Shown one piece after another: positions 1 through 64,000 of a stretch of 64,000 nt of DNA (positions within the stretch are counted from its first letter, which is position 1; every line of letters starts with the position of its first letter). The notes under the pieces were generated by a model. The model did no database searches. It was given only the letters and a program-made list of their open reading frames with translations, and was not told the DNA's origin. The stretch is from the NCBI GenBank assembly GCA_903859705.1, contig CAIONQ010000105.1, positions 1-64,000 of the forward strand. The letters run 5' to 3'. The translations under genes and the position numbers were made by a program. The stretch is from an uncultured Chthonomonas sp. GTDB lineage: Bacteria; Armatimonadota; Chthonomonadetes; Chthonomonadales; Chthonomonadaceae.

Positions 1-1251
1 AATCCAGAACACTACATCTGGCACTCCGGTAAAACCAATGTCTGGCCGGATCGCAGAGCTTGCCGGTGCACCCCAGGGGTTGCCCCGGGATGCCAGGTTG
101 CGAAGCGTTCTGGCAACGTCGGTGGGCACTCGCCCTTCGGCAGTGCGGTACCTGCGGATACCATTGATGATATCCACATGCCTGATTCTGGCCGGGCAGA
201 TTTGAACACAGGCGTGGCAGTTGGTGCAGGCCCAGAGTGCGGAATCTGGAAGCGCATCTGTTGAGGCCGATATCCCCTGATTTGTGAGAAGATTTCGCAG
301 ATCTACCACCATTTGCATGGGGTTCAGATCTGAGCCCGCGAGGTGTGGGGGGCAAATGGTGGTGCATCGTCCGCACTCCACGCAGGCATCCAGAGACATC
401 AGCTGGTAGGATGTGAAATCTTGAAGCGAACCCAGGCCGATAGTGCCGCGTGCTTCCAGCTCCTCTTCGTTGCCGGGTTCAAGGGCAGTAGGGGCTCTCT
501 CTGGCTGCAACCACGCTACCCAGGGGATAAACAAAAGGTGCTTCCACCGGGATTGGGGCAACAGCGCTATGAAAGTGAGCACCAGGAAAATGTGCATCCA
601 CCAGATTGCGGGATACACGGTGCCGAGGCTGTGCAAGGCAAATACCCTGCCAATAGGCGAGAAGATGGTAGCATTGGCGCGGCTAGCATCGGCGGCAATG
701 CCCGCGCCTTCCAGTAAGAAACCCGTGGCCGCCGTTGCGGCTGCGAGCAGCAAAAATAGAAGATCGGAAATGTGCGTGGAGTTGGTGCGCAGCTGGCGCA
801 GCAGGCTAACGATACTGGCAGCCAACAGACCCACAAGAACCGCGATGCCGGCAAGATCCAGCACGATTTTCATCAGCAGGTAGAAGTATCCGCGGTAGAA
901 CCAGCGCACACCGAAAATCCAGCTGCCGTAGTGCTCGATGGCAACGATGGTGGTGCCCACCAAAAGCATGGCCAGGCCGGCAACCAGCGCAATGTGCATG
1001 CCAGAGGCAAAAACTGGGACACGCCGAGGTTCCCAAGTGATCGGTGCATTTTTGCTGCCCCGGAAGGCCAGCCTGTATATGGCTTCTAATCGAAAGGGTA
1101 ATGCAGCTGGCGTAGAAGGTTTGCCCTGTTGCCACAGCTTCCAGCGCCTGTGAAAGCCAAGCCAGAAACTGTAACAGGCGAGGCCCGCAAAAACATAGAA
1201 TAGCGCCTGCTGCCAGAAGGGTATGTGGAAGAAGAGCGTACGCCCTGTCAT
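1..1251 (-). CDS. EtfAB-associated membrane Fe-S oxidoreductase (3' end cut by the window edge)
   Basis: 417 codons are visible and the frame stays open to base 1. The N-terminal ~220 residues hold several hydrophobic segments resembling the NarI/heterodisulfide-reductase membrane domain. Around residue 300 comes a ferredoxin cluster motif CVECGRCTTICP, and about 50 residues later a second one, CTNCHACVQICP; both are C-x2-C-x2-C-x3-CP. This architecture is known from Fe-S proteins that take electrons from electron-transfer flavoprotein and pass them to the membrane quinone pool; the missing C-terminus would be expected to carry CCG (cysteine-rich) domains. The start ATG overlaps the etfA stop in an ATGA tetranucleotide, so the gene is probably translationally coupled to etfA. 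The quinone-reductase role is inferred from architecture and neighbours. Confidence 0.85.
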   Translation of the reverse strand, partial: MTGRTLFFHIPFWQQALFYVFAGLACYSFWLGFHRRWKLWQQGKPSTPAALPFRLEAIYRLAFRGSKNAPITWEPRRVPVFASGMHIALVAGLAMLLVGTTIVAIEHYGSWIFGVRWFYRGYFYLLMKIVLDLAGIAVLVGLLAASIVSLLRQLRTNSTHISDLLFLLLAAATAATGFLLEGAGIAADASRANATIFSPIGRVFALHSLGTVYPAIWWMHIFLVLTFIALLPQSRWKHLLFIPWVAWLQPERAPTALEPGNEEELEARGTIGLGSLQDFTSYQLMSLDACVECGRCTTICPPHLAGSDLNPMQMVVDLRNLLTNQGISASTDALPDSALWACTNCHACVQICPARIRHVDIINGIRRYRTAEGRVPTDVARTLRNLASRGNPWGAPASSAIRPDIGFTGVPDVVFWI

Positions 1252-2195
1252 TTCAGTTTCGCAATCAGCTCCGGAAGTATCCGGTAGAGATCGGCACAGA
1301 TGCCGAAATCTGCATGCTTGAAGATGGGTGCCTGCGCATCGGTATTGATAGCAATTATTGTTTGGGCGTCCCGAATTCCGGCCATGTGCTGGATGCTGCC
1401 GGAGACACCGGCCGCAATGTAGAGCTGTGGGGCAATACGAGAACCGGTTTGCCCAATCTGCAGCTCTGCGCTTGCTACCCCGGCATCTACTGCAGCACGC
1501 GTAGCACCGGCTGCGCCGCCGAGACAATCGGCCAGGGTGCCGATAAGGCTTTCAAAAGTGGCGGCATCCTTCAGAGGATTGCCCCCCGCTACAACTACCT
1601 TCGCCTGTGAGAGTGCGGGGCGTTTGTCTGCCGATTGTGCGGGCCTTTCCACCGTAACCCTGCTGGAAGGAACAGCAACCGAAAGCTCTGTGATGTTTGC
1701 CGTTAGTTGGGTTTCTACAGACTGGCTAAATGCCGGGGGGTGGATGGTGAAGGCGCAACGCGGCGGTACCTGCAGGGTGGCAATAAACTCTCCGGAATAG
1801 ATGCGGCGCTCTACAGTAAGCTCGCCGGCATTGCCAACAGCCACCCCGCACACATCGCGTATAAGAGGCATGCTCATCACTGCAGCTGCCCGGGCAATGG
1901 CATCCTGCAGGGTGCCAGGTGAGCATGCGGCAATCCAGTCTGCCCCTGTAGCAGCCACGGCAGCAGTTATCACCGCTTCCATCTGATGTGCGCAAAGTGG
2001 CGCATCCGCGTTGTAGATGAGGGCCGCATCAGCACCCATTCGCAGCCATGCGCCGGATGCCTGGTAAGAGTGGCAGATATACAGCGCATTAACAGTTGCG
2101 AATTGCTGCAACTGCGCAGCAAACGTAACACCTGCCAGTGCCTGTGCATCCGGGGCATCGGTAAGAACATCGAAGATTAGAAGCAGACTGCCCAT
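1248..2195 (-). CDS. etfA: electron transfer flavoprotein alpha subunit
   Basis: Protein of 315 residues, the usual length for EtfA. The C-terminal FAD-binding half is well preserved: the SRIAPQLYIAAGVSG segment followed by QHMAGI, then IIAINTD and APIFKHADFGI, the standard EtfA signature. EtfA and EtfB form a heterodimer with FAD (and AMP) that accepts electrons from acyl-CoA or similar dehydrogenases. I chose the ATG at 2195 because it overlaps the etfB stop as TAATG and gives an N-terminus (MGSLLLIFDVL) of the expected form; a longer in-frame reading to 2258 would overlap etfB and looks artificial. The order etfB-etfA-Fe-S protein suggests a complete electron bridge to the quinone pool. 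Confidence 0.93.
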   Translation of the reverse strand: MGSLLLIFDVLTDAPDAQALAGVTFAAQLQQFATVNALYICHSYQASGAWLRMGADAALIYNADAPLCAHQMEAVITAAVAATGADWIAACSPGTLQDAIARAAAVMSMPLIRDVCGVAVGNAGELTVERRIYSGEFIATLQVPPRCAFTIHPPAFSQSVETQLTANITELSVAVPSSRVTVERPAQSADKRPALSQAKVVVAGGNPLKDAATFESLIGTLADCLGGAAGATRAAVDAGVASAELQIGQTGSRIAPQLYIAAGVSGSIQHMAGIRDAQTIIAINTDAQAPIFKHADFGICADLYRILPELIAKLK

Positions 2196-2956
2196 TACAT
2201 GCCACCTGCCTTCCGAACCTGTTCTGCAAGTGCTTCTACAGAATCCAGCATAACGCATGCTTCTCTGCGAGGGGCCGGGCGGATACCAAGGATCTGTGGC
2301 TCCTGAGGAGTTACCGATGGTACATGCGGCTGTATGCGTTTTAGCGGTTTTGACCTGGCCCGCACAATAGCAGGAAGGCCCACAAAGCGGGGCTCGGCCA
2401 TCTGAAGGTCTACGGTTACTACTGCAGGAAGGCTAACGCGCACAGTTTCGGTGCCTCCGCTGGCAATGCGGCCGATCAGCAGCTCACCTCCCGAATCGAA
2501 GTCCATGGAAATGGCATTGCTTACGCAGGGCCAGCCAAGCAATGCCGCTACCCGTAGTGGGGTTTGCTGCTGATCCAGATCGGCACCCTGTTTGCCTGCA
2601 ATAATCAGGTTCACCTGCTCTTGCCTGCAGACAACTGCGATCATTGCCGCTGCCACGGCAGGCCCTGGTTGATCATCGGTTTCCACAAGTATGGCTTCCT
2701 GTGTTCCCATGGCAAGTGCTGCCCGAAGAAGCTTCTCACACGGATCCGGACCAACAGCAATGGCAATAACCGAATCTTCCTGGGTTCCCGGGTGCTCAAA
2801 AAGTTGCAGTGCTGCCTCTAAGGCTACTTCATCAAAGGGATTGACAACATAGGCCAGCTCTTCGCCGGGAATGGCAGACGATAAAGTGCCATCGGATGCG
2901 ATGGAAAGCGGCGTGTACGGATCTGGAATTCGTTTGAGAGGAACGGCGATCTTCAA
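2195..2956 (-). CDS. etfB: electron transfer flavoprotein beta subunit
   Basis: Protein of 253 residues, full length for EtfB. It opens with MKIAVPLKRIPDP, and the family segment NPFDEVALEAALQL lies near residue 60; the AGKQGADLDQQQTP region corresponds to the AMP/flavin-proximal loop (consensus G.QA.D.D..Q). The start codon is TTG, a choice this genome makes often. It is first in a three-gene minus-strand operon with etfA (1-nt overlap) and the Fe-S oxidoreductase (4-nt overlap). No acyl-CoA dehydrogenase is visible nearby, so the electron donor cannot be read from this window. Confidence 0.93.
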   Translation of the reverse strand: MKIAVPLKRIPDPYTPLSIASDGTLSSAIPGEELAYVVNPFDEVALEAALQLFEHPGTQEDSVIAIAVGPDPCEKLLRAALAMGTQEAILVETDDQPGPAVAAAMIAVVCRQEQVNLIIAGKQGADLDQQQTPLRVAALLGWPCVSNAISMDFDSGGELLIGRIASGGTETVRVSLPAVVTVDLQMAEPRFVGLPAIVRARSKPLKRIQPHVPSVTPQEPQILGIRPAPRREACVMLDSVEALAEQVRKAGGM

Positions 2957-3040
2957 CGTGAATTCACTTTCTAAATAATTGCGCCATTAATGGTGCCGCG
3001 CTCTGCTTTGGAAGTTCCTCGCCGTGGCATTATTATCCTT

Positions 3041-3070
3041 TTGACTCGGCAAAGGTGCCGGTGGTATGAT
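3041..3070 (+). promoter_or_regulatory. sigma70-type promoter for the E2-like gene
   Basis: TTGACT at 3041-3046 and TATGAT at 3065-3070 are separated by 18 nt. A start point near 3077 would give a leader of about 58 nt before the TTG start at 3135. The promoter lies in the divergent gap between etfB and the acyltransferase gene. Confidence 0.55.
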
Positions 3071-3134
3071 TTGGAGTGGAACACAAGATTTCAGGCCGTC
3101 TACACGCATAACGAGCCAGAGTGGGAGCACAGTA

Positions 3135-4328
3135 TTGGCAACTCTCGAAGTTCGAGTTCCTCAAATGGGGGAAGGGCTGCAAGAGGTAGTTGTTGCAGGC
3201 TTTTTTAAGCAAGTTGGCGACCATGTAACGCGTGATGAGCCGCTTTACAGCATGGAAACCGACAAGGCAGTAATGGATGTTGAGTCGCCATTCGAAGGCA
3301 CCATTGTGCGCTGGCTTGCAGATATTGGCGAAGTGCTGCCGATTGGTGCGCCAATAGCGGTGTTGGAAGGCGCAGCGGCGGCTTCCGTGGTGCGCTCTGC
3401 TGTCATCAAAGATGTACCATCTGCTGCCCTGGAGAGTGTTGACTTCCGAGGCGTATCCTCATTGAGGATTCCGCCTCGCACCCGTGCATATTGCCGGGAG
3501 CTTGGGATTACCCCGGCGGTGATGGCCCGTATTACAAGCACCACCGGTAAACTTATGCCAGCCGATGTAGATGCCTTTGTTGCCAACGCTGAGGTGCCCA
3601 ACCCGAGCCCACAGGAAATGCCACCGGTAAAGCAGGAAGCTCCCGTGGCTGTTACTGGTACGGAAGCTGGCTCGATGGATGTGGCCGTATCTCGGCAGCA
3701 ACGGGTGCTTATAAGCCGAATGCGGCGAAGCATGGAAACGGTTATACCGGCAAGCATGAGCAGAGAGTTGCCCTGGGGAGTGATTGAGCAGTACGTACAG
3801 CTGCGAAGAGAAGCGGACTACAACTTTAAGGCAACAGAGTTTCAAACGGCGGCATGGTGTGTTGCAAGGGCGGTGGCGGCGTATCCACAGTTTCGGTGGA
3901 ATTTGCTTAGTGACGACACCATCCGGAAGCGGGAGCAGCTAAACCTTGGGATTGCCGTGGCATTGCCAGGCGGAGAGTTGCTTACCGCGGCGGTGCGGGA
4001 TGCGGATGGTATTGATTATGAAGAGTTTGCGGAAGCGGCGCATGCCGCAATAGCGCTTGCACGGGAGGGAAAAGACCAGGCAAGTGCCGACATCCCCATG
4101 CACATAACCTATCTGGGGGCGCACGGCATTCTGAATGCCATCCCTTTGTTAGTCTCGCCGGCCTCCAGTGTGTTGTTTATAGGGGCTGCGCACAAAAATT
4201 CGGATGGAAACAGGGTTTGCAATGTAACTCTGACGTTCGATCACCGTATGTATAATGGAGCGGAGGCGGCATTGTTGCTGGCAAAAATTGCAGCATGTGC
4301 CGCTGATATAGGTTTGCTTGCCGGATAG
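3135..4328 (+). CDS. lipoyl-dependent E2-type acyltransferase (2-oxo acid dehydrogenase family), stand-alone
   Basis: About 397 residues. An N-terminal lipoyl domain starts LEVRVPQMGEG and has the lipoylated lysine in METDKAVMDVESP near residue 44. A peripheral subunit-binding domain follows (RIPPRTRAYCRELGI, about residues 130-165), then a Pro-rich linker and the catalytic CAT domain. The C-terminal active-site motif reads DHRMYNG where the family has DHR-x-x-DG: the histidine is present but the usual Asp is Asn. I prefer the TTG at 3135, preceded by GGGAG, because the lipoyl domain begins there; an in-frame ATG at 3066 lies inside the predicted promoter. No E1 or E3 gene is adjacent, so the substrate is unknown. 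With Asn in the motif it may be a weakened or diverged acyltransferase. Confidence 0.82.
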   Translation: MATLEVRVPQMGEGLQEVVVAGFFKQVGDHVTRDEPLYSMETDKAVMDVESPFEGTIVRWLADIGEVLPIGAPIAVLEGAAAASVVRSAVIKDVPSAALESVDFRGVSSLRIPPRTRAYCRELGITPAVMARITSTTGKLMPADVDAFVANAEVPNPSPQEMPPVKQEAPVAVTGTEAGSMDVAVSRQQRVLISRMRRSMETVIPASMSRELPWGVIEQYVQLRREADYNFKATEFQTAAWCVARAVAAYPQFRWNLLSDDTIRKREQLNLGIAVALPGGELLTAAVRDADGIDYEEFAEAAHAAIALAREGKDQASADIPMHITYLGAHGILNAIPLLVSPASSVLFIGAAHKNSDGNRVCNVTLTFDHRMYNGAEAALLLAKIAACAADIGLLAG

Positions 4329-4367
4329 ACAGCTGGCAACCGAAATCGAGATAGAAGCAGGAGCTAC

Positions 4368-5282
4368 ATGGTCCCATTACATCGAGACGCAGCCCTAAAG
4401 GGATTTTTGTGGAAACTCGGCATCTATTTGTTATTTGTCGCCGTGGTTACTACTGTATCGTCTCAGGAACGCAGGCGCGAGAATGCTCTCCGAACGTATG
4501 TAGATCCAGTTACGGGCGTTCAGATCCTTTCACATCTGGATCCAGATATGTTTCCTGCATCATGGGATGATCCGAGTGAACCAACGGTGGCTGAAGAGCC
4601 GGAGGCGAAGCTTATTGCCGGGGGCGTAAGAGGTGTGCTGCTGGCCCTGCATAAATACCCAACTAGCCTTTTAAGGGCGAACCTGAAGCGTGTTTACCTC
4701 GTGCAGAACTTGCTTGTGGATGGTGTGGAGACCGGGGGCGTAAACGCACCGGAGTTGAAGACTATTTATGTTGACCTGGACAATGTTACTCGCCTGGATG
4801 AGCCCGTTTGGGCTGAAGAGACGATTCACCATGAGTTTGCACATTTGCTAACCGATATTCACTCCAACGATTTTTCTGAGGAGACGTGGGCAAAGCTTAA
4901 CAAGCCCGGTTTTAAGTATGGTGACGGTGGCACGGAGGCAATTCGAACTGGCCACGATGGTGGCGATATAACCGATGAGTATTTGCAAAAGGGATTTGCG
5001 GAGGAGTACGGAATGTCTGACATTCAAGAAGATTTCGCAACTCTTACCGAGCGAATATTTGTTGGAGATGTTCTGGTTCGTAAGGCGGCCGCCAGGTATC
5101 CAATTGTAGGACGAAAAGTTGACCGGATAATCTCATTTTATGAGACGCTTAACCCGGCAATGACAAAAGACTACTTCCGGCATTTGCCAACAGTCACCGT
5201 AAATTCAGATAACCAGCCCCCATCCGAAAGCGGTGGTACGCACACCACTGTGGATGCAAAACATAAAGTTAGTGCGCATTAG
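4368..5282 (+). CDS. membrane-anchored zincin-like metallopeptidase, family unassigned
   Basis: 304 residues with one N-terminal hydrophobic segment (about residues 12-31), consistent with a signal anchor placing the bulk outside the cytoplasm. The sequence ETIHHEFAHLL contains an HExxH zinc motif (H155-E156-H159). About 60 residues downstream QEDFATLTE could supply the third zinc ligand; HEFAH followed by EDFA is the pattern of several small zincin-like families. The tail after residue 280 is polar and low-complexity. It begins 39 nt after the E2-like gene, so the two could be co-transcribed. Substrate and true family are not recognisable by eye; peptidase activity is inferred from the motif only. 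Confidence 0.7.
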   Translation: MVPLHRDAALKGFLWKLGIYLLFVAVVTTVSSQERRRENALRTYVDPVTGVQILSHLDPDMFPASWDDPSEPTVAEEPEAKLIAGGVRGVLLALHKYPTSLLRANLKRVYLVQNLLVDGVETGGVNAPELKTIYVDLDNVTRLDEPVWAEETIHHEFAHLLTDIHSNDFSEETWAKLNKPGFKYGDGGTEAIRTGHDGGDITDEYLQKGFAEEYGMSDIQEDFATLTERIFVGDVLVRKAAARYPIVGRKVDRIISFYETLNPAMTKDYFRHLPTVTVNSDNQPPSESGGTHTTVDAKHKVSAH

Positions 5283-5748
5283 CGGTATTGCCAGTGCTCT
5301 CAGATACTGTTGAAATTGCCCTATGCAAAATAATCCGTTACGCAGCGTAATACCGAGTGATACAATGTAGTTATACAAAGCGGTGTGGCGTGTTTTCTGA
5401 AGCTATGGATATGCCCCTACGGCCGCAATGCTTGCTCTCACAAGGCAGCATGCTTGTGGGTGGATGATAGTATGTGAACAAGTTAACAGAAGGAAACGTT
5501 TGCATACGGGAGGAACACATGGCTACCCCTCTGCACCGGAAACAGAGCAGCGGAACCCCTCCCCGCCGACTCAATCCGGGTACAAGAAAGTTTCCTACCG
5601 GCTTTCACACGTCATTAACTATAGATGCAACCAGGGGCCATGGCACCTGTAGTTGTACGGTGTTTCCCATGGGAAACAAAGTGCAACATGGTGCTGCAAT
5701 GTTCAGCAATTAAGATTGGCGCGGCCCAATTGCCAGGAGGATACTGAG
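5283..5748. other. 466-nt stretch upstream of the lipoprotein operon with one weak small-ORF candidate
   Basis: No established gene is visible. The stretch holds a possible 64-codon reading frame at 5519-5713 (listed separately) and a CCCATGGG palindrome near 5668. I found no convincing -35/-10 pair, although the promoter for the downstream surface-protein operon must lie here or further upstream. Confidence 0.4.
5519..5713 (+). CDS. possible small protein, 64 residues, unrecognised
   Basis: ATG at 5519 is preceded by GGGAGG at 5508-5513 with a 5-nt spacer, among the better ribosome-binding sites in this region. The product (MATPLHRKQSSG...) is basic in its first half and has CSC near its end, with no signal peptide, membrane segment or family I recognise. 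It ends just before the Shine-Dalgarno of the next lipoprotein gene, so it could be a leader peptide, a short real gene, or chance. Composition alone does not support it strongly. Confidence 0.22.
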   Translation: MATPLHRKQSSGTPPRRLNPGTRKFPTGFHTSLTIDATRGHGTCSCTVFPMGNKVQHGAAMFSN

Positions 5749-7308
5749 ATCAGAAACTCAGAACGATTTAGAAAAATAGGTTTCTGGAAGGCCATTACGC
5801 TGTTTACCGCATGCGTATCTGTGGCAAGTATGGCAGCAGCAGGCTGTGGCGGCGGTGGTGGCAGCTCATCTGGCGGAAATAACCCTCCCCCTGTAGATAC
5901 TACAAAGCCCTTTGTAAGTGAGCTTGCAGGAACCGTTACCGATGGAAACGGCGGCGCAATAGTGGGGGCTACGGTTACTTTTACTGGCCTGCCATCTGTA
6001 ACAACCAGCCAATTAGGTGCTTTTGTTATTCCGAATGCTGTTGTGCCCGTTGGCCAAACCTCAACTATTGGCATCCTATCGGCAACTGCAACGGTTAATG
6101 GCAAGGCATGGAGCGCACGCAACACCGTTGAAGTGTTACGTGGCAATGCTATAACCGATAACGCGCACCTATCGATGTCGCTTGCATCCGTTCAGGGTGC
6201 TATTACAGGCACACTTACAGATTCCAAAACCGGGAAGCCGCTGGTTAATGCCCGCGTGTTTGCGGCGGATGGCCCGTACACAGGGGGTGTTGTTCCTAAT
6301 ACCTACCAGTACTTTACTGTTGCGGCATCCTACACGGCGTTTACCGATGCAAGCGGAAGCTACACAATTGCCGGGCTGGCACCCTTCAATAACTACACGG
6401 TTACGGCATCTTACACTGGCTACATCAATCAAACCGTCAACAGTGTGGTAGTAGGCTCCAATGCCACCACCAGTGGCGTAAACTTTGCGCTGGCCTCCTC
6501 CAGTTCCAGCGCGGTTCTACCGGTTATTACTGGCCTTGGTGCATCCACTGTGACCCTGCCGTGGACTGCCACGCGTGGTGCTGCCAGCTCACGAGAATCC
6601 CGAGGAGTACAGGCAATTAAGCTGGATTTGCTGCAGCGGCTTGGCTACCTCAAGCATTCAACAACGGTTTCTTCCAACATTGCCAACCGGTCTACCGGGG
6701 TAACGCGGGGCAATCCCGCAGGTAGCCTGATTGAGACGATTTTGGTGTGGGATTACCTGCCGGTGAGCAACTTGCTTGGGTTTGATATCCTGCGTTCCAC
6801 TGCCTCTACAACGGCATTTGGAAGCATCGCGCTGGTTCGGGATCCCATGGCAGACCGTTTCTCGGATGATGATGTGGTGCTTACGCCAGATACACTTTAC
6901 TACTACAGCATTGCCCGCGCCGATACCATCAATTTCCCCAAAAATGGAGATGAAGGCGCCCCGGTTGTGCCAGCAATTGCAGTAGATCCATTGGGAGCCA
7001 TTACCCTTGCGTCGCCAATTGCTGGCGCGACAACTACGGCGGTGCCAACGTTTAGTTGGAGCGCTGTTAACAGGGCCAGCACGTATACGGTAATGGTTTA
7101 CAGTTCGTATCCGAACTACCAATCAGATACCGACCCGAATGCGGTTCAGCCTATCTGGAAGACGTCTCTGAATGGCGTGTCGGTACCCTACGCTGGGCCT
7201 GCTCTCACATTTGGACAAACCTATTACTGGGTGGTTTTGGCCCAGGACGCACCAGGAGTGGACTTTACTATTAGCGCCATAGACTCCTTCGTACCTAAGG
7301 CACCCTAG
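5749..7308 (+). CDS. poly-Gly lipoprotein with carboxypeptidase-regulatory-like repeats
   Basis: About 519 residues. A basic N-region (RNSERFRKIGFWK) and hydrophobic core lead to a lipobox ending MAAAGC, followed by a Gly/Ser run, so the mature protein should be lipid-anchored. The first half has two or three beta-sandwich repeats of the CarboxypepD_reg type (AGTVTDGNGGAIVGATVTF; GTLTDSKTGKPLVNARVF; YTIAGLAPFNNYTV). The C-terminal half resembles fibronectin-III-like repeats (LASPIAGATTTAVPTFSWSA...TYYWVVLAQD). The start is uncertain: AGGAGG at 5735-5740 points to an ATC codon at 5749 with an 8-nt spacer, while the in-frame TTGs at 5653 and 5716 lie upstream of that site. First of three exported-protein genes on this strand; probably surface adhesion or envelope structure, but no function is demonstrated. 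Confidence 0.75.
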   Translation: MRNSERFRKIGFWKAITLFTACVSVASMAAAGCGGGGGSSSGGNNPPPVDTTKPFVSELAGTVTDGNGGAIVGATVTFTGLPSVTTSQLGAFVIPNAVVPVGQTSTIGILSATATVNGKAWSARNTVEVLRGNAITDNAHLSMSLASVQGAITGTLTDSKTGKPLVNARVFAADGPYTGGVVPNTYQYFTVAASYTAFTDASGSYTIAGLAPFNNYTVTASYTGYINQTVNSVVVGSNATTSGVNFALASSSSSAVLPVITGLGASTVTLPWTATRGAASSRESRGVQAIKLDLLQRLGYLKHSTTVSSNIANRSTGVTRGNPAGSLIETILVWDYLPVSNLLGFDILRSTASTTAFGSIALVRDPMADRFSDDDVVLTPDTLYYYSIARADTINFPKNGDEGAPVVPAIAVDPLGAITLASPIAGATTTAVPTFSWSAVNRASTYTVMVYSSYPNYQSDTDPNAVQPIWKTSLNGVSVPYAGPALTFGQTYYWVVLAQDAPGVDFTISAIDSFVPKAP

Positions 7309-7417
7309 GTGAACTTTACCGAAGGTGTGGCAACCTGGCGGTTGCCACTGTAATTGGCCGAACAATTGAAACCTGCGCAATTTGGGGCGCAGTTGCTTGT
7401 TACAGGAGGGAAACCTG

Positions 7418-10400
7418 TTGGCTCTTAACTGGAATAAACGTGCCCTGCTTGGCCTGGCGGCAGCAGCAGTGTTGCTGCCCTTTACCGGGGCAGCCGCGCA
7501 GGCACAGGCGGCTTACAAGAATATTGTAAACCAGAAGTTTCGCACGGTGGGCAACGGTCCGCAATCTGGAATGATTGTGGATGTTGCCGACAATGCTGCG
7601 GCTTCTACTGTTGAGAAGGCGATATCTACGGCATATGCATCCGTACGGGCAAGCCGCGACAGCGTTGTGCTGCGCGAGATGGCTCAGATGCGGAAAAACG
7701 GGGAGATTAAGCCCGGGCGTCAGGCTGATTTTGTAGATACGGCCATTGTGCGGCGCGGGGGCAAACTTGCCTTGCGCTCTGCGGGCATCACACGCTCAGC
7801 AGGTTCTCTCACATTTACCATCCCCACCGATGGCAGTGCGGGGGCGTGGAGTATTGCCAAGGGCCAGCAGCTGACTGCTCTTGTAAATGCGCTCAATACC
7901 GAGCTAACTTCAACACTTGGTATACCGGCATGGAGTGGCAATGTTAAGCTGCTGAACAAAGACCCGTATTTGGGCACCGTAAATGAGATACTTGGGGCCC
8001 TGTTTGTACTCGACCCCGGAACCAGCACATACCAGATATGGCTGCCAGCATTTACGGATGCGCAATCGGAGTTTCTTGCTGTAGCTCAGTGTATGGCACA
8101 GGCCTGGCATGGCCCTGCAATGATTGGTTACGATGCATGGGAAAAGGGGATGGCTCGCGCCGTTGCCGTTGTGGCAGCGCAGGATCTGCAGACATACCCG
8201 GGAGTAGGCACCAGCATCGACCCAGCAAACGGATTTTACTATACTCCAGATTACGATATTTTGAACCAGCCAGCGCTTGGCAATAATACATTTACGCCTG
8301 CAACCAAGGGGGCGCAAACCGGGCCAACAACCAACCCTACACAGTATGGCGGCATGATTATTCCGCGCTTACAGATGTCTGGCTCGGCATGGCTCAAGTG
8401 CTATATCGAAAATCCGTCGTTCTTCCAATCGTTTAACAATGCATACTACGCTGCGTTTGCCCTGGATAGCACGATTGCTAACGATGTGAACCGACTGCGT
8501 AACCTGGCAGCTGCGGCCCTACCCAACGTTGAGGGGCAGCCATTTAATACATGGTTTGAGCAGCAGTACGTACTGGATACCAGCGTAACTGTTGGCAGCA
8601 AGCTTTATGCTCACACGGCGGCAACATTTCCAGATGCCACCAGCTCGGCCGGTGCCGCTGTTTTCCTCATCTATTACACCACTACCTCAACTGGTGATGA
8701 GATAGATTTGAACGGTATTTCACAGGTAGTTTACTGGGATTACACGTTTACGAACAGGCTGGCTTTGCCATCCTTCGAATCGGTTGCCATTGCTGATGGC
8801 TTCGGCACCGTAGCGCCGTACTTCCAGGGTATTGGCGGTAACCCGGTGGATCAGATGCGGGTTGCGATGGACTTTCCGGTAAACAGAGATTATGTTCGCG
8901 TTTACTTCCCAACTGGGCTAACGGGAACAATCGCTACGCCAACAACCTTCTCTGGGGTTGTAACGGGCCAGGACAGTGGTGCTTTGGCCGTAACCTTTAA
9001 CAGTGGCGGCAGCATCAACACCATCAACGCAACGGTTGCTCAGGGAGCTTTTTCCGGCACAGGAACCATTGGTACCGGGTTTAGCCGAACCAAGCTGGTG
9101 CTATCGCTTGCGGGTACTCCAACGGTAACTGTATTCCGCAATCAGTATGTGCGTGGCGGCGATATTGCACCAATCCTTCAGATTGCAGCGCTTGGAAACA
9201 CCACCACCTTGCAACACAGCTTTCTGAACGGTGTTCAGATGGTATCGTTGCCATTGCGGCCAATTGGTGGAGACCTTGCGACAGCGCTTGGAGCAAACCC
9301 GAATACGGCCCTTATGGCGCAGTTTCGGCAGGATAATACAATCGGCAGCGATCAATATCTGCGTTACCCACAGCTGCCAGCCTACCAGCCCGGATATGGA
9401 TTTTGGACCAACTTCCCGGCAATTACAAACAATGCAGCCGGCATTGTTGGGGTACCATCCGACCCGGTATCAACGCCCAACGTAAGCGTTGGGCTGCAGT
9501 TCGGCTGGAATCAGATTGGCCCTGCATACAGCACCAATGTAAACATCACCTCGGATATTCAGTTTCAGTACCTGGGTGGCAGCGCAGTAGGTTATGCAGA
9601 TGCTGTATCTAACGGTTGGATTGCGGCGGGTATCCTTGGCTACACGCCACTTACGGGGTATGAAGACGTAACCAACCCGGTGGATGTAACGGTGTTCCCT
9701 ACGAACATGATGCAGGCGTGGCAGGGCTATTGGATACGTGTGATTGTTCCGGAAGGCGTTACAATGACCTTCCTTTCTCCCTCCAGCCGGGCAGCACAGG
9801 TACAACGATCTGCGGCACGCCGATCAACCACCAATGTGAAAACGGGAGACTGGCGAATACCTGTACTTATTAGCGATAACGCCGGGCACGCATCGGCAGC
9901 GGCCATCGGGCAATCTCGTGGGGCTTCTGATAGCTACCGTTCGGCCTACGATGTTGCAAGCCCACCCGTGGCACCTGGTGTATCCAGCATGCTTCAGCTC
10001 CGCTTGCCCGCCAAGCAAGGCGACCCCATTAATAAGGGCGCCCCCGGCGACTTGATGGCGGATATCCGGCCGATATCTTCAGACGGAAAAGCTTCCTGGG
10101 ACCTGGCTGCAACTCTCACGGGCACGCGGGGCAGTTACACCCTTACATGGGGTGCAACGGCGCTGCTTCCGCGCGGATCAAAGCTGACTGTTACAGACAA
10201 GACAACAGGATCCAGGGCTACTATGAACAGCTCGTCTGCATATACATTCACCACTGCTGCCGGGGAGACTTCGCGCATATTCCACGTAGAGCTTACGCCC
10301 AGATCTGTTGGCCGCCTGCATGTTACTAACGTTCGGGCAGATCTTGGCAGCAGGGGATCGCTTCGATCAACAGGCAATGGCACGATGACCGTTTCTTATG

Positions 10401-10633
10401 ATCTCTCTGGCACTGCACAGACCACCGCCACGTTGAGCCTCAACGGGCGTGTTATTCGGCATCTTGCATCGGCAGGGCGTGCTGCTACGGCAGGCACTAA
10501 CCAGCTGTTATGGGATTTGAAGGATGATGCGGGCCGCAGCGTGGGCACCGGCACTTACATGCTGCAGGTTTTGGCTGCTGGCGATAACGGTGAGCAGACC
10601 CGCGCCATACTGCCGATCACGATTGTACGATGA
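7418..10633 (+). CDS. large secreted protein with FlgD-like C-terminal domain
   Basis: 1071 residues. TTG start at 7418 preceded by AGGAGGG (7404-7410, 7-nt spacer). A signal peptide (NWNKRALLGLAAAAVLLPF...AQAQA) suggests cleavage by signal peptidase I. The middle, about residues 40-780, is rich in Asn, Thr, Gly and aromatics and contains no domain I recognise. The last ~110 residues resemble the FlgD Ig-like or secretion-tail fold: a TTATLSLNGRVIRHL strand pattern, then LLWDLKDDAGRSVGTGTY and a closing VLAAGDNGEQ segment. In other phyla such tails serve as sorting or structural domains of exported proteins. It overlaps the next lipoprotein gene by 4 nt (ATGA), so the two are translationally coupled. 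Role unknown; an envelope or extracellular protein is likely. Confidence 0.75.
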   Translation: MALNWNKRALLGLAAAAVLLPFTGAAAQAQAAYKNIVNQKFRTVGNGPQSGMIVDVADNAAASTVEKAISTAYASVRASRDSVVLREMAQMRKNGEIKPGRQADFVDTAIVRRGGKLALRSAGITRSAGSLTFTIPTDGSAGAWSIAKGQQLTALVNALNTELTSTLGIPAWSGNVKLLNKDPYLGTVNEILGALFVLDPGTSTYQIWLPAFTDAQSEFLAVAQCMAQAWHGPAMIGYDAWEKGMARAVAVVAAQDLQTYPGVGTSIDPANGFYYTPDYDILNQPALGNNTFTPATKGAQTGPTTNPTQYGGMIIPRLQMSGSAWLKCYIENPSFFQSFNNAYYAAFALDSTIANDVNRLRNLAAAALPNVEGQPFNTWFEQQYVLDTSVTVGSKLYAHTAATFPDATSSAGAAVFLIYYTTTSTGDEIDLNGISQVVYWDYTFTNRLALPSFESVAIADGFGTVAPYFQGIGGNPVDQMRVAMDFPVNRDYVRVYFPTGLTGTIATPTTFSGVVTGQDSGALAVTFNSGGSINTINATVAQGAFSGTGTIGTGFSRTKLVLSLAGTPTVTVFRNQYVRGGDIAPILQIAALGNTTTLQHSFLNGVQMVSLPLRPIGGDLATALGANPNTALMAQFRQDNTIGSDQYLRYPQLPAYQPGYGFWTNFPAITNNAAGIVGVPSDPVSTPNVSVGLQFGWNQIGPAYSTNVNITSDIQFQYLGGSAVGYADAVSNGWIAAGILGYTPLTGYEDVTNPVDVTVFPTNMMQAWQGYWIRVIVPEGVTMTFLSPSSRAAQVQRSAARRSTTNVKTGDWRIPVLISDNAGHASAAAIGQSRGASDSYRSAYDVASPPVAPGVSSMLQLRLPAKQGDPINKGAPGDLMADIRPISSDGKASWDLAATLTGTRGSYTLTWGATALLPRGSKLTVTDKTTGSRATMNSSSAYTFTTAAGETSRIFHVELTPRSVGRLHVTNVRADLGSRGSLRSTGNGTMTVSYDLSGTAQTTATLSLNGRVIRHLASAGRAATAGTNQLLWDLKDDAGRSVGTGTYMLQVLAAGDNGEQTRAILPITIVR

Positions 10634-11583
10634 TGGAGAAAACCGGCCCAATGGAAGGCACAACAAACCTTAAGATATCTCGCAAGCGCCTGATGGCGCT
10701 GGCTGCCGGTACCGCAATTGCCCTGATGGCGGGCTGTGGTGGCGGCGGCGGTGGTGGCGGCGGCAATAACGGCACCGGTGTTACGGTTATTGGCAGCATC
10801 AAAGATGCCACAACTTACTCCTCGCCGGCCAATGCTGCTATCAGCTTTGGTGGTGTAAACGTTAAGGCAGCGGCAGATGGCACGTTTAGCGCCACTGTTC
10901 CTGTTTCGGCGAAATCTGCCACGGTAAGCGGCACGGGGGAAGTATCGCGGACAATTGCCGTATCCCTCAAATCGAACCAGGTTAACAACCTCGGCGCCAT
11001 CTTTCTGGCACCCACGGGTTCAGATTACTCTGCAAATGCCAGTGGACGCGTTGTAACCAGCGTAAAGGGCGCTATTCAGCCTGTAGGCAATGCCACGGTG
11101 ACTATTGGCAATGTTACCGGGCAATCGCTTGCAGATGGAACATTCAGCCTTACCGGCTTGCCTGTTGGGCTTGGATCGGTGAATGGGCTATATGGTAAGA
11201 TATCTGCCTCCGGTTTTGAAGATAAGCTGATATCTGCCGATACACTTGCATTTGCGCTGGTTTCTGGCGCGAACAACCTGGGAGATCTGCTGATTGCACA
11301 GCCATCTGGCAGCACACCATTGCCGCCGTATACCATAACCGGTAACATTACGGTTGCTGGCAAAGCGCAGGCAGGAGTGGCGGTACAGATAGCGGTGCAG
11401 GGGGCAGGCACAGGGCTGGGACAAACGGTTACCGATGCCAGCGGCAATTACTACTTCTGGGTGGCACCCGCGGCATACACTGTGCAGGCAACAGATAATG
11501 CTGGCACCACAATGTCTGAATCGGTTACGCTTGGTTCGCTTTCTACCCCGGTTAGTGCGGCAACCATGAACCTTGTGCCATAG
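10630..11583 (+). CDS. poly-Gly lipoprotein with carboxypeptidase-regulatory-like repeats
   Basis: 317 residues from an ATG that overlaps the preceding stop (ATGA). The N-terminus KISRKRLMALAAGTAIALMAGC is a lipoprotein signal with lipobox LMAGC, followed by nine glycines, closely like the first lipoprotein of this operon. The rest is three tandem beta-sandwich repeats, recognisable from VIGSIKDAT...ADGTFSATVPV, GNATVTIGN...ADGTFSLTGLP and YTITGNITVAGKAQAGVAV...DASGNYYFWVAPA. Such domains are usually structural or ligand-presenting, not enzymatic. The operon ends at a strong bidirectional hairpin 25 nt downstream. Confidence 0.75.
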   Translation: MMEKTGPMEGTTNLKISRKRLMALAAGTAIALMAGCGGGGGGGGGNNGTGVTVIGSIKDATTYSSPANAAISFGGVNVKAAADGTFSATVPVSAKSATVSGTGEVSRTIAVSLKSNQVNNLGAIFLAPTGSDYSANASGRVVTSVKGAIQPVGNATVTIGNVTGQSLADGTFSLTGLPVGLGSVNGLYGKISASGFEDKLISADTLAFALVSGANNLGDLLIAQPSGSTPLPPYTITGNITVAGKAQAGVAVQIAVQGAGTGLGQTVTDASGNYYFWVAPAAYTVQATDNAGTTMSESVTLGSLSTPVSAATMNLVP

Positions 11584-11607
11584 TTCGTCGCTACTCATTA
11601 CAAAAAC

Positions 11608-11644
11608 AAACGAGGACGGCGCTGTACTGCGCCGTCCTCGTTTT
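11608..11644. terminator. bidirectional intrinsic terminator between the surface-protein operon and rluD
   Basis: Perfect 15-bp inverted repeat: AAACGAGGACGGCGC at 11608-11622 and its complement at 11629-11643 around a 6-nt loop. It is followed by T-rich sequence on both strands (TTTT on plus, TTTGTTTTTG on minus) and sits between two converging genes. Confidence 0.9.
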
Positions 11645-11656
11645 ACATCGTGGCCA

Positions 11657-12763
11657 TTATTCTACTGCGTGTAGTTCTTCTAAAAGTGAGATTAGCTTTT
11701 GCATTCGCCTTGCTGGTGGAACAGTAAACGCAAGGCGTTCACCCGTTGTGGGGTGATCGAAAGACAGGTGGTAGGCTTGCAGAGCCTGCCCATTGAGGCC
11801 ATCTATAGCCGATTGCAGCAGCTGAACCTGTGTGGGGGTTAATCCCTCCATGCGCACTGGCAATCGTCTGATGCCGCCATAGGTTGTATCGCCAACAATA
11901 GGGTGGTGGATGTATGCACTGTGAACGCGAATTTGATGGGTGCGGCCGGTTAGCAGTTTGCATTCCAACATAGAGAGGGTGCCCCACCAGCTGTTTTGCA
12001 CGGTGAAGATGGTCGTGGCGGTTCTGGCAGTGTATCGTGGGTCGGTGACTACCGCCATTTTCTTCCGATCGGTTGGGTGCCTGCCAATAGGTGCATTCAC
12101 TTCTGCCTGGTGAAAGGTTGGCTGGCCCCATATGAGCGAAATGTAACGGCGCTCTGCAGTTTTTGCCTGGATCTGGCTTTGCAGCGACTGGTGTGCCTGA
12201 TCGGTTTTTGCTACCACAATCAGGCCACCTGTGTCTTTATCCAGGCGATGAACGATACCTGGTCGCATTACGCCGCCAATGCCAGAAAGGGTGCTGCAGT
12301 GGGCAAGAACGGCATTAACGAGCGTGCCATTGGGCGTGCCGGGCGCAGGGTGAACTACCATGCCTCTGGGTTTGTTGATTACGATAAGTGATGAGTCTTC
12401 ATAAACCACATCGAGGGCTATTTTTTCGGGCAGGGCACGCGATGGAGTGGCATCTGGAACCGATATCTCAATTTTATCGCCTGTGCGCAGCTTGTAGGCA
12501 GGTTTTGAGGCATGCCCATTAACGAGAATGCCGTGATACGCCGTGGGGGATTCAAGAAGGCGCTGTACTGCAGACCTGGTAAGCTCTGGTCGTTTGCTCA
12601 CTATGAAATGATCGAGGCGTTTTGCAGCGTCTTCAGCAGAAACGACGATAAAGGGATCCTGGTACACGGCATCGGGCACAGGTTCATTGGGATCACAAGT
12701 GTCCTCATCATCGAGAATAATCTCTTCTGAGTTGGAATCACTTACTTCATCGGAGTTTTGCAT
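11657..12763 (-). CDS. rluD: 23S rRNA pseudouridine synthase, RluD family
   Basis: 368 residues. An acidic, low-complexity extension of about 40 residues precedes an S4 RNA-binding domain (about 45-100: AKRLDHFIVSKRPELTRSAVQRLL). The RluA/RluD catalytic domain follows with signature HRLDKDTGG at 172-180, its Asp175 being the catalytic nucleophile. TGRTHQIRVH and the closing LSFDHPTTGERLAFTVP are also typical. The family converts uridines 1911, 1915 and 1917 of helix 69 in 23S rRNA to pseudouridine; RluA/RluC-type specificity cannot be excluded by eye. It lies just downstream of three tRNA genes on the same strand. Confidence 0.88.
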   Translation of the reverse strand: MQNSDEVSDSNSEEIILDDEDTCDPNEPVPDAVYQDPFIVVSAEDAAKRLDHFIVSKRPELTRSAVQRLLESPTAYHGILVNGHASKPAYKLRTGDKIEISVPDATPSRALPEKIALDVVYEDSSLIVINKPRGMVVHPAPGTPNGTLVNAVLAHCSTLSGIGGVMRPGIVHRLDKDTGGLIVVAKTDQAHQSLQSQIQAKTAERRYISLIWGQPTFHQAEVNAPIGRHPTDRKKMAVVTDPRYTARTATTIFTVQNSWWGTLSMLECKLLTGRTHQIRVHSAYIHHPIVGDTTYGGIRRLPVRMEGLTPTQVQLLQSAIDGLNGQALQAYHLSFDHPTTGERLAFTVPPARRMQKLISLLEELHAVE

Positions 12764-12838
12764 AGGTGTGCCCTAATATAGAAACGGCCATCCGGTGCGC
12801 GGATGGCCAGCAGAAAACCTATAATTTGAATACGTGGA

Positions 12839-12925
12839 CGGAGAGAGTGGGATTCGAACCCACGGTGACCTTTCAGCCACACGGCTTTTCGAGAGCCGCA
12901 CCATCGACCACTCGGACATCTCTCC
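12839..12925 (-). tRNA. tRNA-Ser (anticodon CGA)
   Basis: 87-nt cloverleaf on the minus strand. The acceptor stem GGAGAGA pairs with TCTCTCC and the discriminator is G. The anticodon stem CGGCT/AGCCG frames the loop CTCGAAA, giving anticodon CGA for UCG codons. The long variable arm (TGTGGCTGAAAGGTCACC) is the serine hallmark, and the T-loop GTTCGAATC is canonical. The 3' CCA is not encoded. Confidence 0.95.
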
Positions 12926-12965
12926 GCGAGGCGGGCTTCCACCGAAAGGCGGCACCCTGCCTGGA

Positions 12966-13038
12966 TACCCTCGGAGGGAATCGAACCCCCGACGCCCTCC
13001 TTAGGACGGAGGCGCTCTATCCACTGAGCTACGAAGGC
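12966..13038 (-). tRNA. tRNA-Arg (anticodon CCT)
   Basis: 73-nt cloverleaf. Acceptor GCCTTCG pairs with CGAGGGT with two G-U pairs, discriminator A. The anticodon arm CCTCC-GTCCTAA-GGAGG gives CCT, reading AGG. D-arm AGCTCAGTGGATAGAGC and T-loop GTTCGATTC are canonical; CCA is not encoded. Confidence 0.94.
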
Positions 13039-13118
13039 TTGAACCCCAACCTCACAGACCCGGCACAGCTATTGGGATAGGAGTAAGGGACACGAGAGGG
13101 GTGGGCACACCAGGAAAA

Positions 13119-13191
13119 TACGCTCGAAGGGACTTGAACCCCCGGCCTACAGGTCCGCAACCTGTCGCTCTATCCACTGAGCTACGAGCGC
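13119..13191 (-). tRNA. tRNA-Arg (anticodon GCG)
   Basis: 73-nt cloverleaf. Acceptor GCGCTCG pairs with CGAGCGT, discriminator A. The anticodon arm ACAGG-TTGCGGA-CCTGT gives GCG. This reads CGC and CGU directly. Most bacteria use a tRNA-Arg with ACG, modified to ICG by TadA. The D- and T-arms are canonical and the 3' CCA is not encoded. It is the first of three tandem tRNA genes on this strand. Confidence 0.93.
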
Positions 13192-13348
13192 TTACGGTTA
13201 ACTCATACATCCGAGAACCACGATATTATACCGGAGATAGGCCCCATCGTCAAGGTAGATACAGCAAATCATTGATCTGTAAAGAGGTGGTACTGGCGAC
13301 GAAGGTGATGCAAACAAGCGACCTGATCGCAAGGAAATCGTGAACATA

Positions 13349-13383
13349 AAAAACAGCCAGATTGACATAAGTCAATCTGGCTG
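13349..13383 (-). terminator. intrinsic terminator of the first prepilin-lipoprotein unit
   Basis: Perfect 13-bp stem: CAGCCAGATTGAC at 13354-13366 pairs with 13371-13383 around a 4-nt loop. Reading the minus strand it is followed by TTTTTT, just downstream of the small lipoprotein gene. Confidence 0.9.
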
Positions 13384-13409
13384 ATTTATTTTAATCTAAC
13401 CGTTGCCAG

Positions 13410-13628
13410 TTACTGAGCGGTTGGAGGCGCAGCAGCTGGGGCGTTGCCGCCACCGCCACCACCTTTGCTCGGGGCTACGCCCGGAGCAGAGAGGGTACCG
13501 GCATTCTTGGGTGCAGAATCGGCTTTAACGTTTCCGTTTTCGTCCGTAGCTTGCTTGTTGCAGCCCACAAGGGACGCACCAGCAAGAACTACACCAAGCA
13601 GCATGGTTAGAGCAACGAGTTTACGCAT
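13410..13628 (-). CDS. small Pro/Gly-rich lipoprotein paired with a prepilin gene
   Basis: 72 residues. A lipoprotein signal, MRKLVALTMLLGVVLAGASLVGC, ends in the lipobox LVGC and is followed by a short mature part rich in Ala, Pro and Gly (SKGGGGGGNAPAAAPPTAQ). No fold or catalytic residue is visible. It lies 24 nt downstream of the prepilin gene 13653-14501 and is followed at once by a terminator, so the two form a two-gene unit. Two similar lipoproteins lie at 14929 and 15363. A role in pseudopilus or envelope assembly is only a guess from position. Confidence 0.75.
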   Translation of the reverse strand: MRKLVALTMLLGVVLAGASLVGCNKQATDENGNVKADSAPKNAGTLSAPGVAPSKGGGGGGNAPAAAPPTAQ

Positions 13629-13652
13629 TGTAGTATTCCCTGTTTTGCGAAA

Positions 13653-14501
13653 CTAGTTGTTGATAGACGGCTGGTAGGCCAGGTAGGAGTTACAACCATG
13701 GCTGGAAGCAGTCGAGTCTACCCACAGGGAAGACGGCAGGCCGTTGGCATCAAGTGCTGCCCACGGGCTGCTTGCACCCGGGTTGATCTGGTACTTTGCG
13801 TGGCCATCTGCATAAGCATAGTTGCTGCCGCGCATGTGCACCCACCAGGTTGTATCGTAGTTGAACGAGTAACCGTACGGCTGGGAGCAGTGTGCACCAC
13901 CATCATCCAGGATGAACATACCTTCCCAACCTGCGGCGGAGATGTTCAGCGGGAATGCGTTTGCGTAGCGGGGCATGGTACCCTTGCCGAGGCCTTCGGA
14001 GAAGACGATCAGCTTAGCGGGTGAGCCGGTGCCGGCCAGTGGCCACTGGTTGAGGTAGCCATTGTACGTGACGGAGTAGGTGTAGTTGCCTGCTGCTGCC
14101 AGAGCCACACCGAAGACATCGCTGCGGCTGCGGGATGCAGACGGGCAGTTCATGATCTGGGTGTTCTTGAGGTACGGCTGCATTGAGTTGGACCAGAACG
14201 CGTTGCGCTGCTCGGAAAAACCGAAGTAGCTGATAGGCGTGGTAACGGATGCGCCGGCCCAGGTGGTACCTGTTCGGAATTCAGAAAGCGGGTAGGACTC
14301 ATCGTAGTCCTGCACGTACTGCAGAGCGCCGAGAATCAACTGCTTCTGGTTGGAGAGGTCGCTGGTTGCGCGAGCCTTCTCACGAGCCTGTGCGAATACA
14401 GGGAACAGGATGGCCGCCAGGATCGCGATAATTGCGATAACGACGAGCAGTTCGATCAGCGTAAAAGCGGAGCGACTCCGCCGTGCTGCTGCTACATTCA
14501 T
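13653..14501 (-). CDS. type II secretion/type IV pilin-like prepilin, DUF1559-type
   Basis: 282 residues. The class III signal [19 protein letters not shown] has the peptidase cleavage region before F-T-L-I-E (mature F, fifth residue E) and a hydrophobic helix to about residue 35, then the [10 protein letters not shown] motif. The C-terminal globular half contains a G-x-H 'prepilin-type processing' motif, YADGHAKY, near residue 230. Such proteins are abundant in Planctomycetota and Armatimonadota; their exact function (pseudopilin, sheath or surface component) is not settled. GGAGG lies just upstream of the ATG. A promoter with an overlapping palindrome is visible about 190 nt upstream, and a small lipoprotein gene follows. 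Confidence 0.88.
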
Positions 14502-14683
14502 GTTTAATCCTCCCAGGATGGTAAGTCAGCATTCTTGAGATATCTGACTTGGATCGAAATGGACACACATGTAGTATGAGACAGGCGCTTTACAATAAAG
14601 CGCATATCGGTTTGCACCGATCACTTGATCGTTCCCTGCATCTGTTATTGATCAGAAGATCGTTAACGGAAATCCAGGATCGA
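14502..14683 (-). promoter_or_regulatory. structured leader of the first prepilin gene
   Basis: The predicted transcript has a leader of about 180 nt. It contains an 8-bp hairpin, GCGCTTTA/TAAAGCGC (14585-14603), and a 6-bp hairpin with a GCAA loop on the minus strand (14606-14621). A third stem, CGATC/GATCG (14618-14631), shares four bases with the second, so those two are mutually exclusive. I do not recognise a known riboswitch class here. Confidence 0.4.
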
Positions 14684-14689
14684 TTTGTA

Positions 14690-14718
14690 AGTGTAGCTTT
14701 ATGATGTACGCGCGTCAA
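14690..14718 (-). promoter_or_regulatory. sigma70-type promoter of the first prepilin gene
   Basis: Reading the minus strand, TTGACG (14718-14713) and TACACT (14695-14690) are separated by 17 nt. This places the start point near 14683. The -35 box is partly covered by the perfect palindrome at 14715-14738. Confidence 0.5.
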
Positions 14719-14738
14719 TCCGCCAATTGGCGGATTGA
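14715..14738. promoter_or_regulatory. 24-bp perfect palindrome overlapping a -35 box (candidate operator)
   Basis: TCAATCCGCC and GGCGGATTGA flank a central AATT... core, so that all 24 bases are self-complementary (half-site centre between 14726 and 14727). It overlaps four bases of the predicted -35 element of the prepilin promoter. Such symmetry is typical of a dimeric repressor or activator site; the regulator is unknown. Confidence 0.5.
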
Positions 14739-14928
14739 AGGGGTCCAGGACCGGAGAGTTTAGCCACCGGATCCCGGGGTGCCATAACACTCTGTTAACA
14801 CAAAGACATTATGTCCGCATACTTGCATCGATGTCAACTTCTTCGCTGACATCCTATGGAATTTGACACATCATCCTTGAATATGTTCCACATTGCTGGA
14901 GCGCATTATGGCTAATAGTGAAATAAAA
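14739..14928. other. gap between the third small lipoprotein gene and the prepilin promoter
   Basis: A/T-rich sequence with no gene. The 3' end of the lipoprotein transcript from 14929 must fall here, but I see no clear hairpin with a T run. Confidence 0.4.
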
Positions 14929-15180
14929 CTACTTCTGGCCGCCCTGGAAGTTTCCAGTTTGAGTGCCTGCGGGCGGCGCTATGGGCTGCGTAGGAGCCGT
15001 TGCACCGCTATCCTTCTTTCCGCCGCCATCCTGGCCAGTGGCAACGCCGCCTGCGCCGCCTGCAGGTATTTCACCTGTTGGCACGGTCTTGGTGGCATCT
15101 TTGTCGCCGCAGCCGGCGAGGCACGGGAGTATGCAGCAGGCTGCTGCCAGCAGAGCGAAGGTGGAAGAGATCTTTTTCAT
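14929..15180 (-). CDS. small Pro/Gly-rich lipoprotein with GTQTGNFQGG tail
   Basis: 83 residues from the ATG at 15180, which is preceded by an AAAGG-type ribosome-binding site; a longer in-frame start at 15300 would have no signal peptide at its N-terminus. The signal MKKISSTFALLAAACCILPC leads to the lipobox LAGC. The mature part is Gly/Pro/Thr-rich and ends with PPAGTQTGNFQGGQK. The same tail, PPGTKTGNYQGGLR, ends the lipoprotein at 15363, so these are paralogues. It has no adjacent prepilin on its own transcript and stands between the two prepilin units. Function unknown. Confidence 0.68.
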   Translation of the reverse strand: MKKISSTFALLAAACCILPCLAGCGDKDATKTVPTGEIPAGGAGGVATGQDGGGKKDSGATAPTQPIAPPAGTQTGNFQGGQK

Positions 15181-15362
15181 TGAAGGTCTACCTTTCGGTA
15201 ACAGAAGATTGGAATAAGGGCTTCCTCTAGGAGAAGTAAATCTCCCGGGAACGTTCTGAGGACAATACCCTAAAATGAGGGCTGTGCCTATGTTCAACAA
15301 GGCGCCCCTCGGCCATATATAATTATGGCCGAGGGGCGCCCGGATTACTGGCTTCTATCAGG
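15181..15362. other. gap between small lipoprotein genes, mainly a terminator hairpin
   Basis: Besides the long hairpin at 15301-15340, this stretch should carry the promoter for the lipoprotein at 14929. The minus strand reads TTGAAC near 15295, but no well-spaced -10 box is convincing. Confidence 0.35.
15301..15340 (-). terminator. long hairpin downstream of the second prepilin-lipoprotein unit
   Basis: Perfect 17-bp stem: GGCGCCCCTCGGCCATA at 15301-15317 pairs with 15324-15340 around a TATAAT loop. It lies 22 nt beyond the lipoprotein stop. The T-tract on the minus strand is weak (TTGTTG), so termination may be partial or the hairpin may stabilise the mRNA end. Confidence 0.7.
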
Positions 15363-15602
15363 TTAGCGCAAGCCACCCTGGTAGTTGCCTGTTTTGGTTC
15401 CCGGCGGAGCCGGAAATGCCTCTGTTGGGGCTACCCCCTTTGGGACAGTTCCACCAGCAGGTACGGCTGTTTTGACAGGCTGTGTGCTAGTAAACTCCAC
15501 TTTAGAAGGTTCCGGAGCGCTGGCGGGTGCATGGCAACCGCACAGAGTACCTGCGGCAATCACCAACAGCGCCACGAACCGGGTGGTTCTATGCCGATCC
15601 AT
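15363..15602 (-). CDS. small Pro/Gly-rich lipoprotein coupled to a prepilin gene
   Basis: 79 residues from the ATG at 15602, which overlaps the prepilin stop as TAATG; this overlap decides the start. The signal [23 protein letters not shown] has lipobox LCGC. The mature part is Pro/Ala/Thr-rich and ends PPGTKTGNYQGGLR, matching the tail of the lipoprotein at 14929. The 1-nt overlap implies co-translation with the prepilin, which argues for a shared function in the same envelope structure. No known domain. Confidence 0.75.
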   Translation of the reverse strand: MDRHRTTRFVALLVIAAGTLCGCHAPASAPEPSKVEFTSTQPVKTAVPAGGTVPKGVAPTEAFPAPPGTKTGNYQGGLR

Positions 15603-16471
15603 TACGGGACCTGGCCGATTACCGAGTTCAGATCGCCCCACTGATAGGTGTTGGTATCTGTAACTACAACAGCGGTCTCAGAAAGACCCGGGTGCAGGTT
15701 GGTACCAGCGTACATCTGCGCCAGGCGCTGGAACTTTGCGTGTCCATCGGTGAAGGCAACGTTGTCGCCCTGGGTGTGTCGGTTGATGGTCCATCCGGTG
15801 AAGTTCGGAGTAGCTGCGCCTGCAGTTGTCCAGTCCCATCCGCCATGTACACCATTGTAGTAGGTGCACGTAAGTGGTGCGGGAACGATGGCTGCGTACT
15901 GCGCCGGTGCCTGAACAAGGGAGAAGCCATGCTCGATGTTGGTTGGCATTGGGTCTGCTGTGCCCTGGTATGCAGAATCTGCGTACAGGATGGTGCCAGC
16001 CGGGCGGCTTACAGAAGCGTAAGAAACGCCCTGAGCGCCGTTTGCGGTGCAGTTCAGCCAGATGCTCAGGCCAAGGTAGTTGTAACCGAGGTTACCGTAT
16101 ACCTGCCAGTTGCCATACCATGCAAGAGGACCACCGCCCCAGATACCAAATGGATCGGGAGCAGACGGGCAGTGGTAGATCTGCCAGGACTTGGTGTAAG
16201 GGTCCTGCAGCTTTGCCCAGTAGTAGGTGCCCTGTGCCGGATCGTAGGTAAAGGCAGGGACCATCGTCTCGTCATAGTCCTGAAGGTACATCTGCCACGC
16301 CAGACCAGCCTGCTTCATGTTAGAAAGGCAGCTGGTGGTGCGAGCTTTCTCGCGAGCCTGGGCGAAAACAGGGAACAGGATCGCTGCCAGAATGGCGATG
16401 ATTGCGATGACGACGAGGAGTTCAATCAGCGTGAAACCAGACGCCTTTCGGCTGTTGGTTCGGTAGGACAT
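15602..16471 (-). CDS. type II secretion/type IV pilin-like prepilin, DUF1559-type
   Basis: 289 residues. The signal [19 protein letters not shown] is followed by [20 protein letters not shown], almost identical to the first prepilin over the N-terminal 45 residues. The globular part diverges but keeps QDYDETM, an aromatic/Asn-rich core and the [10 protein letters not shown] motif near residue 245. The start ATG is preceded by GGAGGG. It is expressed from a good sigma70-type promoter at 16641-16669 and coupled to the lipoprotein at 15363. Probably a substrate of the prepilin peptidase PilD; the assembly machinery is not encoded in this window. Confidence 0.88.
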
Positions 16472-16810
16472 TTGCGAGACCCTCCAAATAAAAAGACTGA
16501 CACTGCGACAGCAGAGCAGACATCGTTTGTCACAAGTTTACGAGTTAACAGGGGAAATCGACTTGCGGCGCTTCCATGTGCCCGGATACCAGTGACGAAC
16601 CTATCGGTAAATGTGTGGAATATTTCACCGACGTGAGTCAAGTTTAGATCATTGTCAGAATTTTGTCAAGATATACAATGCTTTAAATGAAAATGATGAA
16701 CATTATGCTGTGATTAATGCGTCTTTAACGTTCAACGTGCTGCAATTGAACGTGAATCGGTGGGTGTCTTATTAAAGTTCGATTTATGCTTGCCTGAATC
16801 TATTGCAATT
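16472..16810. other. 339-nt gap holding the second prepilin promoter and leader
   Basis: No gene. The right half is strongly A/T-rich. The prepilin promoter is at 16641-16669, giving a leader of about 160 nt. The maf stop lies at the other edge and no hairpin terminator for maf is evident. Confidence 0.5.
16641..16669 (-). promoter_or_regulatory. sigma70-type promoter of the second prepilin gene
   Basis: Minus strand: TTGACA (16669-16664) and TAAACT (16646-16641) with a 17-nt spacer. The expected start point is near 16634, about 160 nt before the prepilin ATG. Confidence 0.6.
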
Positions 16811-17461
16811 TTAGCCGATAACTGGAGGCATGGCGGTGCGATTATGCCACCACTCCATGCCTGCTTTTTCCAGCAGTTTTCCAGTAAGACATAGTGGCAG
16901 GCCAACGACATTATAAAAATCGCCATCAAATCGCTCTATAAATGGTGCGGCGTAGCCCTGAGCTCCGTAGGCTCCCGCTTTATCCATGGGTTCACCAGTA
17001 TCAATGTAGTCATTAATAACATTATCTGGTAGGTTGCGGAATACCACACGCGTTTTTTCTGTGCCAGCTGCCACAACCGCTGTTTCGGCCGTTTGAGGGT
17101 CAAACCGTATGATAGCCACACCTGTATATACCCAGTGTGGTTTGCCAGCCATGGCCCGGATCATTCTGAACGCGTCATCACGATCTGTGGGTTTGCCCAG
17201 TGGCAACCCGATTTCTGACTCGGATAGGGTAACCAGTGTGTCTGCGCCTATAACGAGAGTATCGGCAGAGGTAAGCCTGGCCGCCGTTTCTTTCGCCTTT
17301 TCTGCTGCAAGAAGGCTAACAAGCCCCGGGAGAGATACTGGGTGGGTGGGTGGGGGAGGTTCGTCATATCTGCTGGGCACAACTTCATATGGGTGACCCA
17401 GCAGGGAAAGCAGTTCACGGCGCCTGGGAGACGCTGATGCAAGAACGAGGCGGTAACTCAT
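16811..17461 (-). CDS. maf: Maf-family nucleoside triphosphate pyrophosphatase
   Basis: 216 residues. It begins LVLASASPRRRELLSLLG, the phosphate-binding signature of Maf. GADTLV (near residue 73), GKPTDRDDA and DKAGAYGAQG with the closing NVVGLPL are all conserved. Maf proteins hydrolyse dTTP, UTP and modified nucleotides to monophosphates and are tied to septum inhibition and house-cleaning. The ATG overlaps the stop of the upstream response-regulator gene (ATGA), so maf is second in a two-gene operon. The C-terminal ~15 residues (MEWWHNRTAMPPVIG) extend beyond the core fold. Confidence 0.92.
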   Translation of the reverse strand: MSYRLVLASASPRRRELLSLLGHPYEVVPSRYDEPPPPTHPVSLPGLVSLLAAEKAKETAARLTSADTLVIGADTLVTLSESEIGLPLGKPTDRDDAFRMIRAMAGKPHWVYTGVAIIRFDPQTAETAVVAAGTEKTRVVFRNLPDNVINDYIDTGEPMDKAGAYGAQGYAAPFIERFDGDFYNVVGLPLCLTGKLLEKAGMEWWHNRTAMPPVIG

Positions 17462-18036
17462 ATGAGATCGGCAGCGGTAACGATGCTCTGTGCGATCTCT
17501 CGCATCTTCTTGTTCTGGTTACGGGCCTGGAAATGAATGCGCTTAAAGGCTTCCTCTTCAGACATTCCGTGGCGATCCATAAGAATACCCTTGGCACGCT
17601 CTATCAGTTTGCGTGTTTCAAGAGTGTCTTTAAGGTCATCAATCTCTTTGCGCTGAGCCTGGATTTGCTTAAACCGCGCTATTGCCATTTCAATGGCAGG
17701 AGCAAGATCTTCTTTGCGAAATGGCTTCATTAAGTACGCAAGGGCACCTGTAGCGCTGGCCTGTTCCACCAATTCCTGCTCGTTAAACGAGCTCAGGAAT
17801 AGGATTGCGCAGGGCACATCATCCAGAATCATGCGTGCCGCTTCGATGCCATCCAGCACCGGCATCTTGATATCCATGATCACAACATCGGGTTTATGCA
17901 ACCGAGTCAGTTCGACGGCCTGCTGACCATCTGCCGCTTCCGCAACAACAATGTGACCAAGCTTTTCAAGACGAGCACGAATAATCGTACGTGTCAACTG
18001 CTCATCTTCGGCAATTAGAGCCCTAAGGCACTCCAT
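17458..18036 (-). CDS. ANTAR-domain response regulator (transcription antiterminator type)
   Basis: 192 residues. An N-terminal receiver domain has the acidic pair ED at 10-11, the phosphoacceptor Asp in VVIMDIKMP near residue 55, the Ser of LFLSSF and the Lys in LMKPF. A coiled segment (IQAQRKEIDDLKDTLETRKLIERAKG) leads into the ANTAR domain ILMDRHGMSEEEAFKRIHFQA. ANTAR proteins bind paired hexaloop hairpins in nascent RNA and prevent termination. No histidine kinase is adjacent. It is translationally coupled to maf downstream. On the minus strand TATAAT at 18116-18111 could be its -10 box, with only a poor -35. Confidence 0.9.
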   Translation of the reverse strand: MECLRALIAEDEQLTRTIIRARLEKLGHIVVAEAADGQQAVELTRLHKPDVVIMDIKMPVLDGIEAARMILDDVPCAILFLSSFNEQELVEQASATGALAYLMKPFRKEDLAPAIEMAIARFKQIQAQRKEIDDLKDTLETRKLIERAKGILMDRHGMSEEEAFKRIHFQARNQNKKMREIAQSIVTAADLI

Positions 18037-18390
18037 ATCACAATGCTCCCTGGCTGGAGAACGTCGTCAGATTAACACAGGCAACGGTACCGTGCGCATT
18101 TTCTCGCTTAATTATACCGCATTCCGGCCAATTAATTCCGTGTTGTTCTGCACAAGCTGTATAGCACCCCGGCTTACAGCGTTTCTATTGAAGAGTGTAC
18201 GAGCGTGCATCGTCCATATGCATAGTTTTCGATTGACTGACAGACGATCATTTCATTTCTGTCTCATTTTGACGCTACGATTACGCAACTGTTCCCGATT
18301 TAATGCATAAACTCCTGCACAATGCGCAAAACCTTCGGTTTCGGTTGCCCAACAGAGGGTTTTGGCCACGTTGGCGTCGAAACATTGGAT
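18037..18390. other. 354-nt divergent gap between the ANTAR regulator and hyuA
   Basis: Must hold promoters for both directions. Only a minus-strand TATAAT (18116-18111) is distinct. Plus-strand TTGACT and TTGACG hexamers near 18233 and 18270 lack correctly spaced -10 boxes. No gene and no clear paired hexaloop hairpins were seen. Confidence 0.4.
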
Positions 18391-20445
18391 ATGACACAGT
18401 ACTTGATAATTGGTGTGGATACTGGCGGTACTTTCACCGACCTGGTTATCAGAACCATTGATAACAGGCTCCTGGTTGCAAAGATTCCCGGCACACCAGC
18501 AAACCCTGCAAACAGCGTGATTGCCGCTATTTTGACTGCACGCGAACGTTATGGAGTTAGCGACTCTGCTCTGCTTGTTCATGGAACCACAGTAGCAACC
18601 AATGCCCTGCTAGAACGCAAAGGGGCACGCACCGCGCTCATAACAACACGTGGGTTTAAAGATGTGTTAGCCATTGGCAGGCAAACGCGAAGTAGCCTAT
18701 ACACATTTACACCATCACGTCCGGCTCCCTTAATTAACGCAGAAGACTGTTTTGAAGTTGATGAGAGAGTTGATTGGCTTGGGGACGAGCTCTTCGCTAT
18801 TTCGAAAGACGGTGCCGCAGCGCTTGCACAGGACCTCGCTGCACGGGGGTATGAATCGGCAGCGGTTTGCTTTCTCTTCTCGTACCTTAACTCCAGCCAT
18901 GAAGCGATTATGAATGATGCACTAGAAGACGCTGGCTTTATGACCTCCGCATCTCACCTGGTTGCTCCTGAGCCACGGGAGTATGAGCGCACGGCCTGCA
19001 CTGTAGGTAATGCTTTTGTGGCACCGGTGCTTAGCAGATACCTTGGTACCCTAAACTCGCGCCTTGATGAGGTCAATTGCCACAGGTTACGTGTGATGCA
19101 ATCTGATGGCGGTTCGCTTGTACCAGGGGAAGCGGCACGGCTTGCAATTAGAACGGCACTATCTGGCCCGGCAGGAGGTGTGAGGGCTGCCGAACATCTG
19201 GCGCAATCACTTGGCATCAACAACCTCATTACCTTTGATATGGGGGGCACCAGCACAGATGTGGCCATGCTGCTGGATGGAAAATGCGGCGTAGTGAACG
19301 AAGGTCAGATTGGCCCAACACCTCTCCGATCTGCAATGTACGATATCCATACGGTGGGTGCTGGCGGTGGATCGATAGCCTGCCTGGATAGCGCCGGAGC
19401 GCTGCGCGTTGGGCCGCAGAGTGCGGGCGCTGATCCCGGGCCGGCCGCCTATGGGCGCGGTGCGCATTTAACTGTAACAGACGCGAATTTGCTGCTTGGC
19501 CGCCTGCCGGCAGCCCTGCCGCTTGCTGGTGCAGTGCGGATGGATGTGGCACGGACCGAAGCTTTGTTTGTAAGCCTGGCAGAAAGCATGGGTGTTGCCG
19601 CCCCCAGCGCGGCAGCGGCCGTTATTGAACTCGCAAACCAGACCATGGCGAGGGCTGTTCGGCATGTTACTACCGAAAGGGGATTGGACGTACAACGCTG
19701 CACATTGCTTAGTTTTGGTGGAGCTGGTGGATTGCATGCGTGCCACCTTGCAGATCTACTGGGAATCACGCGTGTTGTTGTGCCCAGATATCCCGGTGCA
19801 TTTTCTGCGGCTGGGCTCTGTATGTCTGGCGTATCCCGAGAGTTTGTTCAACAGTTTCCTGCCAGAACACTATTATCGGGAGCAGCAGCACTGTTGAGCA
19901 GAGCAGTTGCGACGCTACGGCAAAACGCTGTAGCGTGGATGCAGCAGCAGGGTATTGATACGGAAGCTTGGTCAGGAACTATGGTGGCAGACATACGGTA
20001 CCGGGGGCAGGCGTACGACCTCAAGGTGCCAGGTGTGATTGACCCCGTTTCTGCGGTAAATGAACACGCACTTGATATGCTGATTTCATCCTTTCATGCT
20101 CTGCATCGTCAGCGTTTTGGGCACGCAGATCAAACACAGCCAACAGAGATATCTGCCTTGAGGCTTGTAGCTGTTGATAACCAGGATTTCATTGCGATGG
20201 ATGCCACATTGCCGCACGCGCCTTCGCAACCTATGGATGTACTAACACTATATAGTAACGAGAGCTGGCAAGAGGCAGACTTATACTGGCGACCACACCT
20301 TGCAACCGGGCAGCAATTTGCTGGCCCGGCAATTATTGCGCAGGAAGATGCAACCCTATACGTTCCTGATGGTTGGATGTGTGATACGCATGTATCAGGG
20401 AACTTGATTCTAACATCTTCTGGTTACAAGGCAGGTGTGCAGTGA
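18391..20445 (+). CDS. HyuA-type hydantoinase/oxoprolinase family protein
   Basis: 684 residues, normal for the HyuA (N-methylhydantoinase A/acetone carboxylase beta) family. The N-terminal ASKHA-type nucleotide-binding motif is IIGVDTGGTFTDLV. HGTTVATNALLERKGARTALITTRGF is the family signature; SGPAGGVRAA, FDMGGTSTDVA and HTVGAGGGSIA mark the second nucleotide-binding half. These proteins use ATP to open hydantoin or 5-oxoproline-like rings, usually with a HyuB partner. No hyuB is present here. The chosen ATG at 18391 begins the fold directly. It overlaps the muramidase gene by 4 nt (GTGA), which suggests a substrate linked to cell-wall turnover, but this is inference. Confidence 0.85.
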   Translation: MTQYLIIGVDTGGTFTDLVIRTIDNRLLVAKIPGTPANPANSVIAAILTARERYGVSDSALLVHGTTVATNALLERKGARTALITTRGFKDVLAIGRQTRSSLYTFTPSRPAPLINAEDCFEVDERVDWLGDELFAISKDGAAALAQDLAARGYESAAVCFLFSYLNSSHEAIMNDALEDAGFMTSASHLVAPEPREYERTACTVGNAFVAPVLSRYLGTLNSRLDEVNCHRLRVMQSDGGSLVPGEAARLAIRTALSGPAGGVRAAEHLAQSLGINNLITFDMGGTSTDVAMLLDGKCGVVNEGQIGPTPLRSAMYDIHTVGAGGGSIACLDSAGALRVGPQSAGADPGPAAYGRGAHLTVTDANLLLGRLPAALPLAGAVRMDVARTEALFVSLAESMGVAAPSAAAAVIELANQTMARAVRHVTTERGLDVQRCTLLSFGGAGGLHACHLADLLGITRVVVPRYPGAFSAAGLCMSGVSREFVQQFPARTLLSGAAALLSRAVATLRQNAVAWMQQQGIDTEAWSGTMVADIRYRGQAYDLKVPGVIDPVSAVNEHALDMLISSFHALHRQRFGHADQTQPTEISALRLVAVDNQDFIAMDATLPHAPSQPMDVLTLYSNESWQEADLYWRPHLATGQQFAGPAIIAQEDATLYVPDGWMCDTHVSGNLILTSSGYKAGVQ

Positions 20446-21575
20446 ATGCACGAACGATGCCTGGATTGGATGTGCTATTAGGCAATGGTGCCGCACAGTT
20501 AAAGAATAAACGTGTTGGCTTAATCACTAATCAAACCGGCGTAACCGTGGATGGCACGCAGAATGCAGATGCATTGCTGGCTCTTGGTGTTAACGTAAAG
20601 GCGCTCTTCAGCCCGGAGCATGGCATTCGAGGATTGCTGGATACACACGTTGTAGATGGCCGCGATTTGGGAACGGGCCTGCCCATTTACAGCCTTTATG
20701 GGGAGAACAAAGCTCCCCAGCAACAACAACTCGCCTCGCTGGATGCCCTGGTTTTTGACGTGCAGGATGCTGGAGCCCGATTTTACACGTACAGCTCCAC
20801 ACTGGGATTATGTATGGAGGCTGCCTCAAAGTATGGAATTGAGTTCATAGTTTTAGATAGGCCAAACCCGATAGGTGGTTTAGCCATTGAGGGCCCCAAT
20901 GCAGAGGACAGTTTGTTGAGCTTTGTTGCCTATCACACCGTGCCCACACGCCATGGCTTAACATCGGGCGAGCTTGCAATGCTGTATAATTCAGAGAAGC
21001 AATTGCATTGCCAACTCAATGTGGTGCCCTGCAGGCACTGGCGCAGAGATATGCTGTGGGATGCAACCGGGCTGGCGTGGATCAATCCTTCACCCAACAT
21101 GCGTTCGTTTACACAGGCTTTGCTGTACCCGGGAATCTGCCCCCTTGAAGTTACCAATGTAAGTGTTGGTAGAGGCACAGACACACCTTTCGAGCACTTT
21201 GGTGCCCCGTGGTTGGATGCATTACGCTTTGCAGATACTCTGAGAGCTATGAACCTGCCAGGAGTGAGCTTCGTGCCGGTGCACTTCACGCCGCAATCCA
21301 GCACGTTTGCCGGGATTCGGTGCGCGGGCATCAATGTTGTTATATCAGATCGCGCGAGATTTCATCCTGTGCTTACAGGCCTTGCAGTGATGGAAGCACT
21401 TCTGAAAACGCATCGTAGTGAGTGGAACCCACATCGTGTTGAGACGCTGCTTGGCTCCAGGGAGCTTCTGCTTCGTTTACAGCAGGGTGCAAGTGCCCGG
21501 GGCCTAACAGCATTGCTAAAGCACGACAGAGAGGTGTTTGAGGCACGCCGCCGCCCGTGCCTGATTTACGGATAG
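20442..21575 (+). CDS. namZ: exo-beta-N-acetylmuramidase, NamZ/DUF1343 family
   Basis: 377 residues. It matches DUF1343 throughout: GLDVLL near the start, KNKRVGLITNQTGVTVDG, the LFSPEHGIRG motif, YSLYGENKAP, FDVQDAGARFYTY, DRPNPIGG, PNMRSFTQALLYPG and NVSVGRGTDTPFEHFGAPW. NamZ-type enzymes release MurNAc from the non-reducing end of peptidoglycan fragments and are generally exported. No signal peptide is visible here, so this copy may act in the cytoplasm. The GTG start overlaps the hyuA stop, and a sugar kinase follows after 8 nt, giving a coherent wall-recycling operon. Confidence 0.88.
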   Translation: MNARTMPGLDVLLGNGAAQLKNKRVGLITNQTGVTVDGTQNADALLALGVNVKALFSPEHGIRGLLDTHVVDGRDLGTGLPIYSLYGENKAPQQQQLASLDALVFDVQDAGARFYTYSSTLGLCMEAASKYGIEFIVLDRPNPIGGLAIEGPNAEDSLLSFVAYHTVPTRHGLTSGELAMLYNSEKQLHCQLNVVPCRHWRRDMLWDATGLAWINPSPNMRSFTQALLYPGICPLEVTNVSVGRGTDTPFEHFGAPWLDALRFADTLRAMNLPGVSFVPVHFTPQSSTFAGIRCAGINVVISDRARFHPVLTGLAVMEALLKTHRSEWNPHRVETLLGSRELLLRLQQGASARGLTALLKHDREVFEARRRPCLIYG

Positions 21576-21583
21576 GAATACAG

Positions 21584-22516
21584 ATGTCATACGCTTCAGA
21601 CGTAATTGTGTACGGAACGGTGTGTTTGGACCTGCTATGGCGAGTAGAGTCTTTGCCACCTCCGGGCGGTTACGTTGAGATAATAGAAGAGAAGAAGGCC
21701 ATTGGAGGCGAGGCTGCCAATACTGCAGTGGCTCTGGCAAAGTGGGGAGTGCGTACTGCCCTTGTTGGTAACCCGATTGGTACCGACCCGGATGGCGTGC
21801 TGCTGATGGACCTGTTTGGCAGGGATGTTCCGGAACTGAGCCTGGAGTACCTTGAGGTATCAGACAGTGTAAACACTCCGTATTGCGTGTGTATGGCAAC
21901 TCCAGACGGGCAGCGCACGATGATTGGGTATCGGTTTGCGAACCTTACCTGTACGCCACTTGATGAACAACTGGCTGCCGGTGCCAGGTGGTTTACGGTA
22001 GAACCCAATGCCTACGAATCTGGCATTGCTGCTGCACATGCCGCTGCGGCTGCCGGAGCAAAAGTGATTTCAATGGATTACGCGCGGGAGCCCCTTGTTA
22101 ACAGTGTGGCATCGGTAATACTTACCTCCAGCGAGCATGTTGGGCGCTCGCTATCGATTCCGGAACTCACCGAGTTTGCCGTTTCCGTTCGAGATACCTA
22201 CAATAAGCCCGTTATAGTTACTGTTGGAGACAAAGGTTGCATTCTTGCGCGGCCCATCAAAGATGGGGTAGGGGGCGATGTTGTTCGTTTCCGTGCATAT
22301 CAGGCCCCTGCAGTTGTGGATACAACAGGCAGTGGTGACGTTTTCAGGGCGGGTGTATTGTACAGTTTAAACGGTGGAGAATCGCTGGAGAATGCGATTA
22401 AGTTTGGAGCGGCCGCCGCTTCATTGAACTGTGCGCAAATGGGAGGGTGGGGCGGTGTTCGCCCCGTGAATGAGATAATCCATCACCGAGATACAGCGCC
22501 GTTCAATCCGCTTTAA
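21584..22516 (+). CDS. PfkB/ribokinase-family carbohydrate kinase
   Basis: 310 residues from the ATG at 21584, preceded by AGGAA. The N-terminal GGEAANTAVALAKWG is the PfkB first signature and DTTGSGDVFRAGVL (near residue 245) the second, with the catalytic base Asp in G-S-G-D. The family phosphorylates sugars or nucleosides. Sitting 8 nt after a MurNAc-releasing enzyme, it could phosphorylate an amino sugar such as MurNAc, but the sequence does not fix the substrate. It converges on the cysteine desulfurase gene with an 8-nt gap. Confidence 0.85.
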   Translation: MSYASDVIVYGTVCLDLLWRVESLPPPGGYVEIIEEKKAIGGEAANTAVALAKWGVRTALVGNPIGTDPDGVLLMDLFGRDVPELSLEYLEVSDSVNTPYCVCMATPDGQRTMIGYRFANLTCTPLDEQLAAGARWFTVEPNAYESGIAAAHAAAAAGAKVISMDYAREPLVNSVASVILTSSEHVGRSLSIPELTEFAVSVRDTYNKPVIVTVGDKGCILARPIKDGVGGDVVRFRAYQAPAVVDTTGSGDVFRAGVLYSLNGGESLENAIKFGAAAASLNCAQMGGWGGVRPVNEIIHHRDTAPFNPL

Positions 22517-22524
22517 GAAGTTTG

Positions 22525-23691
22525 TTATAGTTCGGCTCTATCACGCAGCCGGGTTACGATATCTGCAACCGCCCTCACCGTGGTGGCAAGTTCATGTTGC
22601 GTGGTACATCTTCCCGTGCTGAACCGAACTCCCCCAGAGGCTTCAGCGCGCGGTAATCCAATGGCTGAAAGCACATGGGATGGCTCTATGGATCCAGAAG
22701 AGCATGCAGCCCCACTGGATGCACAGATGCCCTTTCTATCCAGATTCATCAGCAATGTGGAACCATCCACACCGTCAAATGAAAAATTTGCGTTTGAGCA
22801 TAGCCTCTGCGTTGGGTGGCCATTGAGCCTTGCGCCTGGCACGGCAGCCATCATATCCGCCACAAATGCGCTAGTAATATCAGCAATCTTCGGTGCTTCT
22901 TCTGCCATCCGCGCCTTCGCCAGTTGGGCTGCTTTGCCGAAGCCAATCAAACCTGGCACGTTTTCTGTTCCTGCGCGCCTCTCCCGTTCCTGTCCCCCGC
23001 CATGAATTTGCGGGTTTATTTTCAATCCGTTGCATGCAAACAGTGCGGCAGCACCCTTTGGGCCATAAAACTTGTGCCCGCTTAATGTTAGCAGATCACA
23101 TTGCAAGGTGCTAACACTGATGGGTAAAACTCCGGCAGCCTGTACTGCATCAGTATGAAACAGTGCTCCCCGGGCATGGGTTAATTGAGCGAGCTCAACT
23201 ACGGGCTGTATCGTGCCAATCTCATTATTTGCCAGCATTACCGAAACCAGGGCAGTATCTGCAGTGATAGCTTCCGCTGCAACATTCAGATCGACAATTC
23301 CGTTGGAATCCACCGGTAGGAGCGTTACACGATACCCTGCCTTGCGCAAAACTTCGGCAGCGTGCAGGTTGGCGTGATGTTCAATAGTGCTTATAACCAG
23401 GTGGTTTTTGTTTGATGGAGCTGCCGTAATTACTCCAATAAGAGCCAGGTTATCAGCCTCTGTTCCTGAGGAGGTGAACGTGATCTCAGAGTAATCGGCA
23501 CCGATAAGCGCTGCAACCGAGTCTCTGGCGTCGTCCAGGGCGGCACGTGCCCGCCTGCCAGCGGAGTGCACGCTGGACGGATTGCCGCAGTGGCTAACAG
23601 ACGAGAGCCAGGGCAGGATTATTGCGACTACTTCTGGATCAACAGGAGTTGTGGCAGCATGGTCGAGGTAGATAAATTGGGGCTCGTTCAT
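22525..23691 (-). CDS. cysteine desulfurase, NifS/IscS class
   Basis: 388 residues, class V aminotransferase fold. N-terminal YLDHAATTPVDPEV; the PLP lysine is in LTLSGHKFYGPKG; GGGQERERRAGTENVPG is conserved. The catalytic cysteine lies in CASSGAACSSGSIEPSHVL in the IscS/NifS-type loop near residue 325. The enzyme delivers cysteine sulfur for Fe-S clusters or tRNA thiolation. No iscU or mnmA is adjacent, so the acceptor is unclear. It is a single gene between convergent pfkB and the ftsZ terminator. Confidence 0.92.
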   Translation of the reverse strand: MNEPQFIYLDHAATTPVDPEVVAIILPWLSSVSHCGNPSSVHSAGRRARAALDDARDSVAALIGADYSEITFTSSGTEADNLALIGVITAAPSNKNHLVISTIEHHANLHAAEVLRKAGYRVTLLPVDSNGIVDLNVAAEAITADTALVSVMLANNEIGTIQPVVELAQLTHARGALFHTDAVQAAGVLPISVSTLQCDLLTLSGHKFYGPKGAAALFACNGLKINPQIHGGGQERERRAGTENVPGLIGFGKAAQLAKARMAEEAPKIADITSAFVADMMAAVPGARLNGHPTQRLCSNANFSFDGVDGSTLLMNLDRKGICASSGAACSSGSIEPSHVLSAIGLPRAEASGGVRFSTGRCTTQHELATTVRAVADIVTRLRDRAEL

Positions 23692-23728
23692 GCCCCATTA
23701 TAGCACGGCGATGTATCTCAATTAGCCG

Positions 23729-23772
23729 CAAAAAAAGGAGGTGAACTGCCGGGCTCCTGGCAGTTCGCCTCC
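23729..23772 (-). terminator. intrinsic terminator at the end of the dcw cluster
   Basis: A 14-bp stem with one G-U pair, 23737-23750 against 23759-23772, around an 8-nt loop. On the minus strand it is followed by TTTTTTT. It lies 31 nt after the ftsZ stop. Confidence 0.92.
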
Positions 23773-23803
23773 TCTTACACTTAGATCCGTTCTGTGCGGT
23801 ATT

Positions 23804-25081
23804 TTAGTTTTTCTTGCGCAGGAAGCTAGGGATATCCAGGTTATCACTCGCCGGTTTACGGATCAGCTCTGGTGCAGGAGCTGGCGGCGCAACTGCAGGT
23901 GTTGTTGCCGCAGGCGGTGTTGCTACAGGCGGCGGGGTTACCGGCTGAACTGGTACTGCAGCTTCCGGAACGGGTTGGGCAGCAACATGCGGATCCTGAA
24001 GAGAACCTGGCAGTTTTGGCCACGGCGTTGTTGGTACAGCCTGTGGCTGAACAGCGGGCTGTGAAGCTGGTGCCGGTGTCTGTGTGGGCGTAGAGAAGTA
24101 TCCTGGAGCCGTGCCGGGTGTAAACCCTGTGGCAAGCACTGTAATGCGTACTTCACCTTCCAGGCTAGCATCTGGTACCCATCCAAAGATGATGTTAGCA
24201 TCCACCTGATCGCAAAGCGAGGAAACCTGGTCCGCAGCTTCTGTGAATTCGGCAAGAGTAAGATCGTTGCCAGAAGTTACGTTCACAAGTACGCGGGTAG
24301 CGCCATTGATGCTTGTTTCCAGTAGTTGCGAAGACACCGCATTTTGAGCGGCTTCTACGGCGCGATGATCACCGGCTCCCATACCAATACCCATCAATGC
24401 AGATCCTGCGCCGGTCATTATGGCGCGTACGTCTGCAAAGTCTACATTAATCATGCCCGGGATGGTAATGATATCCGATATACCCTGCACGCCCTGCCTC
24501 AGCACATCATCTGCCACTTTAAAGGCTTCCACCAGGGTCATCCGGCGGTCACCCATAGACATCAGTTTCTCGTTGGGGACGATGATGATGGTATCTACGC
24601 GGCTCTGAAGATTTGCAACACCTTCTGCGGCAAGTCTGCTGCGGCGTGCGCCTTCAAAGGGGAAAGGTTTGGTAACTACGGCAACAGTTAGGGCGCCCAT
24701 TTCGCTGGCAATTTCAGCAATAATTGGCGCTGCGCCGGTACCGGTGCCACCACCCATGCCTGCTGTAATGAACACCATATCGGCGCCATCCAGCATCTTC
24801 TTAATTTCGCTTTTGCTCTCTTCTGCGGCAATTCTTCCGATTTCCGGATTACCGCCGGCCCCAAGGCCACGAGTCGAGTTTTCGCCAAGCTGGAGCTTGC
24901 GCGGGGCCTGCGAGATATTAAGTACCTGGACATCCGTATTCATTGCCAGAAACTCAACGCCCGATAATCCGGCCTCAATCATCCGGTTAACTGCGTTGGT
25001 GCCGCCTCCGCCAACTCCAATTACCTTGATGCGTGCAGAACCCAGCTCGGGCAGTCCTACATTGTACACACTGCTATTCAT
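23804..25081 (-). CDS. ftsZ: cell division GTPase FtsZ
   Basis: 425 residues. [14 protein letters not shown] opens the GTPase domain; the tubulin signature GGGTGTGA is at 110-117; [11 protein letters not shown] is the T7-loop region supplying the catalytic Asp. After about residue 330 comes a Pro/Ala/Gln-rich disordered linker of about 80 residues. The C-terminal peptide [10 protein letters not shown] is the conserved tail that binds FtsA and other partners. It polymerises into the Z-ring at midcell. It is the last gene of the dcw cluster, just after ftsA, and ends at a strong terminator. Confidence 0.98.
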
Positions 25082-25179
25082 CAGGGAGCCCTTCCTGTTT
25101 TTCTATGTTTTCAACCGACGTATGTCTGGTTTAGTCTCGGTAAGAAACGAGTGCAGCCGCCCATGGTGGGCGGCTTGCC

Positions 25180-26433
25180 TTACTCAGTGCGCCCTATGCG
25201 CCGTTTCACCATCTCAACCACCTGCTCGTAAAAAGCGCGCAACGGATCATCGCCGCCAGTGGTGGAAATCTCTATTGCGGTGTGCTTTGCGGCATACTGA
25301 GCCAGCCCAACGGCTGCTGAGTACTCCGGCCCTGTAAATGCATTGGGCAAGCCAGGAAGTTTACCGGGGCCGCCAACTCTTGCCGGAACACCAAAGTATT
25401 GGGATGCAAGATACGCGCAGCCAGTTATTTTTGCGCCGCCGCCAGTTATTACAACCGACGCATCTTGCCAATGGAAAAAGCCTGTATCCATCAGGATTGT
25501 CTTCGCGTGTTGAAATAGCTCTTCCATGCGCGGTTCTACAATCTGTGCGATGGCCTTTCGCCGAATAAGGCGAGGGGGCTTATATTCGCCCGCAGGCGAT
25601 TCCACAACTTCGTACTCGCCCACGAGGTCGGCGCAACAATGCCCTGCCAGGAGCTTAAGATCTTCGGCAGCATCTCTGCCCATAGCAAGTCCGAAGGAAA
25701 TGTCTGCCGTAACATGGCTCCCGCAAATTGGCAGTGATGCCGCAACCTGAAGTAGGCTTCGATGGTAAACTGCAATCCCAGCAGTTCCAGAGCCAATATC
25801 CAACAGGCATACCCCGGATTCCTTCTCATCCTCGAACAAAGCGGCTTCTGCACATGCGAGAGGTGCAAACACCATTTCGGTAACATCTACGCTTGCACTA
25901 TTCACGGCGCGCGCTGTACGCATGAGTGGGGGAGCGCTGCCAGAAATGATCCGAGTAGTTGCCGTTAACAACTCCCCCGGGAGCCTGATTGGGTTTTTGA
26001 CCGGTTCTCCGCTATCTATAGAGAAACCTGCCGGTATGGCGTGCAGTATCAGCTCATCTACCGGTGTGTTTTCTGAACTGGTTGCGTTCAGTGCATCTGA
26101 GATATCTCGAAACGTAGCCCCGCGTGCCGAGTTTCGTATAGGTGCGTAGCCCGTGCCTGTAGCGCATGTTATATGTGTTCCAGCAACAACAACGTACGCC
26201 GCATCACAATCGCACTGCGCCTGGGCTGTGGCTTCTACCAGTGCGTATTCAATTGCAGAGCGCACCGAAGGCGAATCTTCCACGCTGCCTCGCACCAGGC
26301 CGGTGTTTGGTGCTTCGCATGCAGCCAGTATCCTCACGACCTGAGGAGCCTGAGGGACGGCATTTATTTCTGCGATAATTGCCCGAACAGAGGTAGTTCC
26401 AATGTCCAGTGCGGTTATTCGTCTAATTCTCAA
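25180..26433 (-). CDS. ftsA: cell division protein FtsA
   Basis: 417 residues, actin-like. ALDIGTTSVRAIIAE is phosphate loop 1 and LLDIGSGTAGIAVY phosphate loop 2, with VVITGGGAKITGCAYLA as the adenosine motif. FtsA tethers FtsZ filaments to the membrane. The C-terminal DPLRAFYEQVVEMVKRRIG is an amphipathic helix fit for membrane targeting. The start is TTG. It is placed between sbp and ftsZ as in Firmicutes. Confidence 0.94.
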   Translation of the reverse strand: MRIRRITALDIGTTSVRAIIAEINAVPQAPQVVRILAACEAPNTGLVRGSVEDSPSVRSAIEYALVEATAQAQCDCDAAYVVVAGTHITCATGTGYAPIRNSARGATFRDISDALNATSSENTPVDELILHAIPAGFSIDSGEPVKNPIRLPGELLTATTRIISGSAPPLMRTARAVNSASVDVTEMVFAPLACAEAALFEDEKESGVCLLDIGSGTAGIAVYHRSLLQVAASLPICGSHVTADISFGLAMGRDAAEDLKLLAGHCCADLVGEYEVVESPAGEYKPPRLIRRKAIAQIVEPRMEELFQHAKTILMDTGFFHWQDASVVITGGGAKITGCAYLASQYFGVPARVGGPGKLPGLPNAFTGPEYSAAVGLAQYAAKHTAIEISTTGGDDPLRAFYEQVVEMVKRRIGRTE

Positions 26434-26509
26434 CTCTTAAGCAGCCTGTTCTCAATATTTCCGAAGGGTAATGGATTAGCGGGGCCGGTTTGCGCACCTG
26501 CCGGTTAAC

Positions 26510-26926
26510 TTACTTTACCGGCAAAGCTCCCGGGCCTGGTGTATCTGCCTCTTCGGCTGCTCTGTTCTTCTCAAGAGCAATCTTGTTAAGGTAGTATCGC
26601 CTGATCAGCGAGAGGTTTAAGAACACGCGTTGGCCTAGCGAGATGACCGCTACCAGCGCAAGGCTAACGCCTATCCTGTTTCCGAGCCAGGCAAGCCCGG
26701 CAGCAAGCAGCGTGTTTAAGAGAAAGCCACTTGCAAATATATCGTTCTGAAACCTGCCTTCAATACCGGCTCTGATGCCACCGAAGACAGTATCCAGCCC
26801 GGCAAGTGCTGCCACTGAGAGGTAAACTGCGTACTCCGCTGGAACCGCCACATGGGAATGATCCAGCACGTACATACCGATAGCAAAGCCCGCCACAAGG
26901 CTCGCAAATGGTAGCCATGCCTTCAT
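26510..26926 (-). CDS. sbp: small basic family protein (DUF1290)
   Basis: 138 residues from the ATG at 26926, preceded by AGGAG at a 9-nt spacing; an upstream in-frame start would add a short hydrophilic lead. Three or four membrane segments (LPFASLVAGFAIGMYVL, YAVYLSVAALAGLDTVFGGIRAG, FLLNTLLAAGLAWLG, SLALVAVISLGQRVF) are followed by a basic tail. The LAGLDTVFGGIRAG motif is diagnostic of the family. In Bacillus and Actinobacteria sbp lies between divIB/DUF881 and ftsZ, as here. Function is unknown; a division-related role is inferred from context. Confidence 0.88.
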   Translation of the reverse strand: MKAWLPFASLVAGFAIGMYVLDHSHVAVPAEYAVYLSVAALAGLDTVFGGIRAGIEGRFQNDIFASGFLLNTLLAAGLAWLGNRIGVSLALVAVISLGQRVFLNLSLIRRYYLNKIALEKNRAAEEADTPGPGALPVK

Positions 26927-26959
26927 ACTTCTGTGCTCCTGAAAATAGACCACAGCATG

Positions 26960-27751
26960 TTAATTAGACTCCTTTTCAGAGTCTGTATGAGACAACGTTG
27001 GTGGGTGTGCAAATCTGGCTTTGGGGCTGCCGCCAAATGCCGGCAAATGTAGAGAGGCATGCTTATCAATGCGGATCATATCCGGATCAAAGCGCCGCAA
27101 TTCCGTAAAAACCCCTCCGGGCAGATTCATCCCCGCAAACAAGCCATCGGGATCGCCGATTGCCTGCACAACAAACGGTGGTGCAGATGGCACGCCGTTA
27201 ACATGAATAACCGGGCCGACACACCGAATTGCAGTGGAAGCAACTATCCGCTGGCCATTTACAGAAATTGCTTCTGAGCCACAGGCTTTGAGCTCGTTAA
27301 CCACACTGTTCAGGTCCGAGTCATGGATCAGAATATTCTGCTTCATGCCTTCACCGCCCACCAGTGGACCACGGTTACTATCTGTAAGTGTTACCTGAAT
27401 GCCAGGGCCAAGCGCCTCAGTAAGCCCGGCATTAAACTTCGTTTCTTGAAGTGTTCTTGTTATGAGGCTGGTTGCGCTGTTACCTTTAGAAAGCCGGGTT
27501 TCGAGTTTTGTTATGTACTCATTCTTTTGTTTGAGAACGGTTTCGTACTCCGCATCCTTCTTCTCGGTTGCCTGGCTAAGTTCTCGGTTCCAATCGTAGG
27601 TAAAGCCTGCCACGCTTGGGCCCTTGCCAGTGCGCGATATCTGGTTGGCGGTAACCACAGCGGCGGCAAGAATTAGCCCCAGAATAAAGCATACAGCGCT
27701 AATCTGGTACCAAAACGACTTATGGGTTATATTGGTTGCGTACAGGTTCAT
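26960..27751 (-). CDS. DUF881 family protein of the division cluster
   Basis: 263 residues. One N-terminal membrane helix (ISAVCFILGLILAAAVVT) is followed by a coiled region (LSQATEKKDAEYETVLKQK) and the DUF881 domain: GPGIQVTLTDSN, LIHDSDLNSVVNELKACGSEAISVNGQRI, then GPVIHVNGVPSAPPFVVQAIGD. The C-terminal 35 residues are family-variable. The protein should be anchored with its domain outside the cytoplasmic membrane. It sits between ftsQ and sbp, the order seen in Gram-positive dcw clusters; molecular role unknown. Confidence 0.88.
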   Translation of the reverse strand: MNLYATNITHKSFWYQISAVCFILGLILAAAVVTANQISRTGKGPSVAGFTYDWNRELSQATEKKDAEYETVLKQKNEYITKLETRLSKGNSATSLITRTLQETKFNAGLTEALGPGIQVTLTDSNRGPLVGGEGMKQNILIHDSDLNSVVNELKACGSEAISVNGQRIVASTAIRCVGPVIHVNGVPSAPPFVVQAIGDPDGLFAGMNLPGGVFTELRRFDPDMIRIDKHASLHLPAFGGSPKARFAHPPTLSHTDSEKESN

Positions 27752-27790
27752 AAGTTAATTTGCAACAGGGCACTTGTATGCCCCTTGCTG

Positions 27791-28738
27791 CTACTGCGAG
27801 GAGAGACGTCCTGGCGTCTGAATTACGGGGGAAGTACTATCGGGCTCCGAGTTCTTAATTGCCTGTGCCTGGGCGGCCCGTGCCGCCGCCGCTGCCGCAG
27901 CGGCAGCCTTTGCTACCTCAACTTTCAGGCGGCATGCGGGATACTCTGGAGACGTTACATTCAGTTCTGCAAATCTTTCACCATGCCCGGAGTCTTGCGA
28001 AAGAATATTTCGAATCGCAGCCACCTTTTCTGGCAAGGATACGGCCCCTCCGAACTTAATTCGGAGTCCATTGTCCACATTTAACCATATATTTGACAAC
28101 GGGTCAATGTTGATTTTTGCAATATGTAACAGCCGATCTGAGTCAAATGTATGAATCAGTTGCGATGCCATAGCAAGAGAATCGCTCTTGACTTGAATTC
28201 CTGGCTTTAATGGTATTTCAGGAAGAAACTCAATGGTCTTCAATGCGTTAAGCATCACTGGCCGTGCATGCCGTATTGGGGTTCGATCAGCATCCATCTC
28301 GTAGGCTCCAGAAGGGCAGGTTACTACGTATGCTGGCTGTCGGATAGTTACTTTTACCTCAACATTAAGCGGTAGTGCGCTTGCGGCGGTCGCATGTTTC
28401 ACATAGGGAAGCGCATTGAGTTGCTTCGCGATGGCATGCGTTGGAGCATGTACCCAGTTTGTATGAGCTTTCAACTTGCAAATATCTGATATCTGCTGCT
28501 TTTCCTGTTGAGTGAGCGTTTTGTCTGTCGCGCCTACCACGCTTACGTCTCTTACGGACATAACAGGCGAGTAATTGGCCATGTACCACATTTCGCCGAT
28601 TGACATTACCGCAAAGAACCAGCAAGCTCTCCGCAGGTTCCGCGTTCTTTTCTTTTGAGCCTTTTGCTTTTCAGATGTAGCCGTTGGTCCGGGGCGTTGT
28701 GCTGTGTTTGTTTTATTACCGTTGTTAGTTGGTGGCAT
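27791..28738 (-). CDS. ftsQ: cell division protein FtsQ/DivIB
   Basis: 315 residues: a basic cytoplasmic N-terminus (KQKAQKKRTRNLRRA), one membrane helix (CWFFAVMSIGEMWYMA) and a POTRA domain (VSVVGATDKTLTQQEKQQI...LPYVKHATAASALPLNVEVKVTIRQPAYVV), then the beta domain (LSNIWLNVDNGLRIKFGG). FtsQ/DivIB bridges early and late divisome parts with FtsL and FtsB/DivIC. The C-terminus carries an unusual run of ten alanines and a Gln/Ala tail not normal for the family. Confidence 0.88.
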   Translation of the reverse strand: MPPTNNGNKTNTAQRPGPTATSEKQKAQKKRTRNLRRACWFFAVMSIGEMWYMANYSPVMSVRDVSVVGATDKTLTQQEKQQISDICKLKAHTNWVHAPTHAIAKQLNALPYVKHATAASALPLNVEVKVTIRQPAYVVTCPSGAYEMDADRTPIRHARPVMLNALKTIEFLPEIPLKPGIQVKSDSLAMASQLIHTFDSDRLLHIAKINIDPLSNIWLNVDNGLRIKFGGAVSLPEKVAAIRNILSQDSGHGERFAELNVTSPEYPACRLKVEVAKAAAAAAAAARAAQAQAIKNSEPDSTSPVIQTPGRLSSQ

Positions 28739-28821
28739 CGGGTGATTCCTTTCACGCTAACGCAGCCAGGTAACATGATGCGCCTATTGGCAAACAGACT
28801 GTGGGTGATGCGTTGCCATAA

Positions 28822-29883
28822 TCAGGGTGCGATCTTTGAAGAGGGGACTCCTCTTCGCCAACCGGCAGAAATTATGCGATCCAGCATCTGGGAAAACGCT
28901 ATCCCGGCATAGTCTGCTGCCTGTGGCAGCAAGCTCGTTGGCGTCATTCCCGGTATGGTGTTTACTTCCAGTACGTAAGCGGCATCCTCTGTTACGATCA
29001 TATCCGTTCGCGACATCCCTGCGCACCCCAGGGCCCGATGGCACGCGAGCGCCTGTGCCTGTGCGCGTTTCGCTTGTTCTGCGCTGAGCCGTGCAGGTAT
29101 GATATGTTCACTACCACCGCTGGCGTATTTGCTATTATAGTCATAATACTTAGATTCGGGCACAATTTCTACCAGGGGCAGCGCCTGTGGCGATCCTGCG
29201 GCATCTTCCAGCACTCCGGCCGTTATTTCGATGCCCTGAATATACTTTTCTACCAGTACCGTAGAATCGAACTTGAGAGCCCCATCAATGGCTGCATACA
29301 GGGCTTGTTCTGCCTGTTCGCCTACCTCAACCAGGCTGCACCCAAATGTTGAGCCTTCCGCATTTGGCTTAATAAAAACCGGTAAGCCGAGCGAATTGAT
29401 TACATGCTGAACCAGAGCAGGTATCCCCTCTGATGCGGCTTGTTCTGCCGTAATGGTAACGTCTGGAATTACAGGCACACCAATGGAAGCAAACATTCGT
29501 TTGCTCACAGACTTATTCATAGCAAGTGCGCTGGCAAGCACGCCCGAACCGGTGTATGGCAGCCCCAGAAACTCGAGCATGCCTTGAACCGTGCCATCCT
29601 CACCGCCCGTTCCGTGCAAAGCAATGAAAACGATATCTGCTCGGCCGTTTGCAGCATCCAACTCAGCGGTATCAGCAGTTTCATTAGCGATTCGTGGTGG
29701 ATCTGCTGGCGGCACAATCAGGGCTAACAGATCTCGGGTATCCACCGACGACACCACGTACTTCTCTTTATCCAGGGCAGCAACAATTTGCTGGCCGGTA
29801 GAGAGCGAAACCGGGCGCTCACTGGATGAGCCTCCCATAAGCACGGCTACGTGCAATTTCCGTTTATTCTCACCCGCAGACAC
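28822..29883 (-). CDS. ddl: D-alanine--D-alanine ligase
   Basis: 353 residues from the GTG at 29883, chosen because GGAAGGA lies 7 nt upstream; an upstream in-frame GTG at 29901 gives six more residues. HVAVLMGGSSSERPVSLSTG is the N-terminal Ddl signature, ALHGTGGEDGTVQGMLEFLGLPYTGSG the second and DMIVTEDAAYVLEVNTIPGMT the ATP-grasp Mg-binding end. It makes the D-Ala-D-Ala dipeptide for MurF. It follows murC directly; the murB that often stands here in other phyla is absent. Confidence 0.95.
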   Translation of the reverse strand: MSAGENKRKLHVAVLMGGSSSERPVSLSTGQQIVAALDKEKYVVSSVDTRDLLALIVPPADPPRIANETADTAELDAANGRADIVFIALHGTGGEDGTVQGMLEFLGLPYTGSGVLASALAMNKSVSKRMFASIGVPVIPDVTITAEQAASEGIPALVQHVINSLGLPVFIKPNAEGSTFGCSLVEVGEQAEQALYAAIDGALKFDSTVLVEKYIQGIEITAGVLEDAAGSPQALPLVEIVPESKYYDYNSKYASGGSEHIIPARLSAEQAKRAQAQALACHRALGCAGMSRTDMIVTEDAAYVLEVNTIPGMTPTSLLPQAADYAGIAFSQMLDRIISAGWRRGVPSSKIAP

Positions 29884-29935
29884 GTTTGTATCCTTCCACA
29901 CAATTTGCCGTTATCGGCAAAGCATTGCGTAACGT

Positions 29936-31372
29936 CTATACTCCGCCACGTATTCTTAGGCGGTTAACAAAATCGTCGGCCTGCTCCCTAATATCGCCAG
30001 CACCCATAAACACTATGAGGTCGCCATCATGAACCATTGCGGCTACGGTGCGCGGCACATCATGCCTATCTGGCACGAATACGGAGATTAGCTCCGGCCG
30101 AATTTCCAGTGCCGCAGTAACGATGTCGGTTGCGCGCACGCCAGCTATTGGAGCTTCTCGGGCGGCATATATGGCAGTAACAAACAGTACATCAACCACG
30201 GCGAGGCTTGCGGCAAACTCCCTCAGAAAGTCCCTGGTTCGGCTGTACAAGTGCGGCTGAAATATTGCTACCGTGCGCCTGCCAGGGTAGGCAGCTTTCA
30301 GTGCATTGAGCGTAGCACGTATCTCGGTAGGATGATGCGCATAGTCATCAATCACTACGGTGCTATTCTGGCCAGAACCAATTTCGCAGAGAAGCTCCTG
30401 CCTTCTGCCTGCGCCCGTGAAGGCGCTCACTCCCTGTGCAGCAACTTCTGCAGATATGTTGAGGCGAGCAGCAATGATTAGGGCGGAGAGTGCGTTAAGG
30501 GCATTGTGCCTTCCCGGCACGGCCATACGAACCACCACATCTTCGCCCCGATACGTTACCGTAAAGGTTGGGTTCTTGCCTTCCTGAACAGCGCCAGTGA
30601 AGTACATTCCGTCCGGCGTATCTACTCCGAAATCAAGGCCATAGTTGCAGAATTCAACATCCCAATGTCTGGAGGCTTCGAGGCGCCGCACGCCCTGGTC
30701 ATCCATGCATAATGCCACCATGCCATCTTTGCGCACATTCTGTACAAAGCGGCAGAAGGCATCCTGCACTCCTTCCGCGGTATGGTAGTGATCCAGGTGA
30801 TCGGCTTCAATGTTACAGATTACAGCGATATCTGGGCGAAGCGTAAGAAAGGAATCGTATGCCTCACAGGCTTCGGCAACAAACGGACCTTCAGGATGGC
30901 CAATACGGATATTGCCACCCAATTGTGGAATCTCGCCCCCAACAAACACGGTGGGGTCCATACCAGCTTCTTGAAGCATAACACCTATCATGCCAGTGGT
31001 TGTGGTTTTGCCATGGGTACCAGCAACGGCTATTGTGGGCCCGCGATGAGCAGCCATTACTTCGCCAAGATATTCCGCCCTTGTAACGCAGCGCACGCCT
31101 CGACCCAGTGCTGCCCTGACCTCCGGGTTATCGGAAGCGACCGCCGCTGTTGCCACTACCAGGGTTACGGTGGGCTCAAGATTATCGGCACTGTGGCCCT
31201 TGTATACCTTGGCACCTGAATTTACCAGACGGTGGAGAGCAGGATTAACAGCAACATCGGTGTTGATGTCGGAGCCGCTAACGCGGGCACCGCGGGCGAT
31301 TGCCAGTTGTGCCAGGGCGCTTACGCCAATGCCGCCAATTCCAAGAAAGTGAATATGCTGCTGATCTGTCAT
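29936..31372 (-). CDS. murC: UDP-N-acetylmuramate--L-alanine ligase
   Basis: 478 residues. HFLGIGGIGVSALAQLA is the UDP-binding start; the ATP P-loop is GTHGKTTTTGM (118-128); EADHLDHY and VIDDYAHHPTEIRATL (the MurC-specific Asp-Asp-Tyr-Ala-His-His) follow. It adds the first amino acid, L-Ala, to UDP-MurNAc in the cytoplasm. It lies between murG (18 nt upstream) and ddl. Confidence 0.97.
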   Translation of the reverse strand: MTDQQHIHFLGIGGIGVSALAQLAIARGARVSGSDINTDVAVNPALHRLVNSGAKVYKGHSADNLEPTVTLVVATAAVASDNPEVRAALGRGVRCVTRAEYLGEVMAAHRGPTIAVAGTHGKTTTTGMIGVMLQEAGMDPTVFVGGEIPQLGGNIRIGHPEGPFVAEACEAYDSFLTLRPDIAVICNIEADHLDHYHTAEGVQDAFCRFVQNVRKDGMVALCMDDQGVRRLEASRHWDVEFCNYGLDFGVDTPDGMYFTGAVQEGKNPTFTVTYRGEDVVVRMAVPGRHNALNALSALIIAARLNISAEVAAQGVSAFTGAGRRQELLCEIGSGQNSTVVIDDYAHHPTEIRATLNALKAAYPGRRTVAIFQPHLYSRTRDFLREFAASLAVVDVLFVTAIYAAREAPIAGVRATDIVTAALEIRPELISVFVPDRHDVPRTVAAMVHDGDLIVFMGAGDIREQADDFVNRLRIRGGV

Positions 31373-31390
31373 CTCTAAAATCGATCTTCC

Positions 31391-32548
31391 TCAGTTTACT
31401 CTGTCGCCAACGTGTTTGGGGCTGGCCAGTTTCAATGCTAAGCGTGCAACATCTGCCGCCGCATCTGGTTTGCCAGCGCCACAACTCGAGGCGCGCATAC
31501 TCTGCAATTTCGTCGGGTTCGCTTGCAGCGCCAATATCCGCTCTGCCAATGCCACACCATCCATGCCTGCTTCTGGCAGGCACATGGCTGCTCCAGCATC
31601 CTGCAGGCTCCGTGCGTTCGCTGTCTGATGATCTGCATAGGCCGTGGGCAGTGGTATGATCACCATTGGCACACCATTTGCTGCAGCCTCGCTGAGGGTA
31701 GATATTCCGCCCCTGCATACCAGCAGATCGGCAGCCCGTAACGCAAGCGGTACCTCTAACGGCTCAAGATATGGTTTTAAGCACAGGCCATCTGCATTTG
31801 CCGGCAGCCCGGCAGCTTCGAACGCTTTTGCGGCCATGGTGGCCGTTTCATCGTAATTCGCTTTGCCTGTCTGGTGGAGTATCTGCACGCGTGCCGGTGT
31901 TAGGATAGGAGCTGCCTCCGCAATAATGCGGTTAATTGCCTTAGCCCCCTGGCTACCGCCAATTACGGTTACTGTAAACAGATCTGGCTGTAAGCCGGTA
32001 AATGCCGCGCGCGCCATGGCGCTGGTTATTGTATCTGCCGCAACAGTTCCCGCCCGCAGCGGCAGGCCCGTAAGCACACACTTCTCGGCCGGAAACTCCC
32101 TGGTAGTTTCTGAAAACGATACGCAGATGCGTTTTGCATACCGTGCCAGTATAAGGTTTGTACGGCCAGCAACGCGATTATTCTCCAGAATAACCACCGG
32201 TATTCCCAGATGTGCTGCCGCCAGAGCTGCTGCTGCCGCAACATACCCGCCTGTGCCGACAAGAACATCGGCGCGAAACGCCTTTAATATAGGGCGTGCC
32301 TCTAGATACCCCTTAACGAGTGCCGCAAGGCCACGGACCGTTGCCATGGAGAGCGACATCGGCATTTTGCGGGCAGTTACGGCTTTAAAGGGTATTCCGG
32401 CAGCTGGCACTATAGTTGTTTCCATGCCGGATGTTCCGCCAATATATAGCAGCTCACCATCCGGATCCAGAGCCTTCAGCGCCTCACAAACCGCAACGGC
32501 AGGGTAGATATGCCCTCCGGTGCCACCACCAGTAACTGCGATACGCAT
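31391..32548 (-). CDS. murG: UDP-N-acetylglucosamine--lipid I transferase
   Basis: 385 residues, GT-B fold. GGTGGHIYPAVAV is the first glycine-rich loop; GGSQGAKAIN the third; CRGGISTLSEAAANGVPMVIIPLPTAYADHQ binds UDP-GlcNAc. It converts lipid I to lipid II on the inner face of the membrane. The ATG directly follows the ftsW stop (TAAATG). Confidence 0.96.
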   Translation of the reverse strand: MRIAVTGGGTGGHIYPAVAVCEALKALDPDGELLYIGGTSGMETTIVPAAGIPFKAVTARKMPMSLSMATVRGLAALVKGYLEARPILKAFRADVLVGTGGYVAAAAALAAAHLGIPVVILENNRVAGRTNLILARYAKRICVSFSETTREFPAEKCVLTGLPLRAGTVAADTITSAMARAAFTGLQPDLFTVTVIGGSQGAKAINRIIAEAAPILTPARVQILHQTGKANYDETATMAAKAFEAAGLPANADGLCLKPYLEPLEVPLALRAADLLVCRGGISTLSEAAANGVPMVIIPLPTAYADHQTANARSLQDAGAAMCLPEAGMDGVALAERILALQANPTKLQSMRASSCGAGKPDAAADVARLALKLASPKHVGDRVN

Positions 32549-33742
32549 TTAGACGCTGGGCCTTTCCACACGAATTCTTGGGCGGGAAGGTGGCTGCGTG
32601 TTAGCACCGATGCTTAGCAGTACTCCGAAGCCAGTCATCGACATGACCAGGGCGGAGCCACCATAGCTGATAAAAGGCAACGGCACGCCTGTTGCGGGCA
32701 CTGTCATGGTAACTACCAGCATATTTATCAACGCCTGAATTGTAATCCAGCACGTAATTCCCATGGCAAGATACCGTGAATAGGGGTCTTTAGCCTGCTT
32801 TGCTATCTTAAGGCCGGCCCAGGTTACGCAGGAGAATAGCAGAATTACCACCGATGTGCCTACGAACCCAAACTCCTCACCAACGGTGGCGAAAACAAAA
32901 TCGCTATTGGCTTCCGGCAGATAATGCTTCTCTTTGCCTGCACCCGGGCCACGGCCTATTACCATGCCAGCACCCAGGCCCAGCCTACCATGATATGTCT
33001 GATAGCAATCGGCCGTTGTTCCGACACCCTGTTTCAGCCATGTAAGAACACGTTGCTTTTGCCCATCTTTAACTCCAACGAATATCAACCCGGCAATCAA
33101 TAAGATTGTGAGCAGCCTTGTAACCTGCTTCTGTGTTGGCTCAGCGGAAAGGAGGATACAAAAATAGGTGCTGGTGATAATTATGGCAGTACCAAGATCT
33201 GGTTCCTTTGCAACAACTGCAGCTACAAGGAGCGCAAAGGCAGATGTAATCTTTAGGCCAAGCGAGTTTGTTTTAAGCTTACAATCGGTTCTTGCAAGCA
33301 CGCTTGCGGTGAATACTGCAACGGCAAATTTGGCAAGCTCTGATGGCTGGGCATGAAACCCTAGAATGGAAATCCAGCGGCGTGAATCCTGTACTGCTTC
33401 CGACGTTGCATGGTGCGTTGTTAAAATGAGGCCTATGATCGTTAAAACCACCATTGGAAATGCCAGTTTTCGGACATTCTTGTGCCCAATCGCCATGCCA
33501 CATGCGAGGAAAATGCACCCTATAATCATCCAATTGAGGTGCTTTATCGCAAAATAGTAGGGGGAATGACGAACGTGCTCTGATTTGCTCGACATAGCCA
33601 TAGCGTAGCTTGAATCGGCTACTATAATCACCCCGAGCACGATAAGCAAAGTGACGCTGAGACCAAGCACATAAGTGGCAGGAATGTTTATTCTGGATCT
33701 CTGCCGCGTTTGGGTTGGCCGAGTAGCTGTTGCAGTGGTCAC
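32549..33742 (-). CDS. ftsW: peptidoglycan polymerase FtsW (SEDS family)
   Basis: 397 residues with about ten membrane helices. The conserved C-terminal segment PATGVPLPFISYGGSALV is diagnostic of SEDS proteins, and the GHKNVRKLAF to HAQPSELAKFA stretch contains the catalytic-loop region. FtsW polymerises lipid II at the septum with FtsI. The GTG start overlaps the murD stop (GTGA). It stands in the dcw cluster with a cognate ftsI, so FtsW is preferred to RodA. Confidence 0.95.
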   Translation of the reverse strand: MTTATATRPTQTRQRSRINIPATYVLGLSVTLLIVLGVIIVADSSYAMAMSSKSEHVRHSPYYFAIKHLNWMIIGCIFLACGMAIGHKNVRKLAFPMVVLTIIGLILTTHHATSEAVQDSRRWISILGFHAQPSELAKFAVAVFTASVLARTDCKLKTNSLGLKITSAFALLVAAVVAKEPDLGTAIIITSTYFCILLSAEPTQKQVTRLLTILLIAGLIFVGVKDGQKQRVLTWLKQGVGTTADCYQTYHGRLGLGAGMVIGRGPGAGKEKHYLPEANSDFVFATVGEEFGFVGTSVVILLFSCVTWAGLKIAKQAKDPYSRYLAMGITCWITIQALINMLVVTMTVPATGVPLPFISYGGSALVMSMTGFGVLLSIGANTQPPSRPRIRVERPSV

Positions 33743-35184
33743 TGTGTTTTGCCTCCTTCTACAAGGTGTTGCACGGCTTCCCGGAAAGCCGCACCCCGAT
33801 GCTCAAAATCCCGAAACATGTCGAAGCTGGCACATGCCGGAGCAAGTAATACTGTATCTCCAGCTGAAGCTTCACTTGCCGCGTGGTTAACGGCCTCTTC
33901 CAGAGTTTCTGCGCGGTAAATGCGCTGAAAACCGCCTGCCCGAAACGTTTCATCCATCTTATCCGCTACGTTTCCGATGAGAATAGCGAACTTTGTATGC
34001 TTCTCCAGAACTACAGCAAGCGGAGCATATTCTAGCTCTTTGTCGGCCCCGCCTGCTATTACAATACATGGGCCATGCACCGCTTCGATGGATGCTATGG
34101 CTGCCGCAACATTGGTGCACATGCTGTTGTTGATGTAACACACGCCGTTAACCTCGGCTACAATCTCCATCCGGTGTGCAACACCCGCAAACCCCTTGAT
34201 GGCAGATCCTATACACTCCGGCTGAGCTCCACACAGGTAGGCCGCAGTGCCAGCCATTAGTGCGTTGGTAATGCTGTGTGCTCCCGGCAACGAAGGTGGC
34301 ATTTCATCACATCGCAACAGATGAATTGGATCATCATGCTCCGTGGTGGGATCAATAGTCATCCATCCATCGATCACGCTTGCTGAAGGAGATGGCAGGT
34401 GGCTTCGATTGGATACCAACAACGTGGTTCCGTGGAACCCTCGGGCTGCGATTTCTACGCTGGCAGCATCGTCAGCGTTAAAAATTGCGTGCTCAGCGCT
34501 TGTTTGTGCCCTGAAAAGATTCGCCTTGGCAGAGGCATACTCCTCGAAGTTAGCGTGCCTGTTGAGGTGATCGGGGGTAATATTTGTAAGCATTGCCACA
34601 AAAGGGCAAAACTGCTCAACCCACTCCAGCTGAAAGCTGCTGATTTCTGCCACTATCACCCGGTTTACAGCATTCTCCTCACGAGCATCGGCCGCGGCAT
34701 CTACCAATGTCCGCTTGATATTATCGGCACTGACATTGCCAGCAACTTCTGCCTCAATACCACATCTGTTCAGGATATCTGCTGTTAAAATAGAGGTTGT
34801 GGTTTTGCCATTAGTGCCAGTAACGGCAACAATGCGGCACGGTGCAATGCGGTATGCGAGCTCTATTTCGGCCCACACCGGGATCCCGAGCCGCACGGCT
34901 CTTCGTAGAACTTCTGCATTTTTGTTTACGCCAGGGCTTGTTACAACCAGATCGAAATCTTCTGGCACTGCCACTTGCGGTGATGCACCAAAAGCCACCT
35001 CCGAAGCGCTTGCGGCGGCATCTGCAACCAATTGTGCTTCAAAGGCAGTTGCCTGGCGAGAATCGGAAAGCAGTACATGGGCTCCCAGGCTTTTAAGCAC
35101 TGCTGCAGCGGCAACACCGCTTCTCTGAGCACCAATTACGCATACTCGCCAGCCAGCCGGATTAAATTTGGAAGCAGAACTCAT
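33739..35184 (-). CDS. murD: UDP-N-acetylmuramoyl-L-alanine--D-glutamate ligase
   Basis: 481 residues from the ATG at 35184; an upstream in-frame ATG would overlap mraY deeply. RVCVIGAQRSGVAAAAVL begins the N-domain; VAVTGTNGKTTTSIL is the ATP loop; NITPDHLNRHANFEEYASAKANLF is typical, and IVIAGGADKELEYAPLA closes the C-domain. It adds D-Glu to UDP-MurNAc-L-Ala. 2 nt after mraY and overlapping ftsW by 4 nt. Confidence 0.96.
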   Translation of the reverse strand: MSSASKFNPAGWRVCVIGAQRSGVAAAAVLKSLGAHVLLSDSRQATAFEAQLVADAAASASEVAFGASPQVAVPEDFDLVVTSPGVNKNAEVLRRAVRLGIPVWAEIELAYRIAPCRIVAVTGTNGKTTTSILTADILNRCGIEAEVAGNVSADNIKRTLVDAAADAREENAVNRVIVAEISSFQLEWVEQFCPFVAMLTNITPDHLNRHANFEEYASAKANLFRAQTSAEHAIFNADDAASVEIAARGFHGTTLLVSNRSHLPSPSASVIDGWMTIDPTTEHDDPIHLLRCDEMPPSLPGAHSITNALMAGTAAYLCGAQPECIGSAIKGFAGVAHRMEIVAEVNGVCYINNSMCTNVAAAIASIEAVHGPCIVIAGGADKELEYAPLAVVLEKHTKFAILIGNVADKMDETFRAGGFQRIYRAETLEEAVNHAASEASAGDTVLLAPACASFDMFRDFEHRGAAFREAVQHLVEGGKTQ

Positions 35185-35186
35185 GG

Positions 35187-36260
35187 TTATCCCCGCATCC
35201 ATAGCAGTGAAATGGCAGCCGCTATGGCCGCAACTATCCAGAAGCGCACCACAACCTGTGTCTCTTTCCAGCCGCACTCCTCGAAGTGGTGGTGCAGTGG
35301 GGCCCTCTTAAACACACGCGTTTGCTGCGCATACTCCAGTCCCTTTTGTTTCTTGCGTATCTTAAACATGGTAACCTGAATCATTACCGAGAAGAGTTCT
35401 GCCCAGCAAATTGCGGAGGCTACGATTACACCTACCTCCTGTTTGCCAGCCATAGAAACTGCAGCGAGGCCGGCACCCAGGGCTAGCGAGCACGTATCGC
35501 CCATGAACACTTTTGCCGGATGGGCATTCCACCACAGAAAGCCAGCTATGGCTCCGGCAAGCGCAAGGCAGTACGTGCCAAGATCTGGCCGCATGGCATA
35601 AACAAGGGCTGCTGCCGCAAGCGACATCATAATTGTTATGCCGCTCGATAGCCCATCGAGCCCATCCGTAATGTTGGTAGCATTAGACATCCCAACGATG
35701 TACAGCAGGCCAAGGGGATAGTAAAGCCAGCCCAGGTTAATTGCCACCGGGCCATTGATCCCAATCATTCGAAACACGGCAGTATCTGCAAGTGCACCCG
35801 GGATTAGCTCCACATATGTGGTGAGGCCAGGTTTGGCGGTGATAACCAACCAGGCAATAAATATGCCCCCGGCAACCAACTGAGCTGCCAGCTTTTCACG
35901 AGCTCGTAACCCAAGATTTTTGCCTCGTTTCGCGCTCAGGTAGTCATCAGCGAAACCTATTGCGCCAAAGGCAAGCGTAGTAAGCAGCACCGGTACCAGT
36001 GCCAGATCATCGGCAGCATGCCTGTGCTCACCCATCTCGGTACTGGCTATATAGAGGATGGTTGTAAGCGTAAGCGAAACCAATATCAAAAGGCCACCCA
36101 TGGTAGGCGTGCCCTGCTTGACCATGTGAGATGTTGGGGCATCCTCGCTAATATTTTGTTTTGCATTTAGTTTGCGCAGCATCGTAATGGCTTTTTGTCC
36201 TGGAACAGCAGCCAGTAGAAACCCTGTGATGAGGGCGGAAGGCAGCGAAACGTTAACCAT
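35187..36260 (-). CDS. mraY: phospho-N-acetylmuramoyl-pentapeptide transferase
   Basis: 357 residues, about ten membrane helices. The Asp-Asp motif FADDYLSAKRGKNLGL, NATNITDGLDGLSSG and the GDTCSLALGA segment form the Mg/UDP active site, and APLHHHFE is the MraY-specific histidine box. It transfers phospho-MurNAc-pentapeptide to undecaprenyl phosphate, making lipid I. It overlaps murF by 8 nt. Confidence 0.96.
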   Translation of the reverse strand: MVNVSLPSALITGFLLAAVPGQKAITMLRKLNAKQNISEDAPTSHMVKQGTPTMGGLLILVSLTLTTILYIASTEMGEHRHAADDLALVPVLLTTLAFGAIGFADDYLSAKRGKNLGLRAREKLAAQLVAGGIFIAWLVITAKPGLTTYVELIPGALADTAVFRMIGINGPVAINLGWLYYPLGLLYIVGMSNATNITDGLDGLSSGITIMMSLAAAALVYAMRPDLGTYCLALAGAIAGFLWWNAHPAKVFMGDTCSLALGAGLAAVSMAGKQEVGVIVASAICWAELFSVMIQVTMFKIRKKQKGLEYAQQTRVFKRAPLHHHFEECGWKETQVVVRFWIVAAIAAAISLLWMRG

Positions 36261-37683
36261 GAGTTGAGCACTCCTCGCCGGTTAAAGCAGCAACTACGTG
36301 CTCCAGCTCGAGCGCGCGCGATCCCTTAATCAGTACAGTGTCCGTGGGTAGCACTAGCGCTGGCAATATTGATGCACACTCTTGCCAGTTGCCGGTGCAA
36401 ATGGGCTGCAATCTTCCAGAAGAAGCCGATTCTGCACTTTTTGCAGTTATCGCGGCCAGGTTTCCAATGGTAATTAGCTCATCGATGGGGCTTGCAGCAA
36501 TGAGTTCTCCAAGTTGAACATGAAGGTTGTTGCCATAGTCACCCAACTCGCGCATATCGCCAATAACTGCGATGCGCCTGCCATTATCCCTGATGGCTGA
36601 ATTGCTGAGGGTGCGAATGGCGGCCCACATACTTTCAGGGCTGGCGTTATAACAGTCATCCAGTACACAGGCTCCGTTGCTTGCAGTTTTTAGAGCCATG
36701 CGGCCATCTGCCCCATGCCATGTTGAAAGAGCATTAGCGCAATCGGCCAGTGTGGCGCCAAGAGCAATGCAGCCACCTGCCGCAATCTCAGCATTTTTCA
36801 TGTGGTGAGATCCGGCTGCAGGTATGGTTACCGTAACGCGCTCGTTGCCTTGTTTGCGGCAAAGATAGAAAGACGATGCCTCAAGGGGGTTCGATGCTAT
36901 TGGCTCTGCCCACAAAACACCAGTGTTATTGCCGGTTATCACTACGCGGGAATCTGCCGGGATATGGGATTCAACCAGAGCGCGGTAGGGAATGTCTTCA
37001 GAATAAACCGCCGTGCCTCCTTCCGGCAGCAGTTCAAATATCTCGCTCTTTGCCCGCGCAATGGCCTCCTGAGAGCCAAGTATCTCTATATGTGCGTATC
37101 CGATGCCCGTAATAACAGCGGTATCAGGAAGCGCGATATCTGCGAGATCTCGAATTTCGCCTTCGGCGCGCATTCCCATCTCAACAACAGCAATCTCTGT
37201 ATCTAATGGAATCTGAAACAGGGTTAGGGGCACACCAATTTCGTTGTTGTAATTCTTCTGGCTTGCGGCTACGCGTATATGGCTTGATTTGAGTATGGCG
37301 GCAATCATCTCACGCGTAGAGGTTTTGCCAACGCTGCCAGTAACCCCCACAATGTGAATATGGCGCAAGTGCGTGCGCCTGTAGGCAGCCGCCAGGGCCC
37401 CCATGGCTCTAATTGGGCTTTCTACTTCAATTATCTGGCCAGCATAGGCAGATAGTAGTTCGGAGGGCATTACACCCAGCCTTACTACTGCGCAAGCTCC
37501 CTTTGCAAGCACGTCCCGCACGTAGTCATGCCCGTCCGTTCGTTCTCCTTGAAGTGCGAAGAACAGGGAACCAGCAGCAGCCGTTCGCGAATCCGTGCAG
37601 ATAGTATCTATCTTGCATTCCGGAGCGCCTTCTACTGCTGAGTGCAGTACAGATCGTATCCAACCTATTGCGAGAGGAAACAT
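36253..37683 (-). CDS. murF: UDP-N-acetylmuramoyl-tripeptide--D-alanyl-D-alanine ligase
   Basis: 476 residues. DSRTAAAGSLFFALQGERTDGHDYV is the N-domain UDP site; VTGSVGKTSTREMIAAIL the ATP loop; DDCYNASPESMWAAI and GDMRELGDYG are MurF-specific. It adds D-Ala-D-Ala from Ddl, completing the pentapeptide. The ATG overlaps the murE stop (TGATG). Confidence 0.96.
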   Translation of the reverse strand: MFPLAIGWIRSVLHSAVEGAPECKIDTICTDSRTAAAGSLFFALQGERTDGHDYVRDVLAKGACAVVRLGVMPSELLSAYAGQIIEVESPIRAMGALAAAYRRTHLRHIHIVGVTGSVGKTSTREMIAAILKSSHIRVAASQKNYNNEIGVPLTLFQIPLDTEIAVVEMGMRAEGEIRDLADIALPDTAVITGIGYAHIEILGSQEAIARAKSEIFELLPEGGTAVYSEDIPYRALVESHIPADSRVVITGNNTGVLWAEPIASNPLEASSFYLCRKQGNERVTVTIPAAGSHHMKNAEIAAGGCIALGATLADCANALSTWHGADGRMALKTASNGACVLDDCYNASPESMWAAIRTLSNSAIRDNGRRIAVIGDMRELGDYGNNLHVQLGELIAASPIDELITIGNLAAITAKSAESASSGRLQPICTGNWQECASILPALVLPTDTVLIKGSRALELEHVVAALTGEECSTHG

Positions 37684-39254
37684 CAGTGGGCGCCACCTGT
37701 TGCCTGAATCGCTGCCAGTGCTTCTGCCGCTACCACTCTATCGTCAAAATCCAGTATAGTGCTTCCTACTATCTGATAGGTTTCGTGGCCCTTGCCCGCT
37801 ATCACAACCAGGTCGCCCGCCCGGGCCAGGGCAATAGCTTTGAATATCGCCTGTCTTCTATCTGCCTCCACAATCACTGTGGCAGTTATGGTTGGATCCG
37901 TATTGGGGTTCATACCTGTGATAATCTCTGCAATGATGTCACCTGGTTGCTCGTTGCGAGGGTTGTCTGATGTTACCACCGCGATATCAGCCAGGCTACC
38001 GGCAATCCTACCCATTATGGGGCGCTTGGTTCTATCACGGTTGCCTCCGCAACCAAATACGGTAATTAGCCGTGCGGGGTTTAGCTCACGGGCAGAGTTT
38101 AGCACGTTAGTGAGGCCATCCGGCGAATGCGCATAGTCAACAATAACGCCGTAACCTGCGTCCCCTGTGGGTACCGCCTCGAATCTGCCAGGCACGCCCT
38201 TTAACCCGGCAAGGCCAGCAGCAACAACTTCCGGCTTAACACCCAGCCGCAGGCACATTCCAATAGCTCCCAGAGCATTGCCTACTTGAAATGCGCCCCC
38301 AATGGGAAGGGAAATGGGCAAATCAAATCTGGTAATTCCGGCATCGTAAACCATTGTAAAGGACGTTTGTTCTGCGCTCAGCTCTATATCTTTCGCGGTT
38401 ACAACAGCCGGTGAAGCATCGGTGGCAAAAGTTACAATATCGCCACGCGCTTCCGTAACCAGTTCACGGCCCTCCCATTGAGAAATGGTGATTACCGCAA
38501 TAAATGCCGATTTATCTGGCCGTGGATAATCAATTGGGTACCGGGCAAACAGTTGAGCCTTTGCCTCGTAGTAGTTTTCCATTGTCTGGTGGAAATCCAG
38601 ATGATCCTGGGTGAGGTTGGTAAATACAGCTCCAGAAAATGCGATGCCATCGGTTCTGTGAAGTGCCAGAGCATGGCTGGAGACCTCCATTACAACGGCA
38701 TTGGCCCCTTTATCCCGCATTGTAGCGAGCAGCTGCTGCAGTTGATCTGCCTCTGGGGTGGTGTGATCGCTAGGAATCGCCTCTCCGTCAATTTCCGCGC
38801 CAAGCGTTCCGATGGTTCCAACACTGTACCCCTGGTGCCGAAGGATGGCAGCTATCATCAGGGTAGTGGTTGTTTTTCCGTTAGTGCCCGTTACTCCAAT
38901 CACTTTCAGCGAATGTGAGGGGTTGCAGTAATAGGCACAGGCGATTAGTGGGAGGGCAGCGCGTGTATCCTTAACGGTGACGATGGGAACCTCACCTGGC
39001 AAGGTAACCCCAGCCGCCTCGAGGCCACCGCGGTTCACTACAACTCCGGCGGCACCACGGGCAATGGCATCATCAGCAGCCGAATGCCCATCAAACGTAC
39101 CCCCTTTGATGCACACAAACAGATCATGCGGATTCACTAACCGTGAATCGCGGCAAATTCCAACAACTTGTGTTGTGGCATCTCCTGAAATGGCAGCACC
39201 CTTTAAAAGAGCGGCGTATTCGCCAACCGTTGCTGGCCTAGATTTGGTGCTCAT
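37683..39254 (-). CDS. murE: UDP-MurNAc-tripeptide synthetase (meso-DAP type)
   Basis: 523 residues. GICRDSRLVNPHDLFVCIKG (UDP site), VTGTNGKTTTTLMIAAIL (ATP loop) and the C-terminal VTSDNPRNEQPGDII. The DNPR box is the accepted marker of enzymes that add meso-diaminopimelate, so a DAP-type peptidoglycan is expected. GGAG lies 11 nt before the ATG. An intrinsic terminator stands between ftsI and this gene, so murE-ftsZ may also need a promoter of its own. Confidence 0.96.
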   Translation of the reverse strand: MSTKSRPATVGEYAALLKGAAISGDATTQVVGICRDSRLVNPHDLFVCIKGGTFDGHSAADDAIARGAAGVVVNRGGLEAAGVTLPGEVPIVTVKDTRAALPLIACAYYCNPSHSLKVIGVTGTNGKTTTTLMIAAILRHQGYSVGTIGTLGAEIDGEAIPSDHTTPEADQLQQLLATMRDKGANAVVMEVSSHALALHRTDGIAFSGAVFTNLTQDHLDFHQTMENYYEAKAQLFARYPIDYPRPDKSAFIAVITISQWEGRELVTEARGDIVTFATDASPAVVTAKDIELSAEQTSFTMVYDAGITRFDLPISLPIGGAFQVGNALGAIGMCLRLGVKPEVVAAGLAGLKGVPGRFEAVPTGDAGYGVIVDYAHSPDGLTNVLNSARELNPARLITVFGCGGNRDRTKRPIMGRIAGSLADIAVVTSDNPRNEQPGDIIAEIITGMNPNTDPTITATVIVEADRRQAIFKAIALARAGDLVVIAGKGHETYQIVGSTILDFDDRVVAAEALAAIQATGGAH

Positions 39255-39310
39255 TATTCGGTCATCTCCACGCCACGCGGCGACTGTGCCTTTTGTGGCC
39301 AGATGTAGTA

Positions 39311-39363
39311 AAGAAAAAGGGGGCCGTGCTAACAGCGGGTTTACCGACTACTGGCACGACCCC
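39311..39363 (-). terminator. intrinsic terminator or attenuator inside the dcw cluster
   Basis: On the minus strand GGGGTCGTGC (39363-39354) pairs with GCACGGCCCC (39329-39320), 10 bp with one G-U pair, around a 24-nt loop, followed by TTTTTCTT. It sits in the 165-nt gap between ftsI and murE and would stop, wholly or partly, transcription entering the mur genes. Confidence 0.7.
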
Positions 39364-39419
39364 TAAAACCACAGTGCGACCGGAGCAGGCGCCATGTGGG
39401 TGTACATCAAACAGTGTGT

Positions 39420-41426
39420 TTACAGGGCTCGCTGCGATGCCGCTCGTGGGGCATCGTGATCATTTTTCAAACCCGATTTTGCAGTGTTGTACTGCACACT
39501 TTGCGGGTCGTCCTGTGGAACTTTCCAATAATCCATCAGCGCAGCAGCGATAGCATGGAATGCCGGAGCGGCCACCGTAGCGCCGTAGTGGGGGCCTGGT
39601 CCGGGCTCATCTACGACGATCATGATGACAGCTCGTGGTTTAACTGTTGGGCTTGCCGGCAGGTAGCCAATGAAGGACGAAGCATATTTCCCGGGAACAT
39701 ACTTTTTGGCAGTTCCAGTTTTACCAGCCACCCAGTAGCCTTTAACTGCCGCTGTTTTTCCTGTTCCCTTAGTAACCACATTGGTAAGCATGCCAGTAAC
39801 AAGCTGTGAGGTTTGTTCAGAAATTACTCGCCGAATTACGGATGGTTTGTGATCTACAACCACGTTACCCTGGGCATCAGTAATCTGTGTAACCAAACGT
39901 TGCTGCATTAGTAGGCCACCATTAGCAATTGCCGAATAAGCACGCACTACATGTGCGGGGGTAACCGCAATGCTATGCCCAAATGCCACACGCGCGATCT
40001 TGGCGATGCTGTTTTTATCCTCATTCACATCCATGGACCAGCGGCCATGCTGAGGCAAAGGCAGATCTATGTCTAGTTTGTCGAATAACCCAAAATCGGT
40101 ATCACCCTTTTTCAGTCGGGCTGCTCCCATAAGAACACCCACTTGAGCGGCGGCAACATTGCAACTGTGCTCGAGCAGTGAATTTGCGTCTACACTGCCA
40201 TGACCGTGTGCATCCCATGGACCATAAACTGGGCAGTGTATGAGCTTGCGGCCATAGCGGATGCTGCCAGAACAGGGGAAGTGGCTATTCATGTTGATGA
40301 CACCCTGATCCAGAGCAGCGGCAACAGTAAGACCCTTCAAGGTAGATCCGGGCTCATACAGTAACGTAGCACAGCGCTCACCCAGTCTATCGTCACCTTC
40401 TTTCGAAACAACGAGGTGAAGATCTTTTCGGGCTGCAGGGGATGGGTCGAATGTAGGCGTGCTAACCATTGCAAGCAAGTCGCCACTTGCGGGGTTTTCC
40501 ACAATGATGGAAACGCCTTTTGCCTTGTACAGATCCATAATATTCTTTGCCTGCTCAAGCGCAAGGTTTTGAATAAATGGGTCCAATGCAGTGGTGACAT
40601 TGTCACCATCGTGGCCAACTACGTCCCACTTTATCGTTTCTGGAAAGGGGCGACGCTTACGATCCAGATCAGCTTTGCCTTTGGATTCTGTTCCCGCAAG
40701 GTAATTGTTGCAAGCTCTCTCGATGCCAGCCTGCGGGTTATCGTTCTTACCAACAAAGCCAACCACCTGAGAGAATGCCGGGCCATCTGAGGGAGTGCGT
40801 TCGGTTTTATCTTTTACCGTAAACCCAATTACCCGGTAAAGCCCTAACTTTGGCTTCTGAGCAAAGTCTGGCGATGTTCGCCCTTTGATCACTCTGCACT
40901 CGTCGAGGCTGAGATGGTCTTTTATTGAATAGAAACGTTTAACCTTGATCTTGTCGGTTGGTTTGCCAGCGGCTTTTAGCTTTGCGAGTACGATGTCCTC
41001 CTGGCGCAATGAGTCGGCTTTAATGTCGTTGATCTCTTTGGTGAGATCATCTGTGCTAACGCCAAGCATTGGTGCAAGGAACTCAATGCTGTGCGTTAGG
41101 GCTGCTTCGTTTCGCTCGTGTATCTTGTTAGTTTCATAGTGGTTGAACGGGTAGGGATCAAAACCCAGTTCGCCAATATAGGTGCTGGAGGCAAGTACCT
41201 TGCCATCACGATCAAGAATAGAACCACGGATGCCGATGCTGCTGAGAGGACCAATTTTTGATTCGTCGGCTTCTTTACGAATTTCTGAGCCGTGTCTCAG
41301 TTGAAAGTAGCCGCATCGCACTACCAACACTGCATATGAAAGCGCAAAGAGCCCTCCAATTGCACTAATTGGGGGTATCTGCCAACTCTGTTTCCTTCGT
41401 TTTTTATTGGGCACAGTAGTTCTCAT
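39420..41426 (-). CDS. ftsI: septal transpeptidase FtsI (class B penicillin-binding protein)
   Basis: 668 residues. Single N-terminal membrane anchor (about 20-40), then a PBP dimer domain beginning RGSILDRDGKVLASS. The transpeptidase box has the active-site serine in STLK (361-364), SCN at 421-423 and KTGT at 569-572. It cross-links septal peptidoglycan and partners with FtsW. No PASTA repeats follow. It is downstream of the ftsL-like gene and upstream of the internal terminator. Confidence 0.96.
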   Translation of the reverse strand: MRTTVPNKKRRKQSWQIPPISAIGGLFALSYAVLVVRCGYFQLRHGSEIRKEADESKIGPLSSIGIRGSILDRDGKVLASSTYIGELGFDPYPFNHYETNKIHERNEAALTHSIEFLAPMLGVSTDDLTKEINDIKADSLRQEDIVLAKLKAAGKPTDKIKVKRFYSIKDHLSLDECRVIKGRTSPDFAQKPKLGLYRVIGFTVKDKTERTPSDGPAFSQVVGFVGKNDNPQAGIERACNNYLAGTESKGKADLDRKRRPFPETIKWDVVGHDGDNVTTALDPFIQNLALEQAKNIMDLYKAKGVSIIVENPASGDLLAMVSTPTFDPSPAARKDLHLVVSKEGDDRLGERCATLLYEPGSTLKGLTVAAALDQGVINMNSHFPCSGSIRYGRKLIHCPVYGPWDAHGHGSVDANSLLEHSCNVAAAQVGVLMGAARLKKGDTDFGLFDKLDIDLPLPQHGRWSMDVNEDKNSIAKIARVAFGHSIAVTPAHVVRAYSAIANGGLLMQQRLVTQITDAQGNVVVDHKPSVIRRVISEQTSQLVTGMLTNVVTKGTGKTAAVKGYWVAGKTGTAKKYVPGKYASSFIGYLPASPTVKPRAVIMIVVDEPGPGPHYGATVAAPAFHAIAAALMDYWKVPQDDPQSVQYNTAKSGLKNDHDAPRAASQRAL

Positions 41427-41488
41427 CTGGCCGTCCTCAACGCTTTCTGCACGCCAGTTCCATCTGGCGGCACCTTCATCGTTTCTCG

Positions 41489-41932
41489 TTAGTTCAGATC
41501 AATAGTTGCTTTCTCATTGGGCCTTACCATTTTATTTTTGGTTGCTTCGGCTCCTATGGATTTGGCCGTAACTTTTTGAGAGTACTCTTGCTCGATAAGG
41601 TTGTGCTGCGCGTTAGTGTTGAAGTTTTCCCGAACAGCCGCTTCGTATGCAAGCTTTTCGCCGTTCAGTTGAACCGATTGAAATATGCACAGCATGCCAA
41701 CAGCACACACAGCAATGGTAGTTAATATTGCTGATGTAGCCCACGGAGTTGCAACCTGCTTCACGCTGATAGTCTGAGGTTCGAACCGGGTTGATGGTTG
41801 CCTTGCGGGCTGTTGAGCAGGTTCTGGGCGCTCTTCAGGCTTGCTAACCGCAACTGCGGCAATGGCGTGCCGAGAAGAGGATGAAGAGTTAATATGCAGG
41901 TTTTGTTCGCCCAGTCGTTTAAGTTCACTCAT
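41489..41932 (-). CDS. ftsL: FtsL-like division protein
   Basis: 147 residues. A polar, Pro/Gln-rich N-terminus of about 65 residues, one membrane helix (TSAILTTIAVCAVGMLCIF), then a short helical segment (LNGEKLAYEAAVRENFNTNAQ...LIEQEYSQKV) that could form a coiled coil. Sequence identity to known FtsL is not recognisable; the call rests on size, topology and position between rsmH and ftsI. The cytoplasmic part is longer than in most FtsL proteins. Confidence 0.65.
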   Translation of the reverse strand: MSELKRLGEQNLHINSSSSSRHAIAAVAVSKPEERPEPAQQPARQPSTRFEPQTISVKQVATPWATSAILTTIAVCAVGMLCIFQSVQLNGEKLAYEAAVRENFNTNAQHNLIEQEYSQKVTAKSIGAEATKNKMVRPNEKATIDLN

Positions 41933-41958
41933 GGCAGCCCTCCGCTCACATCCGATGT

Positions 41959-42951
41959 TCAGATCTTTTCGGCCCCTCTGAGACGAGCGCTTCTCGCTCT
42001 CGGGTTTTCTCGCACTTCTGCATCAGTTGGCAGAAGCGGTTTCCGGGTGATTACCCGTAAATCTGCTGCATTACCAGGATCTGGCATTGCCAGCGCCGCT
42101 ATCGACATTCCTGAGGGGGCTGGTGTTCTGCCCGACCTTCGCATAAATATGTCTTTGACGATTCGATCTTCTTGAGATTGAAAGCTGATCACGGCGATTC
42201 TGCCGCCAGGTATCAGGTTATCGATGATACTGTTCACGCCTGCCTGAAGCTGCTCCATCTCCCCATTGCAGGCAACGCGCAATGCCTGCATCGACTTTGT
42301 GGCGACGTGCTTTTCGGTGGGCCAATCTGAGCGTGGCACTGCCCGCTCGATTATCTGCACCAACTGGCCCGTGGTTGTTATCGGGCCCTGCTTCGTGCGG
42401 GCTTCAACCAGAGCTCGGGCAATGCGGCGAGAGTGCCTTTCATCGCCTAATTCCCAAAGGATGTTAGCCAGTTGCTGCTCAGTGCTTGTAGCAATGATGT
42501 CTGCCACGGTTGGTTCAGAGCCCGTTCGGTTCATCCTGCCGTCCAAAAAATCGTTTCTGCGAAACGAAAATCCCGGTGCATGATCCATTTGGAGAGATGA
42601 AGCTCCTGCGTCAATTAACCCCGCATCGATTGCGATCTTCTCGCCTTCATCTTGTAATTCTTGTAGCACCGCATCCAGGCGGCTAAACTCCGTGTGTCTG
42701 GTTATTATTCTAATCTGACTAGAATACGGTTTTAGCCTGTTGCGGGCTATCTCAATGGCGGCTAAGTCTCGATCTAGGCCCAGCAATGTGCCTCCAGGAG
42801 ATATCAGTTTTGCCATCAATTCGCTATGACCGCCCAGGCCCAGGGTCGAATCAACTGCGGTCATACCGGGCTTAAGGTTGAGAAGCTCAAGCACTTCTGC
42901 CGGCATCACCGGCCTGTGGATTTCTCCTGGAGGAAGGTCGGGTGCTTCCAT
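41959..42951 (-). CDS. rsmH: 16S rRNA m4C1402 methyltransferase RsmH
   Basis: 330 residues. HRPVMPAEVLELLNLKPGMTAVDSTLGLGGHS carries the SAM-binding loop; DAGASSLQMDHAPGFSFRRNDFLDGRMNR corresponds to the family D-G-S-S-Q-L and F-S-F segment; C-terminal ITRKPLLPTDAEVRENPRARSARLRGAEK is typical. It N4-methylates C1402 in the ribosomal P site. Second in the mraZ transcript, as in most bacteria. Confidence 0.96.
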   Translation of the reverse strand: MEAPDLPPGEIHRPVMPAEVLELLNLKPGMTAVDSTLGLGGHSELMAKLISPGGTLLGLDRDLAAIEIARNRLKPYSSQIRIITRHTEFSRLDAVLQELQDEGEKIAIDAGLIDAGASSLQMDHAPGFSFRRNDFLDGRMNRTGSEPTVADIIATSTEQQLANILWELGDERHSRRIARALVEARTKQGPITTTGQLVQIIERAVPRSDWPTEKHVATKSMQALRVACNGEMEQLQAGVNSIIDNLIPGGRIAVISFQSQEDRIVKDIFMRRSGRTPAPSGMSIAALAMPDPGNAADLRVITRKPLLPTDAEVRENPRARSARLRGAEKI

Positions 42952-43013
42952 GCTTATGCCATTCTCCCTCTGCTCGGGGCCTGGATGGCGTACTGGCCAT
43001 CGCCATTCAGGCT

Positions 43014-43511
43014 TCAGGCGGCCTCATTATTTGCATTTTTGGCCATCTCGGCCATTCTTGTTTGAGTAGCTGAGCGAACCGTCTCATCGGTGAAAGTGGT
43101 TTCAGCGTAAGCTAGCCAGGTAGCTTGGCTCCAGATCTCCACTCGGTAACCGCTGCCAAAGATTGCAACAGGCTGATTTTCTGAAATCTGAGCCCATTCG
43201 CGCAGGTACTTGGGTATAGTAATTCTGAATTGTGTATCCAGCGATACGGTGTCGGAGTTTCCCACCATGCGCTGGAGCATCGCGGAGTTGCTGTCAAACT
43301 CATCCGCAACGGATCGGCTGGCAAAAAGCGTGAGTATCTGCTCGAATACCTCTTTGGGGTATGCGCGTATGCTGCGATTTGGGCCCATGGTCAGGATGAA
43401 TTCCGTTCCAAGGAGCGACCTGAAACGCGCTGGCATCACGAATCTGAACTTTTCATCAGTGCTGTGATCTGAGCGTCCGTTCATTGAGCTCTCTGCAAGG
43501 GTTGTTGACAT
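43014..43511 (-). CDS. mraZ: MraZ transcriptional regulator of the dcw cluster
   Basis: 165 residues with two SpoVT-AbrB-like halves: DHSTDEKFRFVMPARFRSLLG (residues about 16-36) and SLDTQFRITIPKYLREWAQI (about 90-110). The first half shows the DEK-x-R-x-x-x-P-A-R-x-R pattern expected of MraZ. A short N-terminal extension and C-terminal helix are extra. MraZ binds arrays of short G-rich repeats and controls its own operon; such an array lies immediately downstream of the mraZ promoter here. AAAGGAAG lies 11-12 nt before the ATG. Confidence 0.92.
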   Translation of the reverse strand: MSTTLAESSMNGRSDHSTDEKFRFVMPARFRSLLGTEFILTMGPNRSIRAYPKEVFEQILTLFASRSVADEFDSNSAMLQRMVGNSDTVSLDTQFRITIPKYLREWAQISENQPVAIFGSGYRVEIWSQATWLAYAETTFTDETVRSATQTRMAEMAKNANNEAA

Positions 43512-43658
43512 CGACTGGGTACTTCCTTTCGGCGCCTTTCGGCTTCGAAAGCAAAATCATCGGCTGGCAATTCATAAGGATCTGCAGAGCGCCGGGGTGA
43601 CGTCCATCACTCTGCATATCTTCGGAAAATCAAGGTGGTAAACAAAGGTGTGCAGGTT

Positions 43659-43683
43659 CCCCTGTTTTCCCCCGCTTTACCAC
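43659..43683 (-). promoter_or_regulatory. candidate MraZ operator: three boxes at exact 10-nt period
   Basis: On the minus strand GTGGT starts at 43683, GGGGG at 43673 and AGGGG at 43663, each followed by A-rich sequence (GTGGTAAAGC, GGGGGAAAAC, AGGGGAACCT). The array covers about +3 to +27 of the predicted mraZ transcript. In E. coli MraZ binds TGGGN repeats spaced at the same 10-nt period (established for that species); binding here is inferred. Confidence 0.65.
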
Positions 43684-43692
43684 GACGATTTC

Positions 43693-43722
43693 ATTATAGA
43701 TGTCTGATTTAGTCTGTGTCAA
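43693..43722 (-). promoter_or_regulatory. sigma70-type promoter of the dcw cluster (mraZ)
   Basis: Consensus -35 TTGACA (43722-43717) and -10 TATAAT (43698-43693) on the minus strand, 18-nt spacer. Start point near 43686, giving a leader of about 175 nt before mraZ. A perfect hexamer pair is rare by chance. Confidence 0.85.
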
Positions 43723-43811
43723 CCCAGAATCAGGCCAAATAGGAGCTAGGGCCCACTTTTATGCTGTTTTTAACGAAAATGGCAAAAATTTGCGGTTTTA
43801 TTGCTCTGTTA

Positions 43812-43847
43812 GTGGGTGGAAGTGGAATTCCGGGGGAGTTTAGGGGA
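43812..43847 (+). promoter_or_regulatory. second G-box array: four boxes at exact 10-nt period
   Basis: GTGGG at 43812, GTGGA at 43822, GGGGG at 43832 and AGGGG at 43842, all on the plus strand. Spacing and content match the array at the mraZ start but the orientation is opposite, about 90 nt upstream of the mraZ -35 box. Confidence 0.55.
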
Positions 43848-44025
43848 AGTGTTCGGTCGGTTTTGGTGGTTATTTATCGTTAAATCATTCAAAATTCTGC
43901 CGACTCTTTCGCGAATCATAGCATTGAAAGCCAATGCAACCCGCCGGCCGTCTAGAATTCGTGAGGTTATGGCTCATCAGCTGGCTTACGCTTGCTGAAT
44001 GCAAATTCAACAATTTGCGGTACTC

Positions 44026-44053
44026 GGGGGAATTTTGTGGAATTAGGGTGGGG
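44026..44053 (+). promoter_or_regulatory. third G-box array: three boxes at 11-nt period
   Basis: GGGGG at 44026, GTGGA at 44037 and GTGGG at 44048, followed by AATT or AAAAC. The middle box GTGGAATT repeats that at 43822 exactly. The spacing is 11 nt, not 10. The array lies about 100 nt upstream of the DUF5679 gene promoter. Confidence 0.4.
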
Positions 44054-44146
44054 AAAACCGATCCACCATGATGAAATAACCCTGCGGCTGGGTGTGAACG
44101 GCATATCTTCGAACCCTGTTACGCATAAAATGCAGGTTACACAGGG

Positions 44147-44175
44147 TACACAGTGGCGAAACTGCCGTGTATAAT
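44147..44175 (+). promoter_or_regulatory. promoter of the DUF5679 gene
   Basis: TACACA (44147-44152) and a consensus TATAAT (44170-44175) with a 17-nt spacer. The start point would be near 44182 and the leader about 150 nt long. Confidence 0.6.
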
Positions 44176-44181
44176 GTGCGG

Positions 44182-44333
44182 GAATAACACGTTGGGCAGT
44201 AAGTGCCCGGCAAACAGAACGTTAGAGTTACCTAAAACCTGCACGGGGGCCGATAACTCGGGCTCACAGATTGCAGGAAAAATGTGATGAGCCGTTGAAC
44301 GGCCTGTCATCAACTCTCAAGGAGGGACTGGAC
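44182..44333 (+). promoter_or_regulatory. folded 5' leader of the DUF5679 gene
   Basis: Consecutive stems are visible: GGGCA/TGCCC near 44194; an outer CCTGCA/TGCAGG pair (about 44239-44279) enclosing CCGA/TCGG; and GATGA/TCATC enclosing GCCG/CGGC (about 44286-44312). The last one ends just before the ribosome-binding site AAGGAGG, so folding could affect translation. I do not recognise a known riboswitch. Confidence 0.4.
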
Positions 44334-44474
44334 ATGGAAGCTTACTGCGTAAAGTGCAAAGCCAAGCGAGAAATTAAGAACGCTCAGGCCACAACTATGA
44401 AGAACGGCAAGCCCGCAACCACCGGCGAGTGCTCTACCTGTGGTACCAAGGTGTTCAAAATCGGCAAGGCCTGA
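44334..44474 (+). CDS. small zinc-ribbon-like protein, DUF5679 type
   Basis: 46 residues from the ATG at 44334, 8-9 nt after AAGGAGGG; upstream in-frame starts lack such a site. MEAYCVKCKAKREI and GECSTCGTKVFKIGKA give two CxxC pairs about 30 residues apart, the pattern of a zinc ribbon, with KNGKPATTGEC as the family-like centre. DUF5679 proteins are widespread and uncharacterised; nucleic-acid or ribosome association is often suspected because of the size and charge. Its leader is structured and its promoter lies in the divergent region shared with mraZ. It converges on a candidate ncRNA. Confidence 0.8.
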   Translation: MEAYCVKCKAKREIKNAQATTMKNGKPATTGECSTCGTKVFKIGKA

Positions 44475-44619
44475 GAGGCCTACAAACCGCTTATATGGGG
44501 TTTTTCTGTCAAGGCTGCGCTCCAGTAATATCGGAACGCAGCTTTTGTTCTGTTTTACCCCGCACTGTATGTGGGGTGTGCTGCCCTGGCCCACGAGTTG
44601 GAACCGGGACCAAAGCAAA

Positions 44620-44649
44620 CAGTCCGACACTGTAGCCAGTGTCGGACTG
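44620..44649 (-). terminator. 13-bp hairpin at the end of the ncRNA candidate
   Basis: CAGTCCGACACTG (44620-44632) pairs perfectly with 44637-44649 around a 4-nt loop. On the minus strand it is followed by TTTGCTTTGG, a moderate T-tract. It could also stop transcripts from the opposite side. Confidence 0.65.
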
Positions 44650-44811
44650 CTAAGGCAGATCAGGACGGTTGCCCGTTCATGACCAGTCGGCGAAGGCCTG
44701 CCATTATTCTCCCATTGGGCGATTCTGGAGGCGCCTCAGGCTAAAACAGGCTAGTTCGCCTGTCCACCTCGTTGACTAAAATTCATGCTAGTCACCACCT
44801 CCTTCTTTGTC
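44620..44811 (-). ncRNA. candidate structured non-coding RNA of unknown class
   Basis: About 190 nt between a strong minus-strand promoter (44846-44818) and a hairpin terminator. Internal stems, minus strand: TGACTA/TAGTCA (44794-44773), ACAGGC/GCCTGT (44763-44746), GGC-CTTC-GCC near 44697, ACGG-GCAA-CCGT with a GNRA loop (about 44676-44665), and GGCAG/CTGCC closing the last domain. A good Shine-Dalgarno (AAGGAGG) stands 11 nt before ATG and an 11-codon frame (MNFSQRGGQAN), so a leader peptide is an alternative, but no gene follows on this strand before mraZ. It does not show the hallmarks of 4.5S, RNase P or tmRNA. I cannot rule out a known Rfam family such as raiA or 6S. Confidence 0.5.
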
Positions 44812-44817
44812 AATTCC

Positions 44818-44846
44818 ATTTTATCCAAGACCCTGCAACTTGTCAA
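44818..44846 (-). promoter_or_regulatory. sigma70-type promoter of the ncRNA candidate
   Basis: Minus strand TTGACA (44846-44841) and TAAAAT (44823-44818), 17-nt spacer, giving a start point near 44811. Confidence 0.75.
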
Positions 44847-44905
44847 TAGTTGGCTTTTCAGGGCCTCAATCATAGCGGCACTAACTGTATCGGAAGGAAC
44901 AAACT

Positions 44906-46084
44906 GTGAATATCAGGCTCATTGGTGAAGATGAAGTTCAGGATGCTTACTACCTCAGCGCACAGGCTTTCCGGTGCGGCACACGTGATGACAATTTTGC
45001 TGTTAAGCGCCAGGCAGATGCCGATAAACCAGACACGGTTGGCATCGGTGTGTATGACGACGCCGGCCTACAAACCAAAGTAATGGTAATCGCCTACGAA
45101 GAGGTGTTTGAGGATAAGTTTGTGGCACCCATGGGCGGTATTGGGGGTGTTGCGTGCTTACCAGCCAGCCGAGGTAAAGGCTATGCGGCCGCTGGCCTGA
45201 AGTATGCTCTGGAGGTGATGAAAGACAGTGGCCAGTATCTATCTGCACTGTATCCGTTTTCCTGGGCATTCTACAGAACGCTTGGTTGGGAGTGGGTAGG
45301 GGTACAACGCGAATATAAGGTTCCTGCTGCAATTCTAAAGTCTGTTCCTGAAACGGAAAGCGTGCGTGAAGCAACTTCTGCAGATCGGCCTGCTATTGCC
45401 AAAATCTATAGCAAATATTGCCAGCGCTACCGTGGTATGGCTGCTCGGGATTTACGTGCATGGAACCGGTTGCTTAACCACCGTGAGGGGAATTACACCT
45501 ACACATATGTTTATGAGGGCCCATCAGGGCTTGAGGGTTACCTCACGTTTAGCGGAATGGACCGTGATTCGACATTTATTAACGAGTTCATCGTACTCAA
45601 CACCACGGCACAGAAGGCACTGTTGGGGCTGCTGAAACGGCACGACATGCAGGTTAAGAGCTTCCGGTGGAACGCTCCAGACAATGATCAGTTCTGGTCG
45701 ACTTTCTACCATAACGACCTTTCCACGTCTATCAGCACTGTAACGCAGGGCAGAGTTGTGGATGTGGCTGCAGCGCTTTCTGCACTTAAGCCGGGCCTTG
45801 CGGTGAGTGGCAAGGTTGCTGTAGGAATCACGGATACTGCCGCCCCATGGAATACCGGAGTGTGGCAGATTGGGGTGGAAGCCGGAACCGTGACCGCGAC
45901 CCAGGCCGGGAGCGAGCCCGATATCAGCCTGGATATTCAGGCGTTTACCCAGGCATACTACGGCACGCCTTCGTTGGCAGCTGTACGCGAACATAGTGGC
46001 GTTGCTGTATCCTCTGAGCGCGCATTTGCGCTGTTAACAGATCTGCTTGATGGACCACCAATGTGGCTGAATGATCACTTCTAA
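44906..46084 (+). CDS. Eis-like GNAT N-acetyltransferase with SCP2-like C-terminal domain
   Basis: 392 residues from a GTG preceded by GGAAGGA. The first ~150 residues form a GNAT domain; the acetyl-CoA loop is VACLPASRGKGYAAAG near residue 85, followed by SALYPFSWAFYRTLGW. A second GNAT-like domain and an SCP2-type tail (from about residue 290) follow, as in mycobacterial Eis. The protein ends MWLNDHF; in Eis the terminal carboxylate of a Phe acts in catalysis (known for M. tuberculosis Eis), consistent with this ending. Eis proteins acetylate aminoglycosides or other amines. The next gene overlaps it by 14 nt, linking it with an ABC exporter. Confidence 0.85.
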   Translation: MNIRLIGEDEVQDAYYLSAQAFRCGTRDDNFAVKRQADADKPDTVGIGVYDDAGLQTKVMVIAYEEVFEDKFVAPMGGIGGVACLPASRGKGYAAAGLKYALEVMKDSGQYLSALYPFSWAFYRTLGWEWVGVQREYKVPAAILKSVPETESVREATSADRPAIAKIYSKYCQRYRGMAARDLRAWNRLLNHREGNYTYTYVYEGPSGLEGYLTFSGMDRDSTFINEFIVLNTTAQKALLGLLKRHDMQVKSFRWNAPDNDQFWSTFYHNDLSTSISTVTQGRVVDVAAALSALKPGLAVSGKVAVGITDTAAPWNTGVWQIGVEAGTVTATQAGSEPDISLDIQAFTQAYYGTPSLAAVREHSGVAVSSERAFALLTDLLDGPPMWLNDHF

Positions 46085-46898
46085 TCACTCAAAAACCTGG
46101 CAGCTCATTCGTTTTCTTAGGAAAACTCGCGCCACCGCCGCCATGGAGGCCACCTCCATAAGCGGCGAGGGCGCGCTGTTCCTTGTTCGCTGGTTATTAA
46201 GGCTTTTGCGTACGGCGGCACTCATCGGCATCTGGAATCAGCTTGGGGCCCAGAAGCTGGGAAGTGCCGGAGCAACAGCTGCTCAACTTGGCGCGTATAC
46301 GGTGCTTTCCGAAGCACTTGGTGACGTGCTGAGGATGAGAACTGGCATGGAATTTGCCTTCTTTAACGGCAGCGTGGCACTGAGGTTTTTGCGTCCATTT
46401 GGAATTTTGCAGCAATTCGCTGCGGAGTGCCTGGGGCGTGCTGCCCTCGGCGGCATCTGTTTTGGCTTGCCATTAATTGCAGGGGCAGCATTGTGCGGCG
46501 TGCATCTCGCCCCGGTATCCGGCTCGGCATTAATTTGGTTTGCTTTAAGCCTTCCGCTTGCCGCTGCTACGGGCCTGGCACTGGAATACATGCTAATAGG
46601 AGTAGGCACGGCGTACGGGTTTCACCCATACACCGTTAATAATGTTCGTGAGGCAGCGTTTGGCGTGCTATCCGGCGCATTTATCCCCCTGGCGCTGCTT
46701 CCCACCACGGTTGCTAAGGTTGCATCACTGCTGCCATTTGCATCGCAGGCAGCCGCCCCTCTGGAGATATACACGGGATTGGGTGACCCACGTACGTTGG
46801 TTGCGCTTCAGCTGTTCTGGACCACTACGCTCTGGATAGCCACGGCCGTGGTGTGGCGCTGGAATAGAGAGAAACTGGTGCTATATGACGGTGGTTAA
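46071..46898 (+). CDS. ABC-2 type exporter permease (COG4587-like)
   Basis: 275 residues with about six hydrophobic helices (for example FLVRWLLRLLRTAALIGIW, LGGICFGLPLIAGAALCGVHL, ALIWFALSLPLAAATGLALEYML). It matches the ABC-2 permease subfamily whose members come in pairs with an ATPase of COG4586. The ATG lies inside the end of the eis-like gene, and the second permease begins 14 nt before this one ends. Substrate unknown. Confidence 0.78.
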   Translation: MITSNHSKTWQLIRFLRKTRATAAMEATSISGEGALFLVRWLLRLLRTAALIGIWNQLGAQKLGSAGATAAQLGAYTVLSEALGDVLRMRTGMEFAFFNGSVALRFLRPFGILQQFAAECLGRAALGGICFGLPLIAGAALCGVHLAPVSGSALIWFALSLPLAAATGLALEYMLIGVGTAYGFHPYTVNNVREAAFGVLSGAFIPLALLPTTVAKVASLLPFASQAAAPLEIYTGLGDPRTLVALQLFWTTTLWIATAVVWRWNREKLVLYDGG

Positions 46899-47739
46899 GC
46901 TGAGAAAAACCCTTCGCCAGATTGGGCGCCTACTGGCAGTGCATTCCATGCTCGATTTGATGTTGATGACACGCAGCACGGCCGAGTTCTGGATTTGGGC
47001 AATCACAGATACGATCATGAATGCGGCTGCCGTTGCCGGTATGGTTATGCTTGCCACCCGGTTTCATGGAATTGGTGGCTGGAGCCAGCCTCAAATTATT
47101 TTTATGCTGGGGTTTGGGGCGTTTAGCAAGGGGATGGTAAACCTGCTCTTTGGATACAATGTGTCTGCAATCAGTAGGAGAATTGGGCGCGGTCAGCTGG
47201 ATCATACACTTATTCAGCCACAGCCGTTGTGGATGGCATTTCTCACGGAAGGGTTCAATCCCGCATTCGGTTTGCCCACCCTGGTGCCTGGCGGTGCTCT
47301 GTTAGTATGGTCGCTGGCACACATGCAGTTTCATTCAGGCCCGGCATGGTGGCTGAGATTTGTTGGGTACATGTTCTGCTCTATTGCCATGGTGATAGCC
47401 TTCCAATGGCTGTGGGGCTCCACCGCGTTTTATGCTCCACGCGCTGCTGAGGAGATCAACAGCGCTACCTCAGAACTAATGGAAGATCTGAAAACCTTCC
47501 CGCTAAGTGGCAGATCCCCTGCGGTGAGAGATATGCTGTTAACAGCCGTGCCAGCCGGTTTTGTTGCCTGGGCACCCTGCGCGGCACTCCTGGGGGTGCC
47601 TGGTGGGTTGCACCCAATGCTTGCTCCTGCAGCATCGGCAATATTCTGTGGCCTGGCATTGCTGGCCTTTCACAGGGGGCTTGCGTATTATCAGATTTCC
47701 GGGTCACAGCGATACAGTGATTTTGGGCATCGGCGGTGA
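46885..47739 (+). CDS. ABC-2 type exporter permease (COG3694-like)
   Basis: 284 residues with six hydrophobic segments. The GRGQLDHTLIQPQPLWMAFL stretch after the second helix is typical for this partner permease subfamily (R-G-x-L-D-x-x-L-x-x-P). It should form a heterodimeric membrane channel with the preceding permease, driven by the ATPase 26 nt downstream. Confidence 0.8.
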   Translation: MTVVKLRKTLRQIGRLLAVHSMLDLMLMTRSTAEFWIWAITDTIMNAAAVAGMVMLATRFHGIGGWSQPQIIFMLGFGAFSKGMVNLLFGYNVSAISRRIGRGQLDHTLIQPQPLWMAFLTEGFNPAFGLPTLVPGGALLVWSLAHMQFHSGPAWWLRFVGYMFCSIAMVIAFQWLWGSTAFYAPRAAEEINSATSELMEDLKTFPLSGRSPAVRDMLLTAVPAGFVAWAPCAALLGVPGGLHPMLAPAASAIFCGLALLAFHRGLAYYQISGSQRYSDFGHRR

Positions 47740-47765
47740 TGCAATCAGAATTGAGAAACCGATAG

Positions 47766-48821
47766 ATGACAATGCAAAGTACAGAGATGGTATTGGAGCT
47801 TACAAATGTAACCATGCGATTTCGCCAGCGGCAGCGGGGCACAGATCTGGGCAGCATACTACGTGGCCTCGTTTCCCCGGTGTTCAAAACGGTAACAGCA
47901 TTAGATGGCCTATCTCTGCGAGTTGCCCGCGGTGAGGTGGTTGCCTACGCGGGAGCAAATGGGGCCGGCAAAAGCACTACTATTAAGCTATGCACGGGGC
48001 TAATTCGCCCCGAAACAGGAACGGTAAGTGCGTTGGGTCTGGATCCATCTCGAGATAGAGTAAAGTATGTTGGCCGCATAGGTGTAGTTTTTGGGCAGCG
48101 CTCAGAGTTATGGTTTGATCAGCCTGTATCCGCCAGTTTCAACTGGAAACGCGTGGTGTGGGATATCCCCGATGACCGATATAAAGCGATGGAAGGCCTT
48201 GTTCGTGAACTGCTGGGGCTTGATTCGTTTTATAATACAACAGCGCGTGAACTTAGTCTGGGTCAACGAATGCGGGCAGACCTGGGGTTAGCTCTACTGC
48301 ATGAGCCGGAGTTACTGTTTTTAGATGAGCCAACGCTTGGCCTTGATGCCCTTGCAAAGAAGCAGATGCTAAATATTATTAAGCATCTTAACGAGCAAAA
48401 CAACATAACCGCAATTGTTACCAGCCACGATATGTCTGAGCTGGAGCAACTGGCAGGGCGCATTGTACTTATGCATCAGGGCCGGATGGCTTTTGATGGC
48501 GATTTTGACATGCTGCGCAGGGAGTTTTCAGACTGGCGGTATCTTGTAATCGATACGCCAGGTGCTGCTCCTGTTCTGAATATGGCAGATTACATCGCAT
48601 CCGATGGAAGCCGCCATAGCTATCGATTTAACACGGCAGAGATAACAGTTGCCGAACTGCTTGCCAGGGCAAGTGCCCAACAGCAGATTAACGATGTGGA
48701 AACGCATCGGCCAGATATCGACGAGGTAATTGCAGGCATTTACGAGAAATGGTCTGTGGGCTCACCGGCCGATCAGCACGTTGCAACGAAGCAGACTGAA
48801 ACGGTGCATCCGAGCCTCTGA
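47766..48821 (+). CDS. ABC exporter ATPase (COG4586-like)
   Basis: 351 residues. Walker A is GANGAGKSTTIKL; the family-specific GQRSELWFDQPVSASFNWKRVVWDIP lies before the signature LSLGQRMRADLGLALLH; Walker B is LLFLDEPTLGLD. An accessory tail of about 80 residues follows the His switch (TSHDMSEL). The rare Q-R-S-E-L-W-F-D segment marks COG4586, whose members pair with the two permease types upstream. Third gene of the exporter, fourth after eis. Confidence 0.9.
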   Translation: MTMQSTEMVLELTNVTMRFRQRQRGTDLGSILRGLVSPVFKTVTALDGLSLRVARGEVVAYAGANGAGKSTTIKLCTGLIRPETGTVSALGLDPSRDRVKYVGRIGVVFGQRSELWFDQPVSASFNWKRVVWDIPDDRYKAMEGLVRELLGLDSFYNTTARELSLGQRMRADLGLALLHEPELLFLDEPTLGLDALAKKQMLNIIKHLNEQNNITAIVTSHDMSELEQLAGRIVLMHQGRMAFDGDFDMLRREFSDWRYLVIDTPGAAPVLNMADYIASDGSRHSYRFNTAEITVAELLARASAQQQINDVETHRPDIDEVIAGIYEKWSVGSPADQHVATKQTETVHPSL

Positions 48822-48835
48822 AGGGATAGCGGGCG

Positions 48836-49795
48836 TTGAAAGTAACGTTTCTGGGCACAAGTTCCGGTGCGCCAAGTAGAAGCCGAAACATGACAAGCAT
48901 AGCGCTGCAGCTTCCTCAGCTGTCGCGCTTGTGGCTGTTTGATTGCGGTGAGGGCACCCAGCATCAGATTCTGCGCTCCTCTGTTAAGCTGAGCCAGCTG
49001 GATAAAATTTTCATCACGCATTTGCATGGCGACCACCTGTTTGGGCTTTCAGGCCTACTTGCTAGCCGATCACTGCAAAATGGTGGCCAAACTGCAGTAA
49101 CCATCTATGGACCAACCGGCCTGGCAGAGTATCTGCGCGCAACTCTGGAAATAAGCCGTACCAGGCTGGGATATCCTATTTCTGTAGAGCGTGTAACGCC
49201 CGGAACAGTTTTTGAGGATGATTACGCTACGGTAATCTGCGCTCCAATGCGCCATGGTGTAGAAAGCTATGGGTATGCAGTGGTAGAAAAGGACCAGCGT
49301 GGCCGATTTGATGTTGAGCGCGCTCGCTCTCTCGGGATACCTCCTGGCCCAATTTATGGCAAACTCAAAGCGGGTGGAACTGTAACTTTGGAAAGCGGTG
49401 AAGTGATTGATGGGGCCGATCTTACTGGTCCACATATCCGTGGCCGCAAGTTCGCATTTTGTGGTGATACAGCGTTTCATCAGGGGGCAATTGAGCTTGC
49501 CCGTGGCGCCGATTTGCTGGTTCATGAAGCTACCTACATCGGTGCCGATGCACACCTGGCCGAGCGCGCCAACCACTCTACATCTGTTTCTGCTGCCGAA
49601 ACCGCTCGGCTTGCAGGGGTGTATCGGCTGTTGCTAACCCACTTTAGCTTGCGATATGAATCAGAAGGTAATCCCAGCCTTGATGACCTATTGCAGGAGG
49701 CACGCGGCATATTCCCGGCAACTTCCCTCGCTCATGATTTTCTTACTGTAGATGTGCAGAGAGCGGAGGCACCTGATGTGCAGGTGGCAAGTTAA
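48836..49795 (+). CDS. rnz: ribonuclease Z (tRNA 3' endonuclease)
   Basis: 319 residues; TTG start with AAGGGA 8-9 nt upstream. KVTFLGTSSGAPSRSRN begins the metallo-beta-lactamase fold, THLHGDHLFGLSGL is the zinc motif (H62-x-H64-x-D66-H67), FCGDTAFHQGAIELARGADLLVHEATY and LTHFSLRY complete the site. The insert between 150 and 200 contains the flexible exosite arm. It removes 3' trailers from tRNA precursors lacking CCA; in agreement, none of the three tRNA genes here encodes CCA. Confidence 0.94.
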   Translation: MKVTFLGTSSGAPSRSRNMTSIALQLPQLSRLWLFDCGEGTQHQILRSSVKLSQLDKIFITHLHGDHLFGLSGLLASRSLQNGGQTAVTIYGPTGLAEYLRATLEISRTRLGYPISVERVTPGTVFEDDYATVICAPMRHGVESYGYAVVEKDQRGRFDVERARSLGIPPGPIYGKLKAGGTVTLESGEVIDGADLTGPHIRGRKFAFCGDTAFHQGAIELARGADLLVHEATYIGADAHLAERANHSTSVSAAETARLAGVYRLLLTHFSLRYESEGNPSLDDLLQEARGIFPATSLAHDFLTVDVQRAEAPDVQVAS

Positions 49796-49818
49796 CGAAA
49801 CCCGGCCGGAGATGTGGA

Positions 49819-50982
49819 TTGAAGGTTAAACTGCCACGGAAATTCATTTTTATGTTGGTAGTTGCCGTTATTGCACTTTTGCCTGTGTCCCGGATGGTTC
49901 GTATTCGGCAACTCCGGACAGCAGCAAGCATTTCCGAGGGGCATGAGGCAATCTCTATTCTGCAGCAGCAGTTAGAGGGTTTGCCCGCATCGGAGGCCGC
50001 CGCCCTTGTTCAAAGAACCATGCTGGATGGTGCAGATGGCATGCGTTTTGCTGCTGCGGACCTGTGTGAGCGCTATCACGATAACCAAATTGCAGATGTT
50101 CTTGTGCGGGCATGCGAAGATCCATACTCCGAAGTGCGCAAACGGGCACTCAGCGTTGCCTTGAAGCTAGATCATAAAACAGGCTATCGATTGCTTTTGA
50201 GGGCCATGCAGGATGAAGATACCTGGATGCGTGATGATGCAATCTTTATGCTGGAATCGCTTGCGGGCACCAAACATCCGGAGATAGATAAGCAGGCCGT
50301 ACCTGTGCTCATCGGAGCTATGTCGCCAGAAAACGACAGGCTGCTGCCGATAATCAGCACTGTGTTGCGCCATATTACACATCAGCCATGGCGTTGTTCA
50401 GCCCTAGATCAGCCAACGCGCAGAGCGGCAGTGCGAGCCCAGTGGCAGCGTTGGTGGCAGTCGGCTAAGCCTGAGTATGCGGCAGAAATAGCATCTGCAC
50501 CGTTACCGCTTGAGCCGGGCAGATTTCTGCACAACCTTGCTCCCCAATTTAGAGTGCGAGATACCGAAGGTGAAACGGTGGATCTTCACCAGTTGTCACT
50601 GAAGGGAAGAGTAGTAATGCTGAATTTCTGGGGAACCTGGTGCCCTCCATGCGCCGGTGAAACCCCGATACTTGCAGCGCTCAACCTGGCTTATGAAAGA
50701 TCCGGCCTTACGATTATTGGCGTTGCGGGTAAAGAGGCCAATCCCGATTCATTTGCCACATGGTGCCATTTGCATGGGCTGGTATACCGGCAGGTAATTA
50801 ATGATCAGGCTGCAGTGCCAGAAAGGGAGTTCGGCAGCATTTACGAAGTGCCCGTAACGATACTGATCGATCGACAGGGGAGGGTTCGGCGTCGGTGGGA
50901 TGGTGAGCGCGATTATCGCACTTTTGATGCGGCAGTAAAGGCCCTGCTATCTGAAAAAGCCAGGTCCGAAAATCCTAATTGA
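49819..50982 (+). CDS. membrane-anchored HEAT-repeat/thioredoxin-like (TlpA-type) fusion protein
   Basis: 387 residues from a TTG preceded by GGAG. One N-terminal membrane anchor (about 9-26). Residues about 55-210 are helical pairs resembling HEAT/armadillo repeats (EVRKRALSVALKLDHKTGYRLLLRAMQDEDTWMRDDAIFML). From about 235 on comes a TlpA/ResA-type domain: APQFRVRDTEGETVDL, then LNFWGTWCPPCAGETP with the redox pair CPPC at 275-278. The redoxin part is probably extracytoplasmic and may reduce c-type cytochromes or other exported thiols; a multiheme cytochrome operon lies 10 kb away. The fusion is unusual. Confidence 0.82.
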   Translation: MKVKLPRKFIFMLVVAVIALLPVSRMVRIRQLRTAASISEGHEAISILQQQLEGLPASEAAALVQRTMLDGADGMRFAAADLCERYHDNQIADVLVRACEDPYSEVRKRALSVALKLDHKTGYRLLLRAMQDEDTWMRDDAIFMLESLAGTKHPEIDKQAVPVLIGAMSPENDRLLPIISTVLRHITHQPWRCSALDQPTRRAAVRAQWQRWWQSAKPEYAAEIASAPLPLEPGRFLHNLAPQFRVRDTEGETVDLHQLSLKGRVVMLNFWGTWCPPCAGETPILAALNLAYERSGLTIIGVAGKEANPDSFATWCHLHGLVYRQVINDQAAVPEREFGSIYEVPVTILIDRQGRVRRRWDGERDYRTFDAAVKALLSEKARSENPN

Positions 50983-51155
50983 CTCAGCCTGTTTTCAGGT
51001 GAGAAAATGATGTATATTGAAGCCAATCCACAACGGCTGTAACCCGTGTTTTCCTCTGCAGGAGCAGTACCGCTTGCGGTATTCATCCTCCATAACTGCG
51101 CCTCGGAACCACGCCTTGCTCCGTTTTATTTTATTTTCTACAGGGCAGTATCTAC

Positions 51156-54100
51156 ATGTCAAATAGCCGAGATTTTGTGCATCTTCATTGCCATTCCGAG
51201 TTTAGTTTGCTGGATGGTGCAAATCGCCTTGGCCCGCTCATAGAGCGTGTTGCCGAGATGGAGATGCCGGCCATTGCCCTAACGGATCATGGCGTGATGT
51301 ATGGCACGGCAGATTTTTACAGCAAGTGCAAAGATCATGGTGTAAAGCCCATACTTGGTGTGGAAGCCTATGTTGCGCCTCGCAGCCGAAAAATGCGTGA
51401 GGCAAGGGTAGACGATGCCAATTACCATATGGTGCTACTGGCCCGTAACAATGTGGGGTACCGCAACCTGCTTAAGCTAACCTCAATTGCCGCCCTGGAA
51501 GGCGTTTATTACAAGCCACGGATTGATAGAGAAGTACTCGAAAAGTTTTCTGAAGGGTTGATTGCAACTAGTGCATGCCTTGGAAGTGAAATCAACGAGC
51601 ATCTGATGAAGAACGATTACTTGTCTGCACGCAATGCGGCAGCGTATTATCGTGATCTTTTTGGAGCTGAAAATTACTTTATCGAGCTTCAAAACCACAA
51701 TCTTCCTCAACAGATACTTTGCAACGAGCATTTGGTTAAAATAGCAGATGAGCTCGGATTGCCAATGATTTGCTCGAATGATGTGCATTACCTGGAATCT
51801 ACCGATGGCGAAGCGCACGATGTACTGCTGTGCATTGGTACAGGTGCCACGGTCAATGATGTTGATAGGCTGAAGTACGCTACCCAGGAGTTCTACCTTA
51901 AGGATGCGGAGGCAATGAAGCGGATGTTCGGCGCGTATAAAGGCGCTATTGAGAACACTCTGGGCATTGCGGAGCGATGCGATGTTACTCTGGAGTTTGG
52001 GCGTTGTCCAATGCCATCTCCAGGCATACCTTCCGAGTACACGCCTCTGGAATATTTGCGCTTCCTTGCAGAAGAGGGGTTGGTTAAGAAGTACAACGGC
52101 AACCCGCCACTGCGAGTTATAGAGCGGCTCAACTATGAGCTTGGAATTATTGAGACAACAGGCTTTGCGCAGTATATTTTGATTGTTAGAGACTTTGCCC
52201 GGTTTGCAGAGCAAAAGGGCATCTTCTTTGGGGTTCGTGGCTCTGCTGCCGGCAGCCTTACTTCGTATCTGGTTGATATTACAGATATCGACCCGGTTGA
52301 GTATGGCTTAACCTTCGAGCGTTTCTTGAATCCGGAACGCGTGCAAATGCCGGATGTTGATATGGATTTTGAAGACTCGCGCCGTGCCGAAGTGCTTGAG
52401 TATGTTACTAAAAAGTACAGCCCTAACCAGCATGATCCGGAAGAAGCACGCGTAGCCCAGATCATCACGTTTGGAACCCTGGCAGCCCGCGCTGTGTTGA
52501 AGGATGCCGGCCGTGCACTTGGTATGGGTGTTTCTGAAGTGGAGCGGCTTACAAAGCTAGTGCCCACCCAGCCCTTGCATATGACGATAGACAAAACATT
52601 GGACGCCGTTTCTGAATTTAGGGGCATCTATGAAAATGATGTTAATGCTCGCAAGCTGATTGATACGGCTCGACGCCTTGAAGGTATATCCCGGCATGCC
52701 AGCGTTCATGCTGCAGGCGTAATCATATCTCATGATCCGCTGGTAGACTACACTCCGCTGCAGAAATCGGCAGATGGCGGCTGCGTTACACAGTATGTTG
52801 CCGGAACGCTGGAAAAAATTGGACTGCTTAAGATGGACTTCCTGGGGTTAATCAACCTCTCCATCCTGGGTAAAGCCGTTGAAAACGTGCATGCAACTAC
52901 AGGCATTCGGCTGGATGTGCGCAAACTTCCGCTGGATGACGCAAAAACCTATGAGCTTCTTGGCAACGGCGAGTGCGTTGGCGTATTCCAGCTGGAATCA
53001 CCGCAGATGCGGAGGCACATTCAGGAGCTTAAGCCAACAAATGTGCGTGATGTAGCTGCGATGGTGGCGCTTTACCGGCCCGGCCCAATGGCACACATTC
53101 CAGAATTTGTGCGCTGCAAGCATGGGCTTAAGAAGATTGTGTATCCGCATGCCTGGTTAGAAGATCTGCTGAAAGAAACCTATGGTGTTATCGTATACCA
53201 GGATCAGGTTATGCAGATTGCTCAGATCATAGCCGGTTACAGCCTTGGTCAGGCCGATATTTTGCGCCGAGCTATGGGCAAAAAGAAGAAAGAGGAGATG
53301 GAGAAGCAGCGTGCCAACTTCCTGAGTGGCGCGCAAAGCAAGGGTGTTTCTGATGCAGATGCCAACAAAATATTTGATCTGATGGAGCCCTTTGCAGGGT
53401 ATGCCTTTAACAAAGCGCACGCTGTTTGTTATGCCATGGTGGCGTATCAAACAGCCTACCTTAAAGCCAACTACCCTGTTGAGTACATGGCGGCACTGCT
53501 AACCTGCTTTATAGAAAAATCTGATAAGCTTGTTACTGGCATGGAAGAGTGCAAGCGTATGAACATCCCGGTGCTTACGCCGGATATCAATGCAAGCGGC
53601 TTCGATTTTACGGTTGAGGACACTTCTATCCGCTTTGGCCTGGCTGCTATTAAGAACGTCGGTCGCTCTACCGTTGAATCCATACTGGCAATTCGAAATG
53701 CCCCGGGCTCTGGCCCCTTTGCTAACCTAACGGACTTCTGTCACCGTGTAGCGGGAGCGGAGGGGGCGCCCGTTTCGCGCAGTACGATAGAGGCGCTTAT
53801 CCATTCCGGGGCATTTGCGGGCCTGCCAGGGCACGGGAACCGGCGCGCATTGGTGCAGATGCTGGATGCGGTTCTGCTGAGCGCCTCCAGGGTGCAAAAG
53901 GATAAGAAATCTGGCCAGGCATCCCTCTCCGATATGTTTGGAGATGATGATGGCGGCGGTTCGCTTACTCCTGCAATTCCTATTCCACAGGTTTCAGATT
54001 ATCCCCGAGATCAGATGCTTTCATTTGAGCGAGATCTACTTGGCGTGTATATCTCCGATCACCCGCTGCAGGCAATGGCCAATATTTTTGCCCGCGAGGG

Positions 54101-54671
54101 TGTGATGCCTCTGAGTGAGCTTCCAGAAGCAAACGACAGGGAAGAAGTAGTTCTGGGAGGCATTGTTACTGGCATTAAGCCATTCACTTCAAAGAAATCT
54201 GGTGAGCCAATGGCATTCTTCAATCTGGAAGATGTAACTGGAACCGTAGCCTGCACCATGTTTCCCAAGGTATTTGCCCAGCACGGGCATCATCTCTCCA
54301 AGGATCGTATTGTAATTCTAAAAGGCAAGGCCAGCCACCGGGATAGAGTGCGGGATGACGAAGAGGGCGGGCACATAGTGGAGGTTCTGGTAGATGTTGT
54401 GGTGCCAGTGGGCGAAGGCAACGTTGCAGCGAAGGATGTTCCCAAAAAAATAATTATCAATCTGGATGATACAAAACGTACTATGCTGCGCTACGTACGC
54501 GATGCGATCGATCAGCACAGGGGCAACGGAAGTGCTTGCCCTGTTTATCTACGGGTGAACGATAGGAACACCACGCACGAGATCCGTACTATGCTGCATG
54601 CGGAGTTCACAGATACCTTCCGCTCGGATGTAGAGCATCTGCTGGGTGCTCAGGCTGTGTGGATGGAGTAG
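51156..54671 (+). CDS. dnaE: DNA polymerase III alpha subunit
   Basis: 1171 residues. The PHP domain starts FVHLHCHSEFSLLDG (H9/H11/H13) with ALTDHG at 41-46; the palm carries GVRGSAAGSLTSYL and the catalytic triad motif PDVDMDF with D400, D402 and a later Asp. Helix-hairpin-helix (FANLTDFCHR...GAFAGL) and OB-fold (EEVVLGGIVTGIKPFTSKKSGEPMAFFNLED) domains follow. Replicative polymerase in the cytoplasm. No upstream operon partner; preceded by 170 nt of untranscribed-looking sequence. Confidence 0.97.
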   Translation: MSNSRDFVHLHCHSEFSLLDGANRLGPLIERVAEMEMPAIALTDHGVMYGTADFYSKCKDHGVKPILGVEAYVAPRSRKMREARVDDANYHMVLLARNNVGYRNLLKLTSIAALEGVYYKPRIDREVLEKFSEGLIATSACLGSEINEHLMKNDYLSARNAAAYYRDLFGAENYFIELQNHNLPQQILCNEHLVKIADELGLPMICSNDVHYLESTDGEAHDVLLCIGTGATVNDVDRLKYATQEFYLKDAEAMKRMFGAYKGAIENTLGIAERCDVTLEFGRCPMPSPGIPSEYTPLEYLRFLAEEGLVKKYNGNPPLRVIERLNYELGIIETTGFAQYILIVRDFARFAEQKGIFFGVRGSAAGSLTSYLVDITDIDPVEYGLTFERFLNPERVQMPDVDMDFEDSRRAEVLEYVTKKYSPNQHDPEEARVAQIITFGTLAARAVLKDAGRALGMGVSEVERLTKLVPTQPLHMTIDKTLDAVSEFRGIYENDVNARKLIDTARRLEGISRHASVHAAGVIISHDPLVDYTPLQKSADGGCVTQYVAGTLEKIGLLKMDFLGLINLSILGKAVENVHATTGIRLDVRKLPLDDAKTYELLGNGECVGVFQLESPQMRRHIQELKPTNVRDVAAMVALYRPGPMAHIPEFVRCKHGLKKIVYPHAWLEDLLKETYGVIVYQDQVMQIAQIIAGYSLGQADILRRAMGKKKKEEMEKQRANFLSGAQSKGVSDADANKIFDLMEPFAGYAFNKAHAVCYAMVAYQTAYLKANYPVEYMAALLTCFIEKSDKLVTGMEECKRMNIPVLTPDINASGFDFTVEDTSIRFGLAAIKNVGRSTVESILAIRNAPGSGPFANLTDFCHRVAGAEGAPVSRSTIEALIHSGAFAGLPGHGNRRALVQMLDAVLLSASRVQKDKKSGQASLSDMFGDDDGGGSLTPAIPIPQVSDYPRDQMLSFERDLLGVYISDHPLQAMANIFAREGVMPLSELPEANDREEVVLGGIVTGIKPFTSKKSGEPMAFFNLEDVTGTVACTMFPKVFAQHGHHLSKDRIVILKGKASHRDRVRDDEEGGHIVEVLVDVVVPVGEGNVAAKDVPKKIIINLDDTKRTMLRYVRDAIDQHRGNGSACPVYLRVNDRNTTHEIRTMLHAEFTDTFRSDVEHLLGAQAVWME

Positions 54672-54689
54672 GGGATTAAGGCTGATTGT

Positions 54690-54717
54690 GCCGGATACAG
54701 TGTTTGCTGTACCCGGC
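54690..54717. terminator. hairpin between converging dnaE and GNAT genes
   Basis: GCCGG-A-TACAG (54690-54700) pairs with CTGTA-C-CCGGC (54707-54717), ten pairs with one mismatch around TGTTTG. No T-tract follows on either strand, so it is a weak or factor-assisted terminator. Confidence 0.5.
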
Positions 54718-54730
54718 CCAAACTCCGAGA

Positions 54731-55258
54731 TTACAGGTTTGCAGAAGCCAGAAGTTCCGCAATCATCGCCCACCGTAACGAGTGGGTTTCGTGGATGTGT
54801 TCTTCTGTAAATCCCATGTTCTTGTATGTTTTGATGGCCGGCAAACGCTGGTCCTGAGTTTCCAGTACCGCATCCTTGCAGCCAAGTTTCACAAACTCTC
54901 TGAGAACAGCAATGGTAACAATGGTTCCTAGCTGTTTGCCTCTGTGATCTGGATGAACTCCCACCCAGTGCAGATACCCTGAGCCGGGAAACTTGTCGTC
55001 CATGATGCGTGCAGAGGCGGTGGCGATGGGCTTCCCCTCAAACTCCACTACAAACGTTTTCACAACATCCGGTGCTTCAATAAGCCTTTCTTTAAGAAGG
55101 TCCGGCGTCCAGTCTACATCATCAAAAGCCAGATCCAGTGTTTTCGCAAGTGGCTCCAGGTCTGAATCCTTATACTCGCGTAGCGTATAACCGGCCGGCA
55201 GTTCCGGCATCAGTGGCAGAGACTGCAGATCTGCCAGACGCATCAGCAAATGCACCAT
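54731..55258 (-). CDS. GNAT family N-acetyltransferase
   Basis: 175 residues. Complete single GNAT domain: LPAGYTLREYKDSDLEPLAKTLDLAF, the acetyl-CoA motif HWVGVHPDHRGKQLGT near residue 105, and LETQDQRLPAIKTYKNMGF as motif B. The substrate cannot be read from the sequence. It is a single gene converging on dnaE. Confidence 0.88.
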   Translation of the reverse strand: MVHLLMRLADLQSLPLMPELPAGYTLREYKDSDLEPLAKTLDLAFDDVDWTPDLLKERLIEAPDVVKTFVVEFEGKPIATASARIMDDKFPGSGYLHWVGVHPDHRGKQLGTIVTIAVLREFVKLGCKDAVLETQDQRLPAIKTYKNMGFTEEHIHETHSLRWAMIAELLASANL

Positions 55259-55324
55259 TATTTATCGCCCCTTCCAACAAACTTCTGATCACATTGTATT
55301 TCGCCGAAGCAAGTACGTCAAGAC

Positions 55325-56212
55325 CTAAGCGCGGTTCAACTCCAGCCACAGGCCCTTGTAACACTGTAAGAATGCAATTCCAGCCTCGGGTGGCACGGCA
55401 GTGCCTACCTCACACAGGGTATAGCCCTGGTAACCCGATTTATGGAACAGGCCGAAGAGCTCCCTATATGGGTATGTGGTATCCCACAGATTATTGATAT
55501 GGCAGGACTTTATATCTCTGGCAAGCAGGTCAAAGTTCTGCTTTACAGATCCGTTAACAACATCCGATGCGTTGGAGTTCCAGCATGCGCCTACAGTATT
55601 GGGTGCGGCACAAATATCAAGAATAGTACGAATGTTTGGCGGGTTCATGGTAATAGGGCCATGCACCTCCAGCCAGATCTCAACCCCGTTATCTCTGGCT
55701 GCCTTTGCGCATTCTGCCAGAGACTTACCTATTTGATCCAGGGTTGCAGGCAGGTTTGCGCCCGCTGGCAGCCCGTTGGGGCGCACTTTCACGCCGTGTG
55801 CTCCTACTGCTTTTGCAAGCTCGCACCAGCGCTTGCACTCCTCTATGTTCTGAGTAACCTTAGCGGCATCAGTAGATTGAAATTCACACGTGGTTCCCAG
55901 CCCCCACAGGGTTAGCCCTGCATCGTTAAAGCGTTGTCGTATATCTTTGCGCTGTGCATCGGCGAGGGATATCTCAACACCATGTTTATGTGTTGTTCGC
56001 AACTCCACTCCCTCAAGCCCTGCTGCCTTTGTATGATGGATCAGGGTAGGCAGATCCCAATCCTTGGCAACGTTGTATGTTATTGTGCCAAGTTTAAACT
56101 TCATGGGCTCCGCAGCTGCTGCGGTGGCCTCACACGTGCCTGCTAAGTTCAGCGCAGCCAGCCCGGCACCCATACCGAAAAGCGCTCGCCTTTCAATACC
56201 ATTCTTCGTCAC
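55325..56212 (-). CDS. Tat-exported sugar phosphate isomerase/epimerase-like TIM-barrel protein
   Basis: 295 residues. The N-terminus IERRALFGMGAGLAALNLAG has a twin-arginine pair (R8-R9) and hydrophobic stretch, then Ala-rich cleavage region. The rest is the xylose isomerase-like barrel: FKLGTITYNVAKDWDL, LEGVELRTTHKHGVEIS, LEVHGPI, VGACWNSNASDV, SCHINNLWD and TLCEVG supply the usual Glu/Asp/His metal-ligand positions. Such exported members are common in Planctomycetota and Armatimonadota; substrate unknown. Confidence 0.85.
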   Translation of the reverse strand: MTKNGIERRALFGMGAGLAALNLAGTCEATAAAAEPMKFKLGTITYNVAKDWDLPTLIHHTKAAGLEGVELRTTHKHGVEISLADAQRKDIRQRFNDAGLTLWGLGTTCEFQSTDAAKVTQNIEECKRWCELAKAVGAHGVKVRPNGLPAGANLPATLDQIGKSLAECAKAARDNGVEIWLEVHGPITMNPPNIRTILDICAAPNTVGACWNSNASDVVNGSVKQNFDLLARDIKSCHINNLWDTTYPYRELFGLFHKSGYQGYTLCEVGTAVPPEAGIAFLQCYKGLWLELNRA

Positions 56213-56436
56213 GTCTAACTACCTCCAGCCCAATTAAGTCTTGAATTCAGGTTTGCCCTGAAGCATACACGTTCCTGCATTGGTTGCCGTTTGTGCATCA
56301 CGTTAACAGTTGTTATGTGATGCCGCAAGGCGGCAGGAATATTGCCTCAGCTCTTCGAACTCCAAAGGGCTTTTGTTGTTTGCCGGCCAGGGCATCGGTC
56401 GTGCTCAAGGATGAATCACGAAAGGGAGTAACGGCT

Positions 56437-57051
56437 TTGAACTTCAATCGGCGAATTGATAACCGTGTAGGGGTAGCGGTACTTGTGGTGGCTCTCGTGG
56501 CGGGTGGCGGATATATTGGCCTGAAGCAGCTGCGTTCTGGCGGGCAGGCAGATGCGGAAGTGAAGGCACAGGAACCGGAAATTGCTGAGTGCAAAAAACG
56601 GCTGCAAACATTTTACGATGCCTGGAAGCAGTATCGGGCCGATCATAAAAACCAGGATCCTCCCAGCGTTGAATCACTGATCCCGAAGTACATTAAGGAC
56701 CCTTCGCTTCTTGTGTGCCCAACCGCGGAACGCTGGCAAAAACAGAAGATGATGTTTGCAGAGGGCTCGCTAACGATCGGCGGCAAGCAATATCCTGAGT
56801 CTTATGGATTTAAATGGCTATCCGCAGGCTATCCCAAGTTTGTTAAGAAGTATGGCGATAAAGTGGCACTGGTAGAGTGTGACGTGCACAAGCATGCATT
56901 ATACGTGGCAACTTATCGCCGCAAACCGAAGCCTGATGCCTTTGATTCAGACAAAACAGGGCAATTGCTTACGGCAGTTCGCGATTCTCCAACGCTTGCG
57001 GTGCGCCGCAGCGGTACTGTGGAACCGCTTGGTGTTGACGAGCAAAGGTAG
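56437..57051 (+). CDS. exported or membrane-anchored protein of unknown function
   Basis: 204 residues from a TTG preceded by AAGGGAG; the longer upstream reading lacks a ribosome-binding site. One membrane helix (VGVAVLVVALVAGGGYIGL, about 9-28) with most of the protein outside. The rest resembles the globular part of type II pseudopilins (QTFYDAWKQYRADHKNQDPPSVESLIPKYIKDPSLLVCPTA), with two cysteines, a basic stretch (YRRKPKPDAF) and a charged C-terminus. It lacks the prepilin cleavage motif. It resembles the soluble parts of the prepilins in this window only in general character. Role unknown. Confidence 0.6.
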   Translation: MNFNRRIDNRVGVAVLVVALVAGGGYIGLKQLRSGGQADAEVKAQEPEIAECKKRLQTFYDAWKQYRADHKNQDPPSVESLIPKYIKDPSLLVCPTAERWQKQKMMFAEGSLTIGGKQYPESYGFKWLSAGYPKFVKKYGDKVALVECDVHKHALYVATYRRKPKPDAFDSDKTGQLLTAVRDSPTLAVRRSGTVEPLGVDEQR

Positions 57052-57069
57052 GCATAGAGTTAACTTACC

Positions 57070-57606
57070 TCAGCGATAACTCTGGGCACCCCCTACGCTC
57101 AGTACAATGACTGTATTGCTTTTTGCCACTGGCCCCTTCCAGATGGATTTTTCTCCAAGTAGCTTGATTGCATCTGCCTCTGGAGCCGGTGGTAAGAGCG
57201 ATACATTGAATTGGTAGGAATCGGTGCCCGTAGAGAAAGCTCTCGCAAACTGACACTCAATAACAATCATTTTGCCATTGCCAGCGGTTGTCCAACTTGT
57301 TGTTGGCGATAATGCCATCTTGTCTGCATAAGAAGACTCTAACTCCTGGCCATCTTTGCTGATCATTCTTGGATTTATGTTTTCCCAGCCGGTACGGAGT
57401 GCTACCTCCTTATCGGCCGGGCCGGATATCACCATGTACAGCCTGGTACCATCTGGAACCAGTTGCACTGTTACGTTATCGGATCGATTTTCTGAGATGT
57501 TAAACCGGTGCTTGCCGGGTAACAATGCCACGCATATTCTCATAAGCAGGCAAATCAGCATGCCAATCCCGATTGTCTTGAATTTTAATGTGGTTGCGGA
57601 TTTCAT
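57070..57606 (-). CDS. small exported protein of unknown function
   Basis: 178 residues. One N-terminal hydrophobic segment (IGIGMLICLLMRICVAL, about 12-28) suggests a signal anchor; then a beta-rich domain (NVTVQLVPDGTRLYMVISGPADKEVALRTGW) with no motif I recognise. It converges on the gene at 56437 with an 18-nt gap. Its own operon is only this gene, as the FG-GAP operon upstream ends at 57735. Confidence 0.6.
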   Translation of the reverse strand: MKSATTLKFKTIGIGMLICLLMRICVALLPGKHRFNISENRSDNVTVQLVPDGTRLYMVISGPADKEVALRTGWENINPRMISKDGQELESSYADKMALSPTTSWTTAGNGKMIVIECQFARAFSTGTDSYQFNVSLLPPAPEADAIKLLGEKSIWKGPVAKSNTVIVLSVGGAQSYR

Positions 57607-57734
57607 AGTATTGAACCTCTCAATTAGGTGCGTACCGCATTTCGGTTACCAGGCATACGGGTGAAATACGCAGTTGCGTTTTTTAAAGTGCAAAAGTTGT
57701 CATAAGCCATATAGATAGGCAAATTCGAGCTTAG
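57607..57734. other. gap after the FG-GAP/cytochrome operon
   Basis: 128 nt without a gene. The minus-strand leader for the 178-residue protein is here. No T-tailed hairpin is obvious for the FG-GAP operon. Confidence 0.35.
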
Positions 57735-59387
57735 TTAATCGCGGATAACAGTTATCCTTGCATCCGGAGTTGCGTACTTTACAGTTTGGCGGTAACCATC
57801 TGGCCACCGGATCTGCAGAGTTATCGGGGAGTTACAGCTTCCAAGCCCAAAATGCGCAGCGGGCAATATACCGGATAGCACGCTTCCGCTTGTTCGTACT
57901 TCCCGCAGTAATTTTCTTCCTTCAAAATCTGCAGTTACTGTTGCCCCAAGGCCCGCACTATTGGCCGGATGCTTTTTATCGAACAGAGCAACTTCCAACC
58001 AGTGCCCGGTGCCAGGCGATATGTTGTGCAGCAGCAAAGCGCGCCCTTCAAGATCGACTATGAGGGCATCCAGCTTCCCATCGTGGTCATAATCTGCAAC
58101 GGAAAGACCGCGACCAACCAGAGTGAGCCCATGTAATCCCGAACCCGCAGTTACATCTTCATAGTGACCCGCCCGGTTGCGAAACAGTTGAACTGGCTGA
58201 GCATACTGCTGAGCGCTATCAACCTGATGAACGTTATCTCTGATGTGCCCACTTGCCAACACCAGGTCTAACCACCCGTCGTTATCAAAATCGGCAAACT
58301 GCGCGCCAAACTTAACATACGTCATAGTTGCCGCAGAAAGGCCCGCTGGCCCGCTTACGGATGTGAAGATGCCTGCACCATCGTTGTGATACAGGGAAAC
58401 TGGCTGAGAGGCGTAGGTTGTAACTAGAAGATCAAGGCGGCCATCGTTGTCGTAGTCTCCAGAGTCCACAGCCATGCCACCCTGCACATGTCCCTGTCCA
58501 TCGTACGCCGTGCCGGTTGCCGCCCCCTCGTTAACTAACGAACTTGAATTCGCGTGCCGAACCCAGAAGTCGCCTGGCATCATGTCGTTGGCTTCATAGA
58601 GCGCCGATGTTCCCGTTCCCGTTAAATCGGAGGCCAGCACTCCCCACGTTTTGCCGTTATCGTTCCACGGTAGCAGTTTGAAGTGCCTGCCATCTATGTT
58701 CTTAAAGAGCATGCCGTGAAGTGCCGGGTACACTTCTGGCCCGCAGGCAGATTGCAGTTTGCCTACAAGGCATGTTTGTTTACTCCCTTGAGCTGGATCG
58801 AATTCAACATATTGAGAAACAAACAGATCCAGGCGGCCCGATCCGGTAATCTCCGCAAAGGCAGCGCTCATGCTCCAGGTTAGCCCGGAAATTCCAGCCT
58901 CCGTGGTTGCATCCTTGAACTTACCACCACCCAGATTTCGGTACAGGGCACAGCAGTGGTAGCCGGTTACAAACAGATCCTGGCGGCCATCACCATCATA
59001 ATCGCCCACCGTGCAGCCCATCCATACGCCATCTTTTATCAAACCAGAACCTGAAGTTACGTCGCGAAAGGTTCCATTCTGTTCGTTATGATACAGTGCA
59101 ACGTTATGCGGGCCAACAAGTACAATGTCGGGCCAACCATCGTTGTCATAATCAAAGAAGGCGCATCCTCCACCAGCTGTTTGCAGAATTGAAAGCGGAG
59201 ATTTACCGTGGTTGGTGAGTGAGAACGCGATACCTGCAGAACTGGATGCTGGTTGGAACTGGATGGTTGCTGCCTGCGTTAAGATAGGTGCAGGTGGTGT
59301 AGGGTGTGTTGTGTCCGTGTTTCTACAGCCGGCAAATATAAACAGTGCTGCAAGCATGCACCAAGCTGATCGCAGTACTGAAATCAT
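57735..59387 (-). CDS. FG-GAP/VCBS repeat lipoprotein with ASPIC/UnbV C-terminal domain (CRTAC1-like)
   Basis: 550 residues. A lipobox (FIFAGC, Cys about 21) marks it as a lipoprotein. Repeats of the integrin-like beta-propeller type are spelled out as FFDYDNDGWPDIVL, DYDGDGRQDLFV, DSGDYDNDGRLDLLV, DFDNDGWLDLVL and DYDHDGKLDALI, with the calcium-binding D-x-D-G-x-x-D pattern. The last ~80 residues (LEVALFDKKHPANSAGLGATVTADFEGRKL... ITLQIRWPDGYRQTV) are the ASPIC/UnbV domain. Such proteins are exported and of uncertain function. Last gene of the operon, overlapping the TPR gene by 4 nt. Confidence 0.88.
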   Translation of the reverse strand: MISVLRSAWCMLAALFIFAGCRNTDTTHPTPPAPILTQAATIQFQPASSSAGIAFSLTNHGKSPLSILQTAGGGCAFFDYDNDGWPDIVLVGPHNVALYHNEQNGTFRDVTSGSGLIKDGVWMGCTVGDYDGDGRQDLFVTGYHCCALYRNLGGGKFKDATTEAGISGLTWSMSAAFAEITGSGRLDLFVSQYVEFDPAQGSKQTCLVGKLQSACGPEVYPALHGMLFKNIDGRHFKLLPWNDNGKTWGVLASDLTGTGTSALYEANDMMPGDFWVRHANSSSLVNEGAATGTAYDGQGHVQGGMAVDSGDYDNDGRLDLLVTTYASQPVSLYHNDGAGIFTSVSGPAGLSAATMTYVKFGAQFADFDNDGWLDLVLASGHIRDNVHQVDSAQQYAQPVQLFRNRAGHYEDVTAGSGLHGLTLVGRGLSVADYDHDGKLDALIVDLEGRALLLHNISPGTGHWLEVALFDKKHPANSAGLGATVTADFEGRKLLREVRTSGSVLSGILPAAHFGLGSCNSPITLQIRWPDGYRQTVKYATPDARITVIRD

Positions 59388-60598
59388 TGGCGAACAGGTT
59401 GTGGTGTATCAAGAGTTTGCAACCATCGTTTCAACACGGCATGCGCTGGCTCAATCTCGAGGCCAGACTTAATTGCCGAAATAGCGCTAACTCGATCTCC
59501 AAGGATCATATAGCTATCGGCCATCTTCATGTACGCAGTCACATCTTTTGGGTTATCTGCAAGAGACGCTCTGGCCTGATCTATCTTACGATGGATTGCA
59601 GTGCGGTTTTCATACATTTTCATCATCTGCGCAGAAGCTGCCGCATTACCGAGGTGTCTTTCCGTTTGCCCTAATGCAAAGTAGATTTCATCTTGCTGGG
59701 GTGATGATTCTATAGCCTTCCTCAAATAACGCTCTGCGGCATCCCAGTGGCCTCGGAGCATCTCTACTTTGCCGCGCTGGTAAGGAAGCAGTGGATAATC
59801 GGTGCTCACCTGCTCTATGCGGGCGATAGCTTCTTCCGCGGTGGTTGTATCCGCATCGGACCGGTGCTGTTCCAATAGTAGGTTAACCAGCCCGCTCTGG
59901 ATTTTAATGTCTTTTGGAGCGCGCTTTGCGGCTTCTATGCGCGTGGTAATGCCCTCATCCACTCTACCCAATGCAACAAGAATGCTGCCATGGACGGCCA
60001 TGTACTGTGGATTGCCCTGTGATAGGGAAAGTGCCTTCTCTATTTGAGAGTTAGCATCGGCGGCTTTTTGCATTTGAAGGCTGCTTATGGCCATAGAGTA
60101 CCACGCGTCATCTGCCTTCGGATCTAACTTAACAACCAGTGCAAGTTCATCCATGGCGTGCTGGTAAGAGGCTCTTTTCATATAGAGCCTTCCCAGAGCC
60201 CGATGTGGAGCTACGGAGTTAGGGTGTGCCAGAGCCGCCTGCTTCAGAACCTGGAACGCTTCAGGAATCCGGCCTTGCGACATCCAGAGTTCGCCAAGCC
60301 CGGTTGCAAGTGCGGCATCTGCAGGGTTGAGTTGATGCGCTTTAATCAATGCTGGCTCGGCAGAGCCAGCTGCGCCATCTTGCGCCATTCTGAGTGCAAA
60401 CACCTTCCAGGCAACCTTGTTATTCTGTTCGCGCTCCAGCACCTGTTCCAGAGCAACGCGTGACATGCTTTCATAGCGCTTCTCGCTGTTTCCTGGGCGG
60501 TACCACCAGATAACTGTTAGGGCTCCTATCGCCAGAAAGATAAGTATTACAAAGCTTGCTGCGCGGCCGGTACGTGGTTTGTCGGGTGTGATTGTCAT
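59384..60598 (-). CDS. membrane-anchored TPR protein
   Basis: 404 residues. One N-terminal membrane helix (ASFVILIFLAIGALTVIWWY, about 14-33) precedes about nine tetratricopeptide repeats (for example LGELWMSQGRIPEAFQVLKQAALAHPNSV, LGRLYMKRASYQHAMDELALVVKLDPKAD). TPR arrays are protein-binding scaffolds; here it probably organises the cytochrome and FG-GAP proteins. It overlaps the FG-GAP gene and the cytochrome gene by 4 nt each (ATGA and ATGT-type junctions), so all three are co-translated. Confidence 0.85.
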   Translation of the reverse strand: MTITPDKPRTGRAASFVILIFLAIGALTVIWWYRPGNSEKRYESMSRVALEQVLEREQNNKVAWKVFALRMAQDGAAGSAEPALIKAHQLNPADAALATGLGELWMSQGRIPEAFQVLKQAALAHPNSVAPHRALGRLYMKRASYQHAMDELALVVKLDPKADDAWYSMAISSLQMQKAADANSQIEKALSLSQGNPQYMAVHGSILVALGRVDEGITTRIEAAKRAPKDIKIQSGLVNLLLEQHRSDADTTTAEEAIARIEQVSTDYPLLPYQRGKVEMLRGHWDAAERYLRKAIESSPQQDEIYFALGQTERHLGNAAASAQMMKMYENRTAIHRKIDQARASLADNPKDVTAYMKMADSYMILGDRVSAISAIKSGLEIEPAHAVLKRWLQTLDTPQPVRQ

Positions 60599-61788
60599 TT
60601 AAATGTGTTAACGGCTGGGCCCAATGTTGGGTTTTTTCTCATTGTGCCCATTCCGGGCGGCGAAATCAAGTGATCGGCCATTTTTGCAGGCACCGACGTG
60701 AGCGGGAAAACTGTTTTTGGCCGCATGTGGCACTGTATGCAGTTCTGTTTTGGGCTTACGGGGCAAGGCTTTGAAGTGCGGACTGCTGCTCTGGTTGCTG
60801 CATTTATACCCTCTAACGCGCCTCCGTGGCACGATTTACAAACTCTCTCATAGGGTGGCTTGTCATCGGACACATTCTGGTGAGGATCATGGCAGAAAAG
60901 GCAAGATAATGGCTCATTATCTTTTGTTCGGCAGCTGCTGCGCTGCAGTGCGTAAGGCTGAAATCGATGCGTGAGGTTTACTTCCGGCGTATCCAGGTCA
61001 ACGGCGTTCGCCGTTCGGTGGCATTTGCCGCACATTTCGTTGAGTCTGGAGGGAGGGCGCTTACCCAGTTTTTCCATTTTTAGATCTGACGAAGCAGATT
61101 TCACAGCCTCGATATGCGCCTTGCCAGGGCCATGGCATGATTCGCACCCAACTCCGTAAAAGCTTCGTGCAACTTGCAGCCCCTGCACGGGGAGGGCGGT
61201 TGTGTGGCACCCAAGGCACATCCTGCCTTCAGTCGTGGGGTGCTCTCTGCCAAATGGCCTGTCGTTTTCGGTATGGACCTCTTGCCCGGGAGTTTTCTCC
61301 CAGAGTTTATATGGCGGGAAGTAGCTCATTTTAGTTTCCATAAGCTGTTCCCCGGTTATGGAGACGTAGGTTACTCCAAGCTTTCCTGAGCCGAGCGCGT
61401 AATTTAGCTGTCTTTTCTCGAGTGCATCACCCTCGCCTCGCCTTAGCTCAAAGCCCTCACCCTTCGCATCTATGGCATATCCTGCAAGGGGAACAACACC
61501 CGTTGGCGGTGTAGCAGGGCCGAGGCCCGAGATGGTAGCCGGGCGTAACGAAGTATCGTGAAAGCTGTTGTGATGAGCCTTATATTCCCGTTCATGGCAG
61601 GGCAGGCAGGCATCATTTCCGGCAAATGCTGGGTCCATTGCGGGCTGACCTGCTGATACTGAGGCAGACTGGTTTGCTCCCTTGCAGCCAGCAGCCATCA
61701 GTACGCATAACAGTGGGGCAATCAAGAACAGCCCAGCCATTGCAAGCTGGATAACAGGCGAAGCAGGTTTTTTTGTGCAGAACTTCAT
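60595..61788 (-). CDS. heptaheme cytochrome c lipoprotein
   Basis: 397 residues from the ATG at 61788, chosen because the signal follows at once and AAGAG stands upstream; longer readings add a Cys-rich region unlike a signal. A lipobox (LMAAGC) anchors it. Seven CxxCH heme sites: CLPCH, CLGCH, CESCH, CGKCH, CLFCH, CKSCH and CIQCH. It should be an electron-transfer protein on the outer face of the membrane or in the periplasm. The arrangement resembles the cytochrome c554-like and decaheme-lite families, but I cannot name the enzyme. No oxidase or reductase subunit is adjacent. Confidence 0.85.
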   Translation of the reverse strand: MKFCTKKPASPVIQLAMAGLFLIAPLLCVLMAAGCKGANQSASVSAGQPAMDPAFAGNDACLPCHEREYKAHHNSFHDTSLRPATISGLGPATPPTGVVPLAGYAIDAKGEGFELRRGEGDALEKRQLNYALGSGKLGVTYVSITGEQLMETKMSYFPPYKLWEKTPGQEVHTENDRPFGREHPTTEGRMCLGCHTTALPVQGLQVARSFYGVGCESCHGPGKAHIEAVKSASSDLKMEKLGKRPPSRLNEMCGKCHRTANAVDLDTPEVNLTHRFQPYALQRSSCRTKDNEPLSCLFCHDPHQNVSDDKPPYERVCKSCHGGALEGINAATRAAVRTSKPCPVSPKQNCIQCHMRPKTVFPLTSVPAKMADHLISPPGMGTMRKNPTLGPAVNTFK

Positions 61789-61808
61789 GGCACTCTTGAG
61801 TGGTGTAA

Positions 61809-63065
61809 CTACTTGCCAGCCGTAGCCTTTGCAGTATTGGCTTTGTCGGTTTCTTGCTGATCTAGCTTTTGCAGAGCCTGCGTGCGAAGCTCCTGATATC
61901 GGCGGGCATCTGCCGCACCGCACTGGTGGCAAAGGTTAGCCGCCTGGGCTATTCTTCCGGCTGCTGCTAGTTTCTCTGCCGCTGCTCGCTTTACCAGTGG
62001 GTCGGTGGCGGCGCGTGCCGATTTGTTTGTGGCTTCCAAATCTGCAGCGTCGAGAGGTGTTTCCAGTGCCAGTCTCTTGCGCATGGCAGAGGCAGCCGTG
62101 TGGTTCCCGGTGCTATCCTCTATGGTTGCCAGCATCGCAAGGCAATCTGGATCGAGTGCAGATACTTTAAGACCCTTTTCCAGCGCCACTTTTGCCAGAT
62201 GAGGCTCATTCATTGCAAGATATACCCGTGCCACAGGCACCTGAGCTTTAGGCAAACCGCACTTTGCGGCGGCCTCGGCATAATAGAGTGCATGGCCAAG
62301 CGACTCTGGGTCGTGGTTTTGCGCCAGCATCATCATCGCAAGAGGTGCTCGTACCTGATACATATCGTACATTGGCGAAATCTTGATTCTGCCAAGCATC
62401 ATGGAGAGCGCATCGTTGTACTTGCCGAGTTTTACTGCAAGCTTACTCAATGGCTCATAGAGGGCATCCTGCGTAGGATCAATATTCAACGACCTGATTA
62501 ATTTGTCGTATGCCTCTTCTTCACGACCAACGTCGGCAAGAGCCTGTGACCATATCTGAACATTTACGCGCACATCTTCTTGTTGCTTACGTGCCCTATC
62601 AATCTCTTCAAGCCCTTCATCCAGAAGACCGGCCTGAATCAGGATCGTGCCTGCTGTTGCGTGCCCTTCCGCGTAGCCAGGATTTAGTTTGCATGCTTTG
62701 AGGTTTGCTTCGAGGGCTTCTGAAGCATGCCCGCAACCCGCAGCTGCAATTGCCAGTCCACGCCAGGCAGGGTATGATTCCGGGCTTTGCTTCACCGTTT
62801 GCTTCATCACAGCGTAGGCTTCGGCATACCTGCCATCTCCTACCAGCTTTCGGCCCAATATTAGGTCTCGTTCGGCATCGCCTGGCGACTTTTTTGCCTC
62901 CGCAAGTAACTCCTCTGTAGTTGCCTTCTGGAGGAAACGGGCATGCGCATCCCGGTTCATGGCGGTAAAACCCACCCCAACGGCCAGAATAGCGGCACAT
63001 ATGCCGACAATGCGCAAGTTGCGCTCTCTCTGAAAAGATATCGGGTTAGACTGGTACTCGCTCAT
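61809..63065 (-). CDS. membrane-anchored TPR protein
   Basis: 418 residues. One N-terminal helix (IVGICAAILAVGVGFTAM, about 19-36), then about nine TPR-like repeats (EAKKSPGDAERDLILGRKLVGDGRYAEAYAVM and similar) and a charged tail. Homologous in plan to the TPR protein at 59384. It overlaps the upstream FG-GAP gene by 4 nt and lies 20 nt before the cytochrome gene. Confidence 0.85.
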   Translation of the reverse strand: MSEYQSNPISFQRERNLRIVGICAAILAVGVGFTAMNRDAHARFLQKATTEELLAEAKKSPGDAERDLILGRKLVGDGRYAEAYAVMKQTVKQSPESYPAWRGLAIAAAGCGHASEALEANLKACKLNPGYAEGHATAGTILIQAGLLDEGLEEIDRARKQQEDVRVNVQIWSQALADVGREEEAYDKLIRSLNIDPTQDALYEPLSKLAVKLGKYNDALSMMLGRIKISPMYDMYQVRAPLAMMMLAQNHDPESLGHALYYAEAAAKCGLPKAQVPVARVYLAMNEPHLAKVALEKGLKVSALDPDCLAMLATIEDSTGNHTAASAMRKRLALETPLDAADLEATNKSARAATDPLVKRAAAEKLAAAGRIAQAANLCHQCGAADARRYQELRTQALQKLDQQETDKANTAKATAGK

Positions 63066-64000
63066 TGTTCTTTTATCGTTATATCGCCGGGCACGTGTGG
63101 GTTTTTGATCTCTGTAGTTTTACCATCTGGCCACGCCACTTTGATACAGTCCACATGGGTAGCTTTGTCAAGGCCAAAGTGCAGTCGCGGATCGCTTGCG
63201 GAGAGATAGCTGCCGCCGGTTGTACACTCAGCGCTCCAGGACTCTGAACCAGATTTTACAGTAACGTGTGCTCCAATCGCCATGCGGTTGCAGGTTGTGC
63301 CAACAAGCGATATTCTGAGCCAGTTATTGTGGTCCTCTGTGTGGTTAATCAGCACCCTTAAGTTGCCTTCCACATCCGTAACTACGATATCAACCAGTCC
63401 GTCATCATTAAGATCACCTGTTGCGAGGGCACGTCCTACAGCAGGCTTTGTAAATCCCGTTCCAGCTTCCAGGGTGCGATTGGCAAACGTTTTACCGCCG
63501 TCGTTTATAAACAGCTGAAGTGGTTGTGCATAAGAGCCAAGTTTATCTATTTTGGCCTGATTGTCGTGAATGTGCCCGTTGGCAATGGCAATATCAAGCC
63601 AGCCATCATTATTTACATCGATGAATTTAGTGCCGAAGCCCACAAAGTTTGAGGTAGCCGGGCCGATGCCGGTTTGTTGACTGCTGATGTTAAAGAGGGT
63701 GCCTTCACCATTGCGATACAGGCTCTTTTGTTCAAATTCAAATGTGGTAACAAACAGATCCGGGCGGCCATCGTGGTCATAATCTCCAAAGTCCACTCCC
63801 ATAGCACCCTGCATTTGCCCACTGCCAGACATACCAACACCGGATTCCACTCCTGTACTTCGGAACTTACGTCCCTTTTCAGTATGGGTGCCCAGGTTAA
63901 TAAACAGGTCCCCAGGCATTTCGTCGTTTCCCAGGTACATATCTGGCCAACCATCTCCGTTCACATCGGCAAATGCTACACCCAGTGTTTTGCCACGTGC
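63062..64000 (-). CDS. FG-GAP/VCBS repeat protein with ASPIC/UnbV domain (5' end beyond the window)
   Basis: 313 codons visible, open to base 64000, so the start lies beyond. Repeats FADVNGDGWPDMYL, DFGDYDHDGRPDLFV, DVNNDGWLDIAI and DLNDDGLVDIVV, then an ASPIC/UnbV tail (LRISLVGTTCNRMAIGAHVTVKSGSES...CIKVAWPDGKTTEI). It resembles the protein at 57735 over the shared region, so the operon is bounded by two paralogous propellers. GTG at 63964 is an internal valine codon, not a start. Confidence 0.85.
   Translation of the reverse strand, partial: ARGKTLGVAFADVNGDGWPDMYLGNDEMPGDLFINLGTHTEKGRKFRSTGVESGVGMSGSGQMQGAMGVDFGDYDHDGRPDLFVTTFEFEQKSLYRNGEGTLFNISSQQTGIGPATSNFVGFGTKFIDVNNDGWLDIAIANGHIHDNQAKIDKLGSYAQPLQLFINDGGKTFANRTLEAGTGFTKPAVGRALATGDLNDDGLVDIVVTDVEGNLRVLINHTEDHNNWLRISLVGTTCNRMAIGAHVTVKSGSESWSAECTTGGSYLSASDPRLHFGLDKATHVDCIKVAWPDGKTTEIKNPHVPGDITIKEQ

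Follow-up and report, generated by a model that had tools for sequence, protein, structure and literature searches.

Five open reading frames occupy the minus strand at 57735-64000 of the window, by which we mean the whole 64,000-nucleotide stretch that was analysed; it makes up positions 1-64,000 of the 166-kb contig C105 in a draft genome of 6.2 Mb. As an initial reading made from the letters alone (the sequence-only reading below) had reported, they lie in the order FG1-TPR1-CYT-TPR2-FG2 and encode an FG-GAP/ASPIC protein, a TPR protein, a lipoprotein with seven CXXCH motifs, a second TPR protein and a second FG-GAP/ASPIC protein. These genes and two further ones on the continuing contig are:

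FG2: 57735-59387, minus strand; 550 aa, CRTAC1-type FG-GAP/ASPIC lipoprotein that closes the operon; Pfam FG-GAP_3 and UnbV_ASPIC above cut-off
TPR2: 59384-60598, minus strand; 404 aa, TPR repeats and an N-terminal membrane anchor; TPR models, transmembrane segment 13-31
CYT: 60595-61788, minus strand; 397 aa, seven-heme c-type cytochrome lipoprotein; 7 CXXCH, Cytochrome_C554 and Cytochrom_c3_2 above cut-off
TPR1: 61809-63065, minus strand; 418 aa, TPR repeats and an N-terminal membrane anchor; TPR_19, transmembrane segment 17-35
FG1: 63062-64000, minus strand, extending outside the window as far as contig position 64804 (start at Met12) or 64837; CRTAC1-type FG-GAP/ASPIC lipoprotein; FG-GAP_3 and UnbV_ASPIC
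TPR0: contig C105 64806-66104, beyond the window; third TPR gene, directly upstream of FG1
DUF1559 pilin-like gene: contig C105 66235-67107, beyond the window; upstream of TPR0

For CYT, the ATG at 61788 was preferred over an upstream TTG. The 4-nt overlaps previously noted at three junctions are seen as ATGA at FG1/TPR1, CYT/TPR2 and TPR2/FG2, and they suggest co-translation; TPR1 and CYT are separated by 20 nt. The stop codon of TPR0 lies one base ahead of the Met12 codon of FG1, and when FG1 is started at Met12 it has a normal lipoprotein signal of 25 residues. Judged by this layout, the whole locus is a single predicted six-gene operon, TPR0-FG1-TPR1-CYT-TPR2-FG2. The operon had been described as mirror-like; because TPR0 lies upstream of FG1 it is not a mirror, and the apparent symmetry was produced by the edge of the window. 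The sequence-only reading had also suggested looking upstream of position 64000 for the start of the operon and for additional genes; additional genes are there (TPR0, then the DUF1559 gene), and FG1 is not the first gene of the operon. The neighbouring ORFs include no recognisable GH, TonB or porin gene.

The gap of 130 nt between TPR0 and the DUF1559 gene contains a strong hairpin. A DUF1559 pilin-like gene precedes most TPR-FG pairs, and the gaps at L002 10106-10235 and its equivalents in L014, L015, L017, L018 and L122 hold strong hairpins that are unrelated in sequence from one gap to the next and are possibly terminators or attenuators. The DUF1559 signature is reminiscent of Armatimonadota.

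The FG-GAP/ASPIC and TPR proteins

Membership of the CRTAC1 / ASPIC-UnbV FG-GAP family, defined by an UnbV_ASPIC domain together with several FG-GAP_3 repeats, is evident for both FG proteins: the UnbV_ASPIC domain scores 69.1 bits in FG1 and 50.9 bits in FG2 (curated Pfam cut-off, 23.4), and each protein has 5-6 FG-GAP_3 stretches above the curated cut-off. The family profile of the FG proteins matches the solved cartilage acidic protein 1 (CRTAC1; 9etn) with an E-value of 1.5e-31; the structure of FG2 predicted from the single sequence has a mean pLDDT of 34. FG1 and FG2 share their repeats and ASPIC domain with that family, but they are bacterial lipoproteins whose genes belong to TPR operons, and in the window operon a seven-heme cytochrome is added. 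ASPIC proteins are encoded in all 17 genomes of the family to which the window's genome belongs, with 3-14 copies where the genome is at least 87% complete, and the literature that we found assigns no bacterial function to ASPIC/CRTAC1 FG-GAP proteins.

At 37% identity over 573 aa, FG1 and FG2 are clear paralogues, as had been proposed. A recent tandem duplication was ruled out, since their orthologues in two related genomes (G006 and G013) are ~55% identical to them, compared with the 37% between FG1 and FG2. The TPR proteins had likewise been called paralogous, but TPR1 and TPR2 are 29% identical over 100 aa, a likeness such as exists between TPR proteins generally. The proposal that all products look exported is borne out in the lipoprotein-like FG1, FG2 and CYT, each of which has a lipobox cysteine on inspection of the sequence, whereas TPR0, TPR1 and TPR2 instead have one N-terminal transmembrane segment each. 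Elsewhere in the same genome, on contig C170 (L016 12197-16000), an FG/ASPIC gene adjoins genes that, from sequence appearance only, are sulfatase-like and radical-SAM sulfatase-maturase-like.

The operon in relatives

A relative from another genus of the same family (G006) carries the full TPR0-FG1-TPR1-TPR2-FG2 order without a cytochrome gene, and a second one (G013, also from another genus of the family) has FG1-TPR1-TPR2-FG2, again without the cytochrome, on a contig that ends just past FG1. No match to CYT was found in either genome. The FG2 orthologue ends the operon in both. A third genome, G014, has TPR0-FG1-TPR1 followed by the end of the contig; its FG1 is 67% identical, so that FG1 orthologues in the three genomes range from 55 to 67%. 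Orthologues of TPR1 follow FG1 in all three, and those of TPR2 adjoin FG2 in G006 and G013 and adjoin CYT in G005, a genome of the same genus in which TPR0-CYT-TPR2 lies on a continuous contig without FG genes or TPR1. The G005 cytochrome is the sister of the window's CYT in the CYT tree, with a support of 100.

Since the operons of G006 and G013 are free of the cytochrome, the operon in which CYT occupies the TPR1/TPR2 junction also exists without it. With FG genes in turn missing from G005, the cytochrome is optional and the five-gene order, which had been taken to represent a fixed complex, is no conserved unit. The paralogues do not fall into separate operons in relatives, an outcome that the sequence-only reading had considered: the orthologues of FG1 and FG2 share one operon in both G006 and G013. 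The simplest account of these gene orders would be that CYT was inserted between TPR1 and TPR2 of a pre-existing TPR/FG operon in this genus and that the FG genes were lost later in G005; alternatively, CYT may have been lost from the same junction in the other genera. The natural presence and absence of CYT in otherwise orthologous operons provides a ready-made comparison.

Linkage of cytochrome, TPR and FG genes within and beyond the phylum

At an E-value below 1e-60, CYT is found in 17 of the 291 genomes of the phylum. Its commonest gene partner is a TPR gene, which lies within 3 kb of 17 of the 47 CYT genes and, at several related loci, immediately precedes CYT. An FG/ASPIC gene lies within 5 kb of 13 of the 47, where ~1-4 would be expected; the binomial p for this excess is between 1e-10 and 6e-5 at assumed background rates of 2.6-8%, a range estimated from how densely FG genes occur; CYT copies in tandem are not independent observations. 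Cytochrome and ASPIC genes therefore do occur together, contrary to one way in which the sequence-only reading might have failed, and proximity is also seen in Bacteroidota and Granulicella. Co-occurrence at the level of whole genomes was dropped as evidence, given the presence of ASPIC proteins throughout the family. The other 34 CYT genes, some of them on short contigs, lack an FG neighbour at a distance of up to 5 kb. On the CYT tree, FG linkage is scattered and has switched 11 times or more, so that it has been gained or lost many times. The commonest form in the window's own genome is an FG/TPR operon without any cytochrome. In a further genome (G024, contig C4, L106 8175-13684), five genes for seven-heme cytochrome lipoproteins form a tandem array on one strand.

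The window's own genome also contains, on contig C128 at 41379-46542 (L019 3380-8543), a gene for a membrane-multiheme-TPR fusion with an FG/ASPIC gene immediately behind it. The fusion protein has 1105 aa, about five hydrophobic segments, C-terminal TPRs, four CXXCH motifs, an invariant CX4CH, and, in its membrane part, near-invariant His101 and His171. Homologues occur in 11 of the 291 genomes, and in 10 of 10 relatives an FG/ASPIC gene lies immediately 3' of the fusion gene on the same strand. The fusion protein and CYT have in common only a weak c554 signature, which makes the former, for the most part, an independent example of this combination. The pair of fusion and ASPIC protein is probably a better experimental entry than the window operon.

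A single-protein scan of genome contigs yielded only two distant Bacteroidota loci; in an order of Bacteroidota, a CYT homologue is present in 15 of 291 genomes. Besides L050, 13 of 14 loci there encode seven-CXXCH proteins of ~615-690 aa (about 640) with a C-terminal extension, which consists of TPRs in all three proteins scanned by Pfam, and the fourteenth (L146) encodes a longer protein with eight CXXCH. No FG gene is found among the nearest genes at these 14 fusion-type loci. At L050 and L051, a separate CYT gene adjoins one for a long FG-GAP/ASPIC protein, and genes that appear from their sequences to be SusC- and SusD-like precede them.

In the acidobacterium Granulicella tundricola, plasmid pACIX902 carries a seven-heme homologue (30% identity) between a TonB receptor gene and a TPR gene, and a CRTAC1 gene adjoins the TonB receptor. 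The cluster resembles the window operon in having CRTAC1 and TPR genes near the seven-heme homologue, and it differs in its TonB receptor, its mixed orientations and its surroundings of GH30, GH88 and alginate lyase genes. No TonB/SusCD or CAZyme genes were recognised beside the window operon, and it does not qualify as a polysaccharide utilisation locus. A second Granulicella plasmid, pACIX901 (L159 6837-16737), has three CRTAC1 genes, genes for a five-CXXCH TPR protein and a cytochrome c, and a TonB receptor gene, with GH88 adjoining.

TPR proteins pair with FG/ASPIC proteins on the one hand and with multiheme cytochromes on the other; both pairings are well supported by these gene arrangements, and the three-way combination of TPR protein, propeller and cytochrome is, on the same grounds, recurrent but facultative. 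Comparable combinations of scaffold, propeller and multiheme protein in at least three bacterial phyla point to a little-described envelope redox module. The reading that we prefer, with a probability of roughly 0.55, is that the operon encodes a modular redox system of the envelope, with TPR proteins that would dock the heme protein and the CRTAC1-type propellers. Where the sequence-only reading had proposed a single envelope complex for electron transfer, some electron-transfer assembly in the envelope may plausibly exist, but a single fixed complex is unsupported because the five-gene order varies. The cytochrome might instead be a passenger, with expanded and rearranging CYT and FG/ASPIC families meeting by recombination at TPR genes and having no joint function. 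We consider this possible but doubtful: it would accommodate the cytochrome-free operons of G006 and G013, the FG-free TPR0-CYT-TPR2 of G005, the repeated changes of FG linkage on the CYT tree and the majority of CYT genes without FG neighbours, but it sits less easily with an adjacency that is seen repeatedly, in three phyla and more often than the local background would give, with three overlaps suggestive of co-translation, and with a different multiheme-TPR protein that keeps its ASPIC neighbour in every relative. The recurrent linkage of FG/ASPIC genes to TPR scaffolds and multiheme cytochromes makes the modular redox system a testable hypothesis.

The cytochrome and its possible role

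With seven CXXCH motifs and a lipobox at Cys35, CYT fits its earlier description as a heptaheme cytochrome lipoprotein. All seven motifs are invariant across 63 homologues from its own phylum and Bacteroidota, which excludes their chance occurrence. The Cytochrome_C554 domain scores 34.2 bits (Pfam gathering score, 20.8) and Cytochrom_c3_2 is likewise above its cut-off; together with the CXXCH motifs, the former places CYT among multiheme c-type cytochromes with a Cytochrome_C554 domain, and no NCBIfam model scored above cut-off. A CYT profile matches 6r2q (which we take to be MtrA), 6i5b, cytochrome c554 (1bvb) and MccA (4rkm), and weakly an eight-heme nitrite reductase, with all matches confined to stretches rich in heme motifs; similarity to tetraheme cytochrome c554 or to HAO/NrfA enzymes is local and not full-length. 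CYT thus has the c554- and c3-type Pfam domains of the c554/MtrA/MccA class and differs from it in its seven hemes, its lipobox, and conserved N- and C-terminal regions outside the named families. The structure predicted from a 3-sequence alignment has a mean pLDDT of 31.

Outside the motifs, the only histidines conserved in the 63 homologues are H225, H303 and H373, plus H77 outside Bacteroidota, so that at most about four of the seven hemes have a conserved distal histidine; the remaining hemes may be open or have variable distal ligands. Open hemes, together with the profile matches to cytochrome c554 and (weakly) the nitrite reductase, would suit a CYT that is not a wire but a catalytic oxidoreductase of the c554/hydroxylamine-oxidoreductase/nitrite-reductase type, with the other proteins holding it and its substrate. 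The same pattern would arise, however, if distal ligands differed from subgroup to subgroup, and the confined matches include MtrA-like electron-transfer proteins; we regard a catalytic CYT as improbable.

In the modular redox system, the TPR proteins would serve as membrane docking scaffolds, one of them probably holding the cytochrome, since cytochrome and TPR are fused in Bacteroidota. Electrons would pass along the CYT heme chain, and the CRTAC1-type propellers would be either the target of the redox step or binders of an external substrate or partner. Other loci provide analogies for the two ends of such a path: the C128-type variant suggests electron exchange with the membrane quinone pool, and the TonB/SusCD-like and glycan-degradation neighbours in two other phyla, though not at the window locus itself, suggest surface handling of polymers. 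More tentatively than for the window operon, we can envisage a general module in at least three phyla, built from separate genes or fusions, that would lead from the quinone pool to a surface propeller in the acquisition or modification of polymers; if true, it would be the first functional setting for bacterial CRTAC1/ASPIC proteins.

A family search of the six operon proteins found no porin-cytochrome conduit of the MtrCAB type (beta-barrel porin with MtrA- and MtrC-type cytochromes), and none was recognised among the neighbouring ORFs. In a published analysis (PMC12758564), CRTAC1 FG-GAP genes adjoin hydrazine-synthase-like genes, some of them encoding c554 domains. Like the window operon, those clusters combine a CRTAC1-type FG-GAP gene with genes for heme proteins, in part of c554 type, but Pfam and NCBIfam scans found no hydrazine synthase (HZS) alpha or beta-gamma subunit in the six operon proteins, and here the constant partner is a TPR protein. 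Our literature search, which most subscription papers lay outside, found no paper on FG-GAP proteins with multiheme and TPR proteins, nor on CRTAC1 with a TonB-dependent receptor. In two relatives, a VKOR-DsbA-like thioredoxin fusion is encoded between TPR and cytochrome genes (L066 3302-4480, checked by Pfam, and L068 10803-11975), which suggests disulfide formation for the TPR/cytochrome module.
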